Below are positions 1-64,000 of a stretch of DNA of 64,000 bases, in pieces (position 1 is the stretch's first letter; every line of letters begins with the position of its first letter). The position numbers and the translations under genes are program-made. Below the pieces are notes generated by a model. That model did no database searches. It was not told the origin of the DNA and saw nothing but the letters and a program-made list of their open reading frames with translations. The stretch spans positions 1,984,001 to 2,048,000 of the forward strand of contig NZ_CP015772.1 of the NCBI RefSeq assembly GCF_001654455.1, read 5' to 3'. Origin of the DNA: Niabella ginsenosidivorans. Lineage in GTDB: Bacteria; Bacteroidota; Bacteroidia; Chitinophagales; Chitinophagaceae.

Positions 1-797
1 CCGGCTTTTTGGTAAAGCGGTACATCATGGTAAATCCATATAAGGCCCAGGCCTGTCCGCGTGCCCATGCTGATTCATCGGCATACCCCTGGTGGGTCAC
101 CCGTTTCAGTACACGCCCGGTAGCGGTATCATAATCCACTACATGATAGCTGCTGCCGTCCGGACGAAAATGATTCTTTAAAGTAGTATTTGCATGGTTC
201 TCTGCAATTTCGGCCAGGCGCTTGCTGCCGCCGTTTTTAGCAGCCCATTCCAGCAGTTCCAGGTTCATCATATTATCAATGATCACCGGTGCATTGAATT
301 GCCGGCTTTTATTCCAGGACTGGATAGCGTGCATGCCCGGCCGGTACCGCTTTGTAGCTGTTTCAGCGGCAGTAAGCACTACCTGTTTGTACTGCGGATC
401 TCCCGTAATTGCATAAGCGGTTCCAAAACTGCAGAAGATCATAAAACCGATATCATGGTTGCCGGTATAATATTTCATTGGTTCTTCAATAGCTAATTTC
501 TCCCTTGCTGCGGCAAGGAGCTCCCTATCGCCGGTGGCTTTATAGATCAGCCACAGGGTGCCGGGGTAAAAGCCGCTTGTCCACCAGTCAACGCCGGATA
601 CTTGCAGCTGATCCTTTGCGGGATCATAGTACCGCGGCATTTTATCTGCCGGCACATTTTTCATCAGCATTTTATATTGGGCGGCTGCAAATGCTTCATT
701 GTTCTTAATAAGCCTGCGCATATCCTTCTGTGCCCATGTGGGTAAGGACGCCACCAGCAATCCGATTGCCATTCCAAAGAAAAAGATCCGTTTCATA
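1..797 (-). CDS. Glycoside hydrolase family 88 (unsaturated glucuronyl hydrolase-like), 3' end beyond window
   Basis: Partial gene read leftward from ATG at 795-797; the C-terminal part lies outside the window. The protein opens with a signal peptide ending near the sequence TWAQ, so it is exported, probably to the periplasm. Family features visible are WWTSGFYPGTLW, NHDIGF and IDNMMN in the first half (the acidic residues in the last two are the likely catalytic positions) and YADESAWARGQAWALYGF, a block typical of GH88/GH105 (alpha/alpha)6-barrel enzymes. Such enzymes remove unsaturated uronic acid from oligosaccharides released by polysaccharide lyases. Family call is firm; the exact substrate and the GH88 versus GH105 split are not certain. 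No polysaccharide-utilisation partner is visible on this side. Confidence 0.85.
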
Positions 798-1021
798 AGA
801 GAAATCGTTTATCATTTTAATTAAACGGCCAAAATAGGGAAAATAAAAAGGCGGAACAACAGTTACGGGTGCTTATTATTTTATGGAATGAATAATTCCG
901 CCATGGAAACGATTGCACAGGTTTGTTTTGCAAAGGCTGATGCTAAAGTGAGCCAGGGTGCTGGTGGGGGTATAAATCCCGAACCCTGCAATGACACAAA
1001 CAGTTTTTTGCTTATATTGCT

Positions 1022-1039
1022 GTTTGAATTTTGCAAATA
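1022..1039 (+). promoter_or_regulatory. 18-bp motif upstream of the AraC gene (copy 1)
   Basis: GTTTGAATTTTGCAAATA lies 10 bases before the start codon of the AraC-type gene. An identical 18-mer recurs at 1996-2013, upstream of the next gene. An exact repeat in both leader regions suggests either a binding site of the regulator or a shared promoter core (the TTTG/TTTGCA element resembles Bacteroidota -7 boxes). Function is inferred. Confidence 0.5.
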
Positions 1040-1049
1040 ACAGCATTAC

Positions 1050-1988
1050 ATGAAGCGCATTGGAACCACCTCGCTTGAACAGTTCTATGAAGAAACTGCC
1101 GCACAAACCGGAACCGAGATAAGTACGTTGTTGCCACCGGGCATCAGCAAAGAGATCGGGCATTTTAATATTTTTAACATTGCGGCCACTATAGAAGCGG
1201 TAAAGCAAAGAAAGCAAATGCCGTACAACCGGAGGGCTTATTATAAGATCAGCCTTATACGGGGCAGGAACCGGGCGGAATATGCGGATAAGGTTATAGA
1301 GATAACAGGCAACGCCTTGTTATTTGCCACGCCAAAAGTACCGTATCACTGGGTGCCGCAGGATCCGCATCAATCCGGGCATTTTTGTGTATTTACCGAT
1401 GCCTTTCTTGTAAAGAACAAGACCGGCATGGTGCCGGATGACCTGCCCCTCTTTCAGCCGGGCGGTTATCCCGTTTTTGAAATTACGGATAAACAAGCGG
1501 CGGAGCTGGGAGCGATCTTTGAGAAAATGAAAAAAGAGATCGCTTCAGATTATGCCTTTAAATACGATCTGCTGCGCAATTATGTTTTAGAGCTTATCCA
1601 TTACGGGCAAAAGCTGCAACCCGGTACAGCGCAGGTGGTTACCCCAAATGCAGCGGCCCGTGTTACGGCGCTGTTCATTGAATTGCTGGAACGGCAGTTT
1701 CCTATAGAGTCCCCGCAGCAGCGGCTTCAGTTGCGAACGGCAAAGGATTATGCCGACCGGCTGGCCATTCATGTAAATCATCTGAATAAGGTATTAAAAG
1801 AAAATACGGGCAAAACAACTACTGCTATGATCAGCAACCGGATTCTGCAGGAAGCAAAAATTTTATTAAGGCAAACCGATTGGACGATTTCCGAAATTGC
1901 CTACAGCCTCGGTTTTGAGGAAGTGGCCCATTTTTCCAATTTCTTTAAAAAGCAGACGGCGCTTACACCGGTCTTTTTCCGTTCCTGA
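1050..1988 (+). CDS. AraC-family transcriptional regulator
   Basis: 312-aa cytoplasmic DNA-binding protein. The last about 100 residues form the AraC double helix-turn-helix: the first helix pair around KDYADRLAIHVNHLNKVLKE and the second around TISEIAYSLGFEEVAHFSNF, followed by FKKQTALTP, the usual family ending (normally TPxxyR). The N-terminal 190 residues are a cupin-like sensory half of the sort found in Bacteroidota AraC regulators; the ligand is unknown. The gene is followed after 89 bases by a short-chain dehydrogenase on the same strand, and both leaders contain the same 18-bp sequence, so it probably regulates itself and that enzyme. The start ATG follows the motif closely, giving a very short leader. 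Confidence 0.9.
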   Translation: MKRIGTTSLEQFYEETAAQTGTEISTLLPPGISKEIGHFNIFNIAATIEAVKQRKQMPYNRRAYYKISLIRGRNRAEYADKVIEITGNALLFATPKVPYHWVPQDPHQSGHFCVFTDAFLVKNKTGMVPDDLPLFQPGGYPVFEITDKQAAELGAIFEKMKKEIASDYAFKYDLLRNYVLELIHYGQKLQPGTAQVVTPNAAARVTALFIELLERQFPIESPQQRLQLRTAKDYADRLAIHVNHLNKVLKENTGKTTTAMISNRILQEAKILLRQTDWTISEIAYSLGFEEVAHFSNFFKKQTALTPVFFRS

Positions 1989-1995
1989 ACGGTTG

Positions 1996-2013
1996 GTTTG
2001 AATTTTGCAAATA
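1996..2013 (+). promoter_or_regulatory. 18-bp motif upstream of the dehydrogenase gene (copy 2)
   Basis: Exact second copy of GTTTGAATTTTGCAAATA, 64 bases before the dehydrogenase start and just after the AraC stop codon. A related TTTGCAATAAC follows at about 2024. Likely a regulator site or promoter element shared with the AraC gene; inferred from the repeat only. Confidence 0.5.
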
Positions 2014-2077
2014 TTGGATTGATGTTTGCAATAACTGTTACTCGTAATAAACTCAATTTTGCGGTATTAAAATAATA

Positions 2078-2848
2078 ATGAACATGAGCACAAAAAACAA
2101 AATTGCAATAGTAACCGGCGGCAGCCGGGGTTTGGGCAAAAATATGGCCATCAGCCTGGCTAAAAAGGGTATTGATGTAATACTGACTTATAACAGCAAC
2201 AAAGCAGCGGCAGATGAAACCGTTGCAGAGATCCGGGCGCTGGGGCAGCAGGCGGTTGCTTTTCAGCTGGACACCCGCGTAATAAGCAGTTTTGACGATT
2301 TTATTAGACAGGTGACTGCTCATCTGCAGGAGCAGAACGGCAGTCCGGACTTTGATTTTCTGGTCAACAATGCCGGCACAGCGTTGTATGCAACGGTTGG
2401 CGAAACCACCGAAGCGCAACTGGATGATATCGTAAACATTCACTATAAAGGAGTGTTCTTCCTCATTCAAAAGGCTCTGCCGTTCATCAATGAGGGGGGT
2501 GGCATTGTAAATATTTCATCGGGCCTGTCGCGGATCATCTTACCGGGCCTTTCCGTATATGGCTCCATAAAGGCGGCAATAGAAGTGCTGACGCGCTACC
2601 TGGCCAGGGAATTAGGCCCACGGAAGATACGGGTAAATGTAGTGGCTCCTGGCGCCATAGAAACCGATTTCGGTGGCGGCCATACCCGCGATAATAAAGA
2701 GATCAATGCACAGATCGCAGCTGCCACGGCTTTAGGCCGTGTAGGTCTGCCGGATGATATCGGGGGGGTGGTAGCTTTCCTTTGCACGGAGGATGCCCGC
2801 TGGATCAACGGGCAGCGAATTGAGGTTTCAGGAGGGCAGGCGTTATAA
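2078..2848 (+). CDS. Short-chain dehydrogenase/reductase (SDR)
   Basis: 256-aa NAD(P)-dependent oxidoreductase of the classical SDR fold. Visible motifs in order: cofactor-binding TGGSRGLG near residue 14, NNAG near residue 92, catalytic Ser in NISSGLS, the YGSIK Tyr/Lys pair near residue 160, and PGAIETDFGGG after it. The C-terminal WINGQRIEVSGGQAL is the usual family end. Length is normal for the family. An Asn after TY (TYNSN) rather than an acidic residue at the end of strand 2 suggests NADP preference, though this is weak. Substrate cannot be told. ATG at 2078 and ATG at 2084 are both possible starts. It probably forms a regulatory pair with the AraC gene upstream. Confidence 0.9.
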   Translation: MNMSTKNKIAIVTGGSRGLGKNMAISLAKKGIDVILTYNSNKAAADETVAEIRALGQQAVAFQLDTRVISSFDDFIRQVTAHLQEQNGSPDFDFLVNNAGTALYATVGETTEAQLDDIVNIHYKGVFFLIQKALPFINEGGGIVNISSGLSRIILPGLSVYGSIKAAIEVLTRYLARELGPRKIRVNVVAPGAIETDFGGGHTRDNKEINAQIAAATALGRVGLPDDIGGVVAFLCTEDARWINGQRIEVSGGQAL

Positions 2849-2870
2849 AGGCATAAAAAACTCAGGAAAG

Positions 2871-2896
2871 GCCGGCAGTATGTTTGCCGGCTTTTT
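2871..2896 (+). terminator. Rho-independent terminator after the SDR gene
   Basis: GCCGGCA at 2871-2877 pairs with TGCCGGC at 2885-2891 around a 7-base loop and is followed by five T at 2892-2896. It lies 22 bases after the SDR stop codon. Confidence 0.8.
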
Positions 2897-3408
2897 AGTG
2901 CCGTTAGGAGAAGGTAATTATACCTGATATTTGCCAAAGCCAAAAGCGCAGGTGGGCGGTTGTCCGCACTATTCAGCACATTCTGCGGGAACATTTTAAC
3001 GGAGCTGTTACCGGAGCCTGCAAGGACTTCCGCAGATCTCGCAGACGGACGCAGAATAGGATTAAAATCTGCGGGAATACCAACAGCACGTACGCTTTTT
3101 TTGGTGCTTCCCGGAGATCAGGGGAATGTCCTGATCCTAAAATAACCCCTTTTAGGAATTTTTAAGTCTTTGATCTATGATCCCATTTTCCAAAACAGGT
3201 CGTATCTTTAATGTACATAATGCATCCTAATGACCCATAGAAGCATCAGGATGTCTCTACACGTGCATCTGGCAGCTACTACCATGGAATTTACCTTTCA
3301 GGCAACCTGTTGGCAAACGTATTGTACCCGGTCTTCCCAAACTTCTCTTTCAAATTAAAAAAATATTTCGTATATTGCTTCCAATGCTATCACACCAAAG
3401 ACCTGAAA
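2897..3408. other. Intergenic stretch without a recognised gene
   Basis: About 510 bases between the SDR terminator and the McrB-like gene. Around 2980-3080 there is degenerate repeated text built on TCTGCGGGAA and CGCAGA words (CTGCGGGAAC, CCGCAGATC, TCTGCGGGAAT), which resembles decayed interspersed repeats of Bacteroidota. Around 3355-3385 the sequence becomes A+T-rich (ATATTTCGTATATTGC) and may contain the promoter of the McrBC-like pair. Nothing else is supported. Confidence 0.4.
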
Positions 3409-3483
3409 ATGAAAAGCATAACACAACGGCTGCATTGGCAGGCCTTTGCCGGTCGCCGGAAAACCATAAATTTAGCCTCATAA
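3409..3483 (+). CDS. Possible 24-residue leader peptide before the McrB-like gene
   Basis: A short open frame runs from ATG at 3409 to TAA at 3481-3483, ending 10 bases before the TTG start of the McrB-like gene. The peptide is basic and would be too short for a folded enzyme. It could be a leader whose translation affects the next gene, or chance. There is no independent support beyond its position. Confidence 0.2.
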   Translation: MKSITQRLHWQAFAGRRKTINLAS

Positions 3484-3493
3484 AAAGAGTACA

Positions 3494-5371
3494 TTGACAA
3501 ACCTCATACCATTAAATATAACGGATACCGATATCCTCAAAGCCGTCCGGGACATCAACCCTTCTGCCATACCCCCAAGGCGGTTCTACACCAAGTATTA
3601 CCTGGTGGCAGATGGCAACAAATACCCGCCCAAATATGTGTTAAGCAACGCCAATCAATACGCCAACGGACTGGAACTGCCCCTCGATCTGTTCACTGCC
3701 CGGCAGGCGGTGGACTACTTAACCAAACTGGGTTTCCAGGTGGAAAAAAGGGAAGAAGTACCCAGTTATTTTGAAGAGCTGGAGCGCTTCCTGGAGCAGG
3801 CAAAAACAGAGGATCTCAAATACAGCAGTTATAATAAAAACTTCATTGGTTTGGAAGTACGGGTAAGTTTTGGACGGGCGCATAAGGCAAAAGTTCCCCG
3901 CATCGCATTTTTAAATAAAGCAAACAGCATCCAGGAATATATTTATCCTGCCTATTTTTTCTATGAGGAGCAGGGGTTATTGATACTGGCATACGGTGTT
4001 AATGAAACCCACGAACCACCCCATAACTGGGAGCTGCATAACCCTGTTACCATTTCAAAATATTTTGCAGAGCATGATTTGGGCAAGCCGCCTAATTATG
4101 GCAGTTCCTATGTGTATAAGGCGTATAATGCCAATAACCCGTTAAACCGGGATGAAATAGAAGAAGACTTGCTGGACATCATTGATATTTATAACGAAAT
4201 GCAGGAGGATACCGATATGCCTACCAACACCAACGAAACCGCGCAACAGGAATTCCGGCTATCTGCTTTTTTAGAAGCGCTCAATGCAACCGGGCTCAGC
4301 TTTCATCCTTCGCTGGTCACCCGGTTTGTAGGTTCTTTACTGGCCAAGCCCTTCGTCATCCTTACCGGGCTTTCGGGATCCGGGAAGACCAAACTGGCGC
4401 AGGCTTTTGTACAATGGATTTGTAAGAACGCGCAGCAATACAGCGTGGTGCCGGTAGGAGCCGACTGGACGAACCGGGAACCGCTGCTGGGCTATCCCAA
4501 CGCGCTGGACGCGCAGGACTATGTAAAGCCGGATAACGGCGCGCTGGATCTGCTGCTGAATGCCAATGCGCATCCCGCCCAGCCTTATTTCCTGATCCTG
4601 GATGAAATGAACCTCAGCCATGTGGAGCGCTACTTTGCAGACTTTCTCAGCGTTATGGAATCGCAGGAAGCCATTCCCCTGCATGCGGGTGGTGCCCAAA
4701 AAAGATCGGGTGTGCCTGCTGCTATCAAATGGCCATCGAATTTATTTATCATTGGTACGGTGAATATCGACGAAACCACCAATATGTTCAGCCCCAAAGT
4801 GCTGGACCGGGCCAATACCATTGAGTTCCGGGTAACGGAGCGGGAGATGGCGGCTTTTCTCAACAACCCGTTCGGCGCGGATAAACAACCGCTAAACGCT
4901 GCGGGTGCTTCCATGGCAGAAAGCTTTCTGAAACTGTCGGGCATCAAAGCCATCCCCAATGATCATGCAGACCGGCAGCTGATCAATACCACCCTTATCA
5001 GCTTTTTTAAAGAGCTCAAAAAAGCCGGGGCGGAGTTTGGCTACCGTACCGCTACGGAGATCCTGCAACTCATTAACCAACTAGAAGTAATAGATAGCAC
5101 ACTATCCCTGAATAAAAAGCTGGACATTGCCCTTATGCAAAAGCTATTGCCCAAGCTGCACGGATCGCGCCGCAGGCTAACGCCCGTGCTCAGCACTTTA
5201 GGATCGCTTTGTTTTAATGGCAACGGCAATATAGAGCATGAAGTTTTTGAAGCCACCGGTTTTGATTTTGAAAAAGACGACCGGGTATTATACCCCCTGT
5301 CGCTGGAAAAAATAACCCGCATGTATAAAGGCGCTATCGATAACGGGTTCACCAGTTTTGCCGAAGCATAG
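3494..5371 (+). CDS. McrB-like AAA+ GTPase of a type IV (modification-dependent) restriction system
   Basis: 625-aa motor subunit. Residues 10-82 match the head domain seen at the N-terminus of ScoMcrA-type enzymes (YLVADGNKYPPKYVLS, then TKLGFQVE). Residues about 90-235 resemble the MrcB N-terminal domain (DUF3578), a candidate reader of modified DNA. The AAA+ domain carries Walker A GLSGSGKTK at 292-300, Walker B FLILDEMNLSHVERY at 367-380 and GTVNIDETT at 421-429, the McrB-type sensor. McrB proteins use GTP to drive DNA translocation and activate their nuclease partner. The start is TTG: an in-frame stop lies seven codons upstream and the first internal ATG would remove most of the protein. 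The nuclease partner follows after 6 bases. Confidence 0.88.
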   Translation: MTNLIPLNITDTDILKAVRDINPSAIPPRRFYTKYYLVADGNKYPPKYVLSNANQYANGLELPLDLFTARQAVDYLTKLGFQVEKREEVPSYFEELERFLEQAKTEDLKYSSYNKNFIGLEVRVSFGRAHKAKVPRIAFLNKANSIQEYIYPAYFFYEEQGLLILAYGVNETHEPPHNWELHNPVTISKYFAEHDLGKPPNYGSSYVYKAYNANNPLNRDEIEEDLLDIIDIYNEMQEDTDMPTNTNETAQQEFRLSAFLEALNATGLSFHPSLVTRFVGSLLAKPFVILTGLSGSGKTKLAQAFVQWICKNAQQYSVVPVGADWTNREPLLGYPNALDAQDYVKPDNGALDLLLNANAHPAQPYFLILDEMNLSHVERYFADFLSVMESQEAIPLHAGGAQKRSGVPAAIKWPSNLFIIGTVNIDETTNMFSPKVLDRANTIEFRVTEREMAAFLNNPFGADKQPLNAAGASMAESFLKLSGIKAIPNDHADRQLINTTLISFFKELKKAGAEFGYRTATEILQLINQLEVIDSTLSLNKKLDIALMQKLLPKLHGSRRRLTPVLSTLGSLCFNGNGNIEHEVFEATGFDFEKDDRVLYPLSLEKITRMYKGAIDNGFTSFAEA

Positions 5372-5377
5372 GAACAC

Positions 5378-7669
5378 ATGAAGGCTGAAACCTCCATAGA
5401 GATCAATTTAGATAGCATCGCAACCAGTCTGCGTTTGTATATCGATGCCCGTAAACCGCATACCCTGTTTGATGGGGAGGAAAGCGCTGCGGAAAACAAT
5501 GAGGCACGATATCAGCTGGTGGAAGGAGCCTTTTATGATTATGCGTTCAACAACCCGGATTACCAGTTGGGCGATGTGGGGGAGAGCATCATCACCCCGC
5601 ATAAAAGAAACCCGCATACGGGCACCCTGGCGCCCAATATTTTTACCGGTACCCTGACCATTCCTATATTGCACGTACATCACCCGGAGCCGTTGACGCA
5701 GATCGAGCTGGAAGTGCAATCCGTAAAAACCAGTTACCGCAATGATTACCGGGATATGCTGGAGTTTATTATGGAACAATGTACGGACCTCATCTTACAG
5801 TCCAACGCGCCGGTGGTGCATTCGCTGGAAGTGGATTATTCAGCCGACAGCCACACCCTGTACCAGCAATTTGCCTTTATACAATCCGTTATTGGTACGG
5901 GCGATTTTGCGGAGGCCATCCACCGCATTGTTACGGCACCCGTTACCCAATGGGCCGATGCGCCGGAGCTAAAGGATGTGCGCCGGGTGCGCCGTCTTTC
6001 CAATGCGCAGGTACAGGAGTTGCTAAAGGGCAGCAACCGCACGGAGCTCCTGGCAGGGCATGCATTGCGTAAAGCAGGCCTCACCACCATACCTCAAAAA
6101 ATTACCACAGTTGCTAAAACCGACACGGTGGATACACCAGAGAACCGTTTTGTAAAGCACGCGCTGGAAGTGTTCTTAAAATTCTGTACGGATGTACACA
6201 ATGCCGCTGCCGCACAAAGCAAGCTGTATAAGGAATCGTTCTTGCTCATCCGCACGCTGGAAGGTTTTTTGCACCATAGTTTTTTCACCAGCATTTCCGC
6301 ACCTACCACGCTCAGGCTCAATAGTCCGGTATTGCAGCGTAAGGAAGGCTATAGAGAAGTGCTGCGCACCTGGCTGCTGTTCCAGGTAGCGGCCAAGCTG
6401 GTATGGCAGGGTGGGGATGATGTGTACCGCGGTGGTAAAAAAGATGTAGCCACCTTGTATGAGTACTGGTTGTTCTTTAAACTGCTGTCCCTCTTTCGAT
6501 CCGTCTTTAAATTAAACGCGGAGGATATCCATCAGCTTATCGAAAAAACGGAGGACGGGTTAAACCTGCGGCTCAAACAGGGGCGGCATTATCCCATCCA
6601 GGGCGTGTACGATGCCGGTTCCCGCAAGCTGTCCATCCGCTTTAGCTACAACCGTACGTTTAGCGGGGTAAAGGATTATCCCCATGCCGGCAGCTATACC
6701 TCCCTTATGCGGCCGGATTATACGCTTTCCTTCTGGCCCGCAGGCATTACCGAGGCGGAGGCAGAGCAGCAGGAGCTCATCACCCATATTCATTTTGATG
6801 CCAAGTATAAAATTGATCACCTCAATAAATTTTTAGAGCCTTCTTCAGCGGCCGCGCTGATGCAGGAAAAAAAGGAGAACAATAAAGGCATTTATAAAAA
6901 TGCCGACCTGCTCAAAATGCATGCCTATAAAGATGCCATCCGGCGTACCGGCGGGGCCTATGTGCTGTACCCGGGGCATACCGCTTTAAGCCGGCAGGGC
7001 TTTCATGAAATTATACCCGGACTGGGGGCTTTCCCGGTGCGACCTTCCAAAACAGACGACGGCATTGGCGCCTTAAAAGCCTTTATCCTTGCTATTATCG
7101 ACCATTTTATCAACCGTACTTCCCAGCGGGAAAAATGGGCCTACCACACATTTGACGTTTTTAAAGAAAAGCCTGTACCGGGCCATGTACTACAGGAGCC
7201 GCTGCCGGAGCCTTATGGGCCCAACCGGGATCTGTTGCCGGATGATATTTTTGTGCTCATCGGTTATTATAAATCGGCGGAGCAACTGGAGTGGATCCAG
7301 AAACACCGGTTGTACAATTTCAGGACCGGCAGCGGGGCAGGGGCCTTGGTGCTGGACCGGGCAACCGTAAGCGCCCGGTACCTGCTGTTGCATACCTCGG
7401 GGCAGCAGCACTCCGGCCAGCTGTGGAAGATCGTCAGCAAAGGTCCCCGCATTTTTTCAAGGCAGGAGCTGGTGGACCGGGATTATCCTTCCCCCACGCA
7501 GGATCATTACCTAGTCATAAACCTGGAGCCCGTTACGGACCCGGAGTTCCACGCCCTGCAATGGAATTTTAAAGATCTGCCCAACTATGCCACCGGCCGT
7601 CCCTCCGCTTTTCCCTTTACCGCCACCCTGGCACAGCTCATGAAGGTGATCTACCACGGTAAGGACTAG
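5378..7669 (+). CDS. McrC-like DUF2357 PD-(D/E)XK nuclease with extra C-terminal domain
   Basis: 763-aa partner of the McrB-like GTPase. The N-terminal half fits the DUF2357 part of McrC relatives. The nuclease core is visible as RPDY near residue 446 and HIHFDAKYK near residues 469-477, giving the D...DxK pattern of PD-(D/E)XK nucleases; YKNADLLKMHAYKDAIR just after is the usual following helix. From about residue 620 there is an additional region (FVLIGYYKSAEQLEWI, FRTGSGAGALVL, LLLHTSGQ) that looks like a PUA/EVE-type reader of modified bases; this is inference from pattern only. It cuts DNA bearing modified bases when driven by the GTPase. Much longer than classical McrC (about 350 aa). 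Confidence 0.85.
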   Translation: MKAETSIEINLDSIATSLRLYIDARKPHTLFDGEESAAENNEARYQLVEGAFYDYAFNNPDYQLGDVGESIITPHKRNPHTGTLAPNIFTGTLTIPILHVHHPEPLTQIELEVQSVKTSYRNDYRDMLEFIMEQCTDLILQSNAPVVHSLEVDYSADSHTLYQQFAFIQSVIGTGDFAEAIHRIVTAPVTQWADAPELKDVRRVRRLSNAQVQELLKGSNRTELLAGHALRKAGLTTIPQKITTVAKTDTVDTPENRFVKHALEVFLKFCTDVHNAAAAQSKLYKESFLLIRTLEGFLHHSFFTSISAPTTLRLNSPVLQRKEGYREVLRTWLLFQVAAKLVWQGGDDVYRGGKKDVATLYEYWLFFKLLSLFRSVFKLNAEDIHQLIEKTEDGLNLRLKQGRHYPIQGVYDAGSRKLSIRFSYNRTFSGVKDYPHAGSYTSLMRPDYTLSFWPAGITEAEAEQQELITHIHFDAKYKIDHLNKFLEPSSAAALMQEKKENNKGIYKNADLLKMHAYKDAIRRTGGAYVLYPGHTALSRQGFHEIIPGLGAFPVRPSKTDDGIGALKAFILAIIDHFINRTSQREKWAYHTFDVFKEKPVPGHVLQEPLPEPYGPNRDLLPDDIFVLIGYYKSAEQLEWIQKHRLYNFRTGSGAGALVLDRATVSARYLLLHTSGQQHSGQLWKIVSKGPRIFSRQELVDRDYPSPTQDHYLVINLEPVTDPEFHALQWNFKDLPNYATGRPSAFPFTATLAQLMKVIYHGKD

Positions 7670-7701
7670 CCCTCTATAATTATCAGGGTGATCGTATGCT
7701 G

Positions 7702-7870
7702 TTTTTGGGCGTGCCCCCAGCCCGCTACACTAAGGCCAACGCACGGCTGGGGTCGGGCTATCCGCTGCTACTCCGCCGCAATACCCACCGCACAAAGGCT
7801 TCAGCGGGGTATCCGCTGCTATCCCTCACGCAGGCATCCGTGCTATAAACCCGGTTTGCGTTTAAAGAAG
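7702..7870 (+). repeat. Composite GC-rich interspersed repeat, copy A
   Basis: Opens with TTTTTGGGCGTGCCCCC, continues with GGTCGGGCTATCCGCTGCTA and CTCCGC, then GGTATCCGCTGCTATCCC and CTCACGC, and ends near AAACCCGGTTTGCGTTT. The same ordered blocks recur at 8655-8777 and 12125-12297 (same strand) and at 21604-21747 (opposite strand). It lies between the McrC-like gene and the decayed RAYT transposase gene. Confidence 0.85.
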
Positions 7871-7913
7871 AATGACTAATGCCCTCACCGTGTTCATTTT
7901 GACCGGGCCTAAC

Positions 7914-8458
7914 TCAATAAAACCTATCCTCCTTCCAATTAAAAGGATTTGTGATGATGTAATTGGAAATGCGGTTGTATTCCGCGCTGTTGCGGATGAT
8001 ATGATCGTAATAATTACGTTGCCATATTTTTTGTTGAGGCAAATAATCATTTGCCCCGGCAGATCGAAACCATTTCGTAACCCCGATTTTAAATCCACTT
8101 ACAATAGACCCGACAGATCGGGGAATAACCTTCTGGAACCGGTTTTCGGTCACCGCCGGTAGGGGTTGAAAATTTTCAATCCCTACCGGCGGTACAATAT
8201 TCGCATTTTTTATTTCAATAATCCCATGAATATGATTCGGCATTACGCCGTATCCGGAAAATGTGCCGGAATGGCCTGCCAACAATCCGCGGCAACAATG
8301 CCTGCATCATTTAATATCATTTGGCCTTCAGTAATCTGCCCAAGCAAATGCAGCCGGTCTTGTGTGCAAATTGTGATAAAATATAATCCCGCCTGCGCGT
8401 AATTATAACCCTTCAAACGTATGGATTGGCGATGGTGTCTTTGCGGATTATAGGTCAT
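7914..8458 (-). pseudogene. REP-associated tyrosine transposase (RAYT, IS200-like), frameshifted
   Basis: Read leftward from ATG at 8456-8458. The first frame gives a typical RAYT N-terminus (RQSIRLKGYNYAQAGLYFIT, then ICTQDRLHLLG) and stops after HFPDTA at 8243. The next frame carries on with GVMPNHIHGII, the HUH metal-binding motif of the Y1 transposase fold, and later NYYDHIIRNSAEYNRI and YIITNPFNW, the family C-terminus with the candidate catalytic tyrosine. Homologues have several residues between HFP and MPN that are missing here, so the break is a frameshift with a small deletion. RAYTs mobilise REP-type palindromes; this one sits between two copies of the composite repeat and contains a 42-bp palindrome. 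It is probably inactive. Confidence 0.85.
8152..8193. repeat. 42-bp palindrome inside the RAYT gene
   Basis: ACCGCCGGTAGGG at 8152-8164 pairs with CCCTACCGGCGGT at 8181-8193, and the inside TTGAAAATTTTCAA at 8166-8179 is itself self-complementary; only the 8165/8180 pair is G opposite T. The palindrome is in frame and encodes the loop segment IVPPVGIENFQPLPAV between the HUH motif and the C-terminal helices. Confidence 0.9.
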
Positions 8459-8654
8459 GGCATAGGTGTTTGCCTAAAGATACAAAAGACGCTGGTAATT
8501 TGCGAAAACACCATAGCCGCCACGGTGGGATTTTATCTCATTTCTATACCGCACCAAATAAACATGATTTTCCGCCGACAGGTTTTTGATGGTTTCCCTG
8601 CAGGTTATTCCTGCTTTATGATAGGCGCTGGCGTACAGTTAGCAGGGTAATGAT

Positions 8655-8777
8655 TTTCTTTTTTGGGCATGCCCCCGACCCGCCATGCATTAAGATCCAC
8701 GCACACGGCGGCGGCCGCCCTTTCTATCCCTCACGCGGTATCCGTGTTATAAACCCGGTTTGCATTTTTATAAAGGC
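8655..8777 (+). repeat. Composite GC-rich interspersed repeat, copy B (shorter)
   Basis: TTTTCTTTTTTGGGCATGCC starts the copy, which keeps the 3' blocks CTATCCCTCACGCGG and TATAAACCCGGTTTGC but lacks most of the middle (no GGTCGGGCTATCCGC). It lies upstream of the RAYT start codon, so copies A and B flank the transposase gene in the same orientation. Confidence 0.8.
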
Positions 8778-8910
8778 CACCGGTCTGGTGTAAAGGTTTT
8801 GGGCTGGGACAAGGCGGGACCTGCACGACACGGACCTTTCTTCCACCATCCAGAGCGCAGCGTGCCGCTACACCCACGTGCACCCTTCTTTATAAAGGCC
8901 ACCGGCCTGG
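8767..8910 (+). repeat. Pair of 22-bp direct repeats, 122 bp apart
   Basis: TTTATAAAGGCCACCGG followed by TCTGG at 8767-8788 and by CCTGG at 8889-8910; 21 of 22 positions agree. The first copy overlaps the end of composite repeat B. The 100 bases between contain no gene I can support. A further hairpin, ATCCGAA/TTCGGAT, lies at 8932-8947. Confidence 0.75.
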
Positions 8911-9034
8911 CTGGGTTGCTTACAACTCCGGATCCGAACATTCGGATTATTCCGGAGACCGGGACATGTTGCGGAGCACAGGAGTGCCGGCGGCACGGCG
9001 CATAAAGGAGCTGCCTCCTGTGTTGCAAACGGGT

Positions 9035-10342
9035 TTACCGGGTGTTGAATGTTACGGTATATTTTTCGGCTTTTAGCGGGTAGCCCTCTTTTGATCTGAA
9101 ACTTTTGTCCGTTATAATAAACCCGTATTCCTTACCCGGCAGCAAGGCAACGCTTAGCACACAGGTTTTGTTATTATTTTCAAAACCGATTACCTTTTTT
9201 ATGGGGAAATAGTCTTTCCCTTTTTCCGGGTAGTCGAAGGAGTAGCAGTTGCCCGGCATCATTTCTTTGGAAAACGTTATCCGCAGTTCGGTTATTTTAG
9301 GGTCGGCATTGGTAGCACCATCGTTAAACGGTTCCATTTTTACAAAGTAGGGAAACTTTTTTTTGTATTCCCTAACCAATTGCTCCTTATTTACTTTTTT
9401 GTAAAATTTTGATTGGGTAAGGAACTGCTCAACCGCTTTGTTGTTGCTATAGTCCAGTTCAATAATCGTTTTTATCGCCTGCTTTTTGTCCGCCGCCTGC
9501 CGGTAGTAAGATTTACAAATTTCATAACCGATGAAATACCCCAGATCTGCCGTATCGCCTTTTTGCGCGCCATTATACAGCCAGTTAGCATCATAGCCCA
9601 TAAACATGTCCTTTTTAAACTGCTCTTTTATTTTGGCCCTGTGCAGGTTGCCATACAATATATAGGGCCGTTGCAGGGGCTGACCAAGCACCAGCTCTGC
9701 CATAAAATCACAAGCGCCTTCCTTAATGGATTTATTAAGCAACTGATAACTGTAATTTGCCTTTTGCTGGGTATGGATGTATTCGTGTATGTTAAAATAC
9801 AGGATGTCTTCGGCAGACTGCCTGGCAAACGTGTTCTTCAGCCATTGCCAGTCGGTATTAAATTCAGACACATCAACATCCGGCGTACCAGCCGCTATTT
9901 CTGCACCCACCAGCACCCTGTCGTTAAGCGTGGTTCCCCCTGCCTGCAGCCCGCCAATGGTAAAATACATGTTGGCATCCTTTAAGCCGGGGTAAAGGCT
10001 TTTAAGGTGTTGCACCCCTTTATTTAGCGCCGCCGTTTTATTTTTTATAGCTAATGTGTGTGGCCTTATGGCATTCCAAAACCGGGGATAGGCATCAATA
10101 AGTTTTACATACCCGGTATCGGTATAGTTTTCAATTTTCATAAAAGCCTTCAGGCCTTCGGTGCCTTTTTCAATATACAGCTTGTTTATAAAGTATATTT
10201 TTTTAGCATAATCATTGGTTTGGCGGATGCTGTCAAAAGCAATCCAAAAGTTATCAATATCAGCAGTAACTACTTTATTGGCAGGTTGGGCGTAGGCACC
10301 GGCGGTGGCCAGTATCAGAAAGGCGGTTACTGCTTTTTTCAT
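9035..10342 (-). CDS. Secreted zinc metallopeptidase, DUF2268/GldB-like, with C-terminal Ig-like domain
   Basis: 435 aa read leftward. Residues 1-19 are a signal peptide ending AGAYAQ. The middle contains HEYIHTQQ near residue 187, an HExxH zinc site, followed about 20 residues on by KEGACDFMAEL, whose Glu is a likely third ligand; this is the pattern of DUF2268-type putative zinc proteases, a group related to GldB. The last 90 residues (ITELRITFSKEMMPG to the end) look like a Big_5-type Ig-like beta-sandwich. It should be a periplasmic or surface peptidase of unknown substrate. Stands alone between the RAYT region and the XRE module. Confidence 0.75.
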   Translation of the reverse strand: MKKAVTAFLILATAGAYAQPANKVVTADIDNFWIAFDSIRQTNDYAKKIYFINKLYIEKGTEGLKAFMKIENYTDTGYVKLIDAYPRFWNAIRPHTLAIKNKTAALNKGVQHLKSLYPGLKDANMYFTIGGLQAGGTTLNDRVLVGAEIAAGTPDVDVSEFNTDWQWLKNTFARQSAEDILYFNIHEYIHTQQKANYSYQLLNKSIKEGACDFMAELVLGQPLQRPYILYGNLHRAKIKEQFKKDMFMGYDANWLYNGAQKGDTADLGYFIGYEICKSYYRQAADKKQAIKTIIELDYSNNKAVEQFLTQSKFYKKVNKEQLVREYKKKFPYFVKMEPFNDGATNADPKITELRITFSKEMMPGNCYSFDYPEKGKDYFPIKKVIGFENNNKTCVLSVALLPGKEYGFIITDKSFRSKEGYPLKAEKYTVTFNTR

Positions 10343-10836
10343 ATTTTTTTACGTTAACGGCGGCAAATGATCACCACCTCAAATATATGCGAAAGTTTTC
10401 GTATTCTATTACCCGGCAGCATTATCCCGGGGGTAAATAATACAACCCCGGGGTGAGCAGCACCGGAGGTGCGGAGCGTAAGGGTGAAGCCATCGAAGAC
10501 TTCTTTTACCCGGGACAAAGCTTTACGGGCTGCCTCGCAAAACAATCACACACCATTGCATCTATGGCTTTCTAAAGCTGCAAACAACCCGTTAAAGTGA
10601 GGAATTGAATACAACAAGTTATAAAATGCACAACAAATAGTCACGCTTAAGCGCTTCTGTTATAATAAATTAGCAAAGCATTGCGGCGGCCCCTTAGCAG
10701 CTGCCGCAGCGCACGGGGTACAACGCTTATTTATTTAAAACAAAACTGTTATGAAACAACGCTTACACCTGGCCGCACGGCCGCCTGCCGCCGGCATCCG
10801 TAACACTCCCCATCGATGGAAATTGCAGAAAAACTT
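10343..10836. other. Intergenic stretch before the 15-bp array
   Basis: No gene supported. 10425-10480 contains CCCGGGGGTAAAT and CCCCGGGGTGAGCAGCACCGG, a GC-rich repeat-like text of the type scattered through Bacteroidota intergenic DNA. 10600-10680 is A+T-rich and may hold a promoter. No terminator for the metallopeptidase gene is needed here because that gene reads leftward from 10342. Confidence 0.3.
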
Positions 10837-10909
10837 GTGTCAAACAAAACAGTGTCAGCATTGCGATGACACAAAACGGGTTGACACAAAATTGTGTCCA
10901 CCAAAATAG
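10751..10909 (+). CDS. Doubtful 52-residue ORF overlapping the 15-bp array
   Basis: ATG at 10751 to TAG at 10907-10909. The second half is translated from the 15-bp periodic array and so shows a five-residue rhythm rich in Cys, Thr and Lys (LCQTKQCQHCDDTKRVDTKL). There is no clear ribosome binding site and no known family. It may simply be a by-product of the DNA repeat; listed because the periodicity could equally have arisen from a repeated peptide. Confidence 0.15.
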   Translation: MKQRLHLAARPPAAGIRNTPHRWKLQKNLCQTKQCQHCDDTKRVDTKLCPPK

Positions 10910-10929
10910 TGTCAGCAAAAAAATGACAC
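10837..10929. repeat. Array of seven GTGTCA/TGACAC hexamers with 15-bp period
   Basis: Hexamers start at 10837 (GTGTCA), 10852 (GTGTCA), 10867 (TGACAC), 10882 (TGACAC), 10894 (GTGTCC), 10909 (GTGTCA) and 10924 (TGACAC): steps of 15, 15, 15, 12, 15 and 15. Spacers are mostly A-rich nine-mers. The array ends 62 bases before the XRE-type gene start, so it could be a multi-site operator for that regulator. A second array of the same geometry but different core lies at 31421-31527. Confidence 0.8.
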
Positions 10930-10991
10930 GCCGGGGGCGCACACAGATCATCTTTTAAAACAACAACAAGCACCCTTAAAAAACACAACCC

Positions 10992-11549
10992 ATGAAGTTA
11001 TTGAGGATCCAGTTACAGCTAAGTCAGCGGGAGCTGGCAACGCTTATAAATGTATCGCGCAGCACCATTACCATGTACGAAAAAGGCTGGCGCAACCTGC
11101 CTTCTGAAGCTATGATAAAGCTCCTCCAGCTGGAGGCCCTGCACCAGCAGCTGCTATTAAAAAAAGCGTTATCCAGCCGGCAATTGCAAACCTTTTTGCA
11201 ACCCCGCATGCAAAAGGTAGAAAAAGCGCTGAACGCGCATGCACAGCGGGCTGCGGCCGATGCAACAAGGGTAGCTTATAAGCTAACCCAAATGCAGGAG
11301 CATTATGCACAGCTGCACCAAAAGCTGGCCTTTATACACCACCTTATGGAGGCGGCAACGCCCGGCAGCAGGCAACTGAGCCGCCTGCAGGATATGGAGG
11401 AGAACGTGCTGGAAGCCATGAGCAGTTGCAGCCCAGACAGGCAGCTGCTGGTGCAGTATAAATTATCCCTCCTAAAAGCCCGGCAGCAGGCTGCCCTGCG
11501 CATAAAGGATGCCGCCCGGCAGGGCGGGGCGGATGTTAAACTATATTAA
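10992..11549 (+). CDS. XRE-type helix-turn-helix protein with long helical C-terminus
   Basis: 185 aa. Residues 1-50 form an XRE/Cro-type helix-turn-helix (LQLSQRELATLINVSRSTIT then MYEKGWRNLPS). The rest, residues 60-180, is rich in Gln, Leu, Ala and Lys with heptad character and no Pro or Gly runs, indicating long helices or a coiled coil. It is followed after 78 bases by a frameshifted gene that also encodes a coiled-coil protein. The 15-bp array directly upstream is the obvious candidate for its binding sites. Specific function is unknown; it is not a recognisable restriction-controller or phage repressor. Confidence 0.7.
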   Translation: MKLLRIQLQLSQRELATLINVSRSTITMYEKGWRNLPSEAMIKLLQLEALHQQLLLKKALSSRQLQTFLQPRMQKVEKALNAHAQRAAADATRVAYKLTQMQEHYAQLHQKLAFIHHLMEAATPGSRQLSRLQDMEENVLEAMSSCSPDRQLLVQYKLSLLKARQQAALRIKDAARQGGADVKLY

Positions 11550-11627
11550 ATACAACGCAGGGCTATTGCGCCGGTGTAAAGGGCGGGGTAGGTTTGGGTA
11601 TTCATTCACCCTTTAAATGTAGAGAAA

Positions 11628-12043
11628 ATGGCTAATTATTCATTTGATCAGCTCCTCACTGCTGCCGACTTTGATGCGGTACTCAGCATTGCCCGTAAGG
11701 AACAAAGGACCTCGACTGGCGAAAACTTTCCCTGGAGCGCCAAAAACAACAGTATGCGGAAAACGCCGTGGAGATCAGCACCGAGCTGGCGGCCAAGCAG
11801 GCAGAGCTGGCCGCGCTGGACGGTATTATTGCCGGCCTGCCGGAGGGCGACCTTAAGAAGGAGCACGAAAAAAGACGGCGGCGTACGGAGTACAGCATTT
11901 CCCTGCTTACGGACCGTAAAACCAACTACGGCGCCGTAGCCCTGCTGGAAAAGGAGTACGACCTGGAGCGGGTGCTGCGGGAGCTGGAGGAAACGGCTGC
12001 GTTTATTACCGAGCTGCAAAACCGCCGGCCTGGCGAGCTTTAG
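11628..12043 (+). pseudogene. Coiled-coil protein gene with one-base frameshift
   Basis: ATG at 11628 starts MANYSFDQLLTAADFDAVLS in one frame; from about 11705 the coding signal continues in another frame (KDLDWRKLSLERQKQQYAEN, then heptad-rich sequence) to the stop at 12041-12043. Adding one A to the CAAAGG run at 11703-11708 restores a single open frame of about 138 codons reading ARKEQKDLDW, so the lesion is a one-base homopolymer deletion. The restored product is a small charged, largely helical protein without a known domain. It follows the XRE gene and ends at a terminator, so the two form a transcription unit. It may be a true pseudogene or an assembly error. Confidence 0.65.
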
Positions 12044-12055
12044 CCAGGCACAAGG

Positions 12056-12080
12056 GCCGCCCACGGGGGCGGCTTTTTTT
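12056..12080 (+). terminator. Rho-independent terminator after the XRE module
   Basis: GCCGCCC at 12056-12062 pairs with GGGCGGC at 12067-12073, followed by seven T. It lies 13 bases after the stop of the coiled-coil gene. Confidence 0.85.
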
Positions 12081-12124
12081 ATGCCGCTTTAAAAGGCCAG
12101 GGCCATTGGCGGGGCAGTGGTTTT

Positions 12125-12297
12125 CTTTTTTTGGGCGTGCCCCCGGCCTGCCCAAGCATCCCGATAGCTATCGGGACCCACACACGGGCCAGGGTCGGGC
12201 TATGCAGGGGTGCCGTGCTGCGCACCGGCCCCGCCGCGGCGGGGCCGCCCTTTCTATCCCTCACGCGGGCATCCGATCAGTAAACCCAGTTAAGAGA
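12125..12297 (+). repeat. Composite GC-rich interspersed repeat, copy C, with two inner palindromes
   Basis: Begins CTTTTTTTGGGCGTGCCCCC, has AGGGTCGGGCTATGC in the middle and CTATCCCTCACGCGGGCATC near the end. Two perfect palindromes sit in its variable parts: TCCCGATAGCTATCGGGA at 12159-12176 and GGCCCCGCCGCGGCGGGGCC at 12227-12246. It marks the left edge of the A+T-rich type I restriction island, whose right edge carries copy D in the opposite orientation. Confidence 0.85.
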
Positions 12298-12314
12298 TAA
12301 AGAAGCGTAATCCT

Positions 12315-12455
12315 CTAATCTTTAGGTTTGTGTTTGTGAGGTTTTAGTGGTGGATATTGAGGCTTCTTTTCAGGAGTAACCCTTCTCCTTTTATCTAACT
12401 CCCCGTTATCTTTTTTTGGTTTTGGCCCAGGTTTAATAGCTTCATTTTTTTTCAT
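12315..12455 (-). CDS. Small basic Lys/Pro-rich hypothetical protein (46 aa)
   Basis: Open frame read leftward from ATG at 12453-12455 to TAG at 12315-12317. The peptide starts MKKNEAIKPGPKPKK and ends PPLKPHKHKPKD, so about a third of it is Lys or Arg and a fifth is Pro; it would be disordered and could bind nucleic acid. No family is recognised. Coding is suggested by its uninterrupted frame in A-rich DNA and by its place between the repeat and the restriction operon, but is not proven. Confidence 0.35.
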   Translation of the reverse strand: MKKNEAIKPGPKPKKDNGELDKRRRVTPEKKPQYPPLKPHKHKPKD

Positions 12456-12726
12456 ACTAAATTGTTTTAATCAAGATATTTAATACTACAAGTATAGTAA
12501 ACTGCCAGGTTATATATTTACGGTTTTCCGTAATGGCGTAAGTTTAGTTTCAGCAGTAAACGGTACAGACTAAGACTACCTATAATAACTAGTAAAGAGA
12601 AAATGCTGTATAAAGAAATATAAGCTTTAAGTATAAATTGAGCAGTTAAGTAAAGATCGTATCGCTTGCTTAATTTATCCCACAGTGGATGAGACTTTTT
12701 ACAAAAGATTGGAATTTTTACCTAGC

Positions 12727-12757
12727 TTTCAATTATATTTACAATTAGATATATTTG
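12727..12757 (+). promoter_or_regulatory. Probable Bacteroidota-type promoter of the type I restriction operon
   Basis: TATATTTG at 12750-12757 matches the TAnnTTTG -7 element, with a TTTC at 12727-12730 at the right distance for a weak -33 TTTG. Transcription would begin near 12764, which argues that the regulator gene starts at ATG 12785 and not at the in-frame ATG 12755 located inside the promoter. Confidence 0.45.
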
Positions 12758-12784
12758 CATAATGTGCAGATTAATTTACACAAT

Positions 12785-12982
12785 ATGAAGATCAATCGCC
12801 TCAAAAGTGTTTTGGCAGAACACTCTAAAACCAATAAATGGTTAGCCGAACAGTTAAGTAAAAACGAAACCACTGTTTCACGCTGGTGCACCAATGAAGT
12901 GCAACCATCTGTAGAAACACTGGCTACAATAGCCAAGCTGCTAAAAATAGATGTAAGAGAATTATTAAATCCAACGAAGTAG
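12785..12982 (+). CDS. XRE-family regulator of the type I restriction operon
   Basis: 65-aa protein that is almost entirely one helix-turn-helix domain: NKWLAEQLSKNETTVSRWCT is the recognition unit and LLKIDVRELL the closing helix. Such small Cro-like proteins with WCTNEVQPS after the second helix are common as the first gene of Bacteroidota restriction-modification operons and probably control the timing of hsd expression. The gene sits 8 bases ahead of hsdM on the same strand. A start 30 bases upstream is possible in frame but would lie within the promoter. Confidence 0.8.
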   Translation: MKINRLKSVLAEHSKTNKWLAEQLSKNETTVSRWCTNEVQPSVETLATIAKLLKIDVRELLNPTK

Positions 12983-12990
12983 AAAGAAGA

Positions 12991-15048
12991 ATGATAACAA
13001 AACAAGCACTAGGCAGCACGCTTTTTGGGATGGCTGACATTTTAAGAGATAAAGTCGAAGATTACAAAGCCTATATTTTATCACTGTTATTTTTTAAGCG
13101 ACTTTCAGATAATTAAGAATGGGAATCGGAAAATGGTATAAAAGAGTTTGTTGAAGAACATAAAAGACAGCCAACAGAGAAGGAGAAAAATAAAATTTTA
13201 GAAAAAAAGCACGATTTTAAAATTCCTGAAGGCTGTTTCTGGAAAGATGTTCGGAATGCTTCTATTGATAAAAAGAACGAGGCTTTACATAAAGCAGTAA
13301 ACGGTATTGCAGAAGCTAATGTAGATAAAGACGGAAAGTTCTTCCTTAAAGGAGTTATTAATACCGTACGTTGGAACGAACCAGCTCCGGACGGATCGGG
13401 AGGAAAGAAACTCGACCCGCAAGTATTACATTTGTTGGTGAGCTATCTGGATGCCGTAGACTTAAGCAATAAAAATGCTTCGGTAGATGTATTGGGAGAT
13501 GCTTATGAATACCTGATCAAACGTTTTGCAGATGAAAATAAAGGTGGTACCACTGCCGGCCAATTTTATACCCCACAGGAAGTAGTGGATATTATTGTTC
13601 GTTATCTAAAACCTCAGAAAAATGATACCATCTATGATCCCACATGTGGTTCAGGTGGTTTTCTGATTAATGCCGCTAAATATTGTAAAACCAATTATGG
13701 TACACAAAAAGCGGTTCGTTTATTTGGTCAGGAAGATGTATGGAATACCTGGGCGATTGCCAATATCAATATGATCTTGCATGGATTAGATGCGAGAATT
13801 GAAAAAGGCGATACGCTCAAAGATCCCAAATTTGTGGATGAAGAAAATGAATTACTGATTCGGAAGTTCCATAAAGTAATGGCTAATTTCCCTTTCTCCC
13901 AGGAAAACTGGTGGAAAAATGGTGAACCTAAAAAAGATGCGAAAGGGAAAGCGGTCAACAAAAAAGACGGTTCACCACAATTAGAATATCCGGGTAAAGA
14001 AAAATTCAATGATCCGTATGAACGATTTGAATACGGATTGCCACCATTTTCTAATGGGGACTTCGCCTTTTTACAGCATATCGTAGCCTCGCTCAACGAA
14101 AACGGTAAAGCAGGGGTAGTTTGTCCGCAGGGCGTTTTGTTCAGAGGACAACCGGAAAAAACGGAAGAGGAAGATGGGCAAAATCGAAAAGCAGATGATG
14201 AATATTTGATTCGCAGAGGATTCTTGCAAGGCGCAGTTGACATCAATGGCGAATTTACACAAATGAAAAACATTGTAGACGCCATTGTCGTATTACCCGG
14301 TAACCTGTTTTACGGAACCACTATTCCCGGTGCAATCTTTTTTGTAGATAAAAATAAGCCCGAAGACCGCAAGGATAAGGTCTTAATGGTATATGCTGCC
14401 AAAGAAGGCTGGTATAAGGAAGAACCTAATATGAACGTCTTGTTGCCACATGATATACTGCGCATTTCTACTATACTGGAAAGCTGGGGTGATTTAGAAA
14501 TTGCTAAAGAACACATCGCCCTGCAAAAGACCCGTTTGTGGGGGATGATACAAGAAGATCTGGGCTTTAAGATTTCTGAAATAGAAGAAGATTACCAGGA
14601 TGATATTGAATTATTAACTACAAAAGTAGAAAAAGCAAAAGACGCCATACTGCAAAAAGAAAACGAGGGGAAAGCTATTACAAAAAACCAATTAAAAACT
14701 TTGGAAACAGCCAATGCTGCATTAGAAAAAGTGTTGAAACAAAAAGCAGATAAATTGCTGGCGGCTCACGAGCAAGCAGCAAAAGAACGCAAAGCCATTG
14801 ACGATGTGGAAGTGGAATTATTAACCATACTGCAAGATGCTGAACTGCGTAAGCGTTATTTTTCCGTGGTGGATATGGACGAGCTGGAAGAAAATGAGTT
14901 TAACCTCAATATTCCCCGTTACGTAGATACATTTGAACCCGAAGAAGAAATAAACCTTACTGAAGCAATTGCAGAATTTAATAATGTAATTGGTAAAGAA
15001 AACCAATTGGACAAAACCATTGCTGAACTTTTAAAATTGATAAAGTGA
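12991..15048 (+). pseudogene. hsdM: Type I restriction-modification methyltransferase HsdM, with in-frame TAA at codon 42
   Basis: The frame from ATG 12991 to TGA 15046-15048 encodes 685 residues except that codon 42 is TAA (13114-13116), within FFKRLSDN*EWE where relatives carry an aromatic residue; one base change from TAT or TAC would explain it. Reading goes on in the same frame without other lesions. HsdM_N-type helices come first, then the N6-adenine methyltransferase core with motif I DPTCGSGGFLI and motif IV ANFPFS, then a coiled-coil tail (residues about 525-620). HsdM supplies methylation and is also needed for restriction. Without the first 41 residues the protein may not assemble. 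May be a nonsense mutation, a sequencing error or recoding; the downstream genes look intact. Confidence 0.85.
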
Positions 15049-16349
15049 TGGAAATAAAAATTTCAAGGTTGGGTAAGATCAACAAAGCTTATGACACGTT
15101 TGCTTTAAAAGAAGCATTGGTAAAAAATGATGCGGGTGATTGGGGAAGTGAGCCAGATGAAAATGCTTTGGGAATTATCAGAAGTACAAATTTCACAAAT
15201 GAAGGCAAAATTAAACTTGATGATATTGCATATAGAACATTAAAACCAACAAAAGTTATTGAAAAAACAATATATACGAATGATATTCTTATAGAAAGAA
15301 GTGGAGGCAGTGATTCTCAACCAGTCGGGCGAGTATTGTTTGTTGATGATTTTATAGGAAAAGGAGGTTATGCTTTTGCAAATTTTATTCAAAGAATAGC
15401 AGTTAAAAATAATTTTGAATCCAAGTATATTTTTTACTGTCTCCAGCAAATGTATGAAGTTGGGATCACGGCAAGTATGCAAAATCAAACTACGGGGATT
15501 AGAAATTTAGACTGGAAACTATATACAAAAACAATTTTACCTAAACCACCTAAGCCCGAACAAACCGCCATTGCAACTATTTTATCCAAAGTGGATGAAG
15601 CCATAGAAGCAACGGCCCAAAGTATCAAAGCCGCCGAAAAACTCAAAAAAGCTCTGATGCAAAACCTGCTTTCCGGCAAACTCAAACCGGATGGTACCTG
15701 GCGTAAAGCAAATGAGTTTTATGAAGATGAAAAATTTGGAAAAGTTCCAAAAGGTTGGGAAGTGGAAGAAATTGGAAATGTATTAAAAAGAAAAACAGAA
15801 ACAATTGATCCAACTAAAACAAAGGTAGTATTTGATTATGTAGGGTTAGAGCACATAATATCAGGTAGATTTACAAGAGAGGGTAATGGCTTCTCTAATG
15901 AGACATCATCACTTAAAGTATGTTTTAATAAAGGTGATGTTTTATTAGGAAAATTACGTCCGTACTTAAATAAAGTATGGGTCGCTGACATCTCTGGTGT
16001 TGGATCTACTGAGTTTTTAGTTTTTGAAAAAAGTGATTCAGTTCTCTGGGGATATTTCAATTTTCAAATGAAACGTTTTTTAAATTTCACACAATCCGTT
16101 ACAGCAGGAACTCAACATCCCAGAGCTAGCTGGAAAGACATAAAACGTTACTTGATTTTAATTCCATCAAATAAATTAGAATTAATTAGCATAATAAATA
16201 AAATATTAGTTGTAGATAAGAGGATTCAAAAAAAACAAGCCAAAATCAAAACCTTGGAGCGTCTAAAAAAATCATTAATGCAACAATTGCTGACCGGTAA
16301 AAAACGCTTGTCAGAAGAAACTATAGCACATATCAACCAAACCCTATAA
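15048..16349 (+). CDS. hsdS: Type I restriction-modification specificity subunit HsdS
   Basis: 433 aa from ATG 15048, overlapping the hsdM stop by one base (GTGATGG; GTG 15045 is the alternative). The protein has the usual two target-recognition domains, each followed by a conserved helical spacer. The first spacer contains PKPEQTAIATILSKVDEAIE and LKKALMQNLLSGKL; the second, at the C-terminus, contains LERLKKSLMQQLLTGKKRL. The recognition domains (residues about 1-165 and 240-375) set the bipartite DNA target, which cannot be read from sequence. A+T content is high in both. Intact. Confidence 0.93.
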   Translation: MEIKISRLGKINKAYDTFALKEALVKNDAGDWGSEPDENALGIIRSTNFTNEGKIKLDDIAYRTLKPTKVIEKTIYTNDILIERSGGSDSQPVGRVLFVDDFIGKGGYAFANFIQRIAVKNNFESKYIFYCLQQMYEVGITASMQNQTTGIRNLDWKLYTKTILPKPPKPEQTAIATILSKVDEAIEATAQSIKAAEKLKKALMQNLLSGKLKPDGTWRKANEFYEDEKFGKVPKGWEVEEIGNVLKRKTETIDPTKTKVVFDYVGLEHIISGRFTREGNGFSNETSSLKVCFNKGDVLLGKLRPYLNKVWVADISGVGSTEFLVFEKSDSVLWGYFNFQMKRFLNFTQSVTAGTQHPRASWKDIKRYLILIPSNKLELISIINKILVVDKRIQKKQAKIKTLERLKKSLMQQLLTGKKRLSEETIAHINQTL

Positions 16350-16359
16350 CCAAAAGCGT

Positions 16360-19300
16360 ATGGGAAACTTATCTGAATTTCATGGTGTTGAAAAACCGGT
16401 CATTGCTTGGCTGGGCAAAATGGGCTGGAAAATCCAAACCAATGGAGAGCTTAAAGCCTATAACCGTCCTTTTTCCAATCCCGTATTGGAACAATTGCTG
16501 ATTGAGAAAACCCGGCAAATAAATAAAATAGATCTGGATATCGCCAAAAGGGCTGTCGAGTTACTGTTGCAAAATCTCAATCATCCTTCGTCCATACTAG
16601 GAAATGAGCAGTTTTTGGATAAGCTGGTTTCAGGCGTTACCCTCTCCATAAAAGAGGATGATATTGATGTGTTTTTTATTGATTTCGATAATATCTGGGA
16701 AAACGATTTTATTGTCACTAACCAATATTGGGTGCAAGGTTTTAAAATGGTAAAAACCGACATTGTATTATTGGTGAACGGTGTTCCTTTAGTGCCTATA
16801 GAAGCCAAGCAAAGAGCCCGTAAAGGAACCAACTGGCTGGAAGGGGTAAAACAGTTTTCTACCTATGCGCAACGAGCGGATAAGCTATTTATGTGTCATG
16901 CTTTTGGAGTAGCCTGTAATGGCCGCATTGCCAAATACGGTATTCCGGGAGCTTCTTCTTCCTATTTCAACGAATGGAAGAGTACCATTATTGATACTTC
17001 TGCAGATAATCCTATACTGCATCCGCAAAATGATCTGTGTCTTAACCACTTCGATGAAAAAGAGCAGCTTTGGCATTTTGATGTAGAACGGTTGCCCAAT
17101 GGTGAAGTGTTGGAAAAAATGAAACTCGGCATTGTAGGGTTGTTGCAACCAGCACGTGTTTTGGATATATTGAAGAACTTCCTGGTATTTGAAAGAACAG
17201 AAAATAAAATCATCAAAAAAGTAGCTCGTTATCAGCAATTACGTGCAGCTAATAAAATAGCTGAACGGGTTATTAATTCAGATCTCAACCAGGGCGTCAT
17301 CTGGCATACGCAGGGATCGGGTAAGAGTTTGACCATGTTGTACACGGCGTACAAACTATTACATGCGCAACAACTTAATGATCCAACAATCTATATTGTA
17401 GTAGATAGAAAAGATTTACGGGAACAAATTGGGGGTACTTTTGATGATTGTGAATTTCCAAATGCCCGCGAGATTAATAATATTGGCGATCTAAAATATA
17501 TTATTGACAAAGCGCCATCAGGTGTATTTATTACCACTATTCAAAAATTCAGAGAACTGGGCGATCGTCAGGATTTGAGAGATAATATTATTATCCTGAT
17601 TGATGAAGCACACCGTACACAGTATGGCGATTTTCAAATGGAACTGCAAGCCGTTTTACCTAATGCAAAACGTTTTGCTTTTACAGGAACACCCATTCCT
17701 AAAACGCATCAGGAATTTGGCATCGTAAAACAAAAAGGCGACCATGAATATTATTTAGATCGGTACAGCATTCAGGATGCAATAGATGATGGTGCTACCA
17801 TGCCCATCCGTTATACTTTCGGTCCGCAGGAATGGTTTTTGGATAAAGACAAATTAAAACAGGGTTACGAAGAAATAACCGCAGAGCTGACCGAAGATGA
17901 AAAACATCTGGTAGAAAAACGGGTACAACCCTGGAAAGTATTTTTAAAACATCCCGAGCGTATTACCACATTAGCCCGGGATATTGCTGCTGACTACAGG
18001 GAAATGGTAGAACCGCAAGGTTATAAAGCCCAGATTGTAGCTTGCGATAAAGAAGCCTGTGTTTTATATTACAATGAACTATTGAACTACTTTGACCGCT
18101 CCGAAATAGCCATCATTTTTTCGACCGGAACCTACGATGAAGGAGAAAAATACGCGTTATTTAAAGACCATTATCGTGAAGATAAAGACCGGAAAAAGCT
18201 CATTCGTCAATTCAAAAAAAGAATAACGGAAGAGGAATTAAAACTGGGCAACAATTTGAAAGTACTGATTGTCTGCAATATGCTATTGACAGGCTTTGAC
18301 GCACCCATTGAGCAAACCATGTACCTGGATAGTCCACTTCGTGATCATAATCTTTTACAGGCAGTAGCACGTACCAATCGTCCTTATGATGACAAAGAAA
18401 GCAAGTTGTCAAAAGAATTTGGGCGCATTGTAGATTATGTAGGTGTCTTCAAAAATTATAAAGAAGCTCTGAATTACGATCCGGAAGATATTGGTGAATT
18501 TGAAGACGTGGAAAGTTTAGTACAAACATTTCCTAAAGTATTAGACGCAGCTTTTAAGCCCTTTGAAAATATTAAGTTGGAAGATACCTATGATTGTGCC
18601 ATGGCAATAGTAAGAAAACTTTCAGAACTTGATCAGGGAAAATTTGAAAACAATTACCGGGAAGTATTGCAATTATGGGAATCTAGCTCACCCAATCCCG
18701 CATTAAGACCGCATAAAACAAAATATTTGTGGTTGAATGAAATTTATGAAATCTACTTAGAAGAATTTAAACGATTGGATTTTGATGCAGAAATCCATGC
18801 CGCAAAGACAAGAAAACTGATTCAGGAAAACAGTAAGCTCATCAACTTCAAAGGCCATCTTCCTGAAATCAATATAGATTCCAACTATCTGGATAAGCTC
18901 AAAGAAACAAAGCTTACACCATCTGATAAAGCGGAGAAAATTATTCGTGACATTGAGACCGTCATTCGTCAGAACGAAGTGAACAGTGCTATCTATGTTG
19001 AATTTCAAAACCGCCTGGATGATCTGATACGTCAAAAACAGGAAGAAAGCAAAGCCATAGAAGAAATTCTACTACAATTAGGTGTATTATATTCGGAGTT
19101 GGATGATGTAGCTTCATTGCCACAAAGAATGGGCTTCCCGGGAAAAGGCAGTTTTGAAATATTTACCTTGATTAAAAACGAAAGCAAGAACAATTTTGAA
19201 GAAGACCGGGTAAAAGAGTTTGCTTTAGAAGCTACGGAGAAAATTAAAGCAAAAATATATATCGGCTGGCAAGACGTACCCAGAGAGTATGAACGCATAC

Positions 19301-19419
19301 AGACAGATATAGAGCTTTTAACAGTGCATCCTAAATATGAATCGCTGAAAATAGACGATAATCAGGAATTGCTGGATAGGATTATGAAATCTGTACTCAA
19401 AAATTTCAGTTTGGAATAA
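16360..19419 (+). CDS. hsdR: Type I restriction endonuclease subunit HsdR
   Basis: 1019 aa, starting 10 bases after hsdS. The N-terminal nuclease has DIVLLVNGVPLVPIEAKQR, with the D...ExK signature of PD-(D/E)XK enzymes near residues 130-150. The SF2 translocase follows: Walker A TQGSGKSLTM near 315, LIDEAHRTQYG (DEAH box) near 412, FTGTPI near 445 and later LLTGFDAP and QAVARTNRPYD for motifs V and VI. The last 250 residues are helical, for assembly with HsdM/HsdS. It translocates DNA with ATP and cuts far from the unmodified target. Length is normal and no lesion is visible, so restriction depends on whether HsdM is made. Confidence 0.95.
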   Translation: MGNLSEFHGVEKPVIAWLGKMGWKIQTNGELKAYNRPFSNPVLEQLLIEKTRQINKIDLDIAKRAVELLLQNLNHPSSILGNEQFLDKLVSGVTLSIKEDDIDVFFIDFDNIWENDFIVTNQYWVQGFKMVKTDIVLLVNGVPLVPIEAKQRARKGTNWLEGVKQFSTYAQRADKLFMCHAFGVACNGRIAKYGIPGASSSYFNEWKSTIIDTSADNPILHPQNDLCLNHFDEKEQLWHFDVERLPNGEVLEKMKLGIVGLLQPARVLDILKNFLVFERTENKIIKKVARYQQLRAANKIAERVINSDLNQGVIWHTQGSGKSLTMLYTAYKLLHAQQLNDPTIYIVVDRKDLREQIGGTFDDCEFPNAREINNIGDLKYIIDKAPSGVFITTIQKFRELGDRQDLRDNIIILIDEAHRTQYGDFQMELQAVLPNAKRFAFTGTPIPKTHQEFGIVKQKGDHEYYLDRYSIQDAIDDGATMPIRYTFGPQEWFLDKDKLKQGYEEITAELTEDEKHLVEKRVQPWKVFLKHPERITTLARDIAADYREMVEPQGYKAQIVACDKEACVLYYNELLNYFDRSEIAIIFSTGTYDEGEKYALFKDHYREDKDRKKLIRQFKKRITEEELKLGNNLKVLIVCNMLLTGFDAPIEQTMYLDSPLRDHNLLQAVARTNRPYDDKESKLSKEFGRIVDYVGVFKNYKEALNYDPEDIGEFEDVESLVQTFPKVLDAAFKPFENIKLEDTYDCAMAIVRKLSELDQGKFENNYREVLQLWESSSPNPALRPHKTKYLWLNEIYEIYLEEFKRLDFDAEIHAAKTRKLIQENSKLINFKGHLPEINIDSNYLDKLKETKLTPSDKAEKIIRDIETVIRQNEVNSAIYVEFQNRLDDLIRQKQEESKAIEEILLQLGVLYSELDDVASLPQRMGFPGKGSFEIFTLIKNESKNNFEEDRVKEFALEATEKIKAKIYIGWQDVPREYERIQTDIELLTVHPKYESLKIDDNQELLDRIMKSVLKNFSLE

Positions 19420-20075
19420 TGCAGCTACCTGATAACTATATATTGATTGAGAAAGCGGTGAAGCATGCCCGTGTACAAGTGAATGAAAATAAATTGGTCA
19501 GAATTATTGTGCCACCATCATTCACCAAGGAAGATATTGTAGCATTAATTGAGAAAAAACAAAAGTGGATAGATAAGCATTTGCGCTTTTTTAGTCAAAT
19601 GTCAAAAATAGAATTGCAACGCAATCAGCTACTATTATATGGTAATCGATATGCTTATTTTTACGACACAACCTTTGAGCAAAAAGTAATTATCAATCAT
19701 GAGCATAAAACAATTCAGGCAAAAAGAAATCTTTTAGACATTCCTACACAAGAAAAATGGTTAAAAGGGGTTGCAAAAAAACATTTGACCCAAAGAATTG
19801 ATGAACTTTCCCATAAATTTGGTTTACAGTACAATAAATTTTATATACGAAATCAAAAAAAGAAATGGGGAAACTGTTCCGGAGAAAAAAATATTTCATT
19901 GAATTGGCGATTGATAAAAGCACCGTTATTTGTAATTGATTACCTGATTGTACATGAATTAGTTCATATATTAGTGATGAACCATACCCATAAATTTTGG
20001 ACCTTATTAAAATCTTATTATCCTGATTATCGTGATGCCATTAACTGGCTGGATAAATATGGGAATAGCTTATAG
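19419..20075 (+). CDS. YgjP/DUF45-like (SprT-type) zinc metallopeptidase in the type I operon
   Basis: 218 aa; the ATG overlaps the hsdR stop codon (TAATG), indicating translational coupling. The C-terminal half contains KKKWGNCSGEKNISLNWRLI followed by VIDYLIVHELVHILVMNHTH, with the HELVH zinc site and a downstream His in NHTHKFW, the hallmark of DUF45/YgjP metallopeptidases. The N-terminal half is a small beta-rich region. Genes of this family are often found at the end of type I restriction operons; a role in protein turnover of the restriction complex is conceivable but unproven. Confidence 0.88.
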   Translation: MQLPDNYILIEKAVKHARVQVNENKLVRIIVPPSFTKEDIVALIEKKQKWIDKHLRFFSQMSKIELQRNQLLLYGNRYAYFYDTTFEQKVIINHEHKTIQAKRNLLDIPTQEKWLKGVAKKHLTQRIDELSHKFGLQYNKFYIRNQKKKWGNCSGEKNISLNWRLIKAPLFVIDYLIVHELVHILVMNHTHKFWTLLKSYYPDYRDAINWLDKYGNSL

Positions 20076-20076
20076 T

Positions 20077-20952
20077 ATGAATAGTAATATTAATTTACTC
20101 AATATGCATGTTTTCGGAAAAACCATACGATTATTTTTAGTAGATGGCACGGCTAACGGGTTGACCACAGCCGAACTGAGCAACTGGACGGGTATAGGTA
20201 TCAAAGTGCCACGTATTAAAATTAAGGAATACAGCAACCGACCTGAGTTTCAAAAACCCGGTGTCTATATTTTGATCGGTAAAGGTGAAAATAATGAAGA
20301 TGCTGCCTATATAGGTGAAGCAGAAATAATAGCAGAACGTTTATCGGATCATATTAAAAATAAAGATTTCTGGAATGAAGTCATCTTCTTTGGCAGTAAA
20401 GATAAATATCTGAACAAAGCCAGTGTAAAATACTTGGAGAACAGATTGTATGACCTGGCATTGAAAGCAGGTCGCTTTTTTATTAATCAAAATATACCTA
20501 CTCGTTCAGAATTATCTGAGGCAGAACAAGCGGAACTTGAAGAGTTTTTAGCGAATATTAAAGTACTGACAGCAACTTTAGGACATCGTATATTCGAAGC
20601 ATTGGAAGAAACGGTAGATCATAAAGAAAGCCGACAACAAATTTTCTTCTGCAAAAACGGAGCCGGAGCTAATAGTAAAGGAAGCCCATCTACAGAAGGG
20701 TTTATCGTATATAAAGACTCTCTTTTAATGATAACAGAACAGCCATCACTTGCAGATGGTATCCGAATTGAAAGACAACAAATGCTATCTGAAGGAACAC
20801 TAATCATAGAGGGCGATTTTTACAAACTCACCAAAGATTACGTGTTCACATCCTCTTCCAGAGCTGCCGGAGCCACATTGGCAAGATCGGCCAGTGGCCC
20901 ATTAGAATGGAAAACTACCGATGGTGTTCAGTTAAAGCATTATGAATTGTAA
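20077..20952 (+). CDS. GIY-YIG nuclease-fold protein with DUF4357 domain
   Basis: 291 aa from ATG 20077, one base after the stop of the metallopeptidase gene. Residues about 60-150 form a GIY-YIG domain (GVYILIGKGENNEDAAYIGE, then RLSDHIKNKDFW and the acidic VKYLENRLYDLA). The C-terminal 100 residues (FFCKNGAGANSKGSPSTEGF, EGDFYKLTKDYVFTSSSRAA) match DUF4357. Proteins of this architecture are widespread in Bacteroidota and often sit in restriction-modification loci; they may act as accessory nucleases. GVY/YIG residues are present, so activity is possible. An ATG at 20104 is an alternative start. Confidence 0.85.
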   Translation: MNSNINLLNMHVFGKTIRLFLVDGTANGLTTAELSNWTGIGIKVPRIKIKEYSNRPEFQKPGVYILIGKGENNEDAAYIGEAEIIAERLSDHIKNKDFWNEVIFFGSKDKYLNKASVKYLENRLYDLALKAGRFFINQNIPTRSELSEAEQAELEEFLANIKVLTATLGHRIFEALEETVDHKESRQQIFFCKNGAGANSKGSPSTEGFIVYKDSLLMITEQPSLADGIRIERQQMLSEGTLIIEGDFYKLTKDYVFTSSSRAAGATLARSASGPLEWKTTDGVQLKHYEL

Positions 20953-21000
20953 GTAATAGAATTTCAAAAGTAGTTTACTAATATCTATACAGTTGAAGTT

Positions 21001-21495
21001 ATGAACGAAACATTAATCACAAATGGTGTCACCATAGCTATTGCATTACTGGCAGGCTTAATTGCGCTACATCAGGTAAAGCTGAATGTAATGGCTAGTG
21101 CAAGAGTAAAATGGATTGATGACCTAAGAGAAATTTTGAGCTTGTATTCTTCAGAATTAGAAAATTGTTCAAAACTAAAACTTGATTTTATTGATGAATT
21201 AAACAACCCAAACGGCAAGAGCGATGAAGTTATAAACGAAAAATTTTATCAACCTTATGCTAATTCAGCTAAGGAAGTACTTAAACTGCAAAGCAAAGCA
21301 TTTTTGTATTTGAGTACTAAAAAGCCTGACCACAAAGAACTGATGGAGCTATTGAGAATTAACTCCATCTTAGTACACGAGAAGCATGCAAGCCATCGTG
21401 AAGCAATACAAAAGAATATTCAAAAAATCATTTCTTTAGCGCAATCTCTTTTTGAAATTGAAATGCGCAAAGCTAAAAGGTTATTTAAAATATAG
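21001..21495 (+). CDS. Small membrane-anchored helical protein of unknown function
   Basis: 164 aa. Residues 8-25 (NGVTIAIALLAGLIALHQV) form one transmembrane helix with a very short N-terminus, after which the chain is charged and helical (ARVKWIDDLREILSLYSSEL onward), probably facing the cytoplasm. No enzyme motif is seen. It is the last gene of the A+T-rich restriction island, 48 bases after the GIY-YIG gene, and is followed by a terminator. Similar single-helix proteins with an ARxKWIxxLR segment recur near defence genes, but no function is known to me. Confidence 0.6.
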   Translation: MNETLITNGVTIAIALLAGLIALHQVKLNVMASARVKWIDDLREILSLYSSELENCSKLKLDFIDELNNPNGKSDEVINEKFYQPYANSAKEVLKLQSKAFLYLSTKKPDHKELMELLRINSILVHEKHASHREAIQKNIQKIISLAQSLFEIEMRKAKRLFKI

Positions 21496-21534
21496 CCTCT
21501 TGCTCTACTCTTTAAACTGTCAAAAATCCCTAAA

Positions 21535-21564
21535 ATTAAAAACGGGGTTTTCGCCGTTTTTAAT
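21535..21564. terminator. Terminator at the end of the type I restriction island
   Basis: ATTAAAAACGG at 21535-21545 is perfectly complementary to CCGTTTTTAAT at 21554-21564 around an 8-base loop. With A and T runs on both sides it can work in both directions; it lies 40 bases after the membrane-protein gene. Confidence 0.75.
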
Positions 21565-21603
21565 TGCTGGATATGCTATATGTAGCTGGAAAAATGTTGT
21601 GAA

Positions 21604-21747
21604 GCCCGTATGCGTGAGGGATAGCAGCGGATACCCCGCTGAAGGTATTGTGCGGTGGGCGAGTGGCGGAGTAGCAGCGAATAGCCCGACCCCGGCCGTG
21701 TGCTTGGCCCCGCAGCGCTGGCAGGGCCGGGGGCACGCCCTTAAAAA
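21604..21747 (-). repeat. Composite GC-rich interspersed repeat, copy D (inverted)
   Basis: On the minus strand it reads from AAGGGCGTGCCCCCGGCCC through GGTCGGGCTATTCGCTGCTA and CTCCGCC to GGGGTATCCGCTGCTATCCC and TCACGC. It is inverted relative to copies A-C and lies just beyond the terminator of the type I island, facing copy C on the other side. Confidence 0.85.
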
Positions 21748-21779
21748 GGTAGTGTTTAGTTCTACTATATAACTTTCAC

Positions 21780-21881
21780 TTAAGCTACCTTTAATCTGGA
21801 TAATTGCTTTTCTAGCCAAGCGATTTTGGCGGCCTTATATTTTTGACGGTATGTTTCCGCATCAATGGGGTTAAACTCTTG
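21780..21881 (-). pseudogene. Short 3' remnant of an unidentified gene
   Basis: Read leftward, an open stretch of 33 codons (EFNPIDAETYRQKYKAAKIA, then WLEKQLSRLK) ends at TAA 21780-21782. An in-frame stop precedes it and no start codon fits, so it looks like the tail of a lost gene, possibly from a mobile element. Just upstream, 21885-21945 holds CAACATGACGAAAGAGAATGG text of the kind found in dispersed Bacteroidota repeats. Family unknown. Confidence 0.25.
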
Positions 21882-22108
21882 TTATACTCTGCTCAACATG
21901 ACGAAAGAGAATGGAACGGTCACCCCGACGAAGGGTGATCTTTACAATCAAATCCTCACTGTGACAGTATATTCCCGTTAATGGAACTGGCTTTTTTTCG
22001 TCGTTCCGGCCCCGCCCGTACCGGATCAGGCAGGCACTGCGGTCGACGTGACGGTCCTTTTTTCCCCATGAGAAGATAAAAAATAGTATCGGTGAGATAA
22101 GATAACTA

Positions 22109-23329
22109 TCACTGATCATTGAATAGGTCCAACTGGCGGTTTTGAGGTGGCCGGGCTTTACCAAAAACGGTTCTGCCTCCATACTTCCAGGAGTTCGCCC
22201 TTTCATGGGCAATGAATTCGTCAACACTTCCATCCGGTACAAAATTTTCCGCCAGCCGGTCCGCTACTTTTGAAAGCGATCGTATGGCCTGTATCTTATC
22301 CTGACGGCCCAGCCTGGATCTTTGTATCGCCTGCTGCAACGTGTCAATCGTTTCATCATAAACCCGGGTGGGCACAGGAAAGGGGTGACCATCCTTGCCG
22401 CCATGGGCAAAAGAAAAACGGGCCGGATCCTTAAACTGTGCCGGCTGCCCGTAAATGACCTCACTTACCAGGGCCAGGGACTGCAGGGTTCTGGGGCCTA
22501 AACCTTCCAGCAACAACAGCTCTTCAAAATTGCTTACGTGCTTTTCCTGTGCCAGCCATAACACAGCGCCCAGGCGCTTCAGGTCCACATCTTTTGCTTT
22601 TACGTCGTGATGCCCGGGTAGTACCAGGCGCCGGATCCGGGAGATCTCGGATAACATCTTATCCGGATTTTCTGAAGCAACCTCCAGCATCGCCGTTTTT
22701 AAAGGCTGCGCCATCTTATCGGTAAGGTTGAGGATGTGGCCCTGGTTTACCCCGTAAATGCTGGTATGCGGTTCTTCAGTAAACGATCTTACGGAAGGGG
22801 AGTGCCAGTGGTAACGGCGGGCAGTAGCACTGCTGTTGCTCATGCCTTGCTGGATAACGGTCCACTCACCTGCATTACTCACAATAAAATGATGCTGGTA
22901 CAATTGAAACCCATCCTGAACGGCCGTATTATCCACCTTTGCACTTAGCTTGCTGCTCCGCACCAGGTCCTGCGCCGGCAGCCCGGTGGCGTCCGCAAAC
23001 TGCAGGATCTCATTAGGGGTATTTCTGGAATTTTTGCCCTTGCCACCGCAGATGAAAATGCCAAATTCTTTGGCCAACGGGTTGATGCTCTTTCTCAAAG
23101 CGCCCATTACGGAAGTGGTAATACCGGAAGAATGCCAGTCCATACCCATTACGGCGCCCAGGCTCTGGAACCAGAAGGGATCGCTTAACTTAGACAGCAA
23201 GGCATTTTTACCCTGGCCGGCAATAATTTCTTCCACAATGGCTTTACCCAATGTAGCCATGCGCGTTGCCAGCCATGGCGGTACATGGCCATAATGTAAG
23301 GGTAAATCTGCACTGCCGGATCTTTTCAT
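22109..23329 (-). CDS. DUF763 family protein
   Basis: 406 aa read leftward. The opening RSGSADLPLHYGHVPPWL and the block FGIFICGGKGKNSRNTP are characteristic of the DUF763 family, found in archaea and scattered bacteria; its biochemical role is not established. Residues 269-292 (EELLLLEGLGPRTLQSLALV) read like a helix-hairpin-helix, suggesting DNA binding, and DUF763 has been thought to relate to DNA metabolism. Length is normal for the family. A perfect 10-bp inverted repeat sits directly upstream of the start. The gene is more GC-rich than the restriction island on its left and stands alone. Confidence 0.88.
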   Translation of the reverse strand: MKRSGSADLPLHYGHVPPWLATRMATLGKAIVEEIIAGQGKNALLSKLSDPFWFQSLGAVMGMDWHSSGITTSVMGALRKSINPLAKEFGIFICGGKGKNSRNTPNEILQFADATGLPAQDLVRSSKLSAKVDNTAVQDGFQLYQHHFIVSNAGEWTVIQQGMSNSSATARRYHWHSPSVRSFTEEPHTSIYGVNQGHILNLTDKMAQPLKTAMLEVASENPDKMLSEISRIRRLVLPGHHDVKAKDVDLKRLGAVLWLAQEKHVSNFEELLLLEGLGPRTLQSLALVSEVIYGQPAQFKDPARFSFAHGGKDGHPFPVPTRVYDETIDTLQQAIQRSRLGRQDKIQAIRSLSKVADRLAENFVPDGSVDEFIAHERANSWKYGGRTVFGKARPPQNRQLDLFNDQ

Positions 23330-23354
23330 AAATTACTAACAAAATTAGTAATTT
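23330..23354. promoter_or_regulatory. Inverted repeat directly upstream of the DUF763 gene
   Basis: AAATTACTAA at 23330-23339 pairs with TTAGTAATTT at 23345-23354 around CAAAA. It touches the DUF763 start codon and would overlap the promoter or leader, so it is a candidate operator or an RNA hairpin covering the start. Confidence 0.5.
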
Positions 23355-23443
23355 AAAGGTTGTTTATCAAAAATTGTTATGGAGGTGTATATCCGGAAAG
23401 GAAAGGGATGAATGGTATGTTTCGTTGGTAAATAACATGGTAC

Positions 23444-23749
23444 TTATTCGGTTAGTCGGTTCCTTAAATCCATGCTTTCATGAAGGATTCTTACAATCTC
23501 AATTGCTTTGTGTTTTAATGCCCGGTAAAAAATGATGTGTTTGCCTGTTTTAAATCCGTGTATGTCTTTTGAAATTGCTTCATAGTTTTTCCCCAGCATT
23601 GGGTTTTCTGCAAGTTTCCGGCAGGCTTCGATAAGCAATTCATAATATTTATCAGCCTGATTCTCCGACCATGCTTCATAGGAATAGGAATACGCCCAAA
23701 TATTCGAAAGGTCTTCAACCGCTTTATTGCTGAGCGTGTAGTAAGCCAT
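23444..23749 (-). CDS. parE: ParE/RelE-superfamily toxin
   Basis: 101 aa. The pattern SNKAVEDLSNIWAYSYSYEAW, then CRKLAENPMLGKNYEAIS and HIIFYRALKHKAIEIVRILH, is that of ParE toxins (plasmid stabilisation family), which in well-studied cases poison DNA gyrase. The start overlaps the end of the antitoxin gene by 26 bases, so toxin translation depends on antitoxin translation. Length and the C-terminal strand pair are typical. Chromosomal ParE of this sort is neutralised by the ParD encoded just upstream. Confidence 0.9.
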   Translation of the reverse strand: MAYYTLSNKAVEDLSNIWAYSYSYEAWSENQADKYYELLIEACRKLAENPMLGKNYEAISKDIHGFKTGKHIIFYRALKHKAIEIVRILHESMDLRNRLTE

Positions 23750-23993
23750 TTTTCTTTTTGCCGGCTTTTAAACTGGCCAAATGTTTTTGAGGATTAAAAT
23801 TTTTAGCCGTCCCGCTATCAATGCCCTCCCGGATGGCGTTTTTCAGTGTCTGTACTTTATTTTCCTCTTCTTCCAGCAGCCGGAGCCCGGCCCGGATCAC
23901 TTCACTTGCATTTTTATAACGCCCTTCGGAGATGCTGTGCTCTACAAAATCTTCAAAATAATCCCCAAGCGATACAGAGGTATCCCGTCCCAT
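23724..23993 (-). CDS. parD: ParD-type antitoxin
   Basis: 89 aa. Residues 1-45 form a ribbon-helix-helix DNA-binding region (TSVSLGDYFEDFVEHSISEG then RYKNASEVIRAGLRLLEEEE), the ParD signature. The C-terminal half (NAIREGIDSGTAKNFNPQKH) is the disordered arm that wraps the toxin. The gene precedes and overlaps parE, and a near-perfect palindrome lies 18 bases before its start, fitting the usual autoregulation by the ParD-ParE complex. Confidence 0.9.
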   Translation of the reverse strand: MGRDTSVSLGDYFEDFVEHSISEGRYKNASEVIRAGLRLLEEEENKVQTLKNAIREGIDSGTAKNFNPQKHLASLKAGKKKNGLLHAQQ

Positions 23994-24010
23994 AATATTT
24001 TACTTTTCGT

Positions 24011-24035
24011 AAAGTTACCAAATTTTGGTAACTTT
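24011..24035. promoter_or_regulatory. Palindromic operator of the parDE operon
   Basis: AAAGTTACCAAA at 24011-24022 and TTTGGTAACTTT at 24024-24035 are perfect complements around a single T. The site lies 18-42 bases upstream of the parD start, the expected position of an antitoxin-bound operator. Confidence 0.7.
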
Positions 24036-24280
24036 TGAAAGATGTGGCAAACAAAGGATGCACTTCAAATTATCGTGCACTTATAAACGCAATGTCATCA
24101 ATAGATTATGACAATCGAAGAACTGATTAAAATAATTGGGATATGACTTTCTTAAGTTTTTCATTTTTAAATATACCTGATTGAATTTGTTGAAGTAGCC
24201 CCAAATTGAGATAAATTGGTGCACACACTTTCACTTAATGTGCCGGTTGCCTGCATGCATCGACCGTGCTATTTGACAAT

Positions 24281-26596
24281 TTATGCCTCTGACTCCATAG
24301 AAACCTCATGCCGCATCCATATCTCCTGCAATAATTTTTCAAAATGCTCCCTGCCCCCCGAAATATTTAAACTTAAAAATATTGTCTTTATCTCACTTTG
24401 TAATGCTGACTGTCTTTCTTTCAGTTGTTCAGTGGAAATTCCACTAAGGACCAGCCATAACACAAAAAAACGCATGGTCTTTCTTGCCGATTTTGTTTGC
24501 ATTAGGATATCAAGTCGCCTGTTTCTGAATGATTCTGTTGTTTTACCTTTAAGATTATCGGTCAGGTACATCACTTTTTGTATAAAATCTTTTTCAAAAT
24601 GATTTAAAGAGGAAAGAAACATCTCCTTATAATCTGCAGATTCCAATATTTCGGAAACGTGTGTTTTGTACTTTATCCGGATAACCATATGTGCATCATA
24701 TTCATAAAAATCCAGCACTTCCCGTATACGGTGCATATCCAGAGTACCTGTACCTAAGGAGAGATTGAGATAACATAAAAAAGTGATCATTTCCAGGTTT
24801 TGCATCCTGTTATCTTCTTTTTTCACGTAAAGCCAGGGATTGCGCTGGTAAATGCCTTTTATGTCATGAATTAAATTACCGTCTATATAAGCGTTCCAGA
24901 ACTCAAATGTGTGCTCTTTTATGGGCATAGGCTTGTGATTAAGTCTTTTATATAGCTCTTCGGGTTTAAAGCCGATATTATCTGATTCTTTGATCTCAAT
25001 AATATCAAGGTTGTAATTGCGTATCTTATTTTGCAGGATAAGAGGTAATTGACTAAACTTCTTTTTATTGACTCCCTGTAATAGCGGCCGGGCCAGGTTA
25101 AGCGTAAAATTGTTTTTGCGTGTGGTTATAAATTCACCTTGCTCTCCCAGGTATTGCTGGCCCAGAAAGCCGATCAGGGCCAGCAAGCGTTGTTGCCCGT
25201 CGATAACCTCTATTACTCCGCTTGCCCGCACAAATACATAGATTGGGGTTAGCATAAAACCCAACAGGATGCTTTCTATTAATGCAGAGGCTTTAGTGAC
25301 CGTCATTACTTCCATTCGCTGATAGGGAGGCTTGATGTTGAAATGCTTTCTGCCCATAAGATTAATAATATCACCTATAGTTAATGAAGTAGGAGTTGCC
25401 TGTGTTAACGGCTCGCCTTTTAATGTATGACCTAATTGTTTTTCTATGTACTGGTTGATCTGGTTGCGAAAATCAGTAGTATATTGTCTATCGGCTTTTA
25501 GATAGCTTGTAAAAGATAGTATAAGTTGAGAACTGAAGAATGTTGCCATTGAAAGATAGCTCTGGCGGATGGACTGCGCATAATTACTGCGATAATACGA
25601 ATAGGTTTGTGCATTTTTGGCAATATGATTTATTAATCTGGTTTTGAAGGTCTTGTTGTTGATCCGCCCAAATGCAATGCCTTCTTTTTCGGCAACAGCT
25701 ATGGCCCAGTAAATACAATCATATACAATCAAAGTATTGGTGAGATATGGGTATTCATGGCTTAGCATTTCTTTGATTTCAGTAAGAAAGTCAATGTTCC
25801 TTTTAAGCTTGGATAAAAGTTCTTTCAGGTAACCTTCCTTTTTGTCAATTATATGACAGGTATAATAATCGTAATACTTATTGATAATATCTTCCCGCTC
25901 TGCTATATATCGGTTTAAAGGTATATCCGCCAATACCAGAAGTTGCCGGAGGTGTTGCATCATTGTTTCAGTATTCTTTTTTTTGTATTGAAATACATCC
26001 TTCAGCTGGCCTTGTAGCTGTGTGTCATTTTCCAACTGCATTTTCAGGTATTTTGTAATTTCATCATGCAGATACTGCGCTTTATACACTTCTTCTTTCT
26101 TCAGAGCCGACATACCCATGTTATACCGTTTGAAGATTTCTTTTTTCAATGCTTCCTCCTCCTGATGCGTTAGGCCCTTTTCATCGTTCGGTTCGATAAT
26201 AATGCATCGCAGCTTGGTAAACAAAATCCGGTTTTTTAAATCATCTTCCAATTGCGAAAATGTTTTGCCAGACAGATACCAGAGTTTATCCAGGCCCTGA
26301 GGTTTTAAGCTGAATTTGTCGTTCAGGAAACGGTCTATTGTTTCGCAACGTTGCCTGCCATCGATCGCCTCCAGGCTATCATCGCTCTTCTTATACAATA
26401 TTACAGGCGGTGCATCTCCATGCCATAGGATCGTTTCTATAAAATTGGTAGCCTTTACATCGTTCCATACATATAGACGCTGGTAGGGCGGATCATATTT
26501 CAATTTGCGGTCACTTATGAACAGTGAATTGATGAGCTTAAATCTGTTGGCCATTTTAATTTTACGGAACAAATTTGCGAGTATTAAATTTTCCAT
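24281..26596 (-). CDS. Tandem DUF262 (GmrSD/ParB-like fold) protein
   Basis: 771 aa from ATG 26594-26596. Two DUF262 units are present: the first with PPYQRLYVWND near residue 36 and DGRQR at 79-83, the second with PPYQRMEV near 423 and DGQQR at 466-470. Each unit is followed by a similar helix set (EIFKRYNMGMSALKKEEVYK and ELYKRLNHKPMPIKEHTFEF). DUF262 is the nucleotidase half of GmrS/SspE-type restriction enzymes, where DGQQR is the active motif; the HNH nuclease half (DUF1524) is absent here, and the last 180 residues match nothing I know. It starts 19 bases after the sigma-like gene, so they are one operon. A TTG start at 26641 would overlap that gene. Probable defence protein; function inferred. 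Confidence 0.75.
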   Translation of the reverse strand: MENLILANLFRKIKMANRFKLINSLFISDRKLKYDPPYQRLYVWNDVKATNFIETILWHGDAPPVILYKKSDDSLEAIDGRQRCETIDRFLNDKFSLKPQGLDKLWYLSGKTFSQLEDDLKNRILFTKLRCIIIEPNDEKGLTHQEEEALKKEIFKRYNMGMSALKKEEVYKAQYLHDEITKYLKMQLENDTQLQGQLKDVFQYKKKNTETMMQHLRQLLVLADIPLNRYIAEREDIINKYYDYYTCHIIDKKEGYLKELLSKLKRNIDFLTEIKEMLSHEYPYLTNTLIVYDCIYWAIAVAEKEGIAFGRINNKTFKTRLINHIAKNAQTYSYYRSNYAQSIRQSYLSMATFFSSQLILSFTSYLKADRQYTTDFRNQINQYIEKQLGHTLKGEPLTQATPTSLTIGDIINLMGRKHFNIKPPYQRMEVMTVTKASALIESILLGFMLTPIYVFVRASGVIEVIDGQQRLLALIGFLGQQYLGEQGEFITTRKNNFTLNLARPLLQGVNKKKFSQLPLILQNKIRNYNLDIIEIKESDNIGFKPEELYKRLNHKPMPIKEHTFEFWNAYIDGNLIHDIKGIYQRNPWLYVKKEDNRMQNLEMITFLCYLNLSLGTGTLDMHRIREVLDFYEYDAHMVIRIKYKTHVSEILESADYKEMFLSSLNHFEKDFIQKVMYLTDNLKGKTTESFRNRRLDILMQTKSARKTMRFFVLWLVLSGISTEQLKERQSALQSEIKTIFLSLNISGGREHFEKLLQEIWMRHEVSMESEA

Positions 26597-26615
26597 ATAG
26601 GGATTGTTTTTGTGC

Positions 26616-27401
26616 TTAGATAATTTGAGGCTTATTTGCAATTACTTGTTTTATATAGGCATGTTGCTTTTGAAGCTGAAATAGGCTCAAGTTGAGCAGA
26701 TCAGCTATTTGCTGCAGGCTACAGGTTCTCTCGTAATAAAGGCTGAATATTTGGGCTTGCTGGCTATTCAGGTACACTTTATAATCAGATAGTTCGAGTT
26801 GAGGACGTCTGGCAGTTACGATGGCCGCTTTTTCCAGTCGGTATTGTATGCGTTTTAAATATGCAATACTTTTTCTTATTTCCGAAACTATATATTGGCT
26901 TGAAGTATATTGCATCTGGGCGATACGATCAGGACTAAGACCTTTTTTCCATAGATTTACTACTATTTCCATATCTCGGGGCAAACAAGTTATAGCCTGC
27001 TCCAATAGCTCCTCTCGTGTCTGCATATGTTGGTGCTGTTCTATTACGGCAGCACTATCGTATGTTTCCATCAATTGATATTCGTATGGCTCCAATGCTA
27101 CAGTCTGTTGTTTTTTGAGCTTCCGGATGGCACCGTAACATAGCCATCTTATTTGTTGCCTGATATAATAAAACAAGTGTGTCGTATTATTAATATCACT
27201 TCTATGTGCCCACACATTCAGGAAAGCATCCTGAATAACAGTCCTTATTTCGAAGTCATCCGCCAGAATTTTTTTAGCATGTATAGACATTTCCTCATGC
27301 CACAGCTTCATAAAATACTGTAGTCCTTTTTCATTACCCTGCATAAAGAACAGGAAGTATTTATCGTCATCGCCTTCACTTGGCGAAGTTTGTTTACTCA
27401 T
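26616..27401 (-). CDS. Sigma-70-like (ECF/FecI-type) protein with an extra C-terminal helix-turn-helix
   Basis: 261 aa. Residues about 22-95 resemble sigma region 2 of Bacteroidota ECF factors (YFMKLWHEEMSIHAKKILAD, IQDAFLNVWAHRSDI, LFYYIRQQIRWLCYGAIRKL). Residues about 133-190 fit region 4 (CLPRDMEIVVNLWKKGLSPD then RIAQMQYTSS). A further region-4-like helix-turn-helix follows at about 205-255 (QIFSLYYERTCSLQQIADLL). ECF factors normally stop after one region 4, at about 190 aa. It heads an operon with the tandem DUF262 gene and has no anti-sigma gene next to it. It may direct transcription of the operon or have been recruited as a DNA-binding or RNA-polymerase-binding partner. Confidence 0.65.
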   Translation of the reverse strand: MSKQTSPSEGDDDKYFLFFMQGNEKGLQYFMKLWHEEMSIHAKKILADDFEIRTVIQDAFLNVWAHRSDINNTTHLFYYIRQQIRWLCYGAIRKLKKQQTVALEPYEYQLMETYDSAAVIEQHQHMQTREELLEQAITCLPRDMEIVVNLWKKGLSPDRIAQMQYTSSQYIVSEIRKSIAYLKRIQYRLEKAAIVTARRPQLELSDYKVYLNSQQAQIFSLYYERTCSLQQIADLLNLSLFQLQKQHAYIKQVIANKPQII

Positions 27402-27819
27402 GTTTTCGTTGAAAAATTTTGAATACTATGTTGGATCCTGGCCCTTTTTGGCAGGGATAATGTCATTTTCAGTCGTCATTAATTGAGATCTCTTAATCAT
27501 CAATGAGATCTTGGCTTTCAATTGTTATCATAATTAATTCTTGCTATTTATTCTGAGAATTCAGCGCAGTATAGAATTTTGGGTTCGTAAACGCAGTAAT
27601 ACAGCAGTGCATTGCGTATCTTTTTTTGAATAAATATCAGATGGCAAAATAGCAGCCAGTATTAATATAAAAAATCGTAGTTCCCCGCTTTTTATTCCGT
27701 ACTTCTACTAATAAGTTTCCAGAGTTTTTTAGACATATGAAATTTAGCATTTTCAAAATTTCAAATATCCGGAATGCTTTTATCAACCAGTTATTTAGGA
27801 TGTTGTGACCAGAAAATAG
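27402..27819. other. A+T-rich intergenic region upstream of the sigma/DUF262 operon
   Basis: About 420 bases between the divergent sigma-like gene and a hypothetical gene. It is rich in A and T, with ATTGAGATCTCTTAATCATC and ATGAGATCTTGGC forming an imperfect direct repeat (GAGATCT at 27485-27491 and again near 27507). It must contain the operon's promoter, but no convincing -7/-33 pair or terminator was found. Confidence 0.35.
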
Positions 27820-28200
27820 ATGGGCATAGAGTTATTAGTCATTAAATCGCAGTTGGAGATATCTTCAACGATGAGAACCTATTTGATGAAGATGTTTTTG
27901 AGAAAATTTGATATAGAACAAGTTGTTCTATTTTTAAATATTCAGTTTTTTGGAAAAAATATAAGGCTAAATCTTATAAGCTACTCATATATAGAACAAA
28001 AAACAGCATACTTGCTGTATTTTGTTCTAAAAAATCATTCCTGCTCTGTGCGATATAAATTACTGTACAAAGAAAACGGTACCCGCGGGTTGGCTGACAA
28101 CGCCCTGGTAGCGCTTACGCTGATGATTGCCGAAAGTAAACCTGAAGAAATGAACATGATGATAAAAGTAGTGGTGAACCTGATTAACCGGAATAACTGA
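27820..28200 (+). CDS. Hypothetical protein (126 aa), possibly a remnant or hybrid
   Basis: Open frame from ATG 27820 to TGA 28198-28200. The first 80 residues are A+T-rich, hydrophobic and basic (FDIEQVVLFLNIQFFGKNIR) and the last 45 are from GC-richer DNA (YKENGTRGLADNALVALTLM, KPEEMNMMIKVVVNLINRN), so composition shifts inside the frame. No domain is recognised. The C-terminal part may be the true tail of an older gene fused to unrelated upstream sequence. Alternative starts exist at 27871. Weakly supported. Confidence 0.3.
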   Translation: MGIELLVIKSQLEISSTMRTYLMKMFLRKFDIEQVVLFLNIQFFGKNIRLNLISYSYIEQKTAYLLYFVLKNHSCSVRYKLLYKENGTRGLADNALVALTLMIAESKPEEMNMMIKVVVNLINRNN

Positions 28201-28363
28201 CGTATGTTCCGGAAGTTGCAAAATTATGTCAGGACGACAGTTGACACGGCGGCAAAGGAGCAGGTTGCTGTCTTGACCGGATGCCGCTGAAAGCCGCAAG
28301 AGGCGCCTGTTACCAATAGGCAAGAGTCTTAATATGTACAAGATAAACGGCTTTTATCCTGTA

Positions 28364-30533
28364 TTATTTATTCAGCTTCTCCAATAAAGCCACGTCTTCT
28401 TTCCAGTATTTCATCTGACGCTGATATGCTGCCTGGGTCTTCGTGATCCGCAGCGTGTGTGGCGACCCTTTTTTTATCGTTTCTGTTTTTAAATCGATCG
28501 TTACCCGGTCAATGGCATCCTCTAATGCCGCTCTTTCGCTCTGGTTTTTCCGGTAATCGAAAACCTGTTCTGTTGGTGATTCTAAAAAGGCTTTTAAGAT
28601 CTGCCACACCCCGGAGTTATGAGCCCCTACGGGCAGCGGCCGGCTCCAGTTGGGTAGCGGCTGTGGTTGTTGATCGGCTCTTTGCTGCAAATAATCCCGG
28701 CTGGATTGGCGCAGTCTGTTCGCAAGTTCCGAACTGTCTTTTACACTTAGCACTAAGGGCACTAAAATCTTGTGCACATATGACCGCCGAAGATCTTTTG
28801 TAAGAATGGCAGCCATTTCCTGCATCCACTTTGCAGCAGGAGCTGCATTTTTTGTAAACCAAAACAAATAGCCGAGCGTTTGGGAGTTTACCCGGTCTGC
28901 CGTTTGATGATAGACTGATTCGAAATAGTGCGGCAGTTTATCTATCTGCGTTGCTGCAATGTTGTGCAACCGCTTATCAGCGGTCATTTCCCGTAACAAG
29001 GCAACCAATTGTTCCAGTAAAGGAAGGGTGATGGTTTCCGTAAGCTTTTCAAAAAATTGGGTCGTTATACCAGGAGATAAGCTGCTCAAAACAATTACCC
29101 ATTTCGCTGCGTCGATCTTTACAAAATACGATTGCAGGAGCGTGGTATTTAATTGCAGCAGTAAGTCTTTATCGTTCCTGTTGATCAGCCAGTCTGCGAT
29201 GGCATTATAATTTGCTTCTTTTTCAGTCCGGTGGTTACTGTTTAGTCCTGTTGATAGCATAAACTCCATCATGGTAGCTTCAGCGTCTGAAATCTGTTTC
29301 GTAGGGGTGAAATAACTGATCCAGTTCAACTGGCTCGTTGCGCTTTGTGTCAGCAGCAGGCGGGCATTTACATCAGGTGACCAGATCATTACTGCGCCAT
29401 AATGGTACCAATGCATCAGGTCCGGACCATAATTACCCATATACCCGGTTGATTCTTTTATGATGGGTTCCCCCTTATCCAATGCAAACGATGTGATCAG
29501 CTCATCTTCTTCAAAGGGTACCTCATCCGGCACCGGCACATCACTTTTAGCCCAATGCTCAATATGAAGCGATTCGTCATATACTTCCTCCATCACGGCA
29601 TCACTATCGTCTGTTTCCTCGTTGTAGTCTTAATAACCACTATAAGCCGGAGCGCCCGAAAGATAGGAGGTTACCAGGCACAACCTGGCATAGTAGCCTG
29701 CTTTTTGAGCAGCCAGCAGCAAGGCTTCTGCTTTAGCACGATCGTTGAGCTTGAGGGCGTCATAAGAAAAGTTTCCGGGGGTATATTGGTGCCCTGGTAA
29801 AACAATAGCCGGCCGGGCAGCTTCCTGTGCCTGGTGAGCAATCAATAGTTCTGCCAATTGGGCGGCATGTGTTTGTATGGATTGCAGCGCTATTTTTTTG
29901 CCTGCTTTCTCCTGTACAAGATTATATACCAAACAGACCCTGTAGCCGGTGCTAAGCGGCTTTACCTCATGGTCGCAATCCGCATAAAAAGCAGCATAAT
30001 TGATAGCGTAAGGGTCAGTGCTTCGGGCAAAATCGGCTACCTCTGTTATCCCCTCAAAATGAATGACCAGTTCTCCACCGGTATAGGAAGAGGGAAGCCC
30101 TATGACCAGGGTACCAAACATGTCCTTTTCTTTCTCCGTGTCCTTATGAGGCAGGAAAAATCACTTTCTTTATAAATAAGTAATTTGTAAAAATGCGCCG
30201 CAATGGAATAATCTTCCAGACCCAGATCCGCTTTTACAGAGGAGAGGATCCGCTGCATCAACTTTTCCCATGCGGGATTTTTTTAAGCGATTTTAGCAGC
30301 ATCTATTTCCTGTGCGCTTCTGATCTTATCGTCGTAGATGGTATGCCGGCCCTGGCCAAAAGTGCTTTCTGCGCCACCTGCATCAATGCCTGCGCCTGGA
30401 TCCCGTTTACCGGGAAGGCAACTTCTCCCATATCCTCCACAGTTAACCCGGGAAAGACAAAATCGGCAGCGCCAATACTGGCAAACCGGCCGCTGCCTTT
30501 TAATTGCAGAAGCGTTTCAAGTATGTTTTGCAT
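28364..30533 (-). pseudogene. Large 2OG-Fe(II) oxygenase-like gene broken by two frameshifts and one stop
   Basis: Read leftward from about 30533 (MQNILETLLQLKGSGRFASI). Coding shifts frame near 30358, where one C is missing from what should read QKAPFGQGRHTIYDD, and again near 30157, where one T is missing before LPHKDTEKEKD. The 2OG-Fe(II) core is clear: the HxD-type PHKDTEK, FGTLVIGLPSSYTGGELVIH, and the distal YADCDHEVKPLSTGYRVCLV with the His and Arg that bind iron and 2-oxoglutarate. A TAA at 29630-29632 then interrupts the frame after PAYSGY, but the remaining 420 codons stay open to 28364. Intact relatives should be about 720 aa; the C-terminal domain is of unknown function. Three lesions make loss of function likely. 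Confidence 0.8.
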
Positions 30534-30662
30534 AGAAACAAGCATGTAAATACTGTTGCGCGATTTAGCCCATAAATCCTGAAATAACAGCACAATGACA
30601 GTCAAGGTCTTTTATGGTGCAGATGGATATTGCGGAAAGGAGCCTGGATAATAAAAACAGTC

Positions 30663-31232
30663 TTATTCGCTTTTGTGCATAGTGAGATGTATGATATCCG
30701 CTGCCACCACAGACAGATCATCATTCAGCTGATGTCCGCCCTTTTCCAACTCCCGGAAAACCGCGCCGGGCAGCTCTTGCCGGTAGCGGAGAAAGTGCTC
30801 AAACGGCACCACGGCATCATCCCTGCATTGATAAAAATAAAACGGGAGATCCCTGGGTAACCGTTCCGCAAAACCGTCTTTTAGCTTTAAGGGCAGTACC
30901 CAGTCCTGGTCGCCGTTCCAATAGGCAGGTGCCACCAGGAATACGCCGGCAATGCTTGTTTGAACGGTATGTTCCGAAAGGTATTTTACCAGCAGGGATG
31001 CACCGAGGGAGTGGCCTGCCAATATCAGTCCGTCCTTCGCCGCAGCAATCTGTTCACCGATCTGTCGAAGCCATTGCGGTGCAAAATCGGCTGTGGTTTC
31101 ATCGGTAAGCATTTGCGGGTAATGCACCTGGTAACCGCTGCCCAGCGCAGCTTGCAGCGAGGCTGCCAGCGGGGCATCCGCTTTGTAGCCACCATTACCA
31201 CCGCCCTGTATAAAAAGGACCTGTTTGCGCAT
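30663..31232 (-). CDS. Alpha/beta hydrolase, RBBP9/YdeN type
   Basis: 189-aa cytoplasmic serine hydrolase. QVLFIQGGGNGGYKADAP gives the first strand and oxyanion region, LILAGHSLGASLLVKYLSEH the nucleophile elbow with Ser near residue 95, YQCRDDAVVPFEH the catalytic Asp and LEKGGHQLN the catalytic His near residue 168. Small size and motif order fit the RBBP9/YdeN group, whose natural substrates are largely unknown. The start is ATG 31230-31232. An array of 15-bp spaced hexamers lies 190-295 bases upstream. Confidence 0.88.
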   Translation of the reverse strand: MRKQVLFIQGGGNGGYKADAPLAASLQAALGSGYQVHYPQMLTDETTADFAPQWLRQIGEQIAAAKDGLILAGHSLGASLLVKYLSEHTVQTSIAGVFLVAPAYWNGDQDWVLPLKLKDGFAERLPRDLPFYFYQCRDDAVVPFEHFLRYRQELPGAVFRELEKGGHQLNDDLSVVAADIIHLTMHKSE

Positions 31233-31420
31233 ATAAACTATACTCTTTGTTCAATAAATGAAGATCCGGCGAAAAACTTTAAAGGAGCTTTCCTGTGTCT
31301 TTTCCTATCTGTGTTAAGATTCTTCCTTATTAAAGATAAAACAATTTCCTGCTTATAAAGGTACTTCAAATAGTCTTGCACGGATGGGGCTCGTACGGAA
31401 TACGAATCCCGGCTAAGCTT

Positions 31421-31527
31421 GTAAACGGAATTTTTGTGAATGCTTTTTGTGTTCACAACCCGGCTGTTCACAATTTGTGAACACGCATTTTGTAAACGGG
31501 GTTTTGGTTGACATATTTTTTGTTTAC
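31421..31527. repeat. Array of eight GTnnAC-type hexamers with 15-bp period
   Basis: Hexamers begin at 31421 GTAAAC, 31436 GTGAAT, 31451 GTTCAC, 31466 GTTCAC, 31477 GTGAAC, 31492 GTAAAC, 31507 GTTGAC and 31522 GTTTAC: steps of 15, 15, 15, 11, 15, 15 and 15. The central pair forms TGTTCACAATTTGTGAACA, a perfect inverted repeat. On the minus strand the array translates to five-residue repeats such as VNTKS, IHKNS, VYKLS, but stops break it. It fills the 400-base gap between the hydrolase gene (start 31232) and the next gene (end 31636); nothing else is seen there. Same layout as the array at 10837-10929. Confidence 0.8.
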
Positions 31528-31635
31528 AGGGGTGCTGTTGTTCCTGTTCCGGCTGCTACCACCAGCCATCAGCTCCGTTACCCGGCATAACGATAAGTGG
31601 GATGGATCAACACGGGCAGCATGATTCCCGGAGCT

Positions 31636-32001
31636 TCAGGGATGCTGTGTCTTTCTGCGGGGGGTGCGCTGCTTAAGAGGATTGTTGTATTTTTTTGTAA
31701 GTGTATCCGGCCGGGAGTTTGGCCAGGCATTGGGCATTTTTTCCGGAGGAGCCATATTCCTTCCGCTATTGGGCATTTGCCGGGTCGTTTTGCCGGGCAG
31801 CAGTACCGGCATATGATCCAGTTTTGCCCTGGCTGCATAAAATTTATCGTTCAGCTTTATAATGTTTGAAGTATCAACTACATCCGGATTTGGCCCGGTA
31901 TAGGCAGAAGGGTATTTTGGCACTGCCGGCGCAGCACCCGGCTGGGCAAAAGATGCCCCGGCGCTCAATAGTATCAAAATGACAGGAACCAGCTTTTTCA
32001 T
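31636..32001 (-). CDS. Small secreted Pro-rich hypothetical protein
   Basis: 121 aa from ATG 31999-32001 (a second ATG at 32007 adds two residues). Residues 1-20 form a signal peptide (LVPVILILLSAGASFAQ). The mature part is rich in Pro, Asn and Lys (APAVPKYPSAYTGPNPDVVD, ending KQRTPRRKTQHP) with no recognisable domain, so it is probably disordered in the periplasm. Stands alone; no operon partner. Function unknown. Confidence 0.6.
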   Translation of the reverse strand: MKKLVPVILILLSAGASFAQPGAAPAVPKYPSAYTGPNPDVVDTSNIIKLNDKFYAARAKLDHMPVLLPGKTTRQMPNSGRNMAPPEKMPNAWPNSRPDTLTKKYNNPLKQRTPRRKTQHP

Positions 32002-32286
32002 ACGCATTTTATTGCAGGATGCAATAAAGCGGATGATTACATAAAACCATTAAATTTTTTGGTATTGCGGAATAAAAGGGGCTGACCAAAAAGGTTTCCT
32101 GATTATCTATATTCGTCAGGCTGTCAATGGCAAGCTTTTATTTAACTGATGATCAATCAATTAAAAGATCTTCTTTTTGCAATTACTGTGTCGAAAATCC
32201 TGCAAGGAGGAGAAGGTAAAGATCTGGCGTAAGTAACTATTGACAGTTCATGTTGATACACCTTCATGACGATTGAAGAGAACTGA

Positions 32287-32413
32287 GGCTGTATCAAAAG
32301 TCATTTCAGAACGTAATGTCGTTCTGAACCAGGTTCAGAATCTATGGAGAATCATAGTTCATTTAGATGCTGAAATAAATTCAGCAAGACAATAGTGAAC
32401 TTTTGATACAGCC
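32287..32413. mobile_element. MITE-like element with 15-bp perfect terminal inverted repeats
   Basis: GGCTGTATCAAAAGT at 32287-32301 is exactly matched by its complement ACTTTTGATACAGCC at 32399-32413. The 127-bp unit has no coding capacity and contains a second hairpin, GTTCTGAACCAGGTTCAGAA, near 32321. It lies in the 465-base gap between the secreted protein gene and etfA; the rest of that gap shows no gene. Confidence 0.75.
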
Positions 32414-32473
32414 CCTTACTTTTGGCCACCCCCTGTAAAAAATTTAGGTTATTCAGCCCTGCGGTCAGTGTTG

Positions 32474-33436
32474 TTATCCCTTCAGCTGCTTTACAGCTTC
32501 CGTGAACTTTGGTACCACTTCAAAAAGATCACCAACAATTCCATAGTCGGCGGCTTTAAAGAAGGGGGCATCCGGGTCTTTATTGATCACAACGATCACT
32601 TTGCTGCGGTTTACACCCGCCAGGTGCTGTATGGCCCCGGAAATTCCCACGGCTACATAAAGATTAGGCGCAATTGTACCCCCGGTTTGCCCTACGTGCT
32701 CATTATGCGGGCGCCAGTGCGCATCTGCCACAGGGCGGCTACAGGCCAGCGCCGCATCCAGCGCTTTTGCAAGGTCTTCCAGTATGCCCCAGTTCTCCGG
32801 GCCCTTCATACCCCGGCCACCACTTACCACGCGCTCTGCCTCGGCCAAAGGCACATCCGTTTTTTGCTTTTGCACGCTGGTCACCTTTATTTTTGGCGCA
32901 TCAACGGTTACTGTTGCGGGAACAACCTCCGCGGTTCCTTCGCCGGCTTCAATGGAAAAGGAATTGGGATTAAGGCTGATGATCTTTACGGGAGTGGTGA
33001 TCTTTATATTTGCAAATGCCTTTCCTGAAAAAACAGATTTCTTTACTATAAAATCGCCGCTGGTTTCCGGCAGCGCCGTAGCACCGGAGGCCAGACCGGC
33101 TTTTAAACGAACGGACAACCGGGGCGCCAATGCTTTACCGTCTGTATTATTAGAGAATACCACAACGGTTGCACCTGCCTGTTCAACTACCTGGGCCAGT
33201 GCTTTTGTATATACCTGCGCGTCAAAATGTGCCAGCGCCCCGTTGCTTACCTGATACACTTTTTTAATGCCATATTTGCCAAGAGCGGCCAGGTCTTCCT
33301 TTGCCGGTGCCAATGCTACACCCTCAGCATCTGTACCTAATTGCTGCGCTAATTTGGAACCGTAGGTTAAGACCTCCAGCGAAGTTTTTTTAACCTGGCC
33401 TTCCTCATTTATATCGATAAATATTAAAACAGACAT
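32474..33436 (-). CDS. etfA: Electron transfer flavoprotein alpha subunit
   Basis: 320 aa. The N-terminal part (VLIFIDINEEGQVKKTSLEV) is the ETF alpha/beta core fold, and the C-terminal 130 residues form the FAD-binding domain with VVSGGRGMKGPENW, ALDAALACSRPVADAHW, HVGQTGGTIAPNLYVAVGIS and GAIQHLAGVNRSKVIVVINK, all landmarks of EtfA. It carries FAD and passes electrons from acyl-CoA dehydrogenases to the quinone pool via ETF-quinone oxidoreductase. It follows etfB after 74 bases in the same operon. Length is normal. Confidence 0.97.
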   Translation of the reverse strand: MSVLIFIDINEEGQVKKTSLEVLTYGSKLAQQLGTDAEGVALAPAKEDLAALGKYGIKKVYQVSNGALAHFDAQVYTKALAQVVEQAGATVVVFSNNTDGKALAPRLSVRLKAGLASGATALPETSGDFIVKKSVFSGKAFANIKITTPVKIISLNPNSFSIEAGEGTAEVVPATVTVDAPKIKVTSVQKQKTDVPLAEAERVVSGGRGMKGPENWGILEDLAKALDAALACSRPVADAHWRPHNEHVGQTGGTIAPNLYVAVGISGAIQHLAGVNRSKVIVVINKDPDAPFFKAADYGIVGDLFEVVPKFTEAVKQLKG

Positions 33437-33510
33437 AATAATTTTATTGTTTATGGTTTAAGGCTTGTTGTTTGAAAAAAGGATGCGCTCCAAACAACAA
33501 ACCGGGGGAA

Positions 33511-34254
33511 TTAAATAACTTTTGCTTCTTCATGCAACAGGCGCACCAGTTCCTGCACATTATCAGGATCGATCAGCTTCACACCTGCTTTTGCCGGGGG
33601 GAGGCTGAACGTTTCCGTAACGGTTAACGCTTCTGCTGCAGCGGGCTCCACTACTTTTAACGGCTTGGTGCGGGCAGCCATAATGCCCCGCATATTGGGA
33701 ATGCGCTGCTCTGCCATACCTTTATTACAGCTCACCACAACCGGAAGGCTGACCTCATTTACTTCTTCGCCTCCCTCAATTTCACGGGTAATAGTGGCTG
33801 TGGTGCCGTTCAGTTCAAATCTGGTAGCAAGGGAAACATAAGGAAGGTCCAGCAGCTCCGCTACCATTCCGCCTACGGCGCTCCCGTTATAATCAATGGT
33901 TTCTTTTCCTAAAAAGATCAGATCAAAACCGCCTTCTTTGGCTACTTGGGCAATCTGGGTTGCAATTCCAAAGCTGTCAGGGTTGTCTGCGTTCACACGG
34001 ATCGCTTCATCACCACCTAATGCCAGGGCCTTGCGGATAATGGCATCAGCATCCGGCCCGCCTACATTAATTAAATGAATAACGGTGGACGCATCCGCCT
34101 CTTTTAGCTCAATGGCCCTTACCAGGGCATAATATTCATCGTTGGGATTAATGATCCATTGCACACCCGCGGTATCAAATTTCGTATTATTATCCGTGAA
34201 AGCTATTTTTGCCGTAGTATCAGGCGTCTTACTTATACAAACTAATATCTTCAT
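33511..34254 (-). CDS. etfB: Electron transfer flavoprotein beta subunit
   Basis: 247 aa from ATG 34252-34254; the frame extends 12 codons upstream, but MKILVCISKTPDTTAKI is the conserved EtfB start. Family blocks include WIINPNDEYYALVRAIELKE, DLIFLGKETIDYNGSAVGGM and the later VSCNKGMAEQRIPNMRGIMA signature. It binds AMP and forms the heterodimer with EtfA for fatty-acid and amino-acid oxidation. Head gene of the etfBA operon. Confidence 0.97.
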   Translation of the reverse strand: MKILVCISKTPDTTAKIAFTDNNTKFDTAGVQWIINPNDEYYALVRAIELKEADASTVIHLINVGGPDADAIIRKALALGGDEAIRVNADNPDSFGIATQIAQVAKEGGFDLIFLGKETIDYNGSAVGGMVAELLDLPYVSLATRFELNGTTATITREIEGGEEVNEVSLPVVVSCNKGMAEQRIPNMRGIMAARTKPLKVVEPAAAEALTVTETFSLPPAKAGVKLIDPDNVQELVRLLHEEAKVI

Positions 34255-34349
34255 ATCGAACTTGTTTTTGAATGAAAGTTGTTTATGCAACTAAACAAAT
34301 ATAACAGGCGTAAGGTAATAAAAAAAACGAATTTAAAAAATTGATCAGC

Positions 34350-34661
34350 ATGAACCGGATCATCAGATTAGAGGAATTATTAAAAGAGCAGCCGGAGGAT
34401 GCTTTTATGAACCATGCGCTGGCACTGGAATATATAAAAGCAGGGGAGGAGGAGAAAGCAGAAAAAGTATTCCGGAAAATTTTATCCACAAATCCTGATT
34501 ATGTGGGAAGCTACTATCATTTGGGAAAACTGCTGGAGCGGAAGGGTGATGAGGGGGAAGCGGTCCGCATTTATAAAAAGGGCATGGAAGCCGCCAAACG
34601 GATGGGAGATACACATGCTTATAACGAGTTGAGAGCAGCCTGTGAGTACCTGGAATTTTAG
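34350..34661 (+). CDS. Small tetratricopeptide-repeat protein
   Basis: 103 aa from ATG 34350. Two TPR units can be seen: HALALEYIKAGEEEKAEKVF followed by RKILSTNPDY, and YYHLGKLLERKGDEGEAVRI followed by YKKGMEAAKRMGD. It is cytoplasmic, all helical, and presumably a protein-binding adaptor. Divergent from etfBA (95 bases between starts) and 92 bases before tilS on the same strand. No specific partner can be named. Confidence 0.85.
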   Translation: MNRIIRLEELLKEQPEDAFMNHALALEYIKAGEEEKAEKVFRKILSTNPDYVGSYYHLGKLLERKGDEGEAVRIYKKGMEAAKRMGDTHAYNELRAACEYLEF

Positions 34662-34753
34662 AGCGCCTGTTCTTTCCTTTGAAAGAGTGGCAGTATTGTT
34701 GAGCAATATTTTTTGAGCAGAAGTCCCTGTTCCCACAGTATCAAAATCAGTAA

Positions 34754-36085
34754 ATGGAGTTGTTAAACCGGTTTATAGAAAATATTCACAAGCACTATCT
34801 TTTTACAAAGAAAGATCGCTTATTGCTGGCAGTGAGCGGCGGTGTAGACTCTATGGCACTGACGGGGTTGTGCAAAAAGGCCGGGTTCGATTTTGGAATT
34901 GCGCATTGCAATTTTCAGCTGAGGGGCACGGCCAGTGATGCGGATGAAGCATTTGTAAAAGCATGGGCGGGAAAATGGGCGGTACCATTCTACAGCATCC
35001 GGTTTAACACCGGGTCATTTGCTGCTGAAAACAGGCTGTCTGTACAGGAAGCCGCCCGGGTATTACGTTATGAATGGTTTGAGGAGCTGCGGAGCAGGAA
35101 CGGGTTCGATTATATACTGACCGCCCATCATGCCAATGATACGATTGAAACCCTGCTGATGAATTTTTTTCGCGGTACGGGAATGAACGGGTTAACGGGA
35201 ATAAAAGAACAGAACGGCGTTATTGTACGCCCGCTGTTGTTTGCGAAAAGAACGGAACTGGAAGCCTTCCTGGAGCAGGAAGGGCTAAGTTTTGTACAGG
35301 ATGAAAGCAATCTGAAAAACGATTATACCCGTAATTTTATACGGAATGAATTGTTACCGCAAATAGCGCGTGTTTACCCGGAAGTGGAACAGAACTTAAT
35401 AGCGAATATCGACCGTTTTAAAGAAGCCACCCGCTTGTACCAACGATCTGTTGAACAGTATAAAAAGAAGCTGCTTCTTGTGAAAGGCGCGGAAATACAT
35501 CTACCTGTGTTGCTGCTGCTGAAATCAGCAGCTCCTTCCACGGTATTGTTTGAGCTCATTAAAGAATATGGCTTCAGTGCTGCCCAGGTGCCGGAAATTA
35601 TGCGCCTTACGGAATCCGGATCGGGACATTATATCGTTTCTGCCACCCACCGGGTGATCCGTGACCGCAGGCACCTGATCCTTGCGCCCCTGCAGGCCGT
35701 GGAAAACGCGCGGGTGCTGATTGAGCAGCCGGGCCGGTTTCCTTTTAAAGAAGGTGTGCTGGCTGTAAAGCAACTGCAACTGGAAGACCATCGTATTCCC
35801 ACAGATCCGGGAACAGCCTGGCTGGATGCGGCGGAGATCCGGTTTCCGCTGATACTGCGTCCCTGGAAAACAGGTGATTATTTCTACCCGCTGGGCATGA
35901 CAAAAAAGAAAAAGATTTCCCGCTTCCTGATCGATAAGAAATTATCGCTGATTCAAAAAGAAGCGGTTTGGGTGGTGGAAACGGACCGGAAGATTATTTG
36001 GGTGGCAGGGCAGCGGATGGACAACCGGTTTAAGGTTACGGAAAGGACAAAGCAGATTATTGAGTTAAGATTTTTAAAAAGCTGA
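34754..36085 (+). CDS. tilS: tRNA(Ile)-lysidine synthetase
   Basis: 443 aa. LAVSGGVDSMALTGLCKK near residue 27 is the PP-loop ATP pyrophosphatase motif; HCNFQLRGTASDADE, LTAHHANDTIETLLMNFFRG and YTRNFIRNELLPQI are further TilS markers. The C-terminal TilS domain is represented by LRPWKTGDYFYPLGMTKKKK and SRFLIDKK. The enzyme converts C34 of tRNA-Ile(CAU) to lysidine so that it reads AUA, an essential step. Length is normal for Bacteroidota. Confidence 0.96.
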   Translation: MELLNRFIENIHKHYLFTKKDRLLLAVSGGVDSMALTGLCKKAGFDFGIAHCNFQLRGTASDADEAFVKAWAGKWAVPFYSIRFNTGSFAAENRLSVQEAARVLRYEWFEELRSRNGFDYILTAHHANDTIETLLMNFFRGTGMNGLTGIKEQNGVIVRPLLFAKRTELEAFLEQEGLSFVQDESNLKNDYTRNFIRNELLPQIARVYPEVEQNLIANIDRFKEATRLYQRSVEQYKKKLLLVKGAEIHLPVLLLLKSAAPSTVLFELIKEYGFSAAQVPEIMRLTESGSGHYIVSATHRVIRDRRHLILAPLQAVENARVLIEQPGRFPFKEGVLAVKQLQLEDHRIPTDPGTAWLDAAEIRFPLILRPWKTGDYFYPLGMTKKKKISRFLIDKKLSLIQKEAVWVVETDRKIIWVAGQRMDNRFKVTERTKQIIELRFLKS

Positions 36086-36393
36086 CGATCAGCAGGCTAT
36101 TCCCCGTTGAAAAAGTGGCGGGGACAGCCTCTGCCTGTTCAAGACAAATGGCTTAAATAAATGAAAGGCAATGTCGTCCTGACGAAGGGCATTAATATCC
36201 ATCGCTCGGGGCTTCGTCAACAGTTCGACAGGCTCCTGTGACAATCAGCCTGACAATGTTTTTGTCATTTTAAAGAACTGCTTATCGCAGGCAGGCTTAA
36301 ATCCTGTTTATTGTGGTTCATATTGAAGGGAACAGGAGCGATGATATACCTGTTTTCTGCTATCTTCACAGTTTAAGAAATGAGAGCTAAATA
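36086..36393. other. Intergenic region with a dispersed-repeat fragment
   Basis: 308 bases between tilS and mltG. 36165-36260 contains GCAATGTCGTCCTGACGAAG and GGCTTCGTCAACAGTTCGAC then AGGCTCCTG, text of the GTCnnnCTGACGAAG type that recurs in degraded form at 21885-21945. The remainder is unremarkable; the mltG promoter is presumably in the A+T-rich last 60 bases. Confidence 0.4.
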
Positions 36394-37434
36394 ATGGCAA
36401 AGAAGAAAAAGACCGGTCTATATATTGGAATTGTGCTGTTAGCAGCGGTATTGTTCACCGTATACCAGTTTTTGGGCCCGGTGACTCACAAAACGGAAAA
36501 AGGTTTTTTATATATAAGAACAGGAACAACCATGAACGCGCTGAGGAAACAGCTGGTCAGCGAAAAATTCCTTTCAGGCCTTACCTGGTTTGATCTTGCG
36601 TCCCGGGCAATTGGCTTTAAGGAGATAAAGCCCGGGAAATACAGGGTGCCCCGGGGCACCAGTATTATAAACCTGGTGCGCCGCCTGAAAAATGGCACGC
36701 AAATCCCGGTGGATTTTGTGGTAACAAAGATCCGTACCAAGGAAATGCTGGCGGGCAGAATGGGCAGGGCCTTTGAATATGACTCCCTCCGCGCTATACA
36801 GTTTTTAAGCAATAATGATTCTTTGCGTTCTTATGGCCTGGATAGCAATACGGTAATGGCCGCGGTGTTGCCGCTGAATTACGCAATAAAGTGGAACACA
36901 GCCCCGGAGGATCTTTTTGATAAATTTTACGAAGCCTATAAAAGATTCTGGAATGAAGACCGCCTGAAAAAAGCTGCAGACAAAAGGTTAACCCCTCTGC
37001 AGGTCATCACCATTGCTTCCATTATTGATGAGGAGACCAATATTACGGCCGATAAGTCAAAGATTGCAAGTGTATATATGAACCGCCTGGAAAAAGGAAT
37101 GCCCCTGCAGGCGGACCCGACCATCAAGTTCGCATTGAAAGATTTTGGGCTGAAGCGTATTTTACTACAGCATCTGAATATTATTTCACCTTATAACACC
37201 TACCGGAACAAAGGGCTGCCGCCGGGCCCCATCTGCACGCCGCAACTGGCAACGGTTGATGCGGTTCTGGACGCACCCCAAACGGATTATATTTACTTTG
37301 TAGCGAACAGTAATTTTGATGGTACCAGTGTATTTTCTTCAGACTATGCCACGCATAAGAAGTATGCAAAGATGTACCAGGATGCGTTAGATGCACAAAT
37401 AAAGATACGAGACAGTCTGAATGCGCTGAAATGA
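36394..37434 (+). CDS. mltG: Endolytic murein transglycosylase MltG
   Basis: 346 aa. A basic N-terminus and a single transmembrane helix (GLYIGIVLLAAVLFTVYQFL) anchor it in the inner membrane with the YceG domain outside. A LysM-like stretch (GKYRVPRGTSIINLVRRLKN) precedes the catalytic part with VITIASIIDEETN (catalytic Glu in the EET triplet), VYMNRLEKGMPLQADPTIKF and YNTYRNKGLPPGPICTP, all MltG signatures. It cuts nascent glycan strands and ends peptidoglycan elongation. Its stop overlaps the next gene start (ATGA). Confidence 0.96.
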   Translation: MAKKKKTGLYIGIVLLAAVLFTVYQFLGPVTHKTEKGFLYIRTGTTMNALRKQLVSEKFLSGLTWFDLASRAIGFKEIKPGKYRVPRGTSIINLVRRLKNGTQIPVDFVVTKIRTKEMLAGRMGRAFEYDSLRAIQFLSNNDSLRSYGLDSNTVMAAVLPLNYAIKWNTAPEDLFDKFYEAYKRFWNEDRLKKAADKRLTPLQVITIASIIDEETNITADKSKIASVYMNRLEKGMPLQADPTIKFALKDFGLKRILLQHLNIISPYNTYRNKGLPPGPICTPQLATVDAVLDAPQTDYIYFVANSNFDGTSVFSSDYATHKKYAKMYQDALDAQIKIRDSLNALK

Positions 37435-38396
37435 GCTGGTTAAGCACCATAAAAAACAAAGTGGCCCGCTCCCGGCCGGTGAGCTGGACGGTCCATAAAA
37501 GCAAAACCGTATCCTTACCGGGTTTTGAAAAGGTGTCGCCTTTTGATATGTTCAGAAAATTTGTTGAGCAATTAAAAGACGATAATATTATTGAGCGGGC
37601 CTCGGCTATTTCCTATAATTTTTTTATGGCCATTCCGCCCACGATGATCTTTTTGTTTTCATTGCTTCCGCTGTTCCACATTGACCAAAGTGTAAAAGAT
37701 GAGATCAGCAACCTGATCACCAGCATTATTCCGGAAAGGAGGAACTACGGGCCGATCCTGAAGTTCATAGACAGCGTGATCGAACACCGGCGCACAGACC
37801 TGTTGTCGTTTGGTGTGCTGTTATCACTGTTCTTCTCATCCAATGCCATTATGGGGCTTATGCGCACTTTTGATAAGGATTTTCCGGGATTTGTGAAGCG
37901 CAAAGGCTTGCAGAAAAGGGGCAATGCGTTAAAAGTAACATTGGTTTTGGATTTCCTTTTTGTAATATGCATTGCATTGCTTGCCGCACAGGGCAAAGTG
38001 CTGGAATGGATCGGTATTAAAGAAGAATGGCTGAAGAGCCTGATCGGGTATACCCGCTGGGTGCTGATCATATTACTGTTTCTCACCATTGTGTCGTATA
38101 TCTACCGGGCAGTGCCTTCTGTTAATAAGAAGTGGCCCTGGATCACTCCCGGCTCTGTTATTGCCACTTTCTTTATGATGGTACTGGCGGCGGGTTTCTC
38201 CTGGTGGGTAAGCAGCTTTGGCAACTTTAACAAGTTGTACGGATCATTAGGAACTGTGCTGATTGTACTGATATATATATTTATAAACTCCCTGATCCTG
38301 CTGGCAGGATTTGAAATCAATGTAAGCATCCGCGATATTATCCTGAAGCGAGAAGCCGGGCAGCACAACCTGTTGATGGAAGATGTGCTTATCTGA
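37431..38396 (+). CDS. YihY/BrkB-family inner-membrane protein
   Basis: 321 aa, with ATG overlapping the mltG stop by 4 bases. About six hydrophobic segments are visible, among them ISYNFFMAIPPTMIFLFSLL, LLSFGVLLSLFFSSNAIMGL, VTLVLDFLFVICIALLAAQ, WVLIILLFLTIVSYIYR, VIATFFMMVLAAGFSWWVS and VLIVLIYIFINSLILLAGF. SFGNFNKLYGSLGTVLIVLI is the best-conserved YihY segment. The family, once misnamed ribonuclease BN, has an uncertain role; transport or envelope functions are proposed. Confidence 0.92.
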   Translation: MSWLSTIKNKVARSRPVSWTVHKSKTVSLPGFEKVSPFDMFRKFVEQLKDDNIIERASAISYNFFMAIPPTMIFLFSLLPLFHIDQSVKDEISNLITSIIPERRNYGPILKFIDSVIEHRRTDLLSFGVLLSLFFSSNAIMGLMRTFDKDFPGFVKRKGLQKRGNALKVTLVLDFLFVICIALLAAQGKVLEWIGIKEEWLKSLIGYTRWVLIILLFLTIVSYIYRAVPSVNKKWPWITPGSVIATFFMMVLAAGFSWWVSSFGNFNKLYGSLGTVLIVLIYIFINSLILLAGFEINVSIRDIILKREAGQHNLLMEDVLI

Positions 38397-38565
38397 CCTG
38401 TAAAGTCGTATTATTTTTTCCTGGTTATTAAACGTAGCGCGTCTTTTACCGTCAAAACAGGAATGCTGCCGGTTAACGATATTTTAATGTGCCTCCCTTA
38501 AAAAGTTAAAGTATTTTTATAACGCAGTTGTAAACGATATTGCTTCATTAAAAAAAATGTAACTG

Positions 38566-41085
38566 ATGGATACCAGAAGGGAATTCCTTAGAAAATCAAT
38601 GATCCTGTCCGGTGCCGCGGGTTTTCGCGCGGCGGTGCCGGATTCTATTTTAAAAGCGCTTGCTATTGACCCTGCACCGGGAAGCACGTTCCTGGACGCA
38701 GAGCATATTGTGATTCTGATGCAGGAGAACCGCTCCTTTGACCACTGTTTTGGAAGCCTGCAGGGCGTACGCGGCTTAAATGATCCAAGGGTTATTACCC
38801 TGCCGGATCAGAAGCCCGTATGGTTCCAGACCAATGATAAGAACGAGACCTATGGCCCCTTTCGTTTGAATATAAAAGAATCCAAGGTTACCTGGATGGG
38901 CTCACTGCCGCATTCCCGCCCCAGCCAGGTAGACGCATTTAATAGCGGGAAATATGATAAATGGCTGCAATCAAAAAAATCCGGCAACGCTAAGTATGCG
39001 CAAATGCCGCTGACCATGGGCTTTTATACAAGGGAAGACCTGCCGTTCAATTACGGGATGGCAGATGCCTTTACGATTTGTGACCAGAATTTCTGCTCGG
39101 CCATGACCAGCACTACCCCTAACCGTTCTTTTTTCTGGACGGGGAACATCCGCGATCATGACGATGGCTACCCGCGTGATAACATCCGCAATGATAATTT
39201 TGCCCATGCAAAAATGACCTGGAAAACTTTTCCTGAACTGCTTTCAGAAAATAATATTTCCTGGAAATTCTATCAGAATGAAATATCCTGTGGCGGTGGC
39301 TTCAAGGGAGAAGAGCGTTCCTGGCTGGCCAACTTTGGATGCAATCTTTTAGAATTCTTTAAGGCGTATAACGTAAAATTTACGCCCTATTATATTGAAA
39401 ATTTAAAAAAACAGGTAGAACGGCTGCCGGGAGAGATTAATAAACTGCAGGAAGAAAGCCCCTCCAGCGATGAAGCAGCCCAACGGATAAAAAATGCCCT
39501 GATAAAGAAACAGCAGGCGCTGGACAATGCCACAGCAGAGTTAAAACAATGGAGCGCGGAGAATTTTAATAAACTTACGGATGAGCAAAAACAGCTGTTC
39601 TATAATGCATTTGTAAACAATAAAGGCGATAAGAATTACCGCAGCCTTTCACAACTGAAATACACGGATGGCGGAAAGGAGCGTGTGGTAACCGTACCCG
39701 CGGGAGATGTTTTTTACCAGTTCCGCAAAGATGTGGATGCAGGCAAGCTGCCTACTGTTTCCTGGTTTGCCGGTCCTCAGAATTTTTCTGATCACCCCAG
39801 CGCACCCTGGTATGGCGCCTGGTACGTTTCTGAAATACTGGACATTCTTACCAAAAACCCCGAGGTATGGAAAAAGACCATTTTTATTGTTACCTATGAT
39901 GAAAATGACGGGTATTATGATCACGTGCCCCCGTTTTCCATTTGTGATAATAACAAGCCCGGTACCGGTAAATGCAGCGCAGGTATTGATACAGAAATAG
40001 AACATGTGCGCCTGGAGTATGAGCTGAAGCAGGGCATTGCTAAAAAACAAGCCCGTGAGGCACCGGTAGGCCTGGGCTTCCGGGTACCCATGATCATCGC
40101 CTCTCCCTGGAGCCGGGGAGGGAAAGTTTGCTCCCAGCTTTTTGATCATACTTCCACATTGCAGTTCTTAGAAACCTTTGTGAACCAGAAGTACAAAAAG
40201 AATATTCACTTTGACAATATCAGCGCCTGGCGCCGTACCATCTGCGGGGATCTTACTGCAGCCTTTAGCCCGTTTGACGGCAAACCTGTAGAACGCGTTC
40301 CTTTTCTGAAAAGAGACGCTTTTGTGGAAACGATCTTCAACGCGCAGTTTAAACAGGAACCGGGCAACTTCAACCAGCTTTCAGCGGGTGATTTGCAAAA
40401 AGTGATTGAAAACCCGGCAGCACTTGCCTTTATGCCGCAGCAGGAAAAAGGCACAAGGCCTTCACTCTCGCTGCCGTATGAGCTGTATGCAGACGGGAAA
40501 TTGTCAAAAGACAAAAAGCATTTTGAAGTGGTATTGAAGGCGGGTAACCAGTTCTTTGGAAAAAAAGCACAGGGATCGCCTTTTACGGCGTATGCTCCTG
40601 TAAACTATAAAGAAGGGGATGCCGCAGAGGTTTGCCGCAACTGGTCTTTTGCCGTAAAGGCCGGCGATGCGCTGCAGTATGAATGGCCCGTACGGTCATT
40701 TGACAATAACAGCTATCATTTAAGGATCCATGGCCCTAACGGCTTTTACCGCGAATTTAAAGGTACTGCTGATGACCCGGACTTTGAGCTGGGTTGCGCT
40801 TATGAAACGGACAATAAGGGTAAACCCACCGGGAACCTGTTATTAAAACTGAACAGCAGCGCGCCTGTTAGTATTGAGATTGCTGATAATGCCTATAAAA
40901 ATGCTACCCTCCGGAAGCAGGTAAGCGGCGCCCAGAATGTAGTGCTGAACCTGGATAAAAGCGGCGGATGGTATGATTTTTCTGTTAAGATAACCGGCAG
41001 CAATGCTTTTGAAAAGCGCTATGCAGGCCGCGTGGAAAAGGGCACCGACAGCATTACGGATCCTTTTATGGGCCGTGTGGTATAA
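38566..41085 (+). CDS. Phosphocholine-specific phospholipase C (acid phosphatase superfamily), Tat-exported
   Basis: 839 aa. The N-terminus has a twin-arginine signal (RREFLRKSMILSGAAG), so the enzyme is exported folded. The catalytic domain shows HIVILMQENRSFDHCFGSLQ, SATTSTTPNRSFFWTGN-like text (SAMTSTTPNRSFFWTG), IFIVTYDENDGYYDHVPPF and GFRVPMIIASPWSRGG, the typical motifs of PlcN/PlcH-type enzymes. The last 220 residues are two beta-rich C-terminal domains of the family. It hydrolyses phosphatidylcholine or related lipids in the periplasm or outside. An insertion at residues about 280-350 is helical and charged. Convergent with the next gene, stops 1 base apart. Confidence 0.93.
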   Translation: MDTRREFLRKSMILSGAAGFRAAVPDSILKALAIDPAPGSTFLDAEHIVILMQENRSFDHCFGSLQGVRGLNDPRVITLPDQKPVWFQTNDKNETYGPFRLNIKESKVTWMGSLPHSRPSQVDAFNSGKYDKWLQSKKSGNAKYAQMPLTMGFYTREDLPFNYGMADAFTICDQNFCSAMTSTTPNRSFFWTGNIRDHDDGYPRDNIRNDNFAHAKMTWKTFPELLSENNISWKFYQNEISCGGGFKGEERSWLANFGCNLLEFFKAYNVKFTPYYIENLKKQVERLPGEINKLQEESPSSDEAAQRIKNALIKKQQALDNATAELKQWSAENFNKLTDEQKQLFYNAFVNNKGDKNYRSLSQLKYTDGGKERVVTVPAGDVFYQFRKDVDAGKLPTVSWFAGPQNFSDHPSAPWYGAWYVSEILDILTKNPEVWKKTIFIVTYDENDGYYDHVPPFSICDNNKPGTGKCSAGIDTEIEHVRLEYELKQGIAKKQAREAPVGLGFRVPMIIASPWSRGGKVCSQLFDHTSTLQFLETFVNQKYKKNIHFDNISAWRRTICGDLTAAFSPFDGKPVERVPFLKRDAFVETIFNAQFKQEPGNFNQLSAGDLQKVIENPAALAFMPQQEKGTRPSLSLPYELYADGKLSKDKKHFEVVLKAGNQFFGKKAQGSPFTAYAPVNYKEGDAAEVCRNWSFAVKAGDALQYEWPVRSFDNNSYHLRIHGPNGFYREFKGTADDPDFELGCAYETDNKGKPTGNLLLKLNSSAPVSIEIADNAYKNATLRKQVSGAQNVVLNLDKSGGWYDFSVKITGSNAFEKRYAGRVEKGTDSITDPFMGRVV

Positions 41086-41086
41086 G

Positions 41087-41842
41087 CTACAGAACCGCTA
41101 CATATACTTTAGTGGTATAATGTATGGTAATATGGTTATTGATCTGGTACCTGTTGAACAGGTCTTTCAGATCAGTAACCATATTTATATAACCGGCATC
41201 CTGCCGGGCAGGCATATAGGAAGAGGAAAGCAGCCTGCCTTCCAGGCCGGTGTAATCCAATACCTGTTGATTGGGGAACGCTTTTAATGTGACCTTATGC
41301 GGAGTAAAAAATTGTTCAATGGCTGCTTCATCAATGTTCCGGTGGGCTACTTTTTTATATTGATTACCGTGTTGCCGGATCAATTGCTCATACTCTTTCT
41401 CAAAGGGAGACCCTGTAAGCCGTTCATTCCATATTAACGCGGCTATGCCCTCCGGTTTCAGGACCCGTTCAAATTCGGGCCTCGCAAGTTCCCTGTTGAA
41501 CCAGTGGAAGGCCTGCCCGGCAAAAATGGCGTCGACACTTGAATCAGAAAGGGTAGTTGCTTCTGCTGTTCCGTTAACTGCTGTAAAGTGGTTATAGCCT
41601 TCCAGTTGCTCCCTGCTTTTTTCACGCATTTTCGTGTTAGGTTCTATTCCTAAAACAGTATAGCCTTTTTTAAGGAACAGTTCGGATGAAATGCCGGTTC
41701 CGGAGCCGATATCGGCAATGGTCATTCCTTTGTGCAACTGAAAATCGTTTTCAAGAAAAGTGACCACCGCTTCGGGATAATGCGGCCGGTATTTTACGTA
41801 ATCTGCTACGCGATTGCTGAAACGGGTTGTACTGTCAGACAT
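41087..41842 (-). CDS. Class I SAM-dependent methyltransferase
   Basis: 251 aa from ATG 41840-41842; the frame extends 7 codons upstream but homologues start MSDSTTRFSNRVADYVKYRP. Motif I is TIADIGSGTGISSELFLKKG and the acidic end of strand 2 is VLGIEPNTKMREKS; DAIFAGQAFHWFNRELA and LIWNERLTGSPFEKEYEQLI are typical of the Methyltransf_11 group with this N-terminus. Substrate unknown, probably a small molecule. No operon partner. Confidence 0.9.
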   Translation of the reverse strand: MSDSTTRFSNRVADYVKYRPHYPEAVVTFLENDFQLHKGMTIADIGSGTGISSELFLKKGYTVLGIEPNTKMREKSREQLEGYNHFTAVNGTAEATTLSDSSVDAIFAGQAFHWFNRELARPEFERVLKPEGIAALIWNERLTGSPFEKEYEQLIRQHGNQYKKVAHRNIDEAAIEQFFTPHKVTLKAFPNQQVLDYTGLEGRLLSSSYMPARQDAGYINMVTDLKDLFNRYQINNHITIHYTTKVYVAVL

Positions 41843-41887
41843 AAAAAAGGCTATGTGCTCCAAAGTTACAACCTTTGCAAAGAGCGC

Positions 41888-42322
41888 TTACTTAATAGTT
41901 TTCAGATGCTGTGCAATGGCCAGTGATTTGATGCGTTTTGAGATGGATAAAAAATCCTGCAGGCGGGAAGGGGAGAGGTAATTAAAAAGCCGGATTTCAT
42001 GCAGAAAATAAAGATCCGCATTCGTGATGGCTGCAGCCGTATTGCCTGAATAAACCTTTACCAGCAGGTTGACCAACCCCCTGGTAATGTTATTTTCACT
42101 ATCAGCCTTAAAATAGATCTTTCCATCCTGGGTGGTGGCGGTAATCCATACCTTTTTACTGCAACCTGCCACAAGGTTTTCTTCCTTTTTTTCTGCTGTG
42201 TCTAAATCATTATCAGACGTAGTTATTTTTCGTAAATGTCTGAAATAAGAGAACCGGTTCAGGTAGTCGGTAAAATGGTCAAATTCGCTGATGATGGCGT
42301 CCTGTATTTTATTGATATCCAT
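41888..42322 (-). CDS. sufE: SufE-family Fe-S cluster assembly protein
   Basis: 144 aa. The short N-terminal helices lead to ENLVAGCSKKVWITATTQDG, whose Cys accepts sulfur from the cysteine desulfurase SufS, followed by GKIYFKADSENNITRGLVNL and the closing SPSRLQDFLSISKRIKSLA. This matches SufE throughout. It enhances SufS activity and delivers persulfide sulfur to the SufBCD scaffold. The suf operon itself is not in the window. Confidence 0.94.
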   Translation of the reverse strand: MDINKIQDAIISEFDHFTDYLNRFSYFRHLRKITTSDNDLDTAEKKEENLVAGCSKKVWITATTQDGKIYFKADSENNITRGLVNLLVKVYSGNTAAAITNADLYFLHEIRLFNYLSPSRLQDFLSISKRIKSLAIAQHLKTIK

Positions 42323-42498
42323 TTTCTATGTAGTTTGGTAGACAATAATGCTGATATAATAACGTAAAAATCCCGCATTTATTGCCTGATGCACAAAATG
42401 GAAATTATAAGGAGGTGGTATTTGTAACTAAATGATTACGATAGTATTGTAATTTTTAACATCGCCCGGGTTACTATTTTCTGTATAAAATGTGCCTA

Positions 42499-44091
42499 TT
42501 AATCCTGTTTATGGATCTCGCTGCTGAAATGAAATTCAATATCAGGATTATTGGTTATTTCTGTATTTAAAAACCATTCGCTTTGCGCCAGGTAAACCAG
42601 GTTTCCGTCTTTGTCTTCCCCGGTATTGGCCAATTTGAATTTGCTGAACTCATCCAGCTTTTTGGCGTCCCTGCTGGTTAACCAGCAGGCTTTATAAAAC
42701 GGAAGTGCCCGGAACTCAACAGAAGCGCCATACTCATGCAGCAGGCGATACTGGATCACCTCAAACTGTAATTCCCCTACACATCCGACGATTTTTTTTG
42801 TTCCTCCAAACTGGGTAAACAACTGGGCTACTCCTTCATCCGTTAATTGTAATAATCCTTTTTCCAGTTGTTTTGTTTTCATAGGGTCTTTATTGACCAC
42901 TTCCTTAAACAGCTCCGGGGAAAAAGAGGGGATGCCGGTAAAGTAAAAATCCTCGCCTTCTGTTAAAGTGTCCCCGATCTTAAAATTCCCTGTATCAAAC
43001 AGGCCCACCACATCACCTGCATAGGCATCCTGTATGATGCTTTTATCGCGCGCCATAAAAGAATAGGGATTGCTGAAACGCAGCTCTTTATCCAGCCGTA
43101 CATGATGATAATATTTGTTGCGCTCAAATTTTCCGGAACAAACCCGGAAAAACGCGATCCGGTCGCGGTGCTTGGGATCCAGGTTCGCATGTATTTTAAA
43201 AATGAACCCACTCAGCTTATCTTCTTCTGCATCTACGGTTCTTTTTGTTGTTTCGCGGCTTTTTGGCGGGGGCGCAATACGGATAAATGTATCCAGCATT
43301 TCTTTTACGCCAAAATTATTAATGGCACTGCCAAAGAATACCGGCGATACTTTTGCTGCCAGGTAATCTGCCACATTCAATGCGCCGTTCACCCCGTCAA
43401 CCAGCTCCACATCTTCCCTTAAAACAGCAGCATCTGCTGCGCCGATCTTTTGATCCAGGACAGGGTCGTTGATATCGGTGATATTTAAAGTATCTTCCTC
43501 CTCCGCCTTGGTATTGGCTGTAAACAACCGGATGTTTTGATCATAAAGATTATACACCCCTTTAAAATCCTTTCCGCTGTTGATGGGCCAGGTCATGGGG
43601 TGCAGCGCAATGCTCAGTTCCTTTTCAATCTCTTCCAGAAGATCAAATCGGTTCTTGCCGTCACGATCCATTTTATTGATAAAAACGATCACAGGAGTGT
43701 CTCTCATGCGTGTAACTTCCATTAACCGGCGCGTTTGTTCTTCCACCCCGTTCACACTGTCCACAACAAGGATCACGCTGTCCACAGCCGTCAAGGTCCG
43801 GAACGTGTCTTCCGAAAAATCCTTGTGGCCGGGAGTATCCAGCAGGTTGATCTGGATGCCTTTGTATTCAAAGCTCATTACGGAAGTAGCAACGGAGATA
43901 CCACGCTGCCGCTCAATTTCCATAAAGTCAGAAGTAGCGGATTTTTTTATTTTATTACTTTTCACAGCGCCTGCCACCTGTATGGCTCCTCCAAATAAAA
44001 GGAACTTCTCCGTCAGTGTGGTTTTGCCCGCATCCGGGTGACTGATGATGGCAAAGGTGCGCCTGTGCATAATTTCATCATGATATTTCAT
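42499..44091 (-). CDS. prfC: Peptide chain release factor 3
   Basis: 530 aa. [20 protein letters not shown] is the GTPase G1 loop, [17 protein letters not shown] the switch region, [15 protein letters not shown]3 and [13 protein letters not shown]4. The following domain II and the C-terminal [20 protein letters not shown] are specific to RF3. It removes RF1/RF2 from the ribosome after termination, using GTP. Full length and intact. Confidence 0.97.
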
Positions 44092-44189
44092 AAGGGCGCG
44101 AAGATACTAATGAAAAAATTAGCAGGCATTGTTTGCCGGAAAATTATCTGATCCCAAACCGGTCCGTTTTTGAATAAACCCGACGGTTC

Positions 44190-45575
44190 TTATTTTTTCT
44201 TTGTTGTTTTTGTTTTTTTGGTAGTATGTGCTTTTTTAATAACGGTTGCTTTCTTTTGCTCAGCAGCCCTTACAGGTTTGCGGGTGCGGGAGGCTTTAGA
44301 CGCCGGCGCTGCTTTGGAGCTTGTATGGGTTTTGGATCTTGCCGGTTTTAGTTTTGATACGGGCATGGGCATTGCCATTGCGGATCTTGCTTCTCCTTCC
44401 TCTTCACTGCTGCCTACTTTGTTTTGCATATAGTCTCCAAAGAAATCATATGCCTTGCGGGCCATATTGTACATATTGGAATTCATTTTATTGCCCAGGA
44501 TGATGATCACGGCCTGCTCATCAATCAACCGGCCAAAGGCAGGGGTAAAGCCATGCCATTTGCCGTTATGATAAATTACATTCTTACCATTGGGAAGATT
44601 CAGCATCCGCCAGCCTAAACCGTAATTGTGTATGGAAGGTTTTTCATGGCTGTGCGGCTGGTAGGCGGTATCCAGCAATAAGGATTGCCGTATAAAGTTG
44701 GGGTTATAAAGCGCCCTGTCCCACTTAAACATGTCTTCCGGGGTGCTGTATACATTCTTATCGCCATAGGTGTTATCAAACATATCATTGACCCAAAGCG
44801 CCCCCGAGGGTTTGTAGGACATGATCACTTTTCCGCTGTCAGCAGGTGTGTAGATAAATGTATGTGACATGCCCAGCGGTTCAAAGATGGTTTCCTTTAC
44901 ATAGTCGGGAAACTTCTTACCGGTTATTTTTTCCACGATCAGCGCCAGTAGTACAAAATTGGTATTGCAGTAAGCAAACCTGGTGCCCGTCTTAAACATT
45001 GGCGCCGGTTTGTATTGCTCCAGGAAATGCAGCACATCATCATTGGAGATCATTTGTTTGGGCGGCCATTTGGTTTTGTCTTCCATTACAGACAGGTAGT
45101 TGGGCAGCCCGCTTCTGTGCGATAAAAGATTTTCTATGGTTACATCTGTATAAGGAAATCCCGGGAAATATCTTGTAACCGGATCCTGCAAACCGATCTT
45201 ATTGTCCTGCACCAATCTTAGAACGGTAATAGCCGTAAAGGGCTTGCTGGTAGAGGCCAGGTGAAAAGCGGTAGAGGAGTCGATGGTATCTGTTTTATGA
45301 TACGGGTCTTTGTATCCATGGTAGGATTCATACAGGATGTTGCCGCCTTTGGCCACCAGTATGCCTCCGTTGAACCCATGCTTTATCAGAGTAGAATCAA
45401 AAAAAGAACTGAGCTCCTGGTGGTACTTTGCTTTCTCCGCATCGCTTAATTGCTCAATTTCATACGTAGCAAGGTTCTTTGCATTCTGATGAACGCCCTG
45501 CTTTTGCTCCTGTGATTTCGACTTACAACCAATCGTTAATAATATCCCAACTAATGTAACTGCTATTATTCTCAA
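44190..45575 (-). CDS. Serine hydrolase lipoprotein (beta-lactamase/PBP4* family) with Lys-rich tail
   Basis: 461 aa. MRIIAVTLVGILLTIGCKSK has a lipobox ending in Cys 17, so it is a lipoprotein. The class C-type hydrolase core has SxxK in LASTSKPFTAITVLRLV, the YxN in YCNTNFVLLALIVEKITG and HNGKWHGF for the third motif. Such proteins are peptidases or esterases acting on peptides or cell-wall fragments. The last 75 residues are a disordered Lys/Arg/Ala-rich tail (KTHTSSKAAPASKASRTRKP, AHTTKKTKTTKKK), unusual for this family and similar in style to histone-H1-like tails. Confidence 0.9.
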   Translation of the reverse strand: MRIIAVTLVGILLTIGCKSKSQEQKQGVHQNAKNLATYEIEQLSDAEKAKYHQELSSFFDSTLIKHGFNGGILVAKGGNILYESYHGYKDPYHKTDTIDSSTAFHLASTSKPFTAITVLRLVQDNKIGLQDPVTRYFPGFPYTDVTIENLLSHRSGLPNYLSVMEDKTKWPPKQMISNDDVLHFLEQYKPAPMFKTGTRFAYCNTNFVLLALIVEKITGKKFPDYVKETIFEPLGMSHTFIYTPADSGKVIMSYKPSGALWVNDMFDNTYGDKNVYSTPEDMFKWDRALYNPNFIRQSLLLDTAYQPHSHEKPSIHNYGLGWRMLNLPNGKNVIYHNGKWHGFTPAFGRLIDEQAVIIILGNKMNSNMYNMARKAYDFFGDYMQNKVGSSEEEGEARSAMAMPMPVSKLKPARSKTHTSSKAAPASKASRTRKPVRAAEQKKATVIKKAHTTKKTKTTKKK

Positions 45576-45680
45576 AGTGCTCCTGTTTTTTGAAGTGACA
45601 AATTTAAAGTTATATTATTCAGATAAAACTTATTACTGTAATATTTTCAAAATTGTTAACTTATTTAGATATTTGCTGTC

Positions 45681-46919
45681 ATGACAAATAAAAAAGAAAC
45701 CAGTTATCCAAAAGAGAAAATAAGGATTCTGCTTTTGGAAAATATCAGTGATGCTGCCGTTCAGCGTTTTAAAGATGAGGGATATACAAAAGTAGACAAG
45801 CTATCCAAGGCATTGACAGAAGATGAGCTGATTAAAGAAATCAAAAATGTACATATTTTAGGGATCCGTTCCAAAACGCGGATCACAAAGAAAGTGTTGG
45901 ATGCTGCTGAAAAATTGCAGGCAATAGGGTGTTTTTGTATTGGTGTGAACCAGGTAGACCTTGCGGCTGCAACCAATAAAGGTGTTGTGGTATTTAATGC
46001 TCCCTACAGCAATACCCGTTCAGTGGCCGAGCTGGTAATTGCAAATGCCATTATGCTGATCAGAAGGATTCCTGATAAGAATATGGCGGCGCATGAAGGA
46101 ATCTGGATGAAGGATTCAAAGGGGAGCTATGAGTTGCGCGGAAAGACCCTGGGAATTATCGGTTACGGAAATATAGGATCGCAGGTAAGCGTGCTGGCAG
46201 AGGCAATGGGAATGAAGGTTTTGTTCTATGATATTGAAACCAAACTGCCTTTGGGCAATGCAAAAGATGCCAAGACGTTAAAAGAGCTGTTACAGAAATC
46301 CGATGTGGTTACACTGCATGTTCCGGACACGCCTCAGACCAAATACCTGATCACGAAAAATAACCTCAGGTATTTTAAAAAAGGCGCTATTCTTATCAAC
46401 TATGCAAGGGGAGAAGTAGTAGACCTCGATGATCTGAGCAAAGCAATAAAAGACGGGCACATCGGCGGAGCCGCCTTGGATGTGTATCCCTGGGAACCTG
46501 AAAAGAACGGGGATCAGTTCAGTTCACCAATGCAGCATTTACCTAATGTAATATTGACCCCGCACATAGGTGGCAGCACGGAAGAAGCCCAGGAAAATAT
46601 TGGCATGGATGTAAGCAATAAGCTGTTTAACCTGATCGAAAAGGGCATTACCAACGGATCGCATACCGTACCAGCCTTGGCGCTTCCTTCCCAGGAGAAT
46701 GTGCACCGCATCCTGCATATACATTATAATAAGCCCGGTGTGCTTTCTGAGATCAATACTTTATTGTCCAGGAATAATATTAACATCACCGGGCAGTATC
46801 TGAAAACCAATGATGAGATCGGGTATGTTGTTTTAGATGTGGAAAAAGGGGTTTCCAAAAAAGCGGCTGCGCTTTTAAAGGATGTAAAGCATACCATTAA
46901 GACAAGGTTGCTGTATTAG
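45681..46919 (+). CDS. serA: D-3-phosphoglycerate dehydrogenase
   Basis: 412 aa. The substrate domain includes GCFCIGVNQVDLAAATNKGV; the Rossmann domain has LGIIGYGNIGSQVSVLAEAM followed by LFYDIE for NAD binding. Catalytic residues appear in INYARGEVVDLDDLSKAI and LTPHIGGSTEEAQENIG (His of the His/Glu pair). The last 75 residues form a regulatory ACT domain (VHRILHIHYNKPGVLSEINT), the E. coli-type architecture feedback-inhibited by serine. It begins serine biosynthesis from 3-phosphoglycerate. Stands alone. Confidence 0.95.
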   Translation: MTNKKETSYPKEKIRILLLENISDAAVQRFKDEGYTKVDKLSKALTEDELIKEIKNVHILGIRSKTRITKKVLDAAEKLQAIGCFCIGVNQVDLAAATNKGVVVFNAPYSNTRSVAELVIANAIMLIRRIPDKNMAAHEGIWMKDSKGSYELRGKTLGIIGYGNIGSQVSVLAEAMGMKVLFYDIETKLPLGNAKDAKTLKELLQKSDVVTLHVPDTPQTKYLITKNNLRYFKKGAILINYARGEVVDLDDLSKAIKDGHIGGAALDVYPWEPEKNGDQFSSPMQHLPNVILTPHIGGSTEEAQENIGMDVSNKLFNLIEKGITNGSHTVPALALPSQENVHRILHIHYNKPGVLSEINTLLSRNNINITGQYLKTNDEIGYVVLDVEKGVSKKAAALLKDVKHTIKTRLLY

Positions 46920-47814
46920 GATTGAGCTATCAGTATTGAGACCTTTAGACTTTCGGTTTCGTATCTCCATTATTGCATTTATTCTCAACACGCTCGTATT
47001 TTTAGGGGCACCAAAGGAAAGGGCCTAAGCGGTGAATGCTCCCGCCGAAATCGCTGAATAGCGCTGATAATTGCCCATCTGCGCTTCCGCTATTGGCGGA
47101 AGTCTGCGTTCCGAAGGTTCGGAACAGCAGGACATAACATGTAAGTAAGATTCCTTGCAGCCCAATAAACAAGGTTGCGTTTTTGTGGAAAGCTTTTTAG
47201 TCTGATTCAAATGTCACTTCTGTATTAAATGGTTAAAGAATTAAAAATTGCCAATTCTACTCAATATATTTTTAGAACAGGTAATTCTTAATGCCGTTGC
47301 ATTTTCAGGCAGATCCTATTTCAGGAACAATATCAGCATCAGGTACTAAGTTTCGGGATTCGTATCCGGGCTTTTTACTTCTTATTTTTCTCAAAGTAGT
47401 TTTTTATACTATTTAGACATTCAAAGAGCGATGACAGATTACATGATACGTTGAAAACCAGTCCTGCTTTAGTTATGCTGCATTTCCACCCGGGTAACCC
47501 CGGTCGGACGGATATTTCAGCATCTATATATAGTATTATTCAACAGGCCCTGCAACAAAAACGGATCCCGGAACAAGTCCGGGATGACATCTTCAGTGTG
47601 GCCTGTAAGAATGATTGTCGTTGCCCCATCCGAACTTTCGGATGATTTTGTTTTTACAAATGGAAAACTCAATATGGCATACCTTCACCTGGTGCAATTT
47701 AAAAGAATCTAAATGGTATTATTCCTATTATCCTATGTGGTTAAAAAGTAAGTTTAAACAACTTCAATTTTAAAATGTAGAATCTAACATTCTATATTCA
47801 AGGTTTAAAATTTC
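46920..47814. other. 895-bp intergenic region of repeat debris
   Basis: No gene is supported. 47035-47125 contains GAATGCTCCCGCCGAAATCG and small hairpins (TCCGCTATTGGCGGA, TCCGAAGGTTCGGA), decayed interspersed repeats. 47565-47585 is a clean inverted repeat, ATCCCGG/CCGGGAT around AACAAGT, of the GTCCGGGATGAC type common in Bacteroidota. 47778-47794 has TAGAAT/ATTCTA. 47700-47814 is A+T-rich next to the 3' end of topA. Short open frames here read through the repeats and look non-coding. Confidence 0.4.
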
Positions 47815-50406
47815 TTATTTTCCTGTTTTCTTTTTTGCGGCTGCCTTCTTAACCGTTGTTTTCTTTGCAGCAGTCTTTTTTGCAGCGGCTTTTTTAGCAG
47901 GCTTTTCAAAAGCCCCGGGCAGTTCCGCCTCGATCATTTTTTTTACGGTTTCCAGTGGTAACTGCGCCACTTCTTCCGGGGTATATTTTTCACCGTTCTC
48001 TTTTCTTCCCAGTTTGACCATCTTTTTTCCAAAGCGGATAAAAGCTCCCCAGCGACCGTTTTCCAGAGCGATCTTTTCTTCGGGCCATTGCTGAATATAA
48101 CGGTTGGCTTCTTTTTCCATCTTTGCCCTGATCAGTTCCTCTATATCCTTTTGTGATAAATGATCAAAATCATACCGGCGGGGCACATTGATGAACAGCT
48201 CATTCCATTTGATGAACGGGCCAAACCGGCCTTTGCCTTTTGTTACAGGTTTTCCCTCATAATGGGCAACAGGAGCGTCTGCAGCCTGTTTTTCCCTGAT
48301 CAGTTCCACGGCCCGTCCCATGTCAACAGAGAAGGGATCTTCAGCCCTGGGGATCGAAATAAAATCATCGCCCCATTTTACATAGGGCCCGAAGCGGCCG
48401 ATATTTACGGAAACTTCTTTCCCTTCATGTTCACCCAGGGTAACCGGCAGCTTGAAAAGATCCATTGCTTCCTCAAAAGAAATGGTTTCAATGCTCTGTC
48501 CTTTGCGTAAGGTAGCAAAGCGGGGCTTTTCCTCATCATCTGCATTGCCGATCTGGATCATCGGCCCAAAGCGGCCCATACGCGCAAAAACGGGCCGGCC
48601 GCTTTCGGGGTCCATTCCTAATTCGCGTTCTCCTTTTATGCGCTCTGCGGTTTCAATGGTATTGTCCACATCGCCTTTAAAAGGATGATAGAAATCATCG
48701 ATGAGCTTATTCCATTGCAGTTTGCCGCTGGCAATTTCATCAAACTCTCCCTCAATCCTGGCTGTAAAGCCATAGTCCATAATATCCCCGAAATGCTGCT
48801 TTAAGAAGTCGGTTACCACCAGCCCCAGATCGGTTGGAAACAGTTTTGATTTTTCTGCACCGGTAATTTCAACAGCTTCTTTTGGGGTAAGCTGGTTTTC
48901 TTTTAAAAGAAGGGTGCGGTATTTGCGCTCAATACCTTCCTTATCCCGCTTTTCCACGTAGCCCCTTTTCAGGATGGTGGAAATAGTAGGGGCATAGGTA
49001 GAGGGGCGCCCGATCCCCAGTTCCTCCAGTTTCTTTACCAGCGAGGCTTCTGTATACCTGGGTGAAGGCCGGGTGAAACGCTCGGTGCCTGTCATCTCAA
49101 CCAACGGAAGCTCCTGGCCAACAGCCAGCGGGGGCAACATGCCTTCCTGTAATTCATCTTCCTGGATATCTTCATCATCCCTGCCTTCATTATAGATCTT
49201 CAGAAACCCGTCAAATTTGATCACCTCGCCGTTAGCAGTCAATTCTTCCTTATTGGTGGATATCCGGATCTTTGCTGTTGTTTTTTCCAGCTGCGCATCT
49301 GCCATCTGGCAGGCCATTGTCCGTTTCCAGATCAGGTCATACAATCTTTTCCAGTCGTTGTGTTCAACAGCCGTATTGCTCATGTAGGTAGGGCGGATCG
49401 CTTCGTGCGCTTCCTGGGCGCTCTCATTCCTGTTCTTAAAACGCCGGAACTGATGATATTCTCCGCCATACATACTTTTAATGGTATTGGTAAGGTCATT
49501 AAGCGCCGTATTGCTGAGGTTCACACTGTCTGTACGCATATAAGTAATATACCCGTTTTCATAAAGCTGCTGGGCGATCTGCATGGTGCGGCTGACACTG
49601 TACCCCAGTTTCCGGCTGGCTTCCTGCTGCAATGTTGACGTAGTGAAAGGCGGAGCCGGGGTGCGTTTTCCCGGTTTTACCTGAATGTCGCTTACAGTAT
49701 AGAGAGCGTTTACACAGGATTGTAAAAATTTCTCCGCATCTTCTGCTGTTTGATACCTGCCACCTTCTGCTTTAAAAGAAACCTGTTTTCCATTAGTGTC
49801 TGTGGCGGTAAAAATTGCGGAAATTTTAAAGCTGCTCTGCGGCTCAAAAGCATTTATTTCCCGTTCCCGCTCGGCTATTAAACGTACGGCAACACTTTGT
49901 ACGCGGCCTGCGCTCAGGTTGTTTTTAACGCTGATCTTCCGCCACAGGACCGGGCTGAGCTCAAATCCTACTATGCGGTCCAATACACGGCGTGCCTGCT
50001 GCGCATCCACCAGGTTCATGTCTACATGCCTGGGCGATTGAACGGCCTGCTGGATGGCCGGTTTGGTGATTTCATTAAAAACGATGCGCTTTGTGGTGTT
50101 GGGATTCAGGCCAAGCACTTCACAAAGATGCCAGCTGATCGCCTCTCCCTCACGGTCCTCATCCGTTGCCAGCCATACTTCCTCGCTTTTGGAAGCCAGG
50201 TTTTTCAGATCGCGAACAACTTTTTCCTTACCGTCTGAAATCACATAACGGGGGTGAAACTGATTGTCAATATCAATTCCCATTCCCGCTTTTTCAAGAT
50301 CACGGATGTGCCCGAAGCTGCTTTTTACCTGGAAATCTTTTCCCAGGAACTTTTCAATGGTCTTTGCTTTTGCAGGGCTTTCTACTATCAATAAATTCTT
50401 CGCCAT
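47815..50406 (-). CDS. topA: DNA topoisomerase I
   Basis: 863 aa. The Toprim domain (KNLLIVESPAKAKTIEKFLG then DEDREGEAISWHL) is followed by FNEITKPAIQQAV, SAGRVQSVAVRLIAEREREI and the catalytic Tyr in YITYMRTDSVNLSN. After GIGRPSTYAPTISTILKRGY come C-terminal TOPRIM_C-type repeats (ARMGRFGPMIQIGN, NIGRFGPYVKWGDD, GKGRFGPFIKWNEL, GRWGAFIRFGKK), four in all, instead of zinc fingers, as usual in Bacteroidota. The end is Lys/Ala-rich (AAKKTTVKKAAAKKKTGK). It relaxes negative supercoils behind polymerases. Intact. Confidence 0.97.
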   Translation of the reverse strand: MAKNLLIVESPAKAKTIEKFLGKDFQVKSSFGHIRDLEKAGMGIDIDNQFHPRYVISDGKEKVVRDLKNLASKSEEVWLATDEDREGEAISWHLCEVLGLNPNTTKRIVFNEITKPAIQQAVQSPRHVDMNLVDAQQARRVLDRIVGFELSPVLWRKISVKNNLSAGRVQSVAVRLIAEREREINAFEPQSSFKISAIFTATDTNGKQVSFKAEGGRYQTAEDAEKFLQSCVNALYTVSDIQVKPGKRTPAPPFTTSTLQQEASRKLGYSVSRTMQIAQQLYENGYITYMRTDSVNLSNTALNDLTNTIKSMYGGEYHQFRRFKNRNESAQEAHEAIRPTYMSNTAVEHNDWKRLYDLIWKRTMACQMADAQLEKTTAKIRISTNKEELTANGEVIKFDGFLKIYNEGRDDEDIQEDELQEGMLPPLAVGQELPLVEMTGTERFTRPSPRYTEASLVKKLEELGIGRPSTYAPTISTILKRGYVEKRDKEGIERKYRTLLLKENQLTPKEAVEITGAEKSKLFPTDLGLVVTDFLKQHFGDIMDYGFTARIEGEFDEIASGKLQWNKLIDDFYHPFKGDVDNTIETAERIKGERELGMDPESGRPVFARMGRFGPMIQIGNADDEEKPRFATLRKGQSIETISFEEAMDLFKLPVTLGEHEGKEVSVNIGRFGPYVKWGDDFISIPRAEDPFSVDMGRAVELIREKQAADAPVAHYEGKPVTKGKGRFGPFIKWNELFINVPRRYDFDHLSQKDIEELIRAKMEKEANRYIQQWPEEKIALENGRWGAFIRFGKKMVKLGRKENGEKYTPEEVAQLPLETVKKMIEAELPGAFEKPAKKAAAKKTAAKKTTVKKAAAKKKTGK

Positions 50407-50607
50407 AGTGCTATCTCAACTGCGCTTTTAAGCTGATTTTTGGGCAAGATTAAATTTTTTTTTTCAAATCGGCTTAATTTTTACCCATCTGTAAAAATAA
50501 AGGAAACTGGCTGAGCGCTTATTTACCCGTCCGGAACTGCTTATTAATATATTATTCCCTCAAGTAGCTGAAAGAGCGCTTTTATAAAAAAACGCCTTGA
50601 ACGCGCA

Positions 50608-51453
50608 TTATAAAAAGCGGAACACCTGATCCAGTACAGCAGGATCCCGGTAAATTTTGCTATGCCCCAATCCATCTGTAAAAACAAATTCGATGTTTGG
50701 ATAGTTCATTTGCTGAATTTCGACCGCCCCAGCAGCGGCAATGACTGGGTCTGTTTTGTCCTGAATCCATAAAATACCGGATTGTATATTACCGACGCAT
50801 CTTTTTACTGAGAACCAATCCAGGTTTTTGCCGCCACTGAGCAATTGTACATTTTTATAAAAATGACTGCGTACTTTTTCATTTTTTATCCCCATTTCCT
50901 TTAAAAAGGTTCTGGCCAGCTCATCTGTATTGGTAGCAGGCGCAAAAAGCACCATCCTGAGGTTTTTATTTTCCGGTAATTCTGCAATGCTTAATGCAAG
51001 GGCAAGACCGCCAAAAGAGTGCCCGATATAAGAGCTGAACGGTCCGTATTCTTTTTGAATGCGCCGGATCACCGCTGTATAATCGATCGCATTGATCTGT
51101 TTGCCACCGCTTAATCCGTGCGCCGGTGCGTCAAAAGCAATAATTTCATAACCCTTTGCAGTCAAAGCCGGCACCAGGTGCTCAAAGCGTTGCGTATGCG
51201 AGCGGAACCCATGTGCGATCAGCAGTTTTTTTGAAGCATTTTTGTTCCATCTGTATCCCCTGAGGGGAACATTATTGAACGACAGCCGGAGGACCTCTGC
51301 AGAGCTCATAACAGGGGTTATTCCGTAGCTTCCTTTGCCCAAAGGAGTGCAGAAAATTTTAAAGGCCCTGTTGCCTGCCCTTCTTTCAGAGAAAACGGCA
51401 GTTACCCGAAGACGGGCTTTTAATGCCCCCTTTATAAAATGTTGTAATTTCAT
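50608..51453 (-). CDS. Alpha/beta hydrolase (lysophospholipase-like)
   Basis: 281 aa from ATG 51451-51453 (a TTG four codons upstream is the alternative). KLLIAHGFRSHTQRFEHLVP gives the HGF oxyanion loop, IAFDAPAHGLSGG the second strand region and SSYIGHSFGGLALALSIAEL the nucleophile Ser; IQDKTDPVIA supplies Asp and GLGHSKIYRDP the His. All three catalytic residues are thus present. Cytoplasmic; substrate unknown. It is divergent from the DUF2520 gene, the starts being only 26 bases apart, so the two share a promoter region. Confidence 0.88.
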   Translation of the reverse strand: MKLQHFIKGALKARLRVTAVFSERRAGNRAFKIFCTPLGKGSYGITPVMSSAEVLRLSFNNVPLRGYRWNKNASKKLLIAHGFRSHTQRFEHLVPALTAKGYEIIAFDAPAHGLSGGKQINAIDYTAVIRRIQKEYGPFSSYIGHSFGGLALALSIAELPENKNLRMVLFAPATNTDELARTFLKEMGIKNEKVRSHFYKNVQLLSGGKNLDWFSVKRCVGNIQSGILWIQDKTDPVIAAAGAVEIQQMNYPNIEFVFTDGLGHSKIYRDPAVLDQVFRFL

Positions 51454-51479
51454 GCCTGAAAGCAAAGGTATCTGATATT

Positions 51480-52238
51480 ATGAAGATCGTAATCATTGGC
51501 ACGGGTAATGTAGCGGCTGTATTGGGCAGGAAGCTGATCAAAGCGCATCATGAAATCATCCAGGTTTATGGCAGGAATGCAACGGCTGCTTCTGAACTTG
51601 CCTATGAGTGGAACACCCGGTCTGTAAATTATGCAAGCCTGATCTCAAAAGAAGCAGACTTTTACCTGATTGCAGTGGCCGATTCAGCCATAACTGTTAT
51701 TGCTGCTGATTTGCAGTTAAAGAATAAGATAGTGGCGCATACAGCTGCTGCCGTACCAATGGAGGTGTTAAAAAATGTTTCAGAAAATTATGGCGTGCTG
51801 TACCCGTTACAGAGCCTGCGGAAGCAACAGCATTCATTGCCGGCGCTTGCTATTTATACGGAGGCGTCCAACGCCTATACCCAAAAGATACTGGATCATC
51901 TTGCAGCATCGGTCAGCGATATCCCGGTTCATACCGCTGGTATTGATAAGCGTACCCAATTACATGTAGCTGCAGTTTTTGTGAATAACTTTACCAATTA
52001 CCTGTTTGACCTTGCTGCCGCATTCTGTAAGAAGGAAGGGATCGACTTTAAAGAGTTATTACCCCTGGTTAAGAATACGGCCGACCGCCTTGAAACAGAG
52101 GCACCGGGCGACCTGCAGACCGGCCCAGCCGTGCGGAAAGACCTGGAAACAATCAACCGGCATAAAGCGTTACTGAAGGATTACCCGGAACAACTGGCTG
52201 TATACGATTTTTTAACTACTGCATTAATGAATCATTAA
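51480..52238 (+). CDS. Rossmann-fold DUF2520 protein (predicted short-chain oxidoreductase-like)
   Basis: 252 aa. MKIVIIGTGNVAAVLGRKLI is the dinucleotide-binding GxGxxA loop; HEIIQVYGRN ends strand 2; VAHTAAAVPMEVLKN and YPLQSLRKQ follow. The C-terminal helical DUF2520 domain starts at about residue 125 (RTQLHVAAVFVNNFTNYLFD). The fold is related to ketopantoate reductase and F420-dependent reductases; the true substrate is unknown. In Bacteroidota it is commonly followed by the phosphatase, prenyltransferase and Maf genes seen here. Confidence 0.88.
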   Translation: MKIVIIGTGNVAAVLGRKLIKAHHEIIQVYGRNATAASELAYEWNTRSVNYASLISKEADFYLIAVADSAITVIAADLQLKNKIVAHTAAAVPMEVLKNVSENYGVLYPLQSLRKQQHSLPALAIYTEASNAYTQKILDHLAASVSDIPVHTAGIDKRTQLHVAAVFVNNFTNYLFDLAAAFCKKEGIDFKELLPLVKNTADRLETEAPGDLQTGPAVRKDLETINRHKALLKDYPEQLAVYDFLTTALMNH

Positions 52239-52319
52239 CAACGCAGGTAGTGCTACCTATGGCTTTAAACCAATACTTTTGCATCAGTTTTTAAATAAAG
52301 GAATCAAATAACCGGTTAC

Positions 52320-52841
52320 ATGGACCTACTGCAACGATTTAAGAAGGTACGCGTTTTTATGTTTGACATTGACGGTGTATTGACCAATGGAGATATTTTA
52401 GTATTGGAGAGCGGGGAGATGGCCAGGGTCATGAACACTAAAGACGGGTATGCTCTTCAGCTGGCAGTAAAGCATGGCTATAAAATTATTATTATTTCAG
52501 GGTCAGCACCTTCCGCCACCCAGTTGCGGCTGAACCGGCTGGGCATTGAAGAGGTGCACTTCCAGGTAAAAGATAAAAAAGTGTTTGTGGCTGCATTGAT
52601 GGAAAAGAGGAATATGAATGCAGAGGAAGTGTTGTTTATGGGAGATGACCTTCCTGATCTCCCGGTTTTTGATCTTGTATCGGTATCCTGTTGCCCTGCT
52701 GATGCAGTTGGCGATGTACAGCGTGCCGCACAATTTGTATCCATCTTTCCCGGGGGGCGGGGCTGCGTACGTGAAGTGATTGAAAAAGTATTGCGCGCAA
52801 ATGATCAATGGGGCGTAGAGCCTTTGATCGCGTCAACATAG
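52320..52841 (+). CDS. KdsC-like HAD phosphatase (3-deoxy-manno-octulosonate 8-phosphate phosphatase type)
   Basis: 173 aa. VFMFDIDGVLTNGDILVL carries the HAD nucleophile and acid/base Asp residues (DxDGVLT), IIIISGSAPSATQLRLNRLG the second motif, and VLFMGDDLPDLPVFDLVSVS the GDDxxD acidic pair; the Lys of motif III is in DKKVFV. This C0-type HAD without a cap is the KdsC form, which releases phosphate from KDO-8-P in lipopolysaccharide core synthesis. Other C0 HAD enzymes cannot be fully excluded. Followed after 14 bases by the prenyltransferase gene. Confidence 0.88.
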   Translation: MDLLQRFKKVRVFMFDIDGVLTNGDILVLESGEMARVMNTKDGYALQLAVKHGYKIIIISGSAPSATQLRLNRLGIEEVHFQVKDKKVFVAALMEKRNMNAEEVLFMGDDLPDLPVFDLVSVSCCPADAVGDVQRAAQFVSIFPGGRGCVREVIEKVLRANDQWGVEPLIAST

Positions 52842-52855
52842 GTTTAAGGAATATT

Positions 52856-53788
52856 ATGAAGCCGATCCCAGCATTTTTTAAATTAGTGCGCTGGCCCAAC
52901 CTCGTATTTATTGTGCTGACACAGGTGCTGTTCCAGTTTTGCATTTATGCCCCTGTTTACAGGAATAATATACCCGTGAAGGACACTTTCCAGTTTGTAT
53001 TGCTGGTGATTGCTTCTGTATTTATTGCAGCCGGAGGGAATATCATTAACGATTACTTTGATATGAATATTGACCGCATCAATAAACCGGGAAAAATGAT
53101 TATTGGCAAATACATTAACCGGAGATGGGCATTGGTATGGCATATGGGACTAAGCCTGCTCGGGATCCTGCTGACCGCCATTGCGGTCAACCCTTTTTCA
53201 CGCTGGTACCTGGTGGTAGCCAATGTTATTTGTGTGGTATTGCTGTGGTTCTATTCCGTGCGCTTTAAGAAGGATACGCTGATCGGCAATGTGGTCGTTT
53301 CCCTGCTAACCGCCTGGACTATCATGATCATTTTCCTGTCGAAATTCTCATTTTCAGATGCTTTTCATAACACAAGACCGGAACAGTTAAAATTATTCCG
53401 TTTTGCGGTACTGTACTCTGGTTTTGCCTTTATCATCTCACTTATAAGAGAAGCCATTAAAGATATTGAGGATATTGCCGGTGATCAAAAATACGGGTGT
53501 AAAACGATGCCCATTGTATGGGGCATCAATGCCACAAAGGTTTATGTGGCTGTATGGCTGATGCTTTTAATATGCCTGCTGATTGTAGTGCAGGTTTACA
53601 TTTTGCAGCTGGGTTGGTGGATAGACGTTGTTTATTGCCTTGTATTCATTATCCTCCCTGCCTTGTACCTTTTCCGGAAATTAATTGCTGCCGGCACGCC
53701 GAAGGAGTATCATTTTCTGAGTACATTAACAAAAGCCATTATGCTTACAGGCATCCTGTCTATGGCCCTTTTTTATTTTCATTTATAA
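52856..53788 (+). CDS. UbiA-family prenyltransferase (geranylgeranylglycerol-phosphate GGPP transferase-like)
   Basis: 310 aa from ATG 52856. Nine hydrophobic segments are seen, including FVLLVIASVFIAAGGNII and MLLICLLIVVQVYILQL. The two Asp-rich prenyl diphosphate sites are NDYFDMNIDRINKP and REAIKDIEDIAGDQKYG, as in UbiA transferases. Related Bacteroidota proteins are annotated as geranylgeranylglycerol-phosphate transferases, but heme or quinone roles are possible. It lies between the KdsC-like and maf genes, 5 bases from the latter, indicating one operon. Confidence 0.9.
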   Translation: MKPIPAFFKLVRWPNLVFIVLTQVLFQFCIYAPVYRNNIPVKDTFQFVLLVIASVFIAAGGNIINDYFDMNIDRINKPGKMIIGKYINRRWALVWHMGLSLLGILLTAIAVNPFSRWYLVVANVICVVLLWFYSVRFKKDTLIGNVVVSLLTAWTIMIIFLSKFSFSDAFHNTRPEQLKLFRFAVLYSGFAFIISLIREAIKDIEDIAGDQKYGCKTMPIVWGINATKVYVAVWLMLLICLLIVVQVYILQLGWWIDVVYCLVFIILPALYLFRKLIAAGTPKEYHFLSTLTKAIMLTGILSMALFYFHL

Positions 53789-53793
53789 ACAAT

Positions 53794-54372
53794 ATGGCGC
53801 TTATCCTTGCCTCTTCATCGCCCCGACGCAAACAGTTGCTGGAAATGGCAGATCTTTCGTTTCGTATTATTACAAAAGAAACTGACGAAACATTTGATCC
53901 GGCGCTGGAGTTGAATGCTGCCGTTGCTGATGTGGCAAAGCGAAAAGGGTATGCTATAACGGACCAGGTTACAGCAGAAGATATCATTATTGCTGCTGAT
54001 ACCATCGTGGTGCTGGAAGACCGGGTGATCGGCAAGCCGGAAACCCGGGAAGCAGCTATTGATATTCTTACCAGGCTGCAAGGCGCTACACACTATGTTA
54101 TAACGGGCGTGGCACTTTTAAAAGGCAAAGAGGAAGTTGTTTTTTCGGAGCGTACAGAAGTGCTCTTCCATCCGCTGACTCCTCAGCAGATCACCTACTA
54201 TGTAGATAAATATCAACCATTTGATAAAGCGGGCGCTTATGCTATACAGGAATGGATCGGTGTTACAGGCATTAAAAGGATCCAGGGTGATTTTTATAAT
54301 GTAATGGGGTTGCCGGTAAGCCGGGTCTTGCAGGAAATTCGTACCTTAGGGTATCGTTCAGACAAAGACTGA
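53794..54372 (+). CDS. maf: Maf-like nucleotide pyrophosphatase
   Basis: 192 aa from ATG 53794, although the frame is open far upstream inside the prenyltransferase gene. ALILASSSPRRKQLLEMA is the diagnostic Maf N-terminus; DIIIAADTIVVLEDRVIGKP and YQPFDKAGAYAIQEWIGVTG, then GIKRIQGDFYNVMGLPV, are its remaining signatures. Maf proteins hydrolyse dTTP/UTP or modified nucleotides and act in house-cleaning and cell-division control. Length is normal. Confidence 0.95.
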   Translation: MALILASSSPRRKQLLEMADLSFRIITKETDETFDPALELNAAVADVAKRKGYAITDQVTAEDIIIAADTIVVLEDRVIGKPETREAAIDILTRLQGATHYVITGVALLKGKEEVVFSERTEVLFHPLTPQQITYYVDKYQPFDKAGAYAIQEWIGVTGIKRIQGDFYNVMGLPVSRVLQEIRTLGYRSDKD

Positions 54373-54464
54373 AGAGGATGCGCTTTGTTTGTACTGACTG
54401 CGGCACCTGTTCTGTACCTTTGCAGCAACGACCAATGATTGAAAAACATTAAAAACGTTAACTT

Positions 54465-55724
54465 ATGAATGAACAACTATTGCAGTACATCTGGCAATTC
54501 CAGTATTTTAATAACGCATTCTTAACCACCGCTGAAAAAGAACCGTTGCGGATCATTAAGCCCGGTATCATAAACCGTAACCAGGGTCCTGATTTTGAAA
54601 ATGCGCGGATACAAATAGGCAGTACTACCTGGGCCGGTTCGGTAGAACTGCATCTGAAAACTTCAGACTGGGAAAAACATCAGCACCAGCAGGATAAAAA
54701 TTACCGGAAAGTGATCCTTCATGTGGTTTATGAAAACGACAGGCCTCAGTCCGGGATTCCGGTGCTGGAATTAAAAACGAGGATCTCCCGGAGTTTGCTG
54801 AAACGATACAATAGCCTGATGCAGGCGCAGTCATTTATTCCCTGCGAGCACCAGATTCTGAAGGTTCCCGCGATCATTTTTAATGTATGGAAAAGCCGGC
54901 TGGTTGCAGAACGGCTTATTCGCAAGGGGATGGTCATTCAGCAATACCAGGAAGCCAATGAGCAGCACTGGGAAGAAAGTTTCTGGTGGCTGCTGGCAAG
55001 GAACCTGGGCGTTCCGGTGAATGCTGATGCTTTTGAGGCGATGGCAAAAACGATCCCGCTAAGAATACTGGCAAAGCATAAGAACCAGATTCATCAACTG
55101 GAGGCTCTGCTGCTGGGCCAGGCAGGACTGCTGAACGATTCCTTTGAGGATCCTTACCCAAAGCTATTGCAGCGGGAATATGCCTTTTTACAACGGAAAT
55201 ATGGCCTTTCAGCCATAGCGTATCCGGTACAGTTCCTGAGAATGCGGCCCGGAAATTTTCCCACCCTGCGGCTGGCGCAACTGGCTGCCATTATTCATTC
55301 TTCGGCCCACCTGTTTTCAAAGCTTCTGGAGGAAGAGTCATTAAAAAAAGCGAAACTGCTGTTTAAGGCCAATGCCAATGATTTCTGGAATTACCATTAC
55401 AGCCTCAGGGATCAAAGCACTTACAGGGAAAAGGCGATCGGCTCGGCTATGATCAATAATATCATTGTTAATACCGTATGCCCGATCCTTTTTGCCTATG
55501 GCTGCTTTATTGATAAGAACCGGTTGAAAGAAAAGGCCATCCGCTGGCTGGAAGAGTTAGGTGCAGAAAAGAATACGATCACTAAAGGGTTTGAGGAACT
55601 GGGGCTTTCCAATACTGCGGCAGTAGATTCACAGGCATTTATTGAGCTGAAAAGCCGCTTTTGCGATGAACGGAACTGTTTGCATTGCACGGTGGGTAAT
55701 TATTTATTGAAACAGGAAAAGTAA
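54465..55724 (+). CDS. DUF2851 family protein
   Basis: 419 aa. The block KPGIINRNQGPDFENARIQI, then STTWAGSVELHLKTSDWEKH and VILHVVYENDR, is typical of DUF2851, a Bacteroidota family related to restriction-endonuclease-like folds: the N-terminal Asp/Glu/Lys arrangement (PDF...ELHLKTSDW) resembles a PD-(D/E)XK core. No activity has been established that I know of. The C-terminus has four Cys (CDERNCLHC), a possible metal site. Last gene of the run beginning at 51480. Confidence 0.88.
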   Translation: MNEQLLQYIWQFQYFNNAFLTTAEKEPLRIIKPGIINRNQGPDFENARIQIGSTTWAGSVELHLKTSDWEKHQHQQDKNYRKVILHVVYENDRPQSGIPVLELKTRISRSLLKRYNSLMQAQSFIPCEHQILKVPAIIFNVWKSRLVAERLIRKGMVIQQYQEANEQHWEESFWWLLARNLGVPVNADAFEAMAKTIPLRILAKHKNQIHQLEALLLGQAGLLNDSFEDPYPKLLQREYAFLQRKYGLSAIAYPVQFLRMRPGNFPTLRLAQLAAIIHSSAHLFSKLLEEESLKKAKLLFKANANDFWNYHYSLRDQSTYREKAIGSAMINNIIVNTVCPILFAYGCFIDKNRLKEKAIRWLEELGAEKNTITKGFEELGLSNTAAVDSQAFIELKSRFCDERNCLHCTVGNYLLKQEK

Positions 55725-55750
55725 AGGGCGCCTTTTCAGGCACCCTTTAC
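55721..55750. terminator. Bidirectional terminator between convergent genes
   Basis: GTAAAGGGCGCC at 55721-55732 pairs with GGCACCCTTTAC at 55739-55750 around TTTTCA with one C-A mismatch. It covers the DUF2851 stop codon and lies 23 bases beyond the end of the gene on the other strand. Confidence 0.6.
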
Positions 55751-55772
55751 AAACAAACAGGGATTGCAATTA

Positions 55773-56225
55773 CTATCTTCTGCTGCCGCTACGGCCGGAA
55801 GGGTAGCTGTGGCGCCCGCGGTCATTGTTATGACCGTCATTGCGCCTGTTATAATCTCTTATAGAAACCTGGGTATAATCGTTTCTGTACTTTGAATAAT
55901 TTCTTACATGTGTTGTATTGCTGACCCAGGGCCGGTTGGTATTCATTACCACTTTATAGGTACGGTAGAGATCAAAATTCCGGTACCGGGCAGGTAAGCT
56001 GCGTACTGTAACCCAGTTTCTCCTTTTCTGAATAATGTAGGTGCGATTAACTACATCATAATAAGCATTGATTTCAGGCAGGTAATAATAATGGGCATAA
56101 TTGTATCCTGAAGGGCCCCATTGCGGCTGGCTTCCTATATTGACACTAACGCTTACCTGTGCGCTGGCATACTGTGCTGTTGTGATGCCGCTTATTAATA
56201 CGGCCAGAATAATGAACTTTTTCAT
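55773..56225 (-). CDS. Small secreted basic protein of unknown function
   Basis: 150 aa. The frame extends 26 codons further upstream, but a very strong ribosome binding site just before ATG 56223-56225 fixes the start. MKKFIILAVLISGITTAQYA is a signal peptide cut after the SAQ triplet. The mature protein is rich in Tyr, Asn and Arg (SGYNYAHYYYLPEINAYYDV, VRNYSKYRNDYTQVS) and ends in an Arg/Ser/Gly tail. It resembles small periplasmic proteins of Bacteroidota without assigned function. Function unknown. Confidence 0.75.
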   Translation of the reverse strand: MKKFIILAVLISGITTAQYASAQVSVSVNIGSQPQWGPSGYNYAHYYYLPEINAYYDVVNRTYIIQKRRNWVTVRSLPARYRNFDLYRTYKVVMNTNRPWVSNTTHVRNYSKYRNDYTQVSIRDYNRRNDGHNNDRGRHSYPSGRSGSRR

Positions 56226-56227
56226 GA

Positions 56228-56237
56228 CTCCCTCCTT
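56228..56237 (-). promoter_or_regulatory. Strong Shine-Dalgarno site
   Basis: On the minus strand AAGGAGGGAG precedes ATG 56225 by two bases. Strong sites are rare in this genome, and this one decides the start of the secreted-protein gene. Confidence 0.75.
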
Positions 56238-56359
56238 GGGTTTTTGGTGAATAATCTTGTTCTGTAAAAAAGACGTTTCTTTTAAAAACAAGTATGCATT
56301 CACTTAGTTAATAATTTATTAAGATCGTTTTTTACCAGGGCCGGAGAAGCAGGAAGGGA

Positions 56360-56989
56360 TTATTGCTGTAACGCCCATGCATCCAGCACATCTGCAATAG
56401 CAGCATAGGCTTTGGCCTTGTAAGCACTAACTGCAGTGACAGGGACCCATTCAATTTGCTCAATATCTTCTTCGGTTTGCGGGATCAGTATTTCTGCTGC
56501 AGTTGCTTTCATCTTAAACCAGCAGGATTCCTTTATGATCTGATGCGTGCCCTGCTCATACGTGTGATAGGTGGTGAGCAGGAGGGGCCCCCGTTCTAAT
56601 TTTATCAGCCCTGTTTCCTCCTGAACTTCCCGAACGGCACATTCTTCAATAGTTTCTCCTTCGTCCAGCTTCCCTTTGGGCAGATCCCAAAAGCCCCTGC
56701 GAAAGATCATCAATACTTCATTTCTTTCATTGGTGACCAAACCGCCTCCTGCCCGGATGAGCTCAAATTTCCGGAAGAAAGCTTTTTTCAGTTGTTTTAA
56801 ATCTTTATGCTGAAAGATACCCGTACTGATGCCCGGCAGGGTTAATTCATGAAGCATTGCTTTTACGGAATGCGTGTCCAGTTCGTCAATAAAAATCGTT
56901 TTAGGATGGTGTAACAATTCCTGTAGTAGCTCGTTCAGGGAATCACAGAGATATAATACTTTATTATGAATGTGGATTTTAATTTGCAT
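56360..56989 (-). CDS. NUDIX hydrolase with N-terminal extension
   Basis: 209 aa. The NUDIX box is GKLDEGETIEECAVREVQEETG (Gx5Ex7REUxEExG) starting near residue 108, preceded by FRRGFWDLPK. The N-terminal 70 residues (MQIKIHIHNKVLYLCDSLNE onward) are a family-specific extension seen in Bacteroidota NUDIX proteins next to pyrE. The domain hydrolyses nucleoside diphosphate derivatives; the substrate is not evident. Divergent from pyrE with 60 bases between starts, so a shared regulatory region is likely. Confidence 0.92.
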   Translation of the reverse strand: MQIKIHIHNKVLYLCDSLNELLQELLHHPKTIFIDELDTHSVKAMLHELTLPGISTGIFQHKDLKQLKKAFFRKFELIRAGGGLVTNERNEVLMIFRRGFWDLPKGKLDEGETIEECAVREVQEETGLIKLERGPLLLTTYHTYEQGTHQIIKESCWFKMKATAAEILIPQTEEDIEQIEWVPVTAVSAYKAKAYAAIADVLDAWALQQ

Positions 56990-57049
56990 ATTATTCCGGT
57001 TTTATAACAGATAGCGCTTAATTTCGCAACCTAAATTTAGGGAGCTGTT

Positions 57050-57682
57050 ATGAACGATGCAAAGGTAGTTGCAGAAAAGTTATTACAGGTAAATGCAATA
57101 AAATTAAGACCCCATGAGCCGTTTACATGGGCAAGCGGGTGGAAGAGCCCGATCTATTGCGATAACCGCAGTGTTTTGTCGTTCCCGTTTGTGCGCGATT
57201 TTATAAAAAGCGAATTGTGCAATGTACTGTTTGAACAGTTCAGCGAGGCAGAGTGCATTGCTGGCGTTGCTACAGGCGCTATTGCATGGGGAGCCATGGC
57301 TGCGGATCAGCTAAAGCTTCCTTTTATTTATGTGCGCCCCAAACCCAAAGAGCACGGACTGGGCAACCAGGTGGAAGGGCTGTTTGAAAAGGGGCAGAAG
57401 GTGGCAGTTGTGGAAGACCTGGTCAGCACCGGCAAAAGCAGTTTACAGGCTGTAGATGCGCTTTTAAGCGCCGGCCTGGATATTGTAGGGATGGTATCTA
57501 TTTTTACGTATGACTTTTCTGTATCCAAAGCGGCCTTTGAAGAAAGAAACCTAAAGTACCAGCCACTGACGAGTTACCCTGTTTTACTGGACCTGGCAAT
57601 GGAAAAAGGAATTATTAAAGAGGAAGATGCTGCCCTTTTGCTGAAGTGGAGGGAAGACCCTGCTAACTGGACGGGCATCTGA
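57050..57682 (+). CDS. pyrE: Orotate phosphoribosyltransferase
   Basis: 210 aa. VAVVEDLVSTGKSSLQAVDA is the PRPP-binding loop near residue 120; FTWASGWKSPIYCDNRSVLS and YVRPKPKEHGLGNQVEG (the flexible catalytic loop with its Lys) complete the OPRTase pattern. It makes orotidine 5'-phosphate from orotate and PRPP in pyrimidine synthesis. Length is normal and the protein is intact. Convergent with the LEA lipoprotein gene downstream, 23 bases apart. Confidence 0.96.
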   Translation: MNDAKVVAEKLLQVNAIKLRPHEPFTWASGWKSPIYCDNRSVLSFPFVRDFIKSELCNVLFEQFSEAECIAGVATGAIAWGAMAADQLKLPFIYVRPKPKEHGLGNQVEGLFEKGQKVAVVEDLVSTGKSSLQAVDALLSAGLDIVGMVSIFTYDFSVSKAAFEERNLKYQPLTSYPVLLDLAMEKGIIKEEDAALLLKWREDPANWTGI

Positions 57683-57705
57683 CCGCTGCTTATCATTCCG
57701 GATTG

Positions 57706-58173
57706 TCAGAATTTGATTTGCCCCAGCAACTGGCTGGAAGGCTGCTTTCCTGCATAATGAAGCGGGAAATTTTTTATGATGCCCCCTTTGCTAAGTCCGG
57801 CACTGCCCTCTACCCGTAGGTTTATGGAATCTCTTGTAATAAGGGCAAGTGAATTTCTGATAAGGTCCTTCAGGTTTAATTTTAAACGAACCGGCACCGG
57901 AAAATCGCTGGCCGCAGGAATTTTTACATCCTGGTTCAACAGAAAATCACCCACATAAATATCCTGGATCCATGCCTGTCCCCTGGCGTTATTTAAGGTA
58001 GCTCCAACATGATTCGGATTATTAAAGATCAGATTCATATCAAGGGTGGTTTCGTTCATTCCGATCTTACCCACCTGTACATTGCTGACCCCAACAAATT
58101 TTATATCCCTGTATTTCATACAGGAGGGCAGGAGAAGGCCTGCAGCAAATAATAAAACCAATAACTGTTTCAT
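57706..58173 (-). CDS. LEA type 2 (WHy-domain) lipoprotein
   Basis: 155 aa. MKQLLVLLFAAGLLLPSCMK is a lipoprotein signal with Cys 18. The rest (VGVSNVQVGKIGMNETTLDM then NLIFNNPNHVGATLNNA) is a water-stress/hypersensitivity (WHy) LEA type 2 beta-sandwich: FNNPNHVGATL is the usual strand pair. Such proteins are thought to protect or organise envelope components; no enzymatic role is known. Usual neighbour of pyrE in Bacteroidota. Confidence 0.85.
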   Translation of the reverse strand: MKQLLVLLFAAGLLLPSCMKYRDIKFVGVSNVQVGKIGMNETTLDMNLIFNNPNHVGATLNNARGQAWIQDIYVGDFLLNQDVKIPAASDFPVPVRLKLNLKDLIRNSLALITRDSINLRVEGSAGLSKGGIIKNFPLHYAGKQPSSQLLGQIKF

Positions 58174-58634
58174 CAGGATACATTTCAGTTAAATAAACAA
58201 AGTAAACAAGGAATTTGATTCATATGCTGCAAACTGTTGTTAAAAACATTATATACGGGAAGGCATTAACTGGATTCTTCCAGAACAGGGCCTAAATCTA
58301 TTAGTATTTTTTATTTTCTGGCTGCCCTGAATTAAACTAAATAAATTAGTATAAAATATATATATTAAACATATCATTATAAATGATTTACAAGTTATAT
58401 AGTTTATTAAAAATGGATTATATGTCAGTATTAAGAATGTCATATTGAGTCAGTTAACTTACATTGAATAAAAAAATAATTTATTATTCAATAGTTTGAT
58501 TTTTAATTTATTGTATTTGTATTATTATAAACAAGTTTATATAAAAATTATATTAAATAAGTATTGTATATGTTTTATTGTTAAGCACTGTTATGAACAG
58601 GGAAGATCTATGCAAAGGCCCTCATTGCAGGGGC
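58174..58634. other. Strongly A+T-rich intergenic region
   Basis: 460 bases between the start of the LEA lipoprotein gene and the end of the polysaccharide operon. From about 58300 to 58580 the sequence is almost only A and T (for example TATAAAATATATATATTAAA), much more extreme than the rest of the window. It includes the promoter of the LEA gene but no coding sequence was found. The boundary may mark where the polysaccharide operon was acquired. Confidence 0.45.
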
Positions 58635-59762
58635 TTACCAAAGATGACTGATAAGGGTGGCTGTATTTTTATTATTGTCGAAAGTCTTTTCAACAAGGGT
58701 TTTCCTCAGGGCTATTTCGTCTTCTTCAAAGGGCTTATAATAAAGCCGGGAGATAATGGATGCAATCGCATTAGAGCTGGTTCCGATATGGCAGGCCGTT
58801 TCCAGCCCTGTACTTGCTACCATTGCCGGGGTTGTAACGCAGTGTCTTCCGGAATACAATGAGTGTAAAAGCTTTAAACGTATTCCTGTAATATTTTTAT
58901 TAAAGTTGGGCAACACATTTATATGTGCTTTTTGCACCAGGTCATTGATCTCCGATTCACAGGGATTGCTGACCAGGCAGGTATGCTGGCAGAGCGCCGC
59001 CGCTTTTTGCAGTTGCCGGCCGGGAGACTTGCCTGCTATGATAAAGGGAACTCTTACCTTTGTAAAGACCTTATTCAGCAACCATAAGGCGGCTTCTTCA
59101 TTTTCCGGCACGGACAGATTTCCATGAAATAGGCAGTGCGTGCCCATTCCTTCCAGGCTGTTGACCTCCTGCCAGCTCGGAAATGTGGGTAATAAAAAGG
59201 CATTTTCAAATCCCAGCTCGTTAAAAAATGCTACGTCTTTGTCGGAGACACAGGCCAGTAACAGGTTCCTGGGAAGGGTTAAGGTATATTTTTTTATAAG
59301 CTTGCTTTCAGTGCTGAAATAGAGCTTTTTAAAAAGATCGGAGGTTGCCCTTGCCAGATCTTTGTAGTATAACTCTTCATTATTGTGCATGCGCACGCAG
59401 ATCTTCCTGCTTTTATTATTTATATAAGGTATGATTCCTGTACAGTGGAGCCCTTCCAGGAGAATGGGAAGCCCATCCTGGTTTAACCGCCCTATGAGCT
59501 GCTCATTGATCCTTGAGGAAACGATATAGGGCAGCGAAAGATTCAGGCACTCACTTTTTTTCTTCCGGCAATATACATTCACCGTTTCGCAAAAGGCATT
59601 CAGCTCTGCAGGAGTGCCCCTTTCATTATAACTGAAGTAGTGCAGGTGCACCTTAACACCCAACCGGTTAAATGCCCGGATGCGGTTCATCATATCAATA
59701 ACGCCACCATAATCTGCCGGCCATGGAACATCCAGGCAAACCATATGTATTTGCTTATTCAT
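58635..59762 (-). CDS. Glycosyltransferase, family 4-like
   Basis: 375 aa, GT-B fold. The start MNKQIHMVCLDVPWPADYGG then VIDMMNRIRAFNRLG is the usual donor-side N-terminus with a GGV loop. The C-terminal half holds HGNLSVPENEEAALWLLNKV and VPFIIAGKSPGRQLQKAAAL, then HINVLPNFNKNITGIRLKLL, in which an acidic residue is replaced by the polar NKNITGIRLK (family 4 enzymes typically have GxxxKxxE near here). It presumably transfers a sugar to a lipid-linked glycan. Start overlaps the stop of the preceding gene by four bases (ATGA). Confidence 0.8.
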   Translation of the reverse strand: MNKQIHMVCLDVPWPADYGGVIDMMNRIRAFNRLGVKVHLHYFSYNERGTPAELNAFCETVNVYCRKKKSECLNLSLPYIVSSRINEQLIGRLNQDGLPILLEGLHCTGIIPYINNKSRKICVRMHNNEELYYKDLARATSDLFKKLYFSTESKLIKKYTLTLPRNLLLACVSDKDVAFFNELGFENAFLLPTFPSWQEVNSLEGMGTHCLFHGNLSVPENEEAALWLLNKVFTKVRVPFIIAGKSPGRQLQKAAALCQHTCLVSNPCESEINDLVQKAHINVLPNFNKNITGIRLKLLHSLYSGRHCVTTPAMVASTGLETACHIGTSSNAIASIISRLYYKPFEEDEIALRKTLVEKTFDNNKNTATLISHLW

Positions 59763-60880
59763 CAGAGATATGGTTTATAAATATCCTGCAGTTTTATTTT
59801 TTCTATATCCCAGCAGAGTTCCTGCGCAGCGATGCGTGCATTGTTTTTAAGTGTTTGATAATATTCTTTATTATGATAGAGTTTTATAACTGCCTCAGCC
59901 ATTTTTTCAGGTTCATTAGAGAATAAACAAATTCCGCAATGGTAATGTTCAATTATTTTTAATACCTCCGGTATGGCAGTGGCCACAACGGGCACTCCCG
60001 CCTGTATATAGTCAAAAAGTTTGTTGGGAAGGTTATATAAATAGTTGTCATTGTCAAAACCATCCAATGAAAATCCTAAATCAGCGTGTGGTGTGTATTG
60101 TTTAAGTTGTTCCGGGGGCATTTTCGGGATCATTTCCACTTTATGCTGTAAACTCCATGCTGTTCGTTTTTGCAGGATTTCTTCCCATTGAGTGCCCCAG
60201 CCGATATAAACAAGAAGATATTCATCGGGCATAAATTTCATCATTTCCAGCAATTCAATTCCCCCTCTTCCCGGGTGTATGCCAATGCCCTGCATAAGGA
60301 GAACAGTTCTGTTTTTCCAGTGAAGCGGTTTTTCGATTGGTTTTACAACCGTTCTTACGGGAACATTCCTTATTACTGCCAGGTTCTTTTTGTATTCTGT
60401 ATCATACAGTCTTTTGACAGAGTCGTTTACGGTATAAATTGTTTCAAGCTTTGGGAATATCCGGTTTTCAAAAAATTTCCAGACCGATTTTTTAAATGGA
60501 GCGTTTTTTAGCTCCGGTACCCCTGTATAATATTCATGTGTATCATAAAATAATTTTTTATTCCTGATTTTTGATGCAATAAATGCCGGAACTAATGCAT
60601 CCAAATCATTTGCTAAAATGTAGTCTGTTTTTTTAAACAGTAGTTTTAAAAGCAACTTGATATTAAATTCCCCGAATTTTAAAAAGCCGCTTTTAAAATA
60701 GCAATGAATTCTTTTGGCCCGGAAGCTGTATTGGCCAAGGGGCAAGCTGTTTTTTTCAGACCGGGCATACACAAAAACATCAAATCCCATGTGCTGGAGT
60801 GTGTCACAAATGCGAATGACCCTTTGATCTGTTGTTAATTCAGAAATAACGGCAACCGTGATTTTCTTTTTGTCAGGCAT
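59762..60880 (-). CDS. Glycosyltransferase, GT-B type
   Basis: 372 aa. KITVAVISELTTDQRVIRIC is the N-terminal strand and loop of this group, in which an HWRK/TDQRV-like segment is common in Bacteroidota GT4 enzymes. VLLMQGIGIHPGRGGIELLE, HADLGFSLDGFDNDNYLYNL and PNKLFDYIQAGVPVVATAIP are the sugar-nucleotide binding half; NKLFDYIQAGVPVV is the classic GT-B E-x7-E-like site. Second gene from the end of the polysaccharide operon, with a coupled downstream gene. Sugar specificity is unknown. Confidence 0.85.
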   Translation of the reverse strand: MPDKKKITVAVISELTTDQRVIRICDTLQHMGFDVFVYARSEKNSLPLGQYSFRAKRIHCYFKSGFLKFGEFNIKLLLKLLFKKTDYILANDLDALVPAFIASKIRNKKLFYDTHEYYTGVPELKNAPFKKSVWKFFENRIFPKLETIYTVNDSVKRLYDTEYKKNLAVIRNVPVRTVVKPIEKPLHWKNRTVLLMQGIGIHPGRGGIELLEMMKFMPDEYLLVYIGWGTQWEEILQKRTAWSLQHKVEMIPKMPPEQLKQYTPHADLGFSLDGFDNDNYLYNLPNKLFDYIQAGVPVVATAIPEVLKIIEHYHCGICLFSNEPEKMAEAVIKLYHNKEYYQTLKNNARIAAQELCWDIEKIKLQDIYKPYL

Positions 60881-60895
60881 GGATTGTCATCACAA

Positions 60896-61960
60896 TTATA
60901 GGAAAAAATTGATATCGTTTGCGATAAAATCTGCCGCATTGCCCGAGCCAAAAAGCCGGCTTCCGAAGTCCGGGGTCAGGTGAGCCAGTTTTTCAAAGTT
61001 AGGAATAATAGTATCGGTAGCAGTGGCAATGGCACATTCTGATGCTATAATTTCGGGCCAGAACGGTTTGTCCATAATGATCAAAGATTTTTTTTGGGCA
61101 AAATAAGCCTCCCTGGATAATCCGCCACTATCCGTAATAACATACGCGGCGTTTTTAAGGAGCGTATTCATCTCGGCATAGCCAACCGGCTCTATTTGTG
61201 TAAATCCGGCAGGGATATCAATCGTATTAATGATTGTTTTTGTATGTGGATGCAGGGGCACAACTACCTGAATTCTTTTGTGAATATCATTGAATGCAGC
61301 AATAATATCTTTTAAATACTGGGGTGATAATATATTTTCACGCCGGTGTATCGTAGCTAAAATATAGGGATCAGTTGTTTTAATACTTTGCAGGGAGGCA
61401 GGGGTGTTGTATTTTAAAAATGCATCATACATCAGATCGCCGCTTAATAATAACCGGCTGTTGATTGCATGTTGATAGCCTTCAGACTGCATGGTTTGAT
61501 AATTGAACTGCGTGCAACAATAGTTGGTAGTTGCCAAACGGTCTGTCAGCACCCTGTTTATTTCTTCCGGCATGGAAGGATTATTTGTTCGTATACCAGA
61601 CTCCACATGAAAAAGGAGGCACCCGGACCGAATGGCAGCAAGCGCACCAGCCAGGGTGGTATTGGTATCGCCGTATACAATAACAAGCGGCTCATCCTGC
61701 TCCTGAAATACTTGTTGCAACTGAGCGGATGTATTGCCAATAAAGACATCGGCATTGCCTGCCGGCGGATTTTTAAAAATAATATCAGGTGCAGGAATAC
61801 TGAGCTCTTTAAAAAAAATATCGCTCATTTGAAAATCGTAATGCTGGCCGGTATGGATAATCGTTTGCCTTATATTGCCGTATTGCGCGATAGCTTTATA
61901 GAGGACGCTTAATTTTATGAACTGGGGCCTGTTTCCTACTACATGTATAAGTGCCTTCAT
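60896..61960 (-). CDS. wecB: UDP-N-acetylglucosamine 2-epimerase (non-hydrolysing)
   Basis: 354 aa. MKALIHVVGNRPQFIKLSVL, then QTIIHTGQHYDFQMSDIFF, VIVYGDTNTTLAGALAAI, HVESGIRTNNPSMPEEINRV and YVITDSGGLSREAYFAQKKS are the five landmark segments of WecB/WbpI-type epimerases. It interconverts UDP-GlcNAc and UDP-ManNAc, or acts on a diamino derivative as in WbpI. Next to a Gfo/Idh/MocA oxidoreductase with which it overlaps by four bases (ATGA), the pair resembles WbpB plus WbpI, but WbpE/D are not in this stretch. Confidence 0.93.
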   Translation of the reverse strand: MKALIHVVGNRPQFIKLSVLYKAIAQYGNIRQTIIHTGQHYDFQMSDIFFKELSIPAPDIIFKNPPAGNADVFIGNTSAQLQQVFQEQDEPLVIVYGDTNTTLAGALAAIRSGCLLFHVESGIRTNNPSMPEEINRVLTDRLATTNYCCTQFNYQTMQSEGYQHAINSRLLLSGDLMYDAFLKYNTPASLQSIKTTDPYILATIHRRENILSPQYLKDIIAAFNDIHKRIQVVVPLHPHTKTIINTIDIPAGFTQIEPVGYAEMNTLLKNAAYVITDSGGLSREAYFAQKKSLIIMDKPFWPEIIASECAIATATDTIIPNFEKLAHLTPDFGSRLFGSGNAADFIANDINFFL

Positions 61961-62994
61961 GTGTTTTCAGTATTATAGCTGTTTTTAAAACGATTTTCTG
62001 AGGTCTTATACAGATCTTCTATAAATTTTATTAGTAATGATCCTTCGTTTGCCTGTAAAAAGGGGTGATTGTCATTATCCAGTGCTTCAATGAGGTTTTC
62101 ATAAATTTTATCATGATTGCTCATGCTGCCTTCATAATTGCCGTATTGATTGGCGCCGTTCCCGATCGGTAAATCGGGTTTATCGATCCCCTGTACACGA
62201 AAATATTCCAATTCATTTAAATACTGCCCGCCGATCTTTATCGTTCCTTTTTCTCCAAGAAGGGTGATGGAGCCTTCCATATTTTTCTCAAAGCTGTTCA
62301 CGCTGTAGGAAAAACTGCCTATTATGCCGGTCTGCATTTTAAACTGGATAACGCCCGTATCCTCAAATTCAATATCAGGATGTGCCAGATTAGCTGACAG
62401 CAGGGAAGCCGATACTGCATCTCCGAAAAACCACATGATCAGATCGATGAAATGGCTGAATTGCGTGTAGAGTGTGCCGCCATCTGTTTTCAATTTTCCC
62501 CGCCAGTTGGTATAATAGTTGGCCGGCCTGTTCCAGAACCCGTTTACATGAAAGCTGTAAAGCCTGCCTAAGCTGCCGTTTTCAATTAATTGTTTTACGA
62601 ATGCAATAGGAGGGTTATACCTGTTTTGCTTTACAATGAACAGTTTTTTGCCGGTATTGTGCGATACCTGAACCATTTTTTGCGCATCGCTGTAATGGAT
62701 GGCCATTGGCTTTTCACAGAGAACATGAAACCCCGCTTCCAGGCATTGTATGGATTGCGGAGCATGCAGCCAGTTGGGCGTGCAGATACTGATGACATCC
62801 AGCAACGGATTTTGTGATAATAATTCTTCCAGGGAAGAACAGGCCCTGCAATTATATTTCCCGGCAAGTGCTTTCGCCTTTTTAAAGTCACTGTCAACTA
62901 CCGCGTCCAGTATCCCAAAAGTGGAAGCATGTTTTGCATGCCTTTGCCCTATATTCCCACAGCCTACAATTGCAAAGTGTTTATCCCGATTCAT
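61957..62994 (-). CDS. Gfo/Idh/MocA-family NAD(P)-dependent oxidoreductase
   Basis: 345 aa from ATG 62992-62994; the frame is open 22 codons further but the upstream part is not conserved-looking. HFAIVGCGNIGQRHAKHAST is the Rossmann GxGxxG loop, DVISICTPNWLHAPQSIQCL, then VLCEKPMAIHYSDAQKMV with the EKP motif, and GGTLYTQFSHFIDLIMWFFG with the active-site His. These are all MocA family hallmarks; WbpB-like UDP-GlcNAcA 3-dehydrogenase is one possible activity. First gene of the polysaccharide operon that continues through wecB and two glycosyltransferases. Confidence 0.9.
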   Translation of the reverse strand: MNRDKHFAIVGCGNIGQRHAKHASTFGILDAVVDSDFKKAKALAGKYNCRACSSLEELLSQNPLLDVISICTPNWLHAPQSIQCLEAGFHVLCEKPMAIHYSDAQKMVQVSHNTGKKLFIVKQNRYNPPIAFVKQLIENGSLGRLYSFHVNGFWNRPANYYTNWRGKLKTDGGTLYTQFSHFIDLIMWFFGDAVSASLLSANLAHPDIEFEDTGVIQFKMQTGIIGSFSYSVNSFEKNMEGSITLLGEKGTIKIGGQYLNELEYFRVQGIDKPDLPIGNGANQYGNYEGSMSNHDKIYENLIEALDNDNHPFLQANEGSLLIKFIEDLYKTSENRFKNSYNTENT

Positions 62995-63062
62995 CGGGTG
63001 CAAAAATAATAGAATAAGGGATACGTTGATGGCCTGTAAACCACAGGAAGCCCTGTGCAAAC

Positions 63063-64000
63063 TTATTGTCCGCCCATTCCCTGCATACCGCCCTGTATGC
63101 TTTCCTGCTCGCTTTTTATATTTTTCCTTTTGAAGAGGGAGGCGTCAAATTTACCAAAGCGATAGGCAAAGTTGATCCGGAAGAACTGCTGATCTCTTGT
63201 ACGCATCTGATGCTGATCATAAAATCCTGCATTGGTATAGATATCGCTTTTACGGGTTTTAAAGATATCATTAACGCTAAGGGTAACTGATGCAGCCTTT
63301 CCTTTTAAAAACTCGTATTTCACTGCGGCATCCACACCATACGAAGGCATGGAGTAGCCCTGGGCATTGCCGCTTACAGCGCCGCCCATAAAACCCCGGC
63401 CCCCGCCGGAATTATTACCTGCGCTTCCGCCGGGAGACAATACTGTTTTTGAGTTATAGTCTCCGGAAAGCTGTAGTGTAAAGTTCATGGGAAGCTTAAA
63501 GTCATTATTGATCTTGCCAAACCAGCTATACATTTGTTCGGAAGTGGGAATGCCTGGATCGTCAATATTGATCTTTGAAGTGTAAATATTAACGTTGCTG
63601 GTCAGATCCCACCAGGGGGTGATGGAATTTTTGCTGATGGCCTCAAACCCGCCAACAAAGCCCGAGTTGGCATTAATAAAGGAATTAACGATCACCGTAT
63701 CTTCATTAAGAGGATTTACGTCCTGGAACCCGTACCGGGTAATTAAACCATTAGTGTGCTTATAATAGAGCGACAGGATCAGGTTGTTTTTGCGGTTAAA
63801 GTTGTTGGAATAAGAAAGCTCAAATGAATTAACAAATTCCGGTTTCAGGTTGGGGTTACCCCGGCTGAGGTTCAGGGAGTCCGAATAGTCTGTATAGGGA
63901 AAGAGCTGGAAAAAGCCCGGACGGTTGATCCTGCGGCTATAGTTCAGTTGCAGGTCCTGTTTGTCGTTCAGCTTCTGGCTAAGGAAAATACTGGGGAACA
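63063..64000 (-). CDS. Outer-membrane beta-barrel (TonB-receptor type) protein, 5' part beyond window
   Basis: Partial gene: the window holds the last 312 codons, ending at TAA 63063-63065. The segments LQLNYSRRINRPGFFQLFPY, NLSRGNPNLKPEFVNSFELS, NFNRKNNLILSLYYKHTNGL and VTLSVNDIFKTRKSDIYTNA alternate hydrophobic residues in barrel-strand fashion and match the OMP_b-brl_3 family of Bacteroidota, whose members often have a carboxypeptidase-like and plug region before the barrel. The last residues are a Gln/Gly/Met-rich tail (EQESIQGGMQGMGGQ). It lies 68 bases upstream of the polysaccharide operon on the same strand. Substrate unknown. Confidence 0.85.
   Translation of the reverse strand, partial: FPSIFLSQKLNDKQDLQLNYSRRINRPGFFQLFPYTDYSDSLNLSRGNPNLKPEFVNSFELSYSNNFNRKNNLILSLYYKHTNGLITRYGFQDVNPLNEDTVIVNSFINANSGFVGGFEAISKNSITPWWDLTSNVNIYTSKINIDDPGIPTSEQMYSWFGKINNDFKLPMNFTLQLSGDYNSKTVLSPGGSAGNNSGGGRGFMGGAVSGNAQGYSMPSYGVDAAVKYEFLKGKAASVTLSVNDIFKTRKSDIYTNAGFYDQHQMRTRDQQFFRINFAYRFGKFDASLFKRKNIKSEQESIQGGMQGMGGQ

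Follow-up and report, generated by a model that had tools for sequence, protein, structure and literature searches.

An extended ECF-type sigma factor encoded beside a tandem DUF262 protein in Niabella ginsenosidivorans: a candidate two-part transcription activator

The sigma-DUF262 gene pair

The window analysed here, a stretch of 64,000 nucleotides from the genome of Niabella ginsenosidivorans, carries on its minus strand a gene for a 261-aa ECF-type sigma factor with a C-terminal extension (26616..27401), which is followed, after an intergenic gap of 19 bp (26597..26615), by a gene for a tandem DUF262 (GmrSD_N) protein of 771 aa (24281..26596) in which a nuclease domain was not found. The latter length is counted from an ATG, as in the original prediction, and becomes 786 aa when an upstream TTG is taken as the start. 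Order, spacing and sizes of the two genes were confirmed from the ORFs.

In the 261-aa protein, residues 35-183 score above the cut-off of the NCBIfam family sigma70-ECF (E = 1.1e-13), and Pfam Sigma70_r4 matches residues 211-240 only, below its cut-off (E = 1.2e-4). An AlphaFold model (mean pLDDT 75.0, pTM 0.40) places the helices in a region-2 domain (residues 9-100), a region-4-like domain (residues 129-195) and a second region-4-like domain of three helices at the C-terminus (residues 213-256), the arrangement that had been read from the sequence beforehand. On the minus strand, the region-2-like domain occupies 27102..27377 and resembles region 2 of sigma-E structures in the fold search; the first region-4-like domain (26817..27017) is likewise backed by the model and by fold matches, and the second (26628..26795, residues 203-258) by Pfam, the model and fold matches. 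A sequence search of the PDB with the sigma factor gave a single match at E ≤ 0.01, namely the sigma (RpoE chain, 9n9q_C) of entry 9n9q, and the same sigma was the top fold match of the model. This entry, released in December 2025 and titled "RNA-guided transcription complex", contains dCas12f together with an RpoE sigma; dCas12f is also present in entries 9n9c, 9n9m and 9n9o. The second region-4-like domain is common to the window sigma and the dCas12f-linked sigmas. The window sigma thus belongs to an ECF family with an extra region-4-like C-terminal domain that is shared with the dCas12f-associated sigma. Extension at the C-terminus is in itself a known feature of many ECF groups, according to PMC8999054.

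Pfam GmrSD_N has two matching stretches in the 771-aa protein (E = 1.6e-23). With IDGRQR beginning at residue 78 and IDGQQR at residue 465, the DGRQR motif of the first unit lies at 26348..26362 (minus strand; residues 79-83) and the DGQQR motif of the second at 25187..25201 (minus strand; residues 466-470). No HNH or DUF1524 domain was matched by Pfam in this protein at E ≤ 1. Pfam and the motif search therefore bear out the two DUF262 units, their intact motifs and the missing nuclease half that had been proposed for this gene. The window protein has the DUF262 domain and the DGxQR nucleotide motif in common with GmrSD, BrxU and SspE, whereas it carries two units per chain, has no DUF1524 or HNH in cis or adjacent, and is paired with a sigma factor.

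The tandem DUF262 architecture is not peculiar to this locus. Full-length relatives were retrieved from the window genome, G191 and G203 when 248 genomes of the order were searched; the family (394 genomes) contributed G891, G800, G732 and G856 together with a fragment in G846, and 395 genomes of the phylum five more with 32-35% identity (G432, G504, G276, G512 and G447). Of the 12 further full-length tandem relatives that were collected, 7 have a C-terminal HNH, which the sigma-linked ones lack; for L070 and L153, HNH was checked by motif search only, not by Pfam. The nucleotide motifs are intact in the relatives, which had been named in advance as a point on which the proposal might fail. 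The earlier statement that DUF262 normally occurs once and with a nuclease half proved too strong, in view of these 12 tandem relatives and of DUF262 without DUF1524 in PD-T4-2, Menshen and Dazbog, as described in PMC10952713. The last three resemble the window protein in lacking the usual nuclease half and differ from it in that no sigma partner is described for them in the relevant passages of PMC10952713. The tandem DUF262-HNH proteins (such as L050-L053, L071, L075 and L076) show 30-33% identity to the window protein over both units, whereas they have their own C-terminal HNH nuclease and no extended-sigma neighbour. Among sigma-less tandem relatives, the partner is a RecF/SMC-like ATPase in L068 and perhaps in L069 and L070, an OLD-like TOPRIM ATPase in L071 and a PIN_8 protein in L049, and the L051 protein is fused to DUF4379 zinc domains and HNH. 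These relatives with their varied partners possibly form a set of related modules.

Recurrence and genomic setting

The DUF262 tree, in which G203 is represented by its second ORF only and distant relatives such as L078 were left out, unites the sigma-linked proteins in a single clade. In all three genomes carrying this clade, the sigma gene lies directly upstream in the same orientation, so that the adjacency check suggested in the original prediction revealed a repeated unit. The pairs of G191 and G203, both placed by their genome codes in one other genus (g19), show 44 and 45% protein identity to the window pair and the same gene order; their intergenic gaps are 75 and 21 bp, respectively, as compared to 19 bp in the window. 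A recurrence at such identities in two other genomes is more than would be expected by chance. Outside the window, these were the only two of the loci read in which a sigma gene stands immediately upstream of a DUF262 relative. Of 137 loci (L047-L183), 124 were hit by the tandem-DUF262 profile; an extended sigma was present as well only in L047/L074 and L048/L073 (two genomes with two locus records each), by which DUF262 in general was rejected as a sigma partner. A weak sigma match (9.5e-8) was seen in L080, about 4 kb away. A scan of named genomes with two peptide patterns covered the best 80 of 199 relatives, so that further sigma-linked copies may exist; no extended sigma was found among these loci besides the two top ones, which are those of G191 and G203. 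Plasmids (77 records) and phages (15 records) matched the DUF262 protein, none of them over 80% of its length, and no sigma relatives were found in viral contigs searched with exact peptide patterns of a single protein.

The site of the pair is variable in the genus, as judged by comparing the flanks across genomes. A 110-aa DUF262 fragment with 62% identity and two stops lies in G846 between matches to both window flanks. Different genes are found between the same two flanking genes in G900, only one flanking gene is retained in G922, G810 and G943, and no match to the retained flanking gene was obtained in G876 and G704. In G203, the DUF262 frame (L048:7809-10124, minus strand) is broken ahead of its second unit by one TAA codon in frame, which may reflect a pseudogene, an assembly error or a natural split. 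The sigma-DUF262 unit is real and repeated but rare, with three genomes and one relict. The two genes might be mere neighbours, or a decaying pair that has no joint function, as the stop codon in G203, the relict in G846 and the rarity of the pair could suggest. However, order and orientation are kept in all three genomes, across two genera by the genome codes, at about 44% identity, amid differing neighbours and with the motifs preserved, which makes this explanation very improbable.

The original prediction had regarded the pair as a defence module, on the basis of a setting with type I and IV restriction and ParDE. Type I restriction-modification (5 kb from the pair) and ParDE are indeed present, while a separate type IV restriction gene was not found among the window genes scanned. 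The genes adjoining the DUF262 gene in the window are those of the sigma and of ParDE, with no DUF1524 or HNH adjacent. Five neighbours were scanned for each of the other copies: AbiEi is near the G203 pair, the G191 pair is accompanied by amine oxidase, GNAT and hydrolase genes, none of which is defence-like, and the two sets have no gene in common. A defence island is thus not the rule for the pair, and the reading as a defence module by island context was dropped as the main one because the scanned neighbours differ among the three copies. In an anti-phage role, the DUF262 protein would detect invading (modified) DNA, and the sigma would load RNA polymerase so as to disturb phage transcription or to induce a defence or suicide gene. 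Such a role would agree with the tandem relatives that carry HNH or stand beside OLD-like, SMC/RecF-like or PIN proteins, with the type I restriction-modification system and a PDC-S14 match in the window, and with the PADLOC models that match the DUF262 protein, NsnA (2.5e-49), REase_II and PD-T4-2_A (4.9e-10); no paper explaining the name NsnA was found in the open-licence literature. The neighbours scanned for the G191 and G203 copies speak against it, and so do the remaining partners of this type of sigma, which are gene-activating proteins of the dCas12f type; we consider an anti-phage role distinctly unlikely.

Partner genes of the extended sigma factors and proposed function

A profile of the extended sigmas was built from eight sequences, which are also contained in the genomes searched. 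Among 394 genomes of the family, nine sequences matched it at E ≤ 1.9e-81, the eight members and G946; four further matches (3.3e-28 to 3.8e-26) stop at about position 190 of 265 and are generic ECF sigmas lacking the C-terminal extension. A search of 316 genomes of the phylum added G344 (1.2e-54) and G336 (8.8e-36), the latter match being the first ORF of a split gene. The G336 sigma, beside Cas12f, is divided over two ORFs (L201:7343-8159, minus strand).

In these sampled Bacteroidota genomes, the gene that follows the extended sigma encodes Cas12f in eight of 11 cases, G946, G344 and G336 among them, and a tandem DUF262 protein in three (window, G191 and G203); FecR follows in none. The Cas12f gene of G671 is truncated where its contig ends. 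A tree was built from the 11 extended sigmas, G336 being represented by its N-terminal ORF alone, and from 16 generic ECF sigmas, which were picked from search matches and do not comprise all ECFs. In it, the extended sigmas form one group with support of 100/100, or 99/100 on the 180 columns common to nearly all rows. Within this group, the three DUF262-linked sigmas (82/89; 56/81 on core columns) and the eight Cas12f-linked sigmas (79/64; 71/68 on core columns) are set apart with weak support.

FecR follows in all five generic ECF sigmas checked for contrast (L060 and L202-L205). The window sigma shares regions 2 and 4 with the FecI/FecR systems, whereas it has no FecR gene next to it, carries an extra C-terminal domain and belongs to a separate clade. 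An ordinary FecI-type sigma, which would have undermined the original prediction, was rejected on these grounds. Action through RNA polymerase, as proposed there, fits the findings. Restraint of the sigma as by FecR is nevertheless the main rival reading: the DUF262 protein would be a cytoplasmic anti-sigma-like sensor that frees the sigma upon a nucleotide signal or modified or foreign DNA, after which the sigma would use its own promoters. The FecR genes behind the generic sigmas speak for it, as does the description of DUF262 units as nucleotide-responsive switches in PMC13251355 and PMC10952713. It is weakened by the Cas12f partners of eight of the 11 extended sigmas, by the solved relative, which sits with dCas12f in an entry titled as a transcription complex, and by the DUF262 protein itself, in which Pfam matched no FecR-like domain. 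Taken together, this makes an anti-sigma function unlikely.

The window pair resembles the dCas12f-sigma system of 9n9q in that a homologous sigma, including its C-terminal domain, is encoded ahead of a DNA-targeting protein that descends from a nuclease. It differs in that a tandem DUF262 protein is the partner instead of Cas12f, and in that no guide RNA is known for the pair. When the features of the dCas12f-sigma systems were looked for, an extended sigma of the 9n9q_C type was present and an adjacent nuclease-dead Cas12f was absent; Cas12f was not matched elsewhere in the window genome at E ≤ 0.01 either, in a whole-genome search with one query and no positive control. No non-coding RNA family reached the gathering score in an Rfam scan of the window, and the regions upstream of the three sigma-DUF262 copies had no 8-mer in common and no shared motif.

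With two unrelated, nuclease-descended proteins encoded beside one sigma family, the simplest reading is that DUF262 does the job of dCas12f. We give about an even chance to the two proteins forming a two-part transcription activator, in which the DUF262 protein takes the place of dCas12f and, switched by NTP, loads RNA polymerase at marked sites. The basis established at the level of genes and sequences comprises the repeated pairing, the family membership of the sigma, the exchange of Cas12f for DUF262, the intact motifs and the absence of a recognisable nuclease domain. The dCas12f-sigma complex reportedly loads RNA polymerase as directed by its guide, independently of promoter motifs, and activates genes. 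In SspE, an NTP-dependent conformational change frees the HNH nuclease. By analogy, the tandem DUF262 protein, a nuclease-less relative of GmrSD/SspE-like sensors, would stand in for dCas12f beside the extended sigma and find a site on the DNA, most likely one that is modified or otherwise marked, because the DUF262 enzymes SspE, BrxU and GmrSD respond to such DNA. An NTP-dependent conformational change would then present the sigma factor, and RNA polymerase would be loaded at a start site set by the bound protein and not by promoter motifs. The physical complex, the recruitment, the NTP switch, the nature of the DNA mark or signal and the target genes are what we infer beyond the gene data. 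More tentative, and less likely than not, is the specific version of modification-guided transcription, in which two NTP-fuelled DUF262 units read a DNA mark or another feature and load a dedicated sigma with RNA polymerase.

The defence interpretation is hereby replaced by one in transcription: the sigma-DUF262 pair would join the sigma-coupled, nuclease-derived transcription systems, with DUF262 as a new partner. No paper describing the pair was found among open-licence papers judged by title and the start of the abstract. The presence of the same sigma family with a nuclease-less, restriction-type sensor suggests that unrelated DNA-binding proteins can steer this sigma, which would act as a plug-in. 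If the modification-guided version is true, the extended sigma would have been fitted in evolution at least two times to a nuclease-derived DNA finder, one RNA-guided (dCas12f) and one protein-guided (DUF262), and a partner that reads DNA modification would directly connect a DNA mark with the start of transcription in bacteria. Comparing the two unrelated partners offers a test of the role of the C-terminal domain of the sigma.

Other genes in the window

The PDC-S14 match in PADLOC (E = 7.2e-105) is a GIY-YIG/DUF4357 protein encoded at 20032-20952 on the plus strand, behind the type I restriction-modification operon and a gene for a YgjP-like metallopeptidase. A match to the PADLOC candidate PDC-M26A (E = 1.1e-47) lies at 3494-5371 on the plus strand. 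At 28364-30605 on the minus strand, three ORFs (410, 163 and 100 aa) can be aligned to a single intact gene of G846 (746 aa; L072:5768-8008), which matches 2OG-Fe(II)-oxygenase weakly; in the window, this gene is broken.
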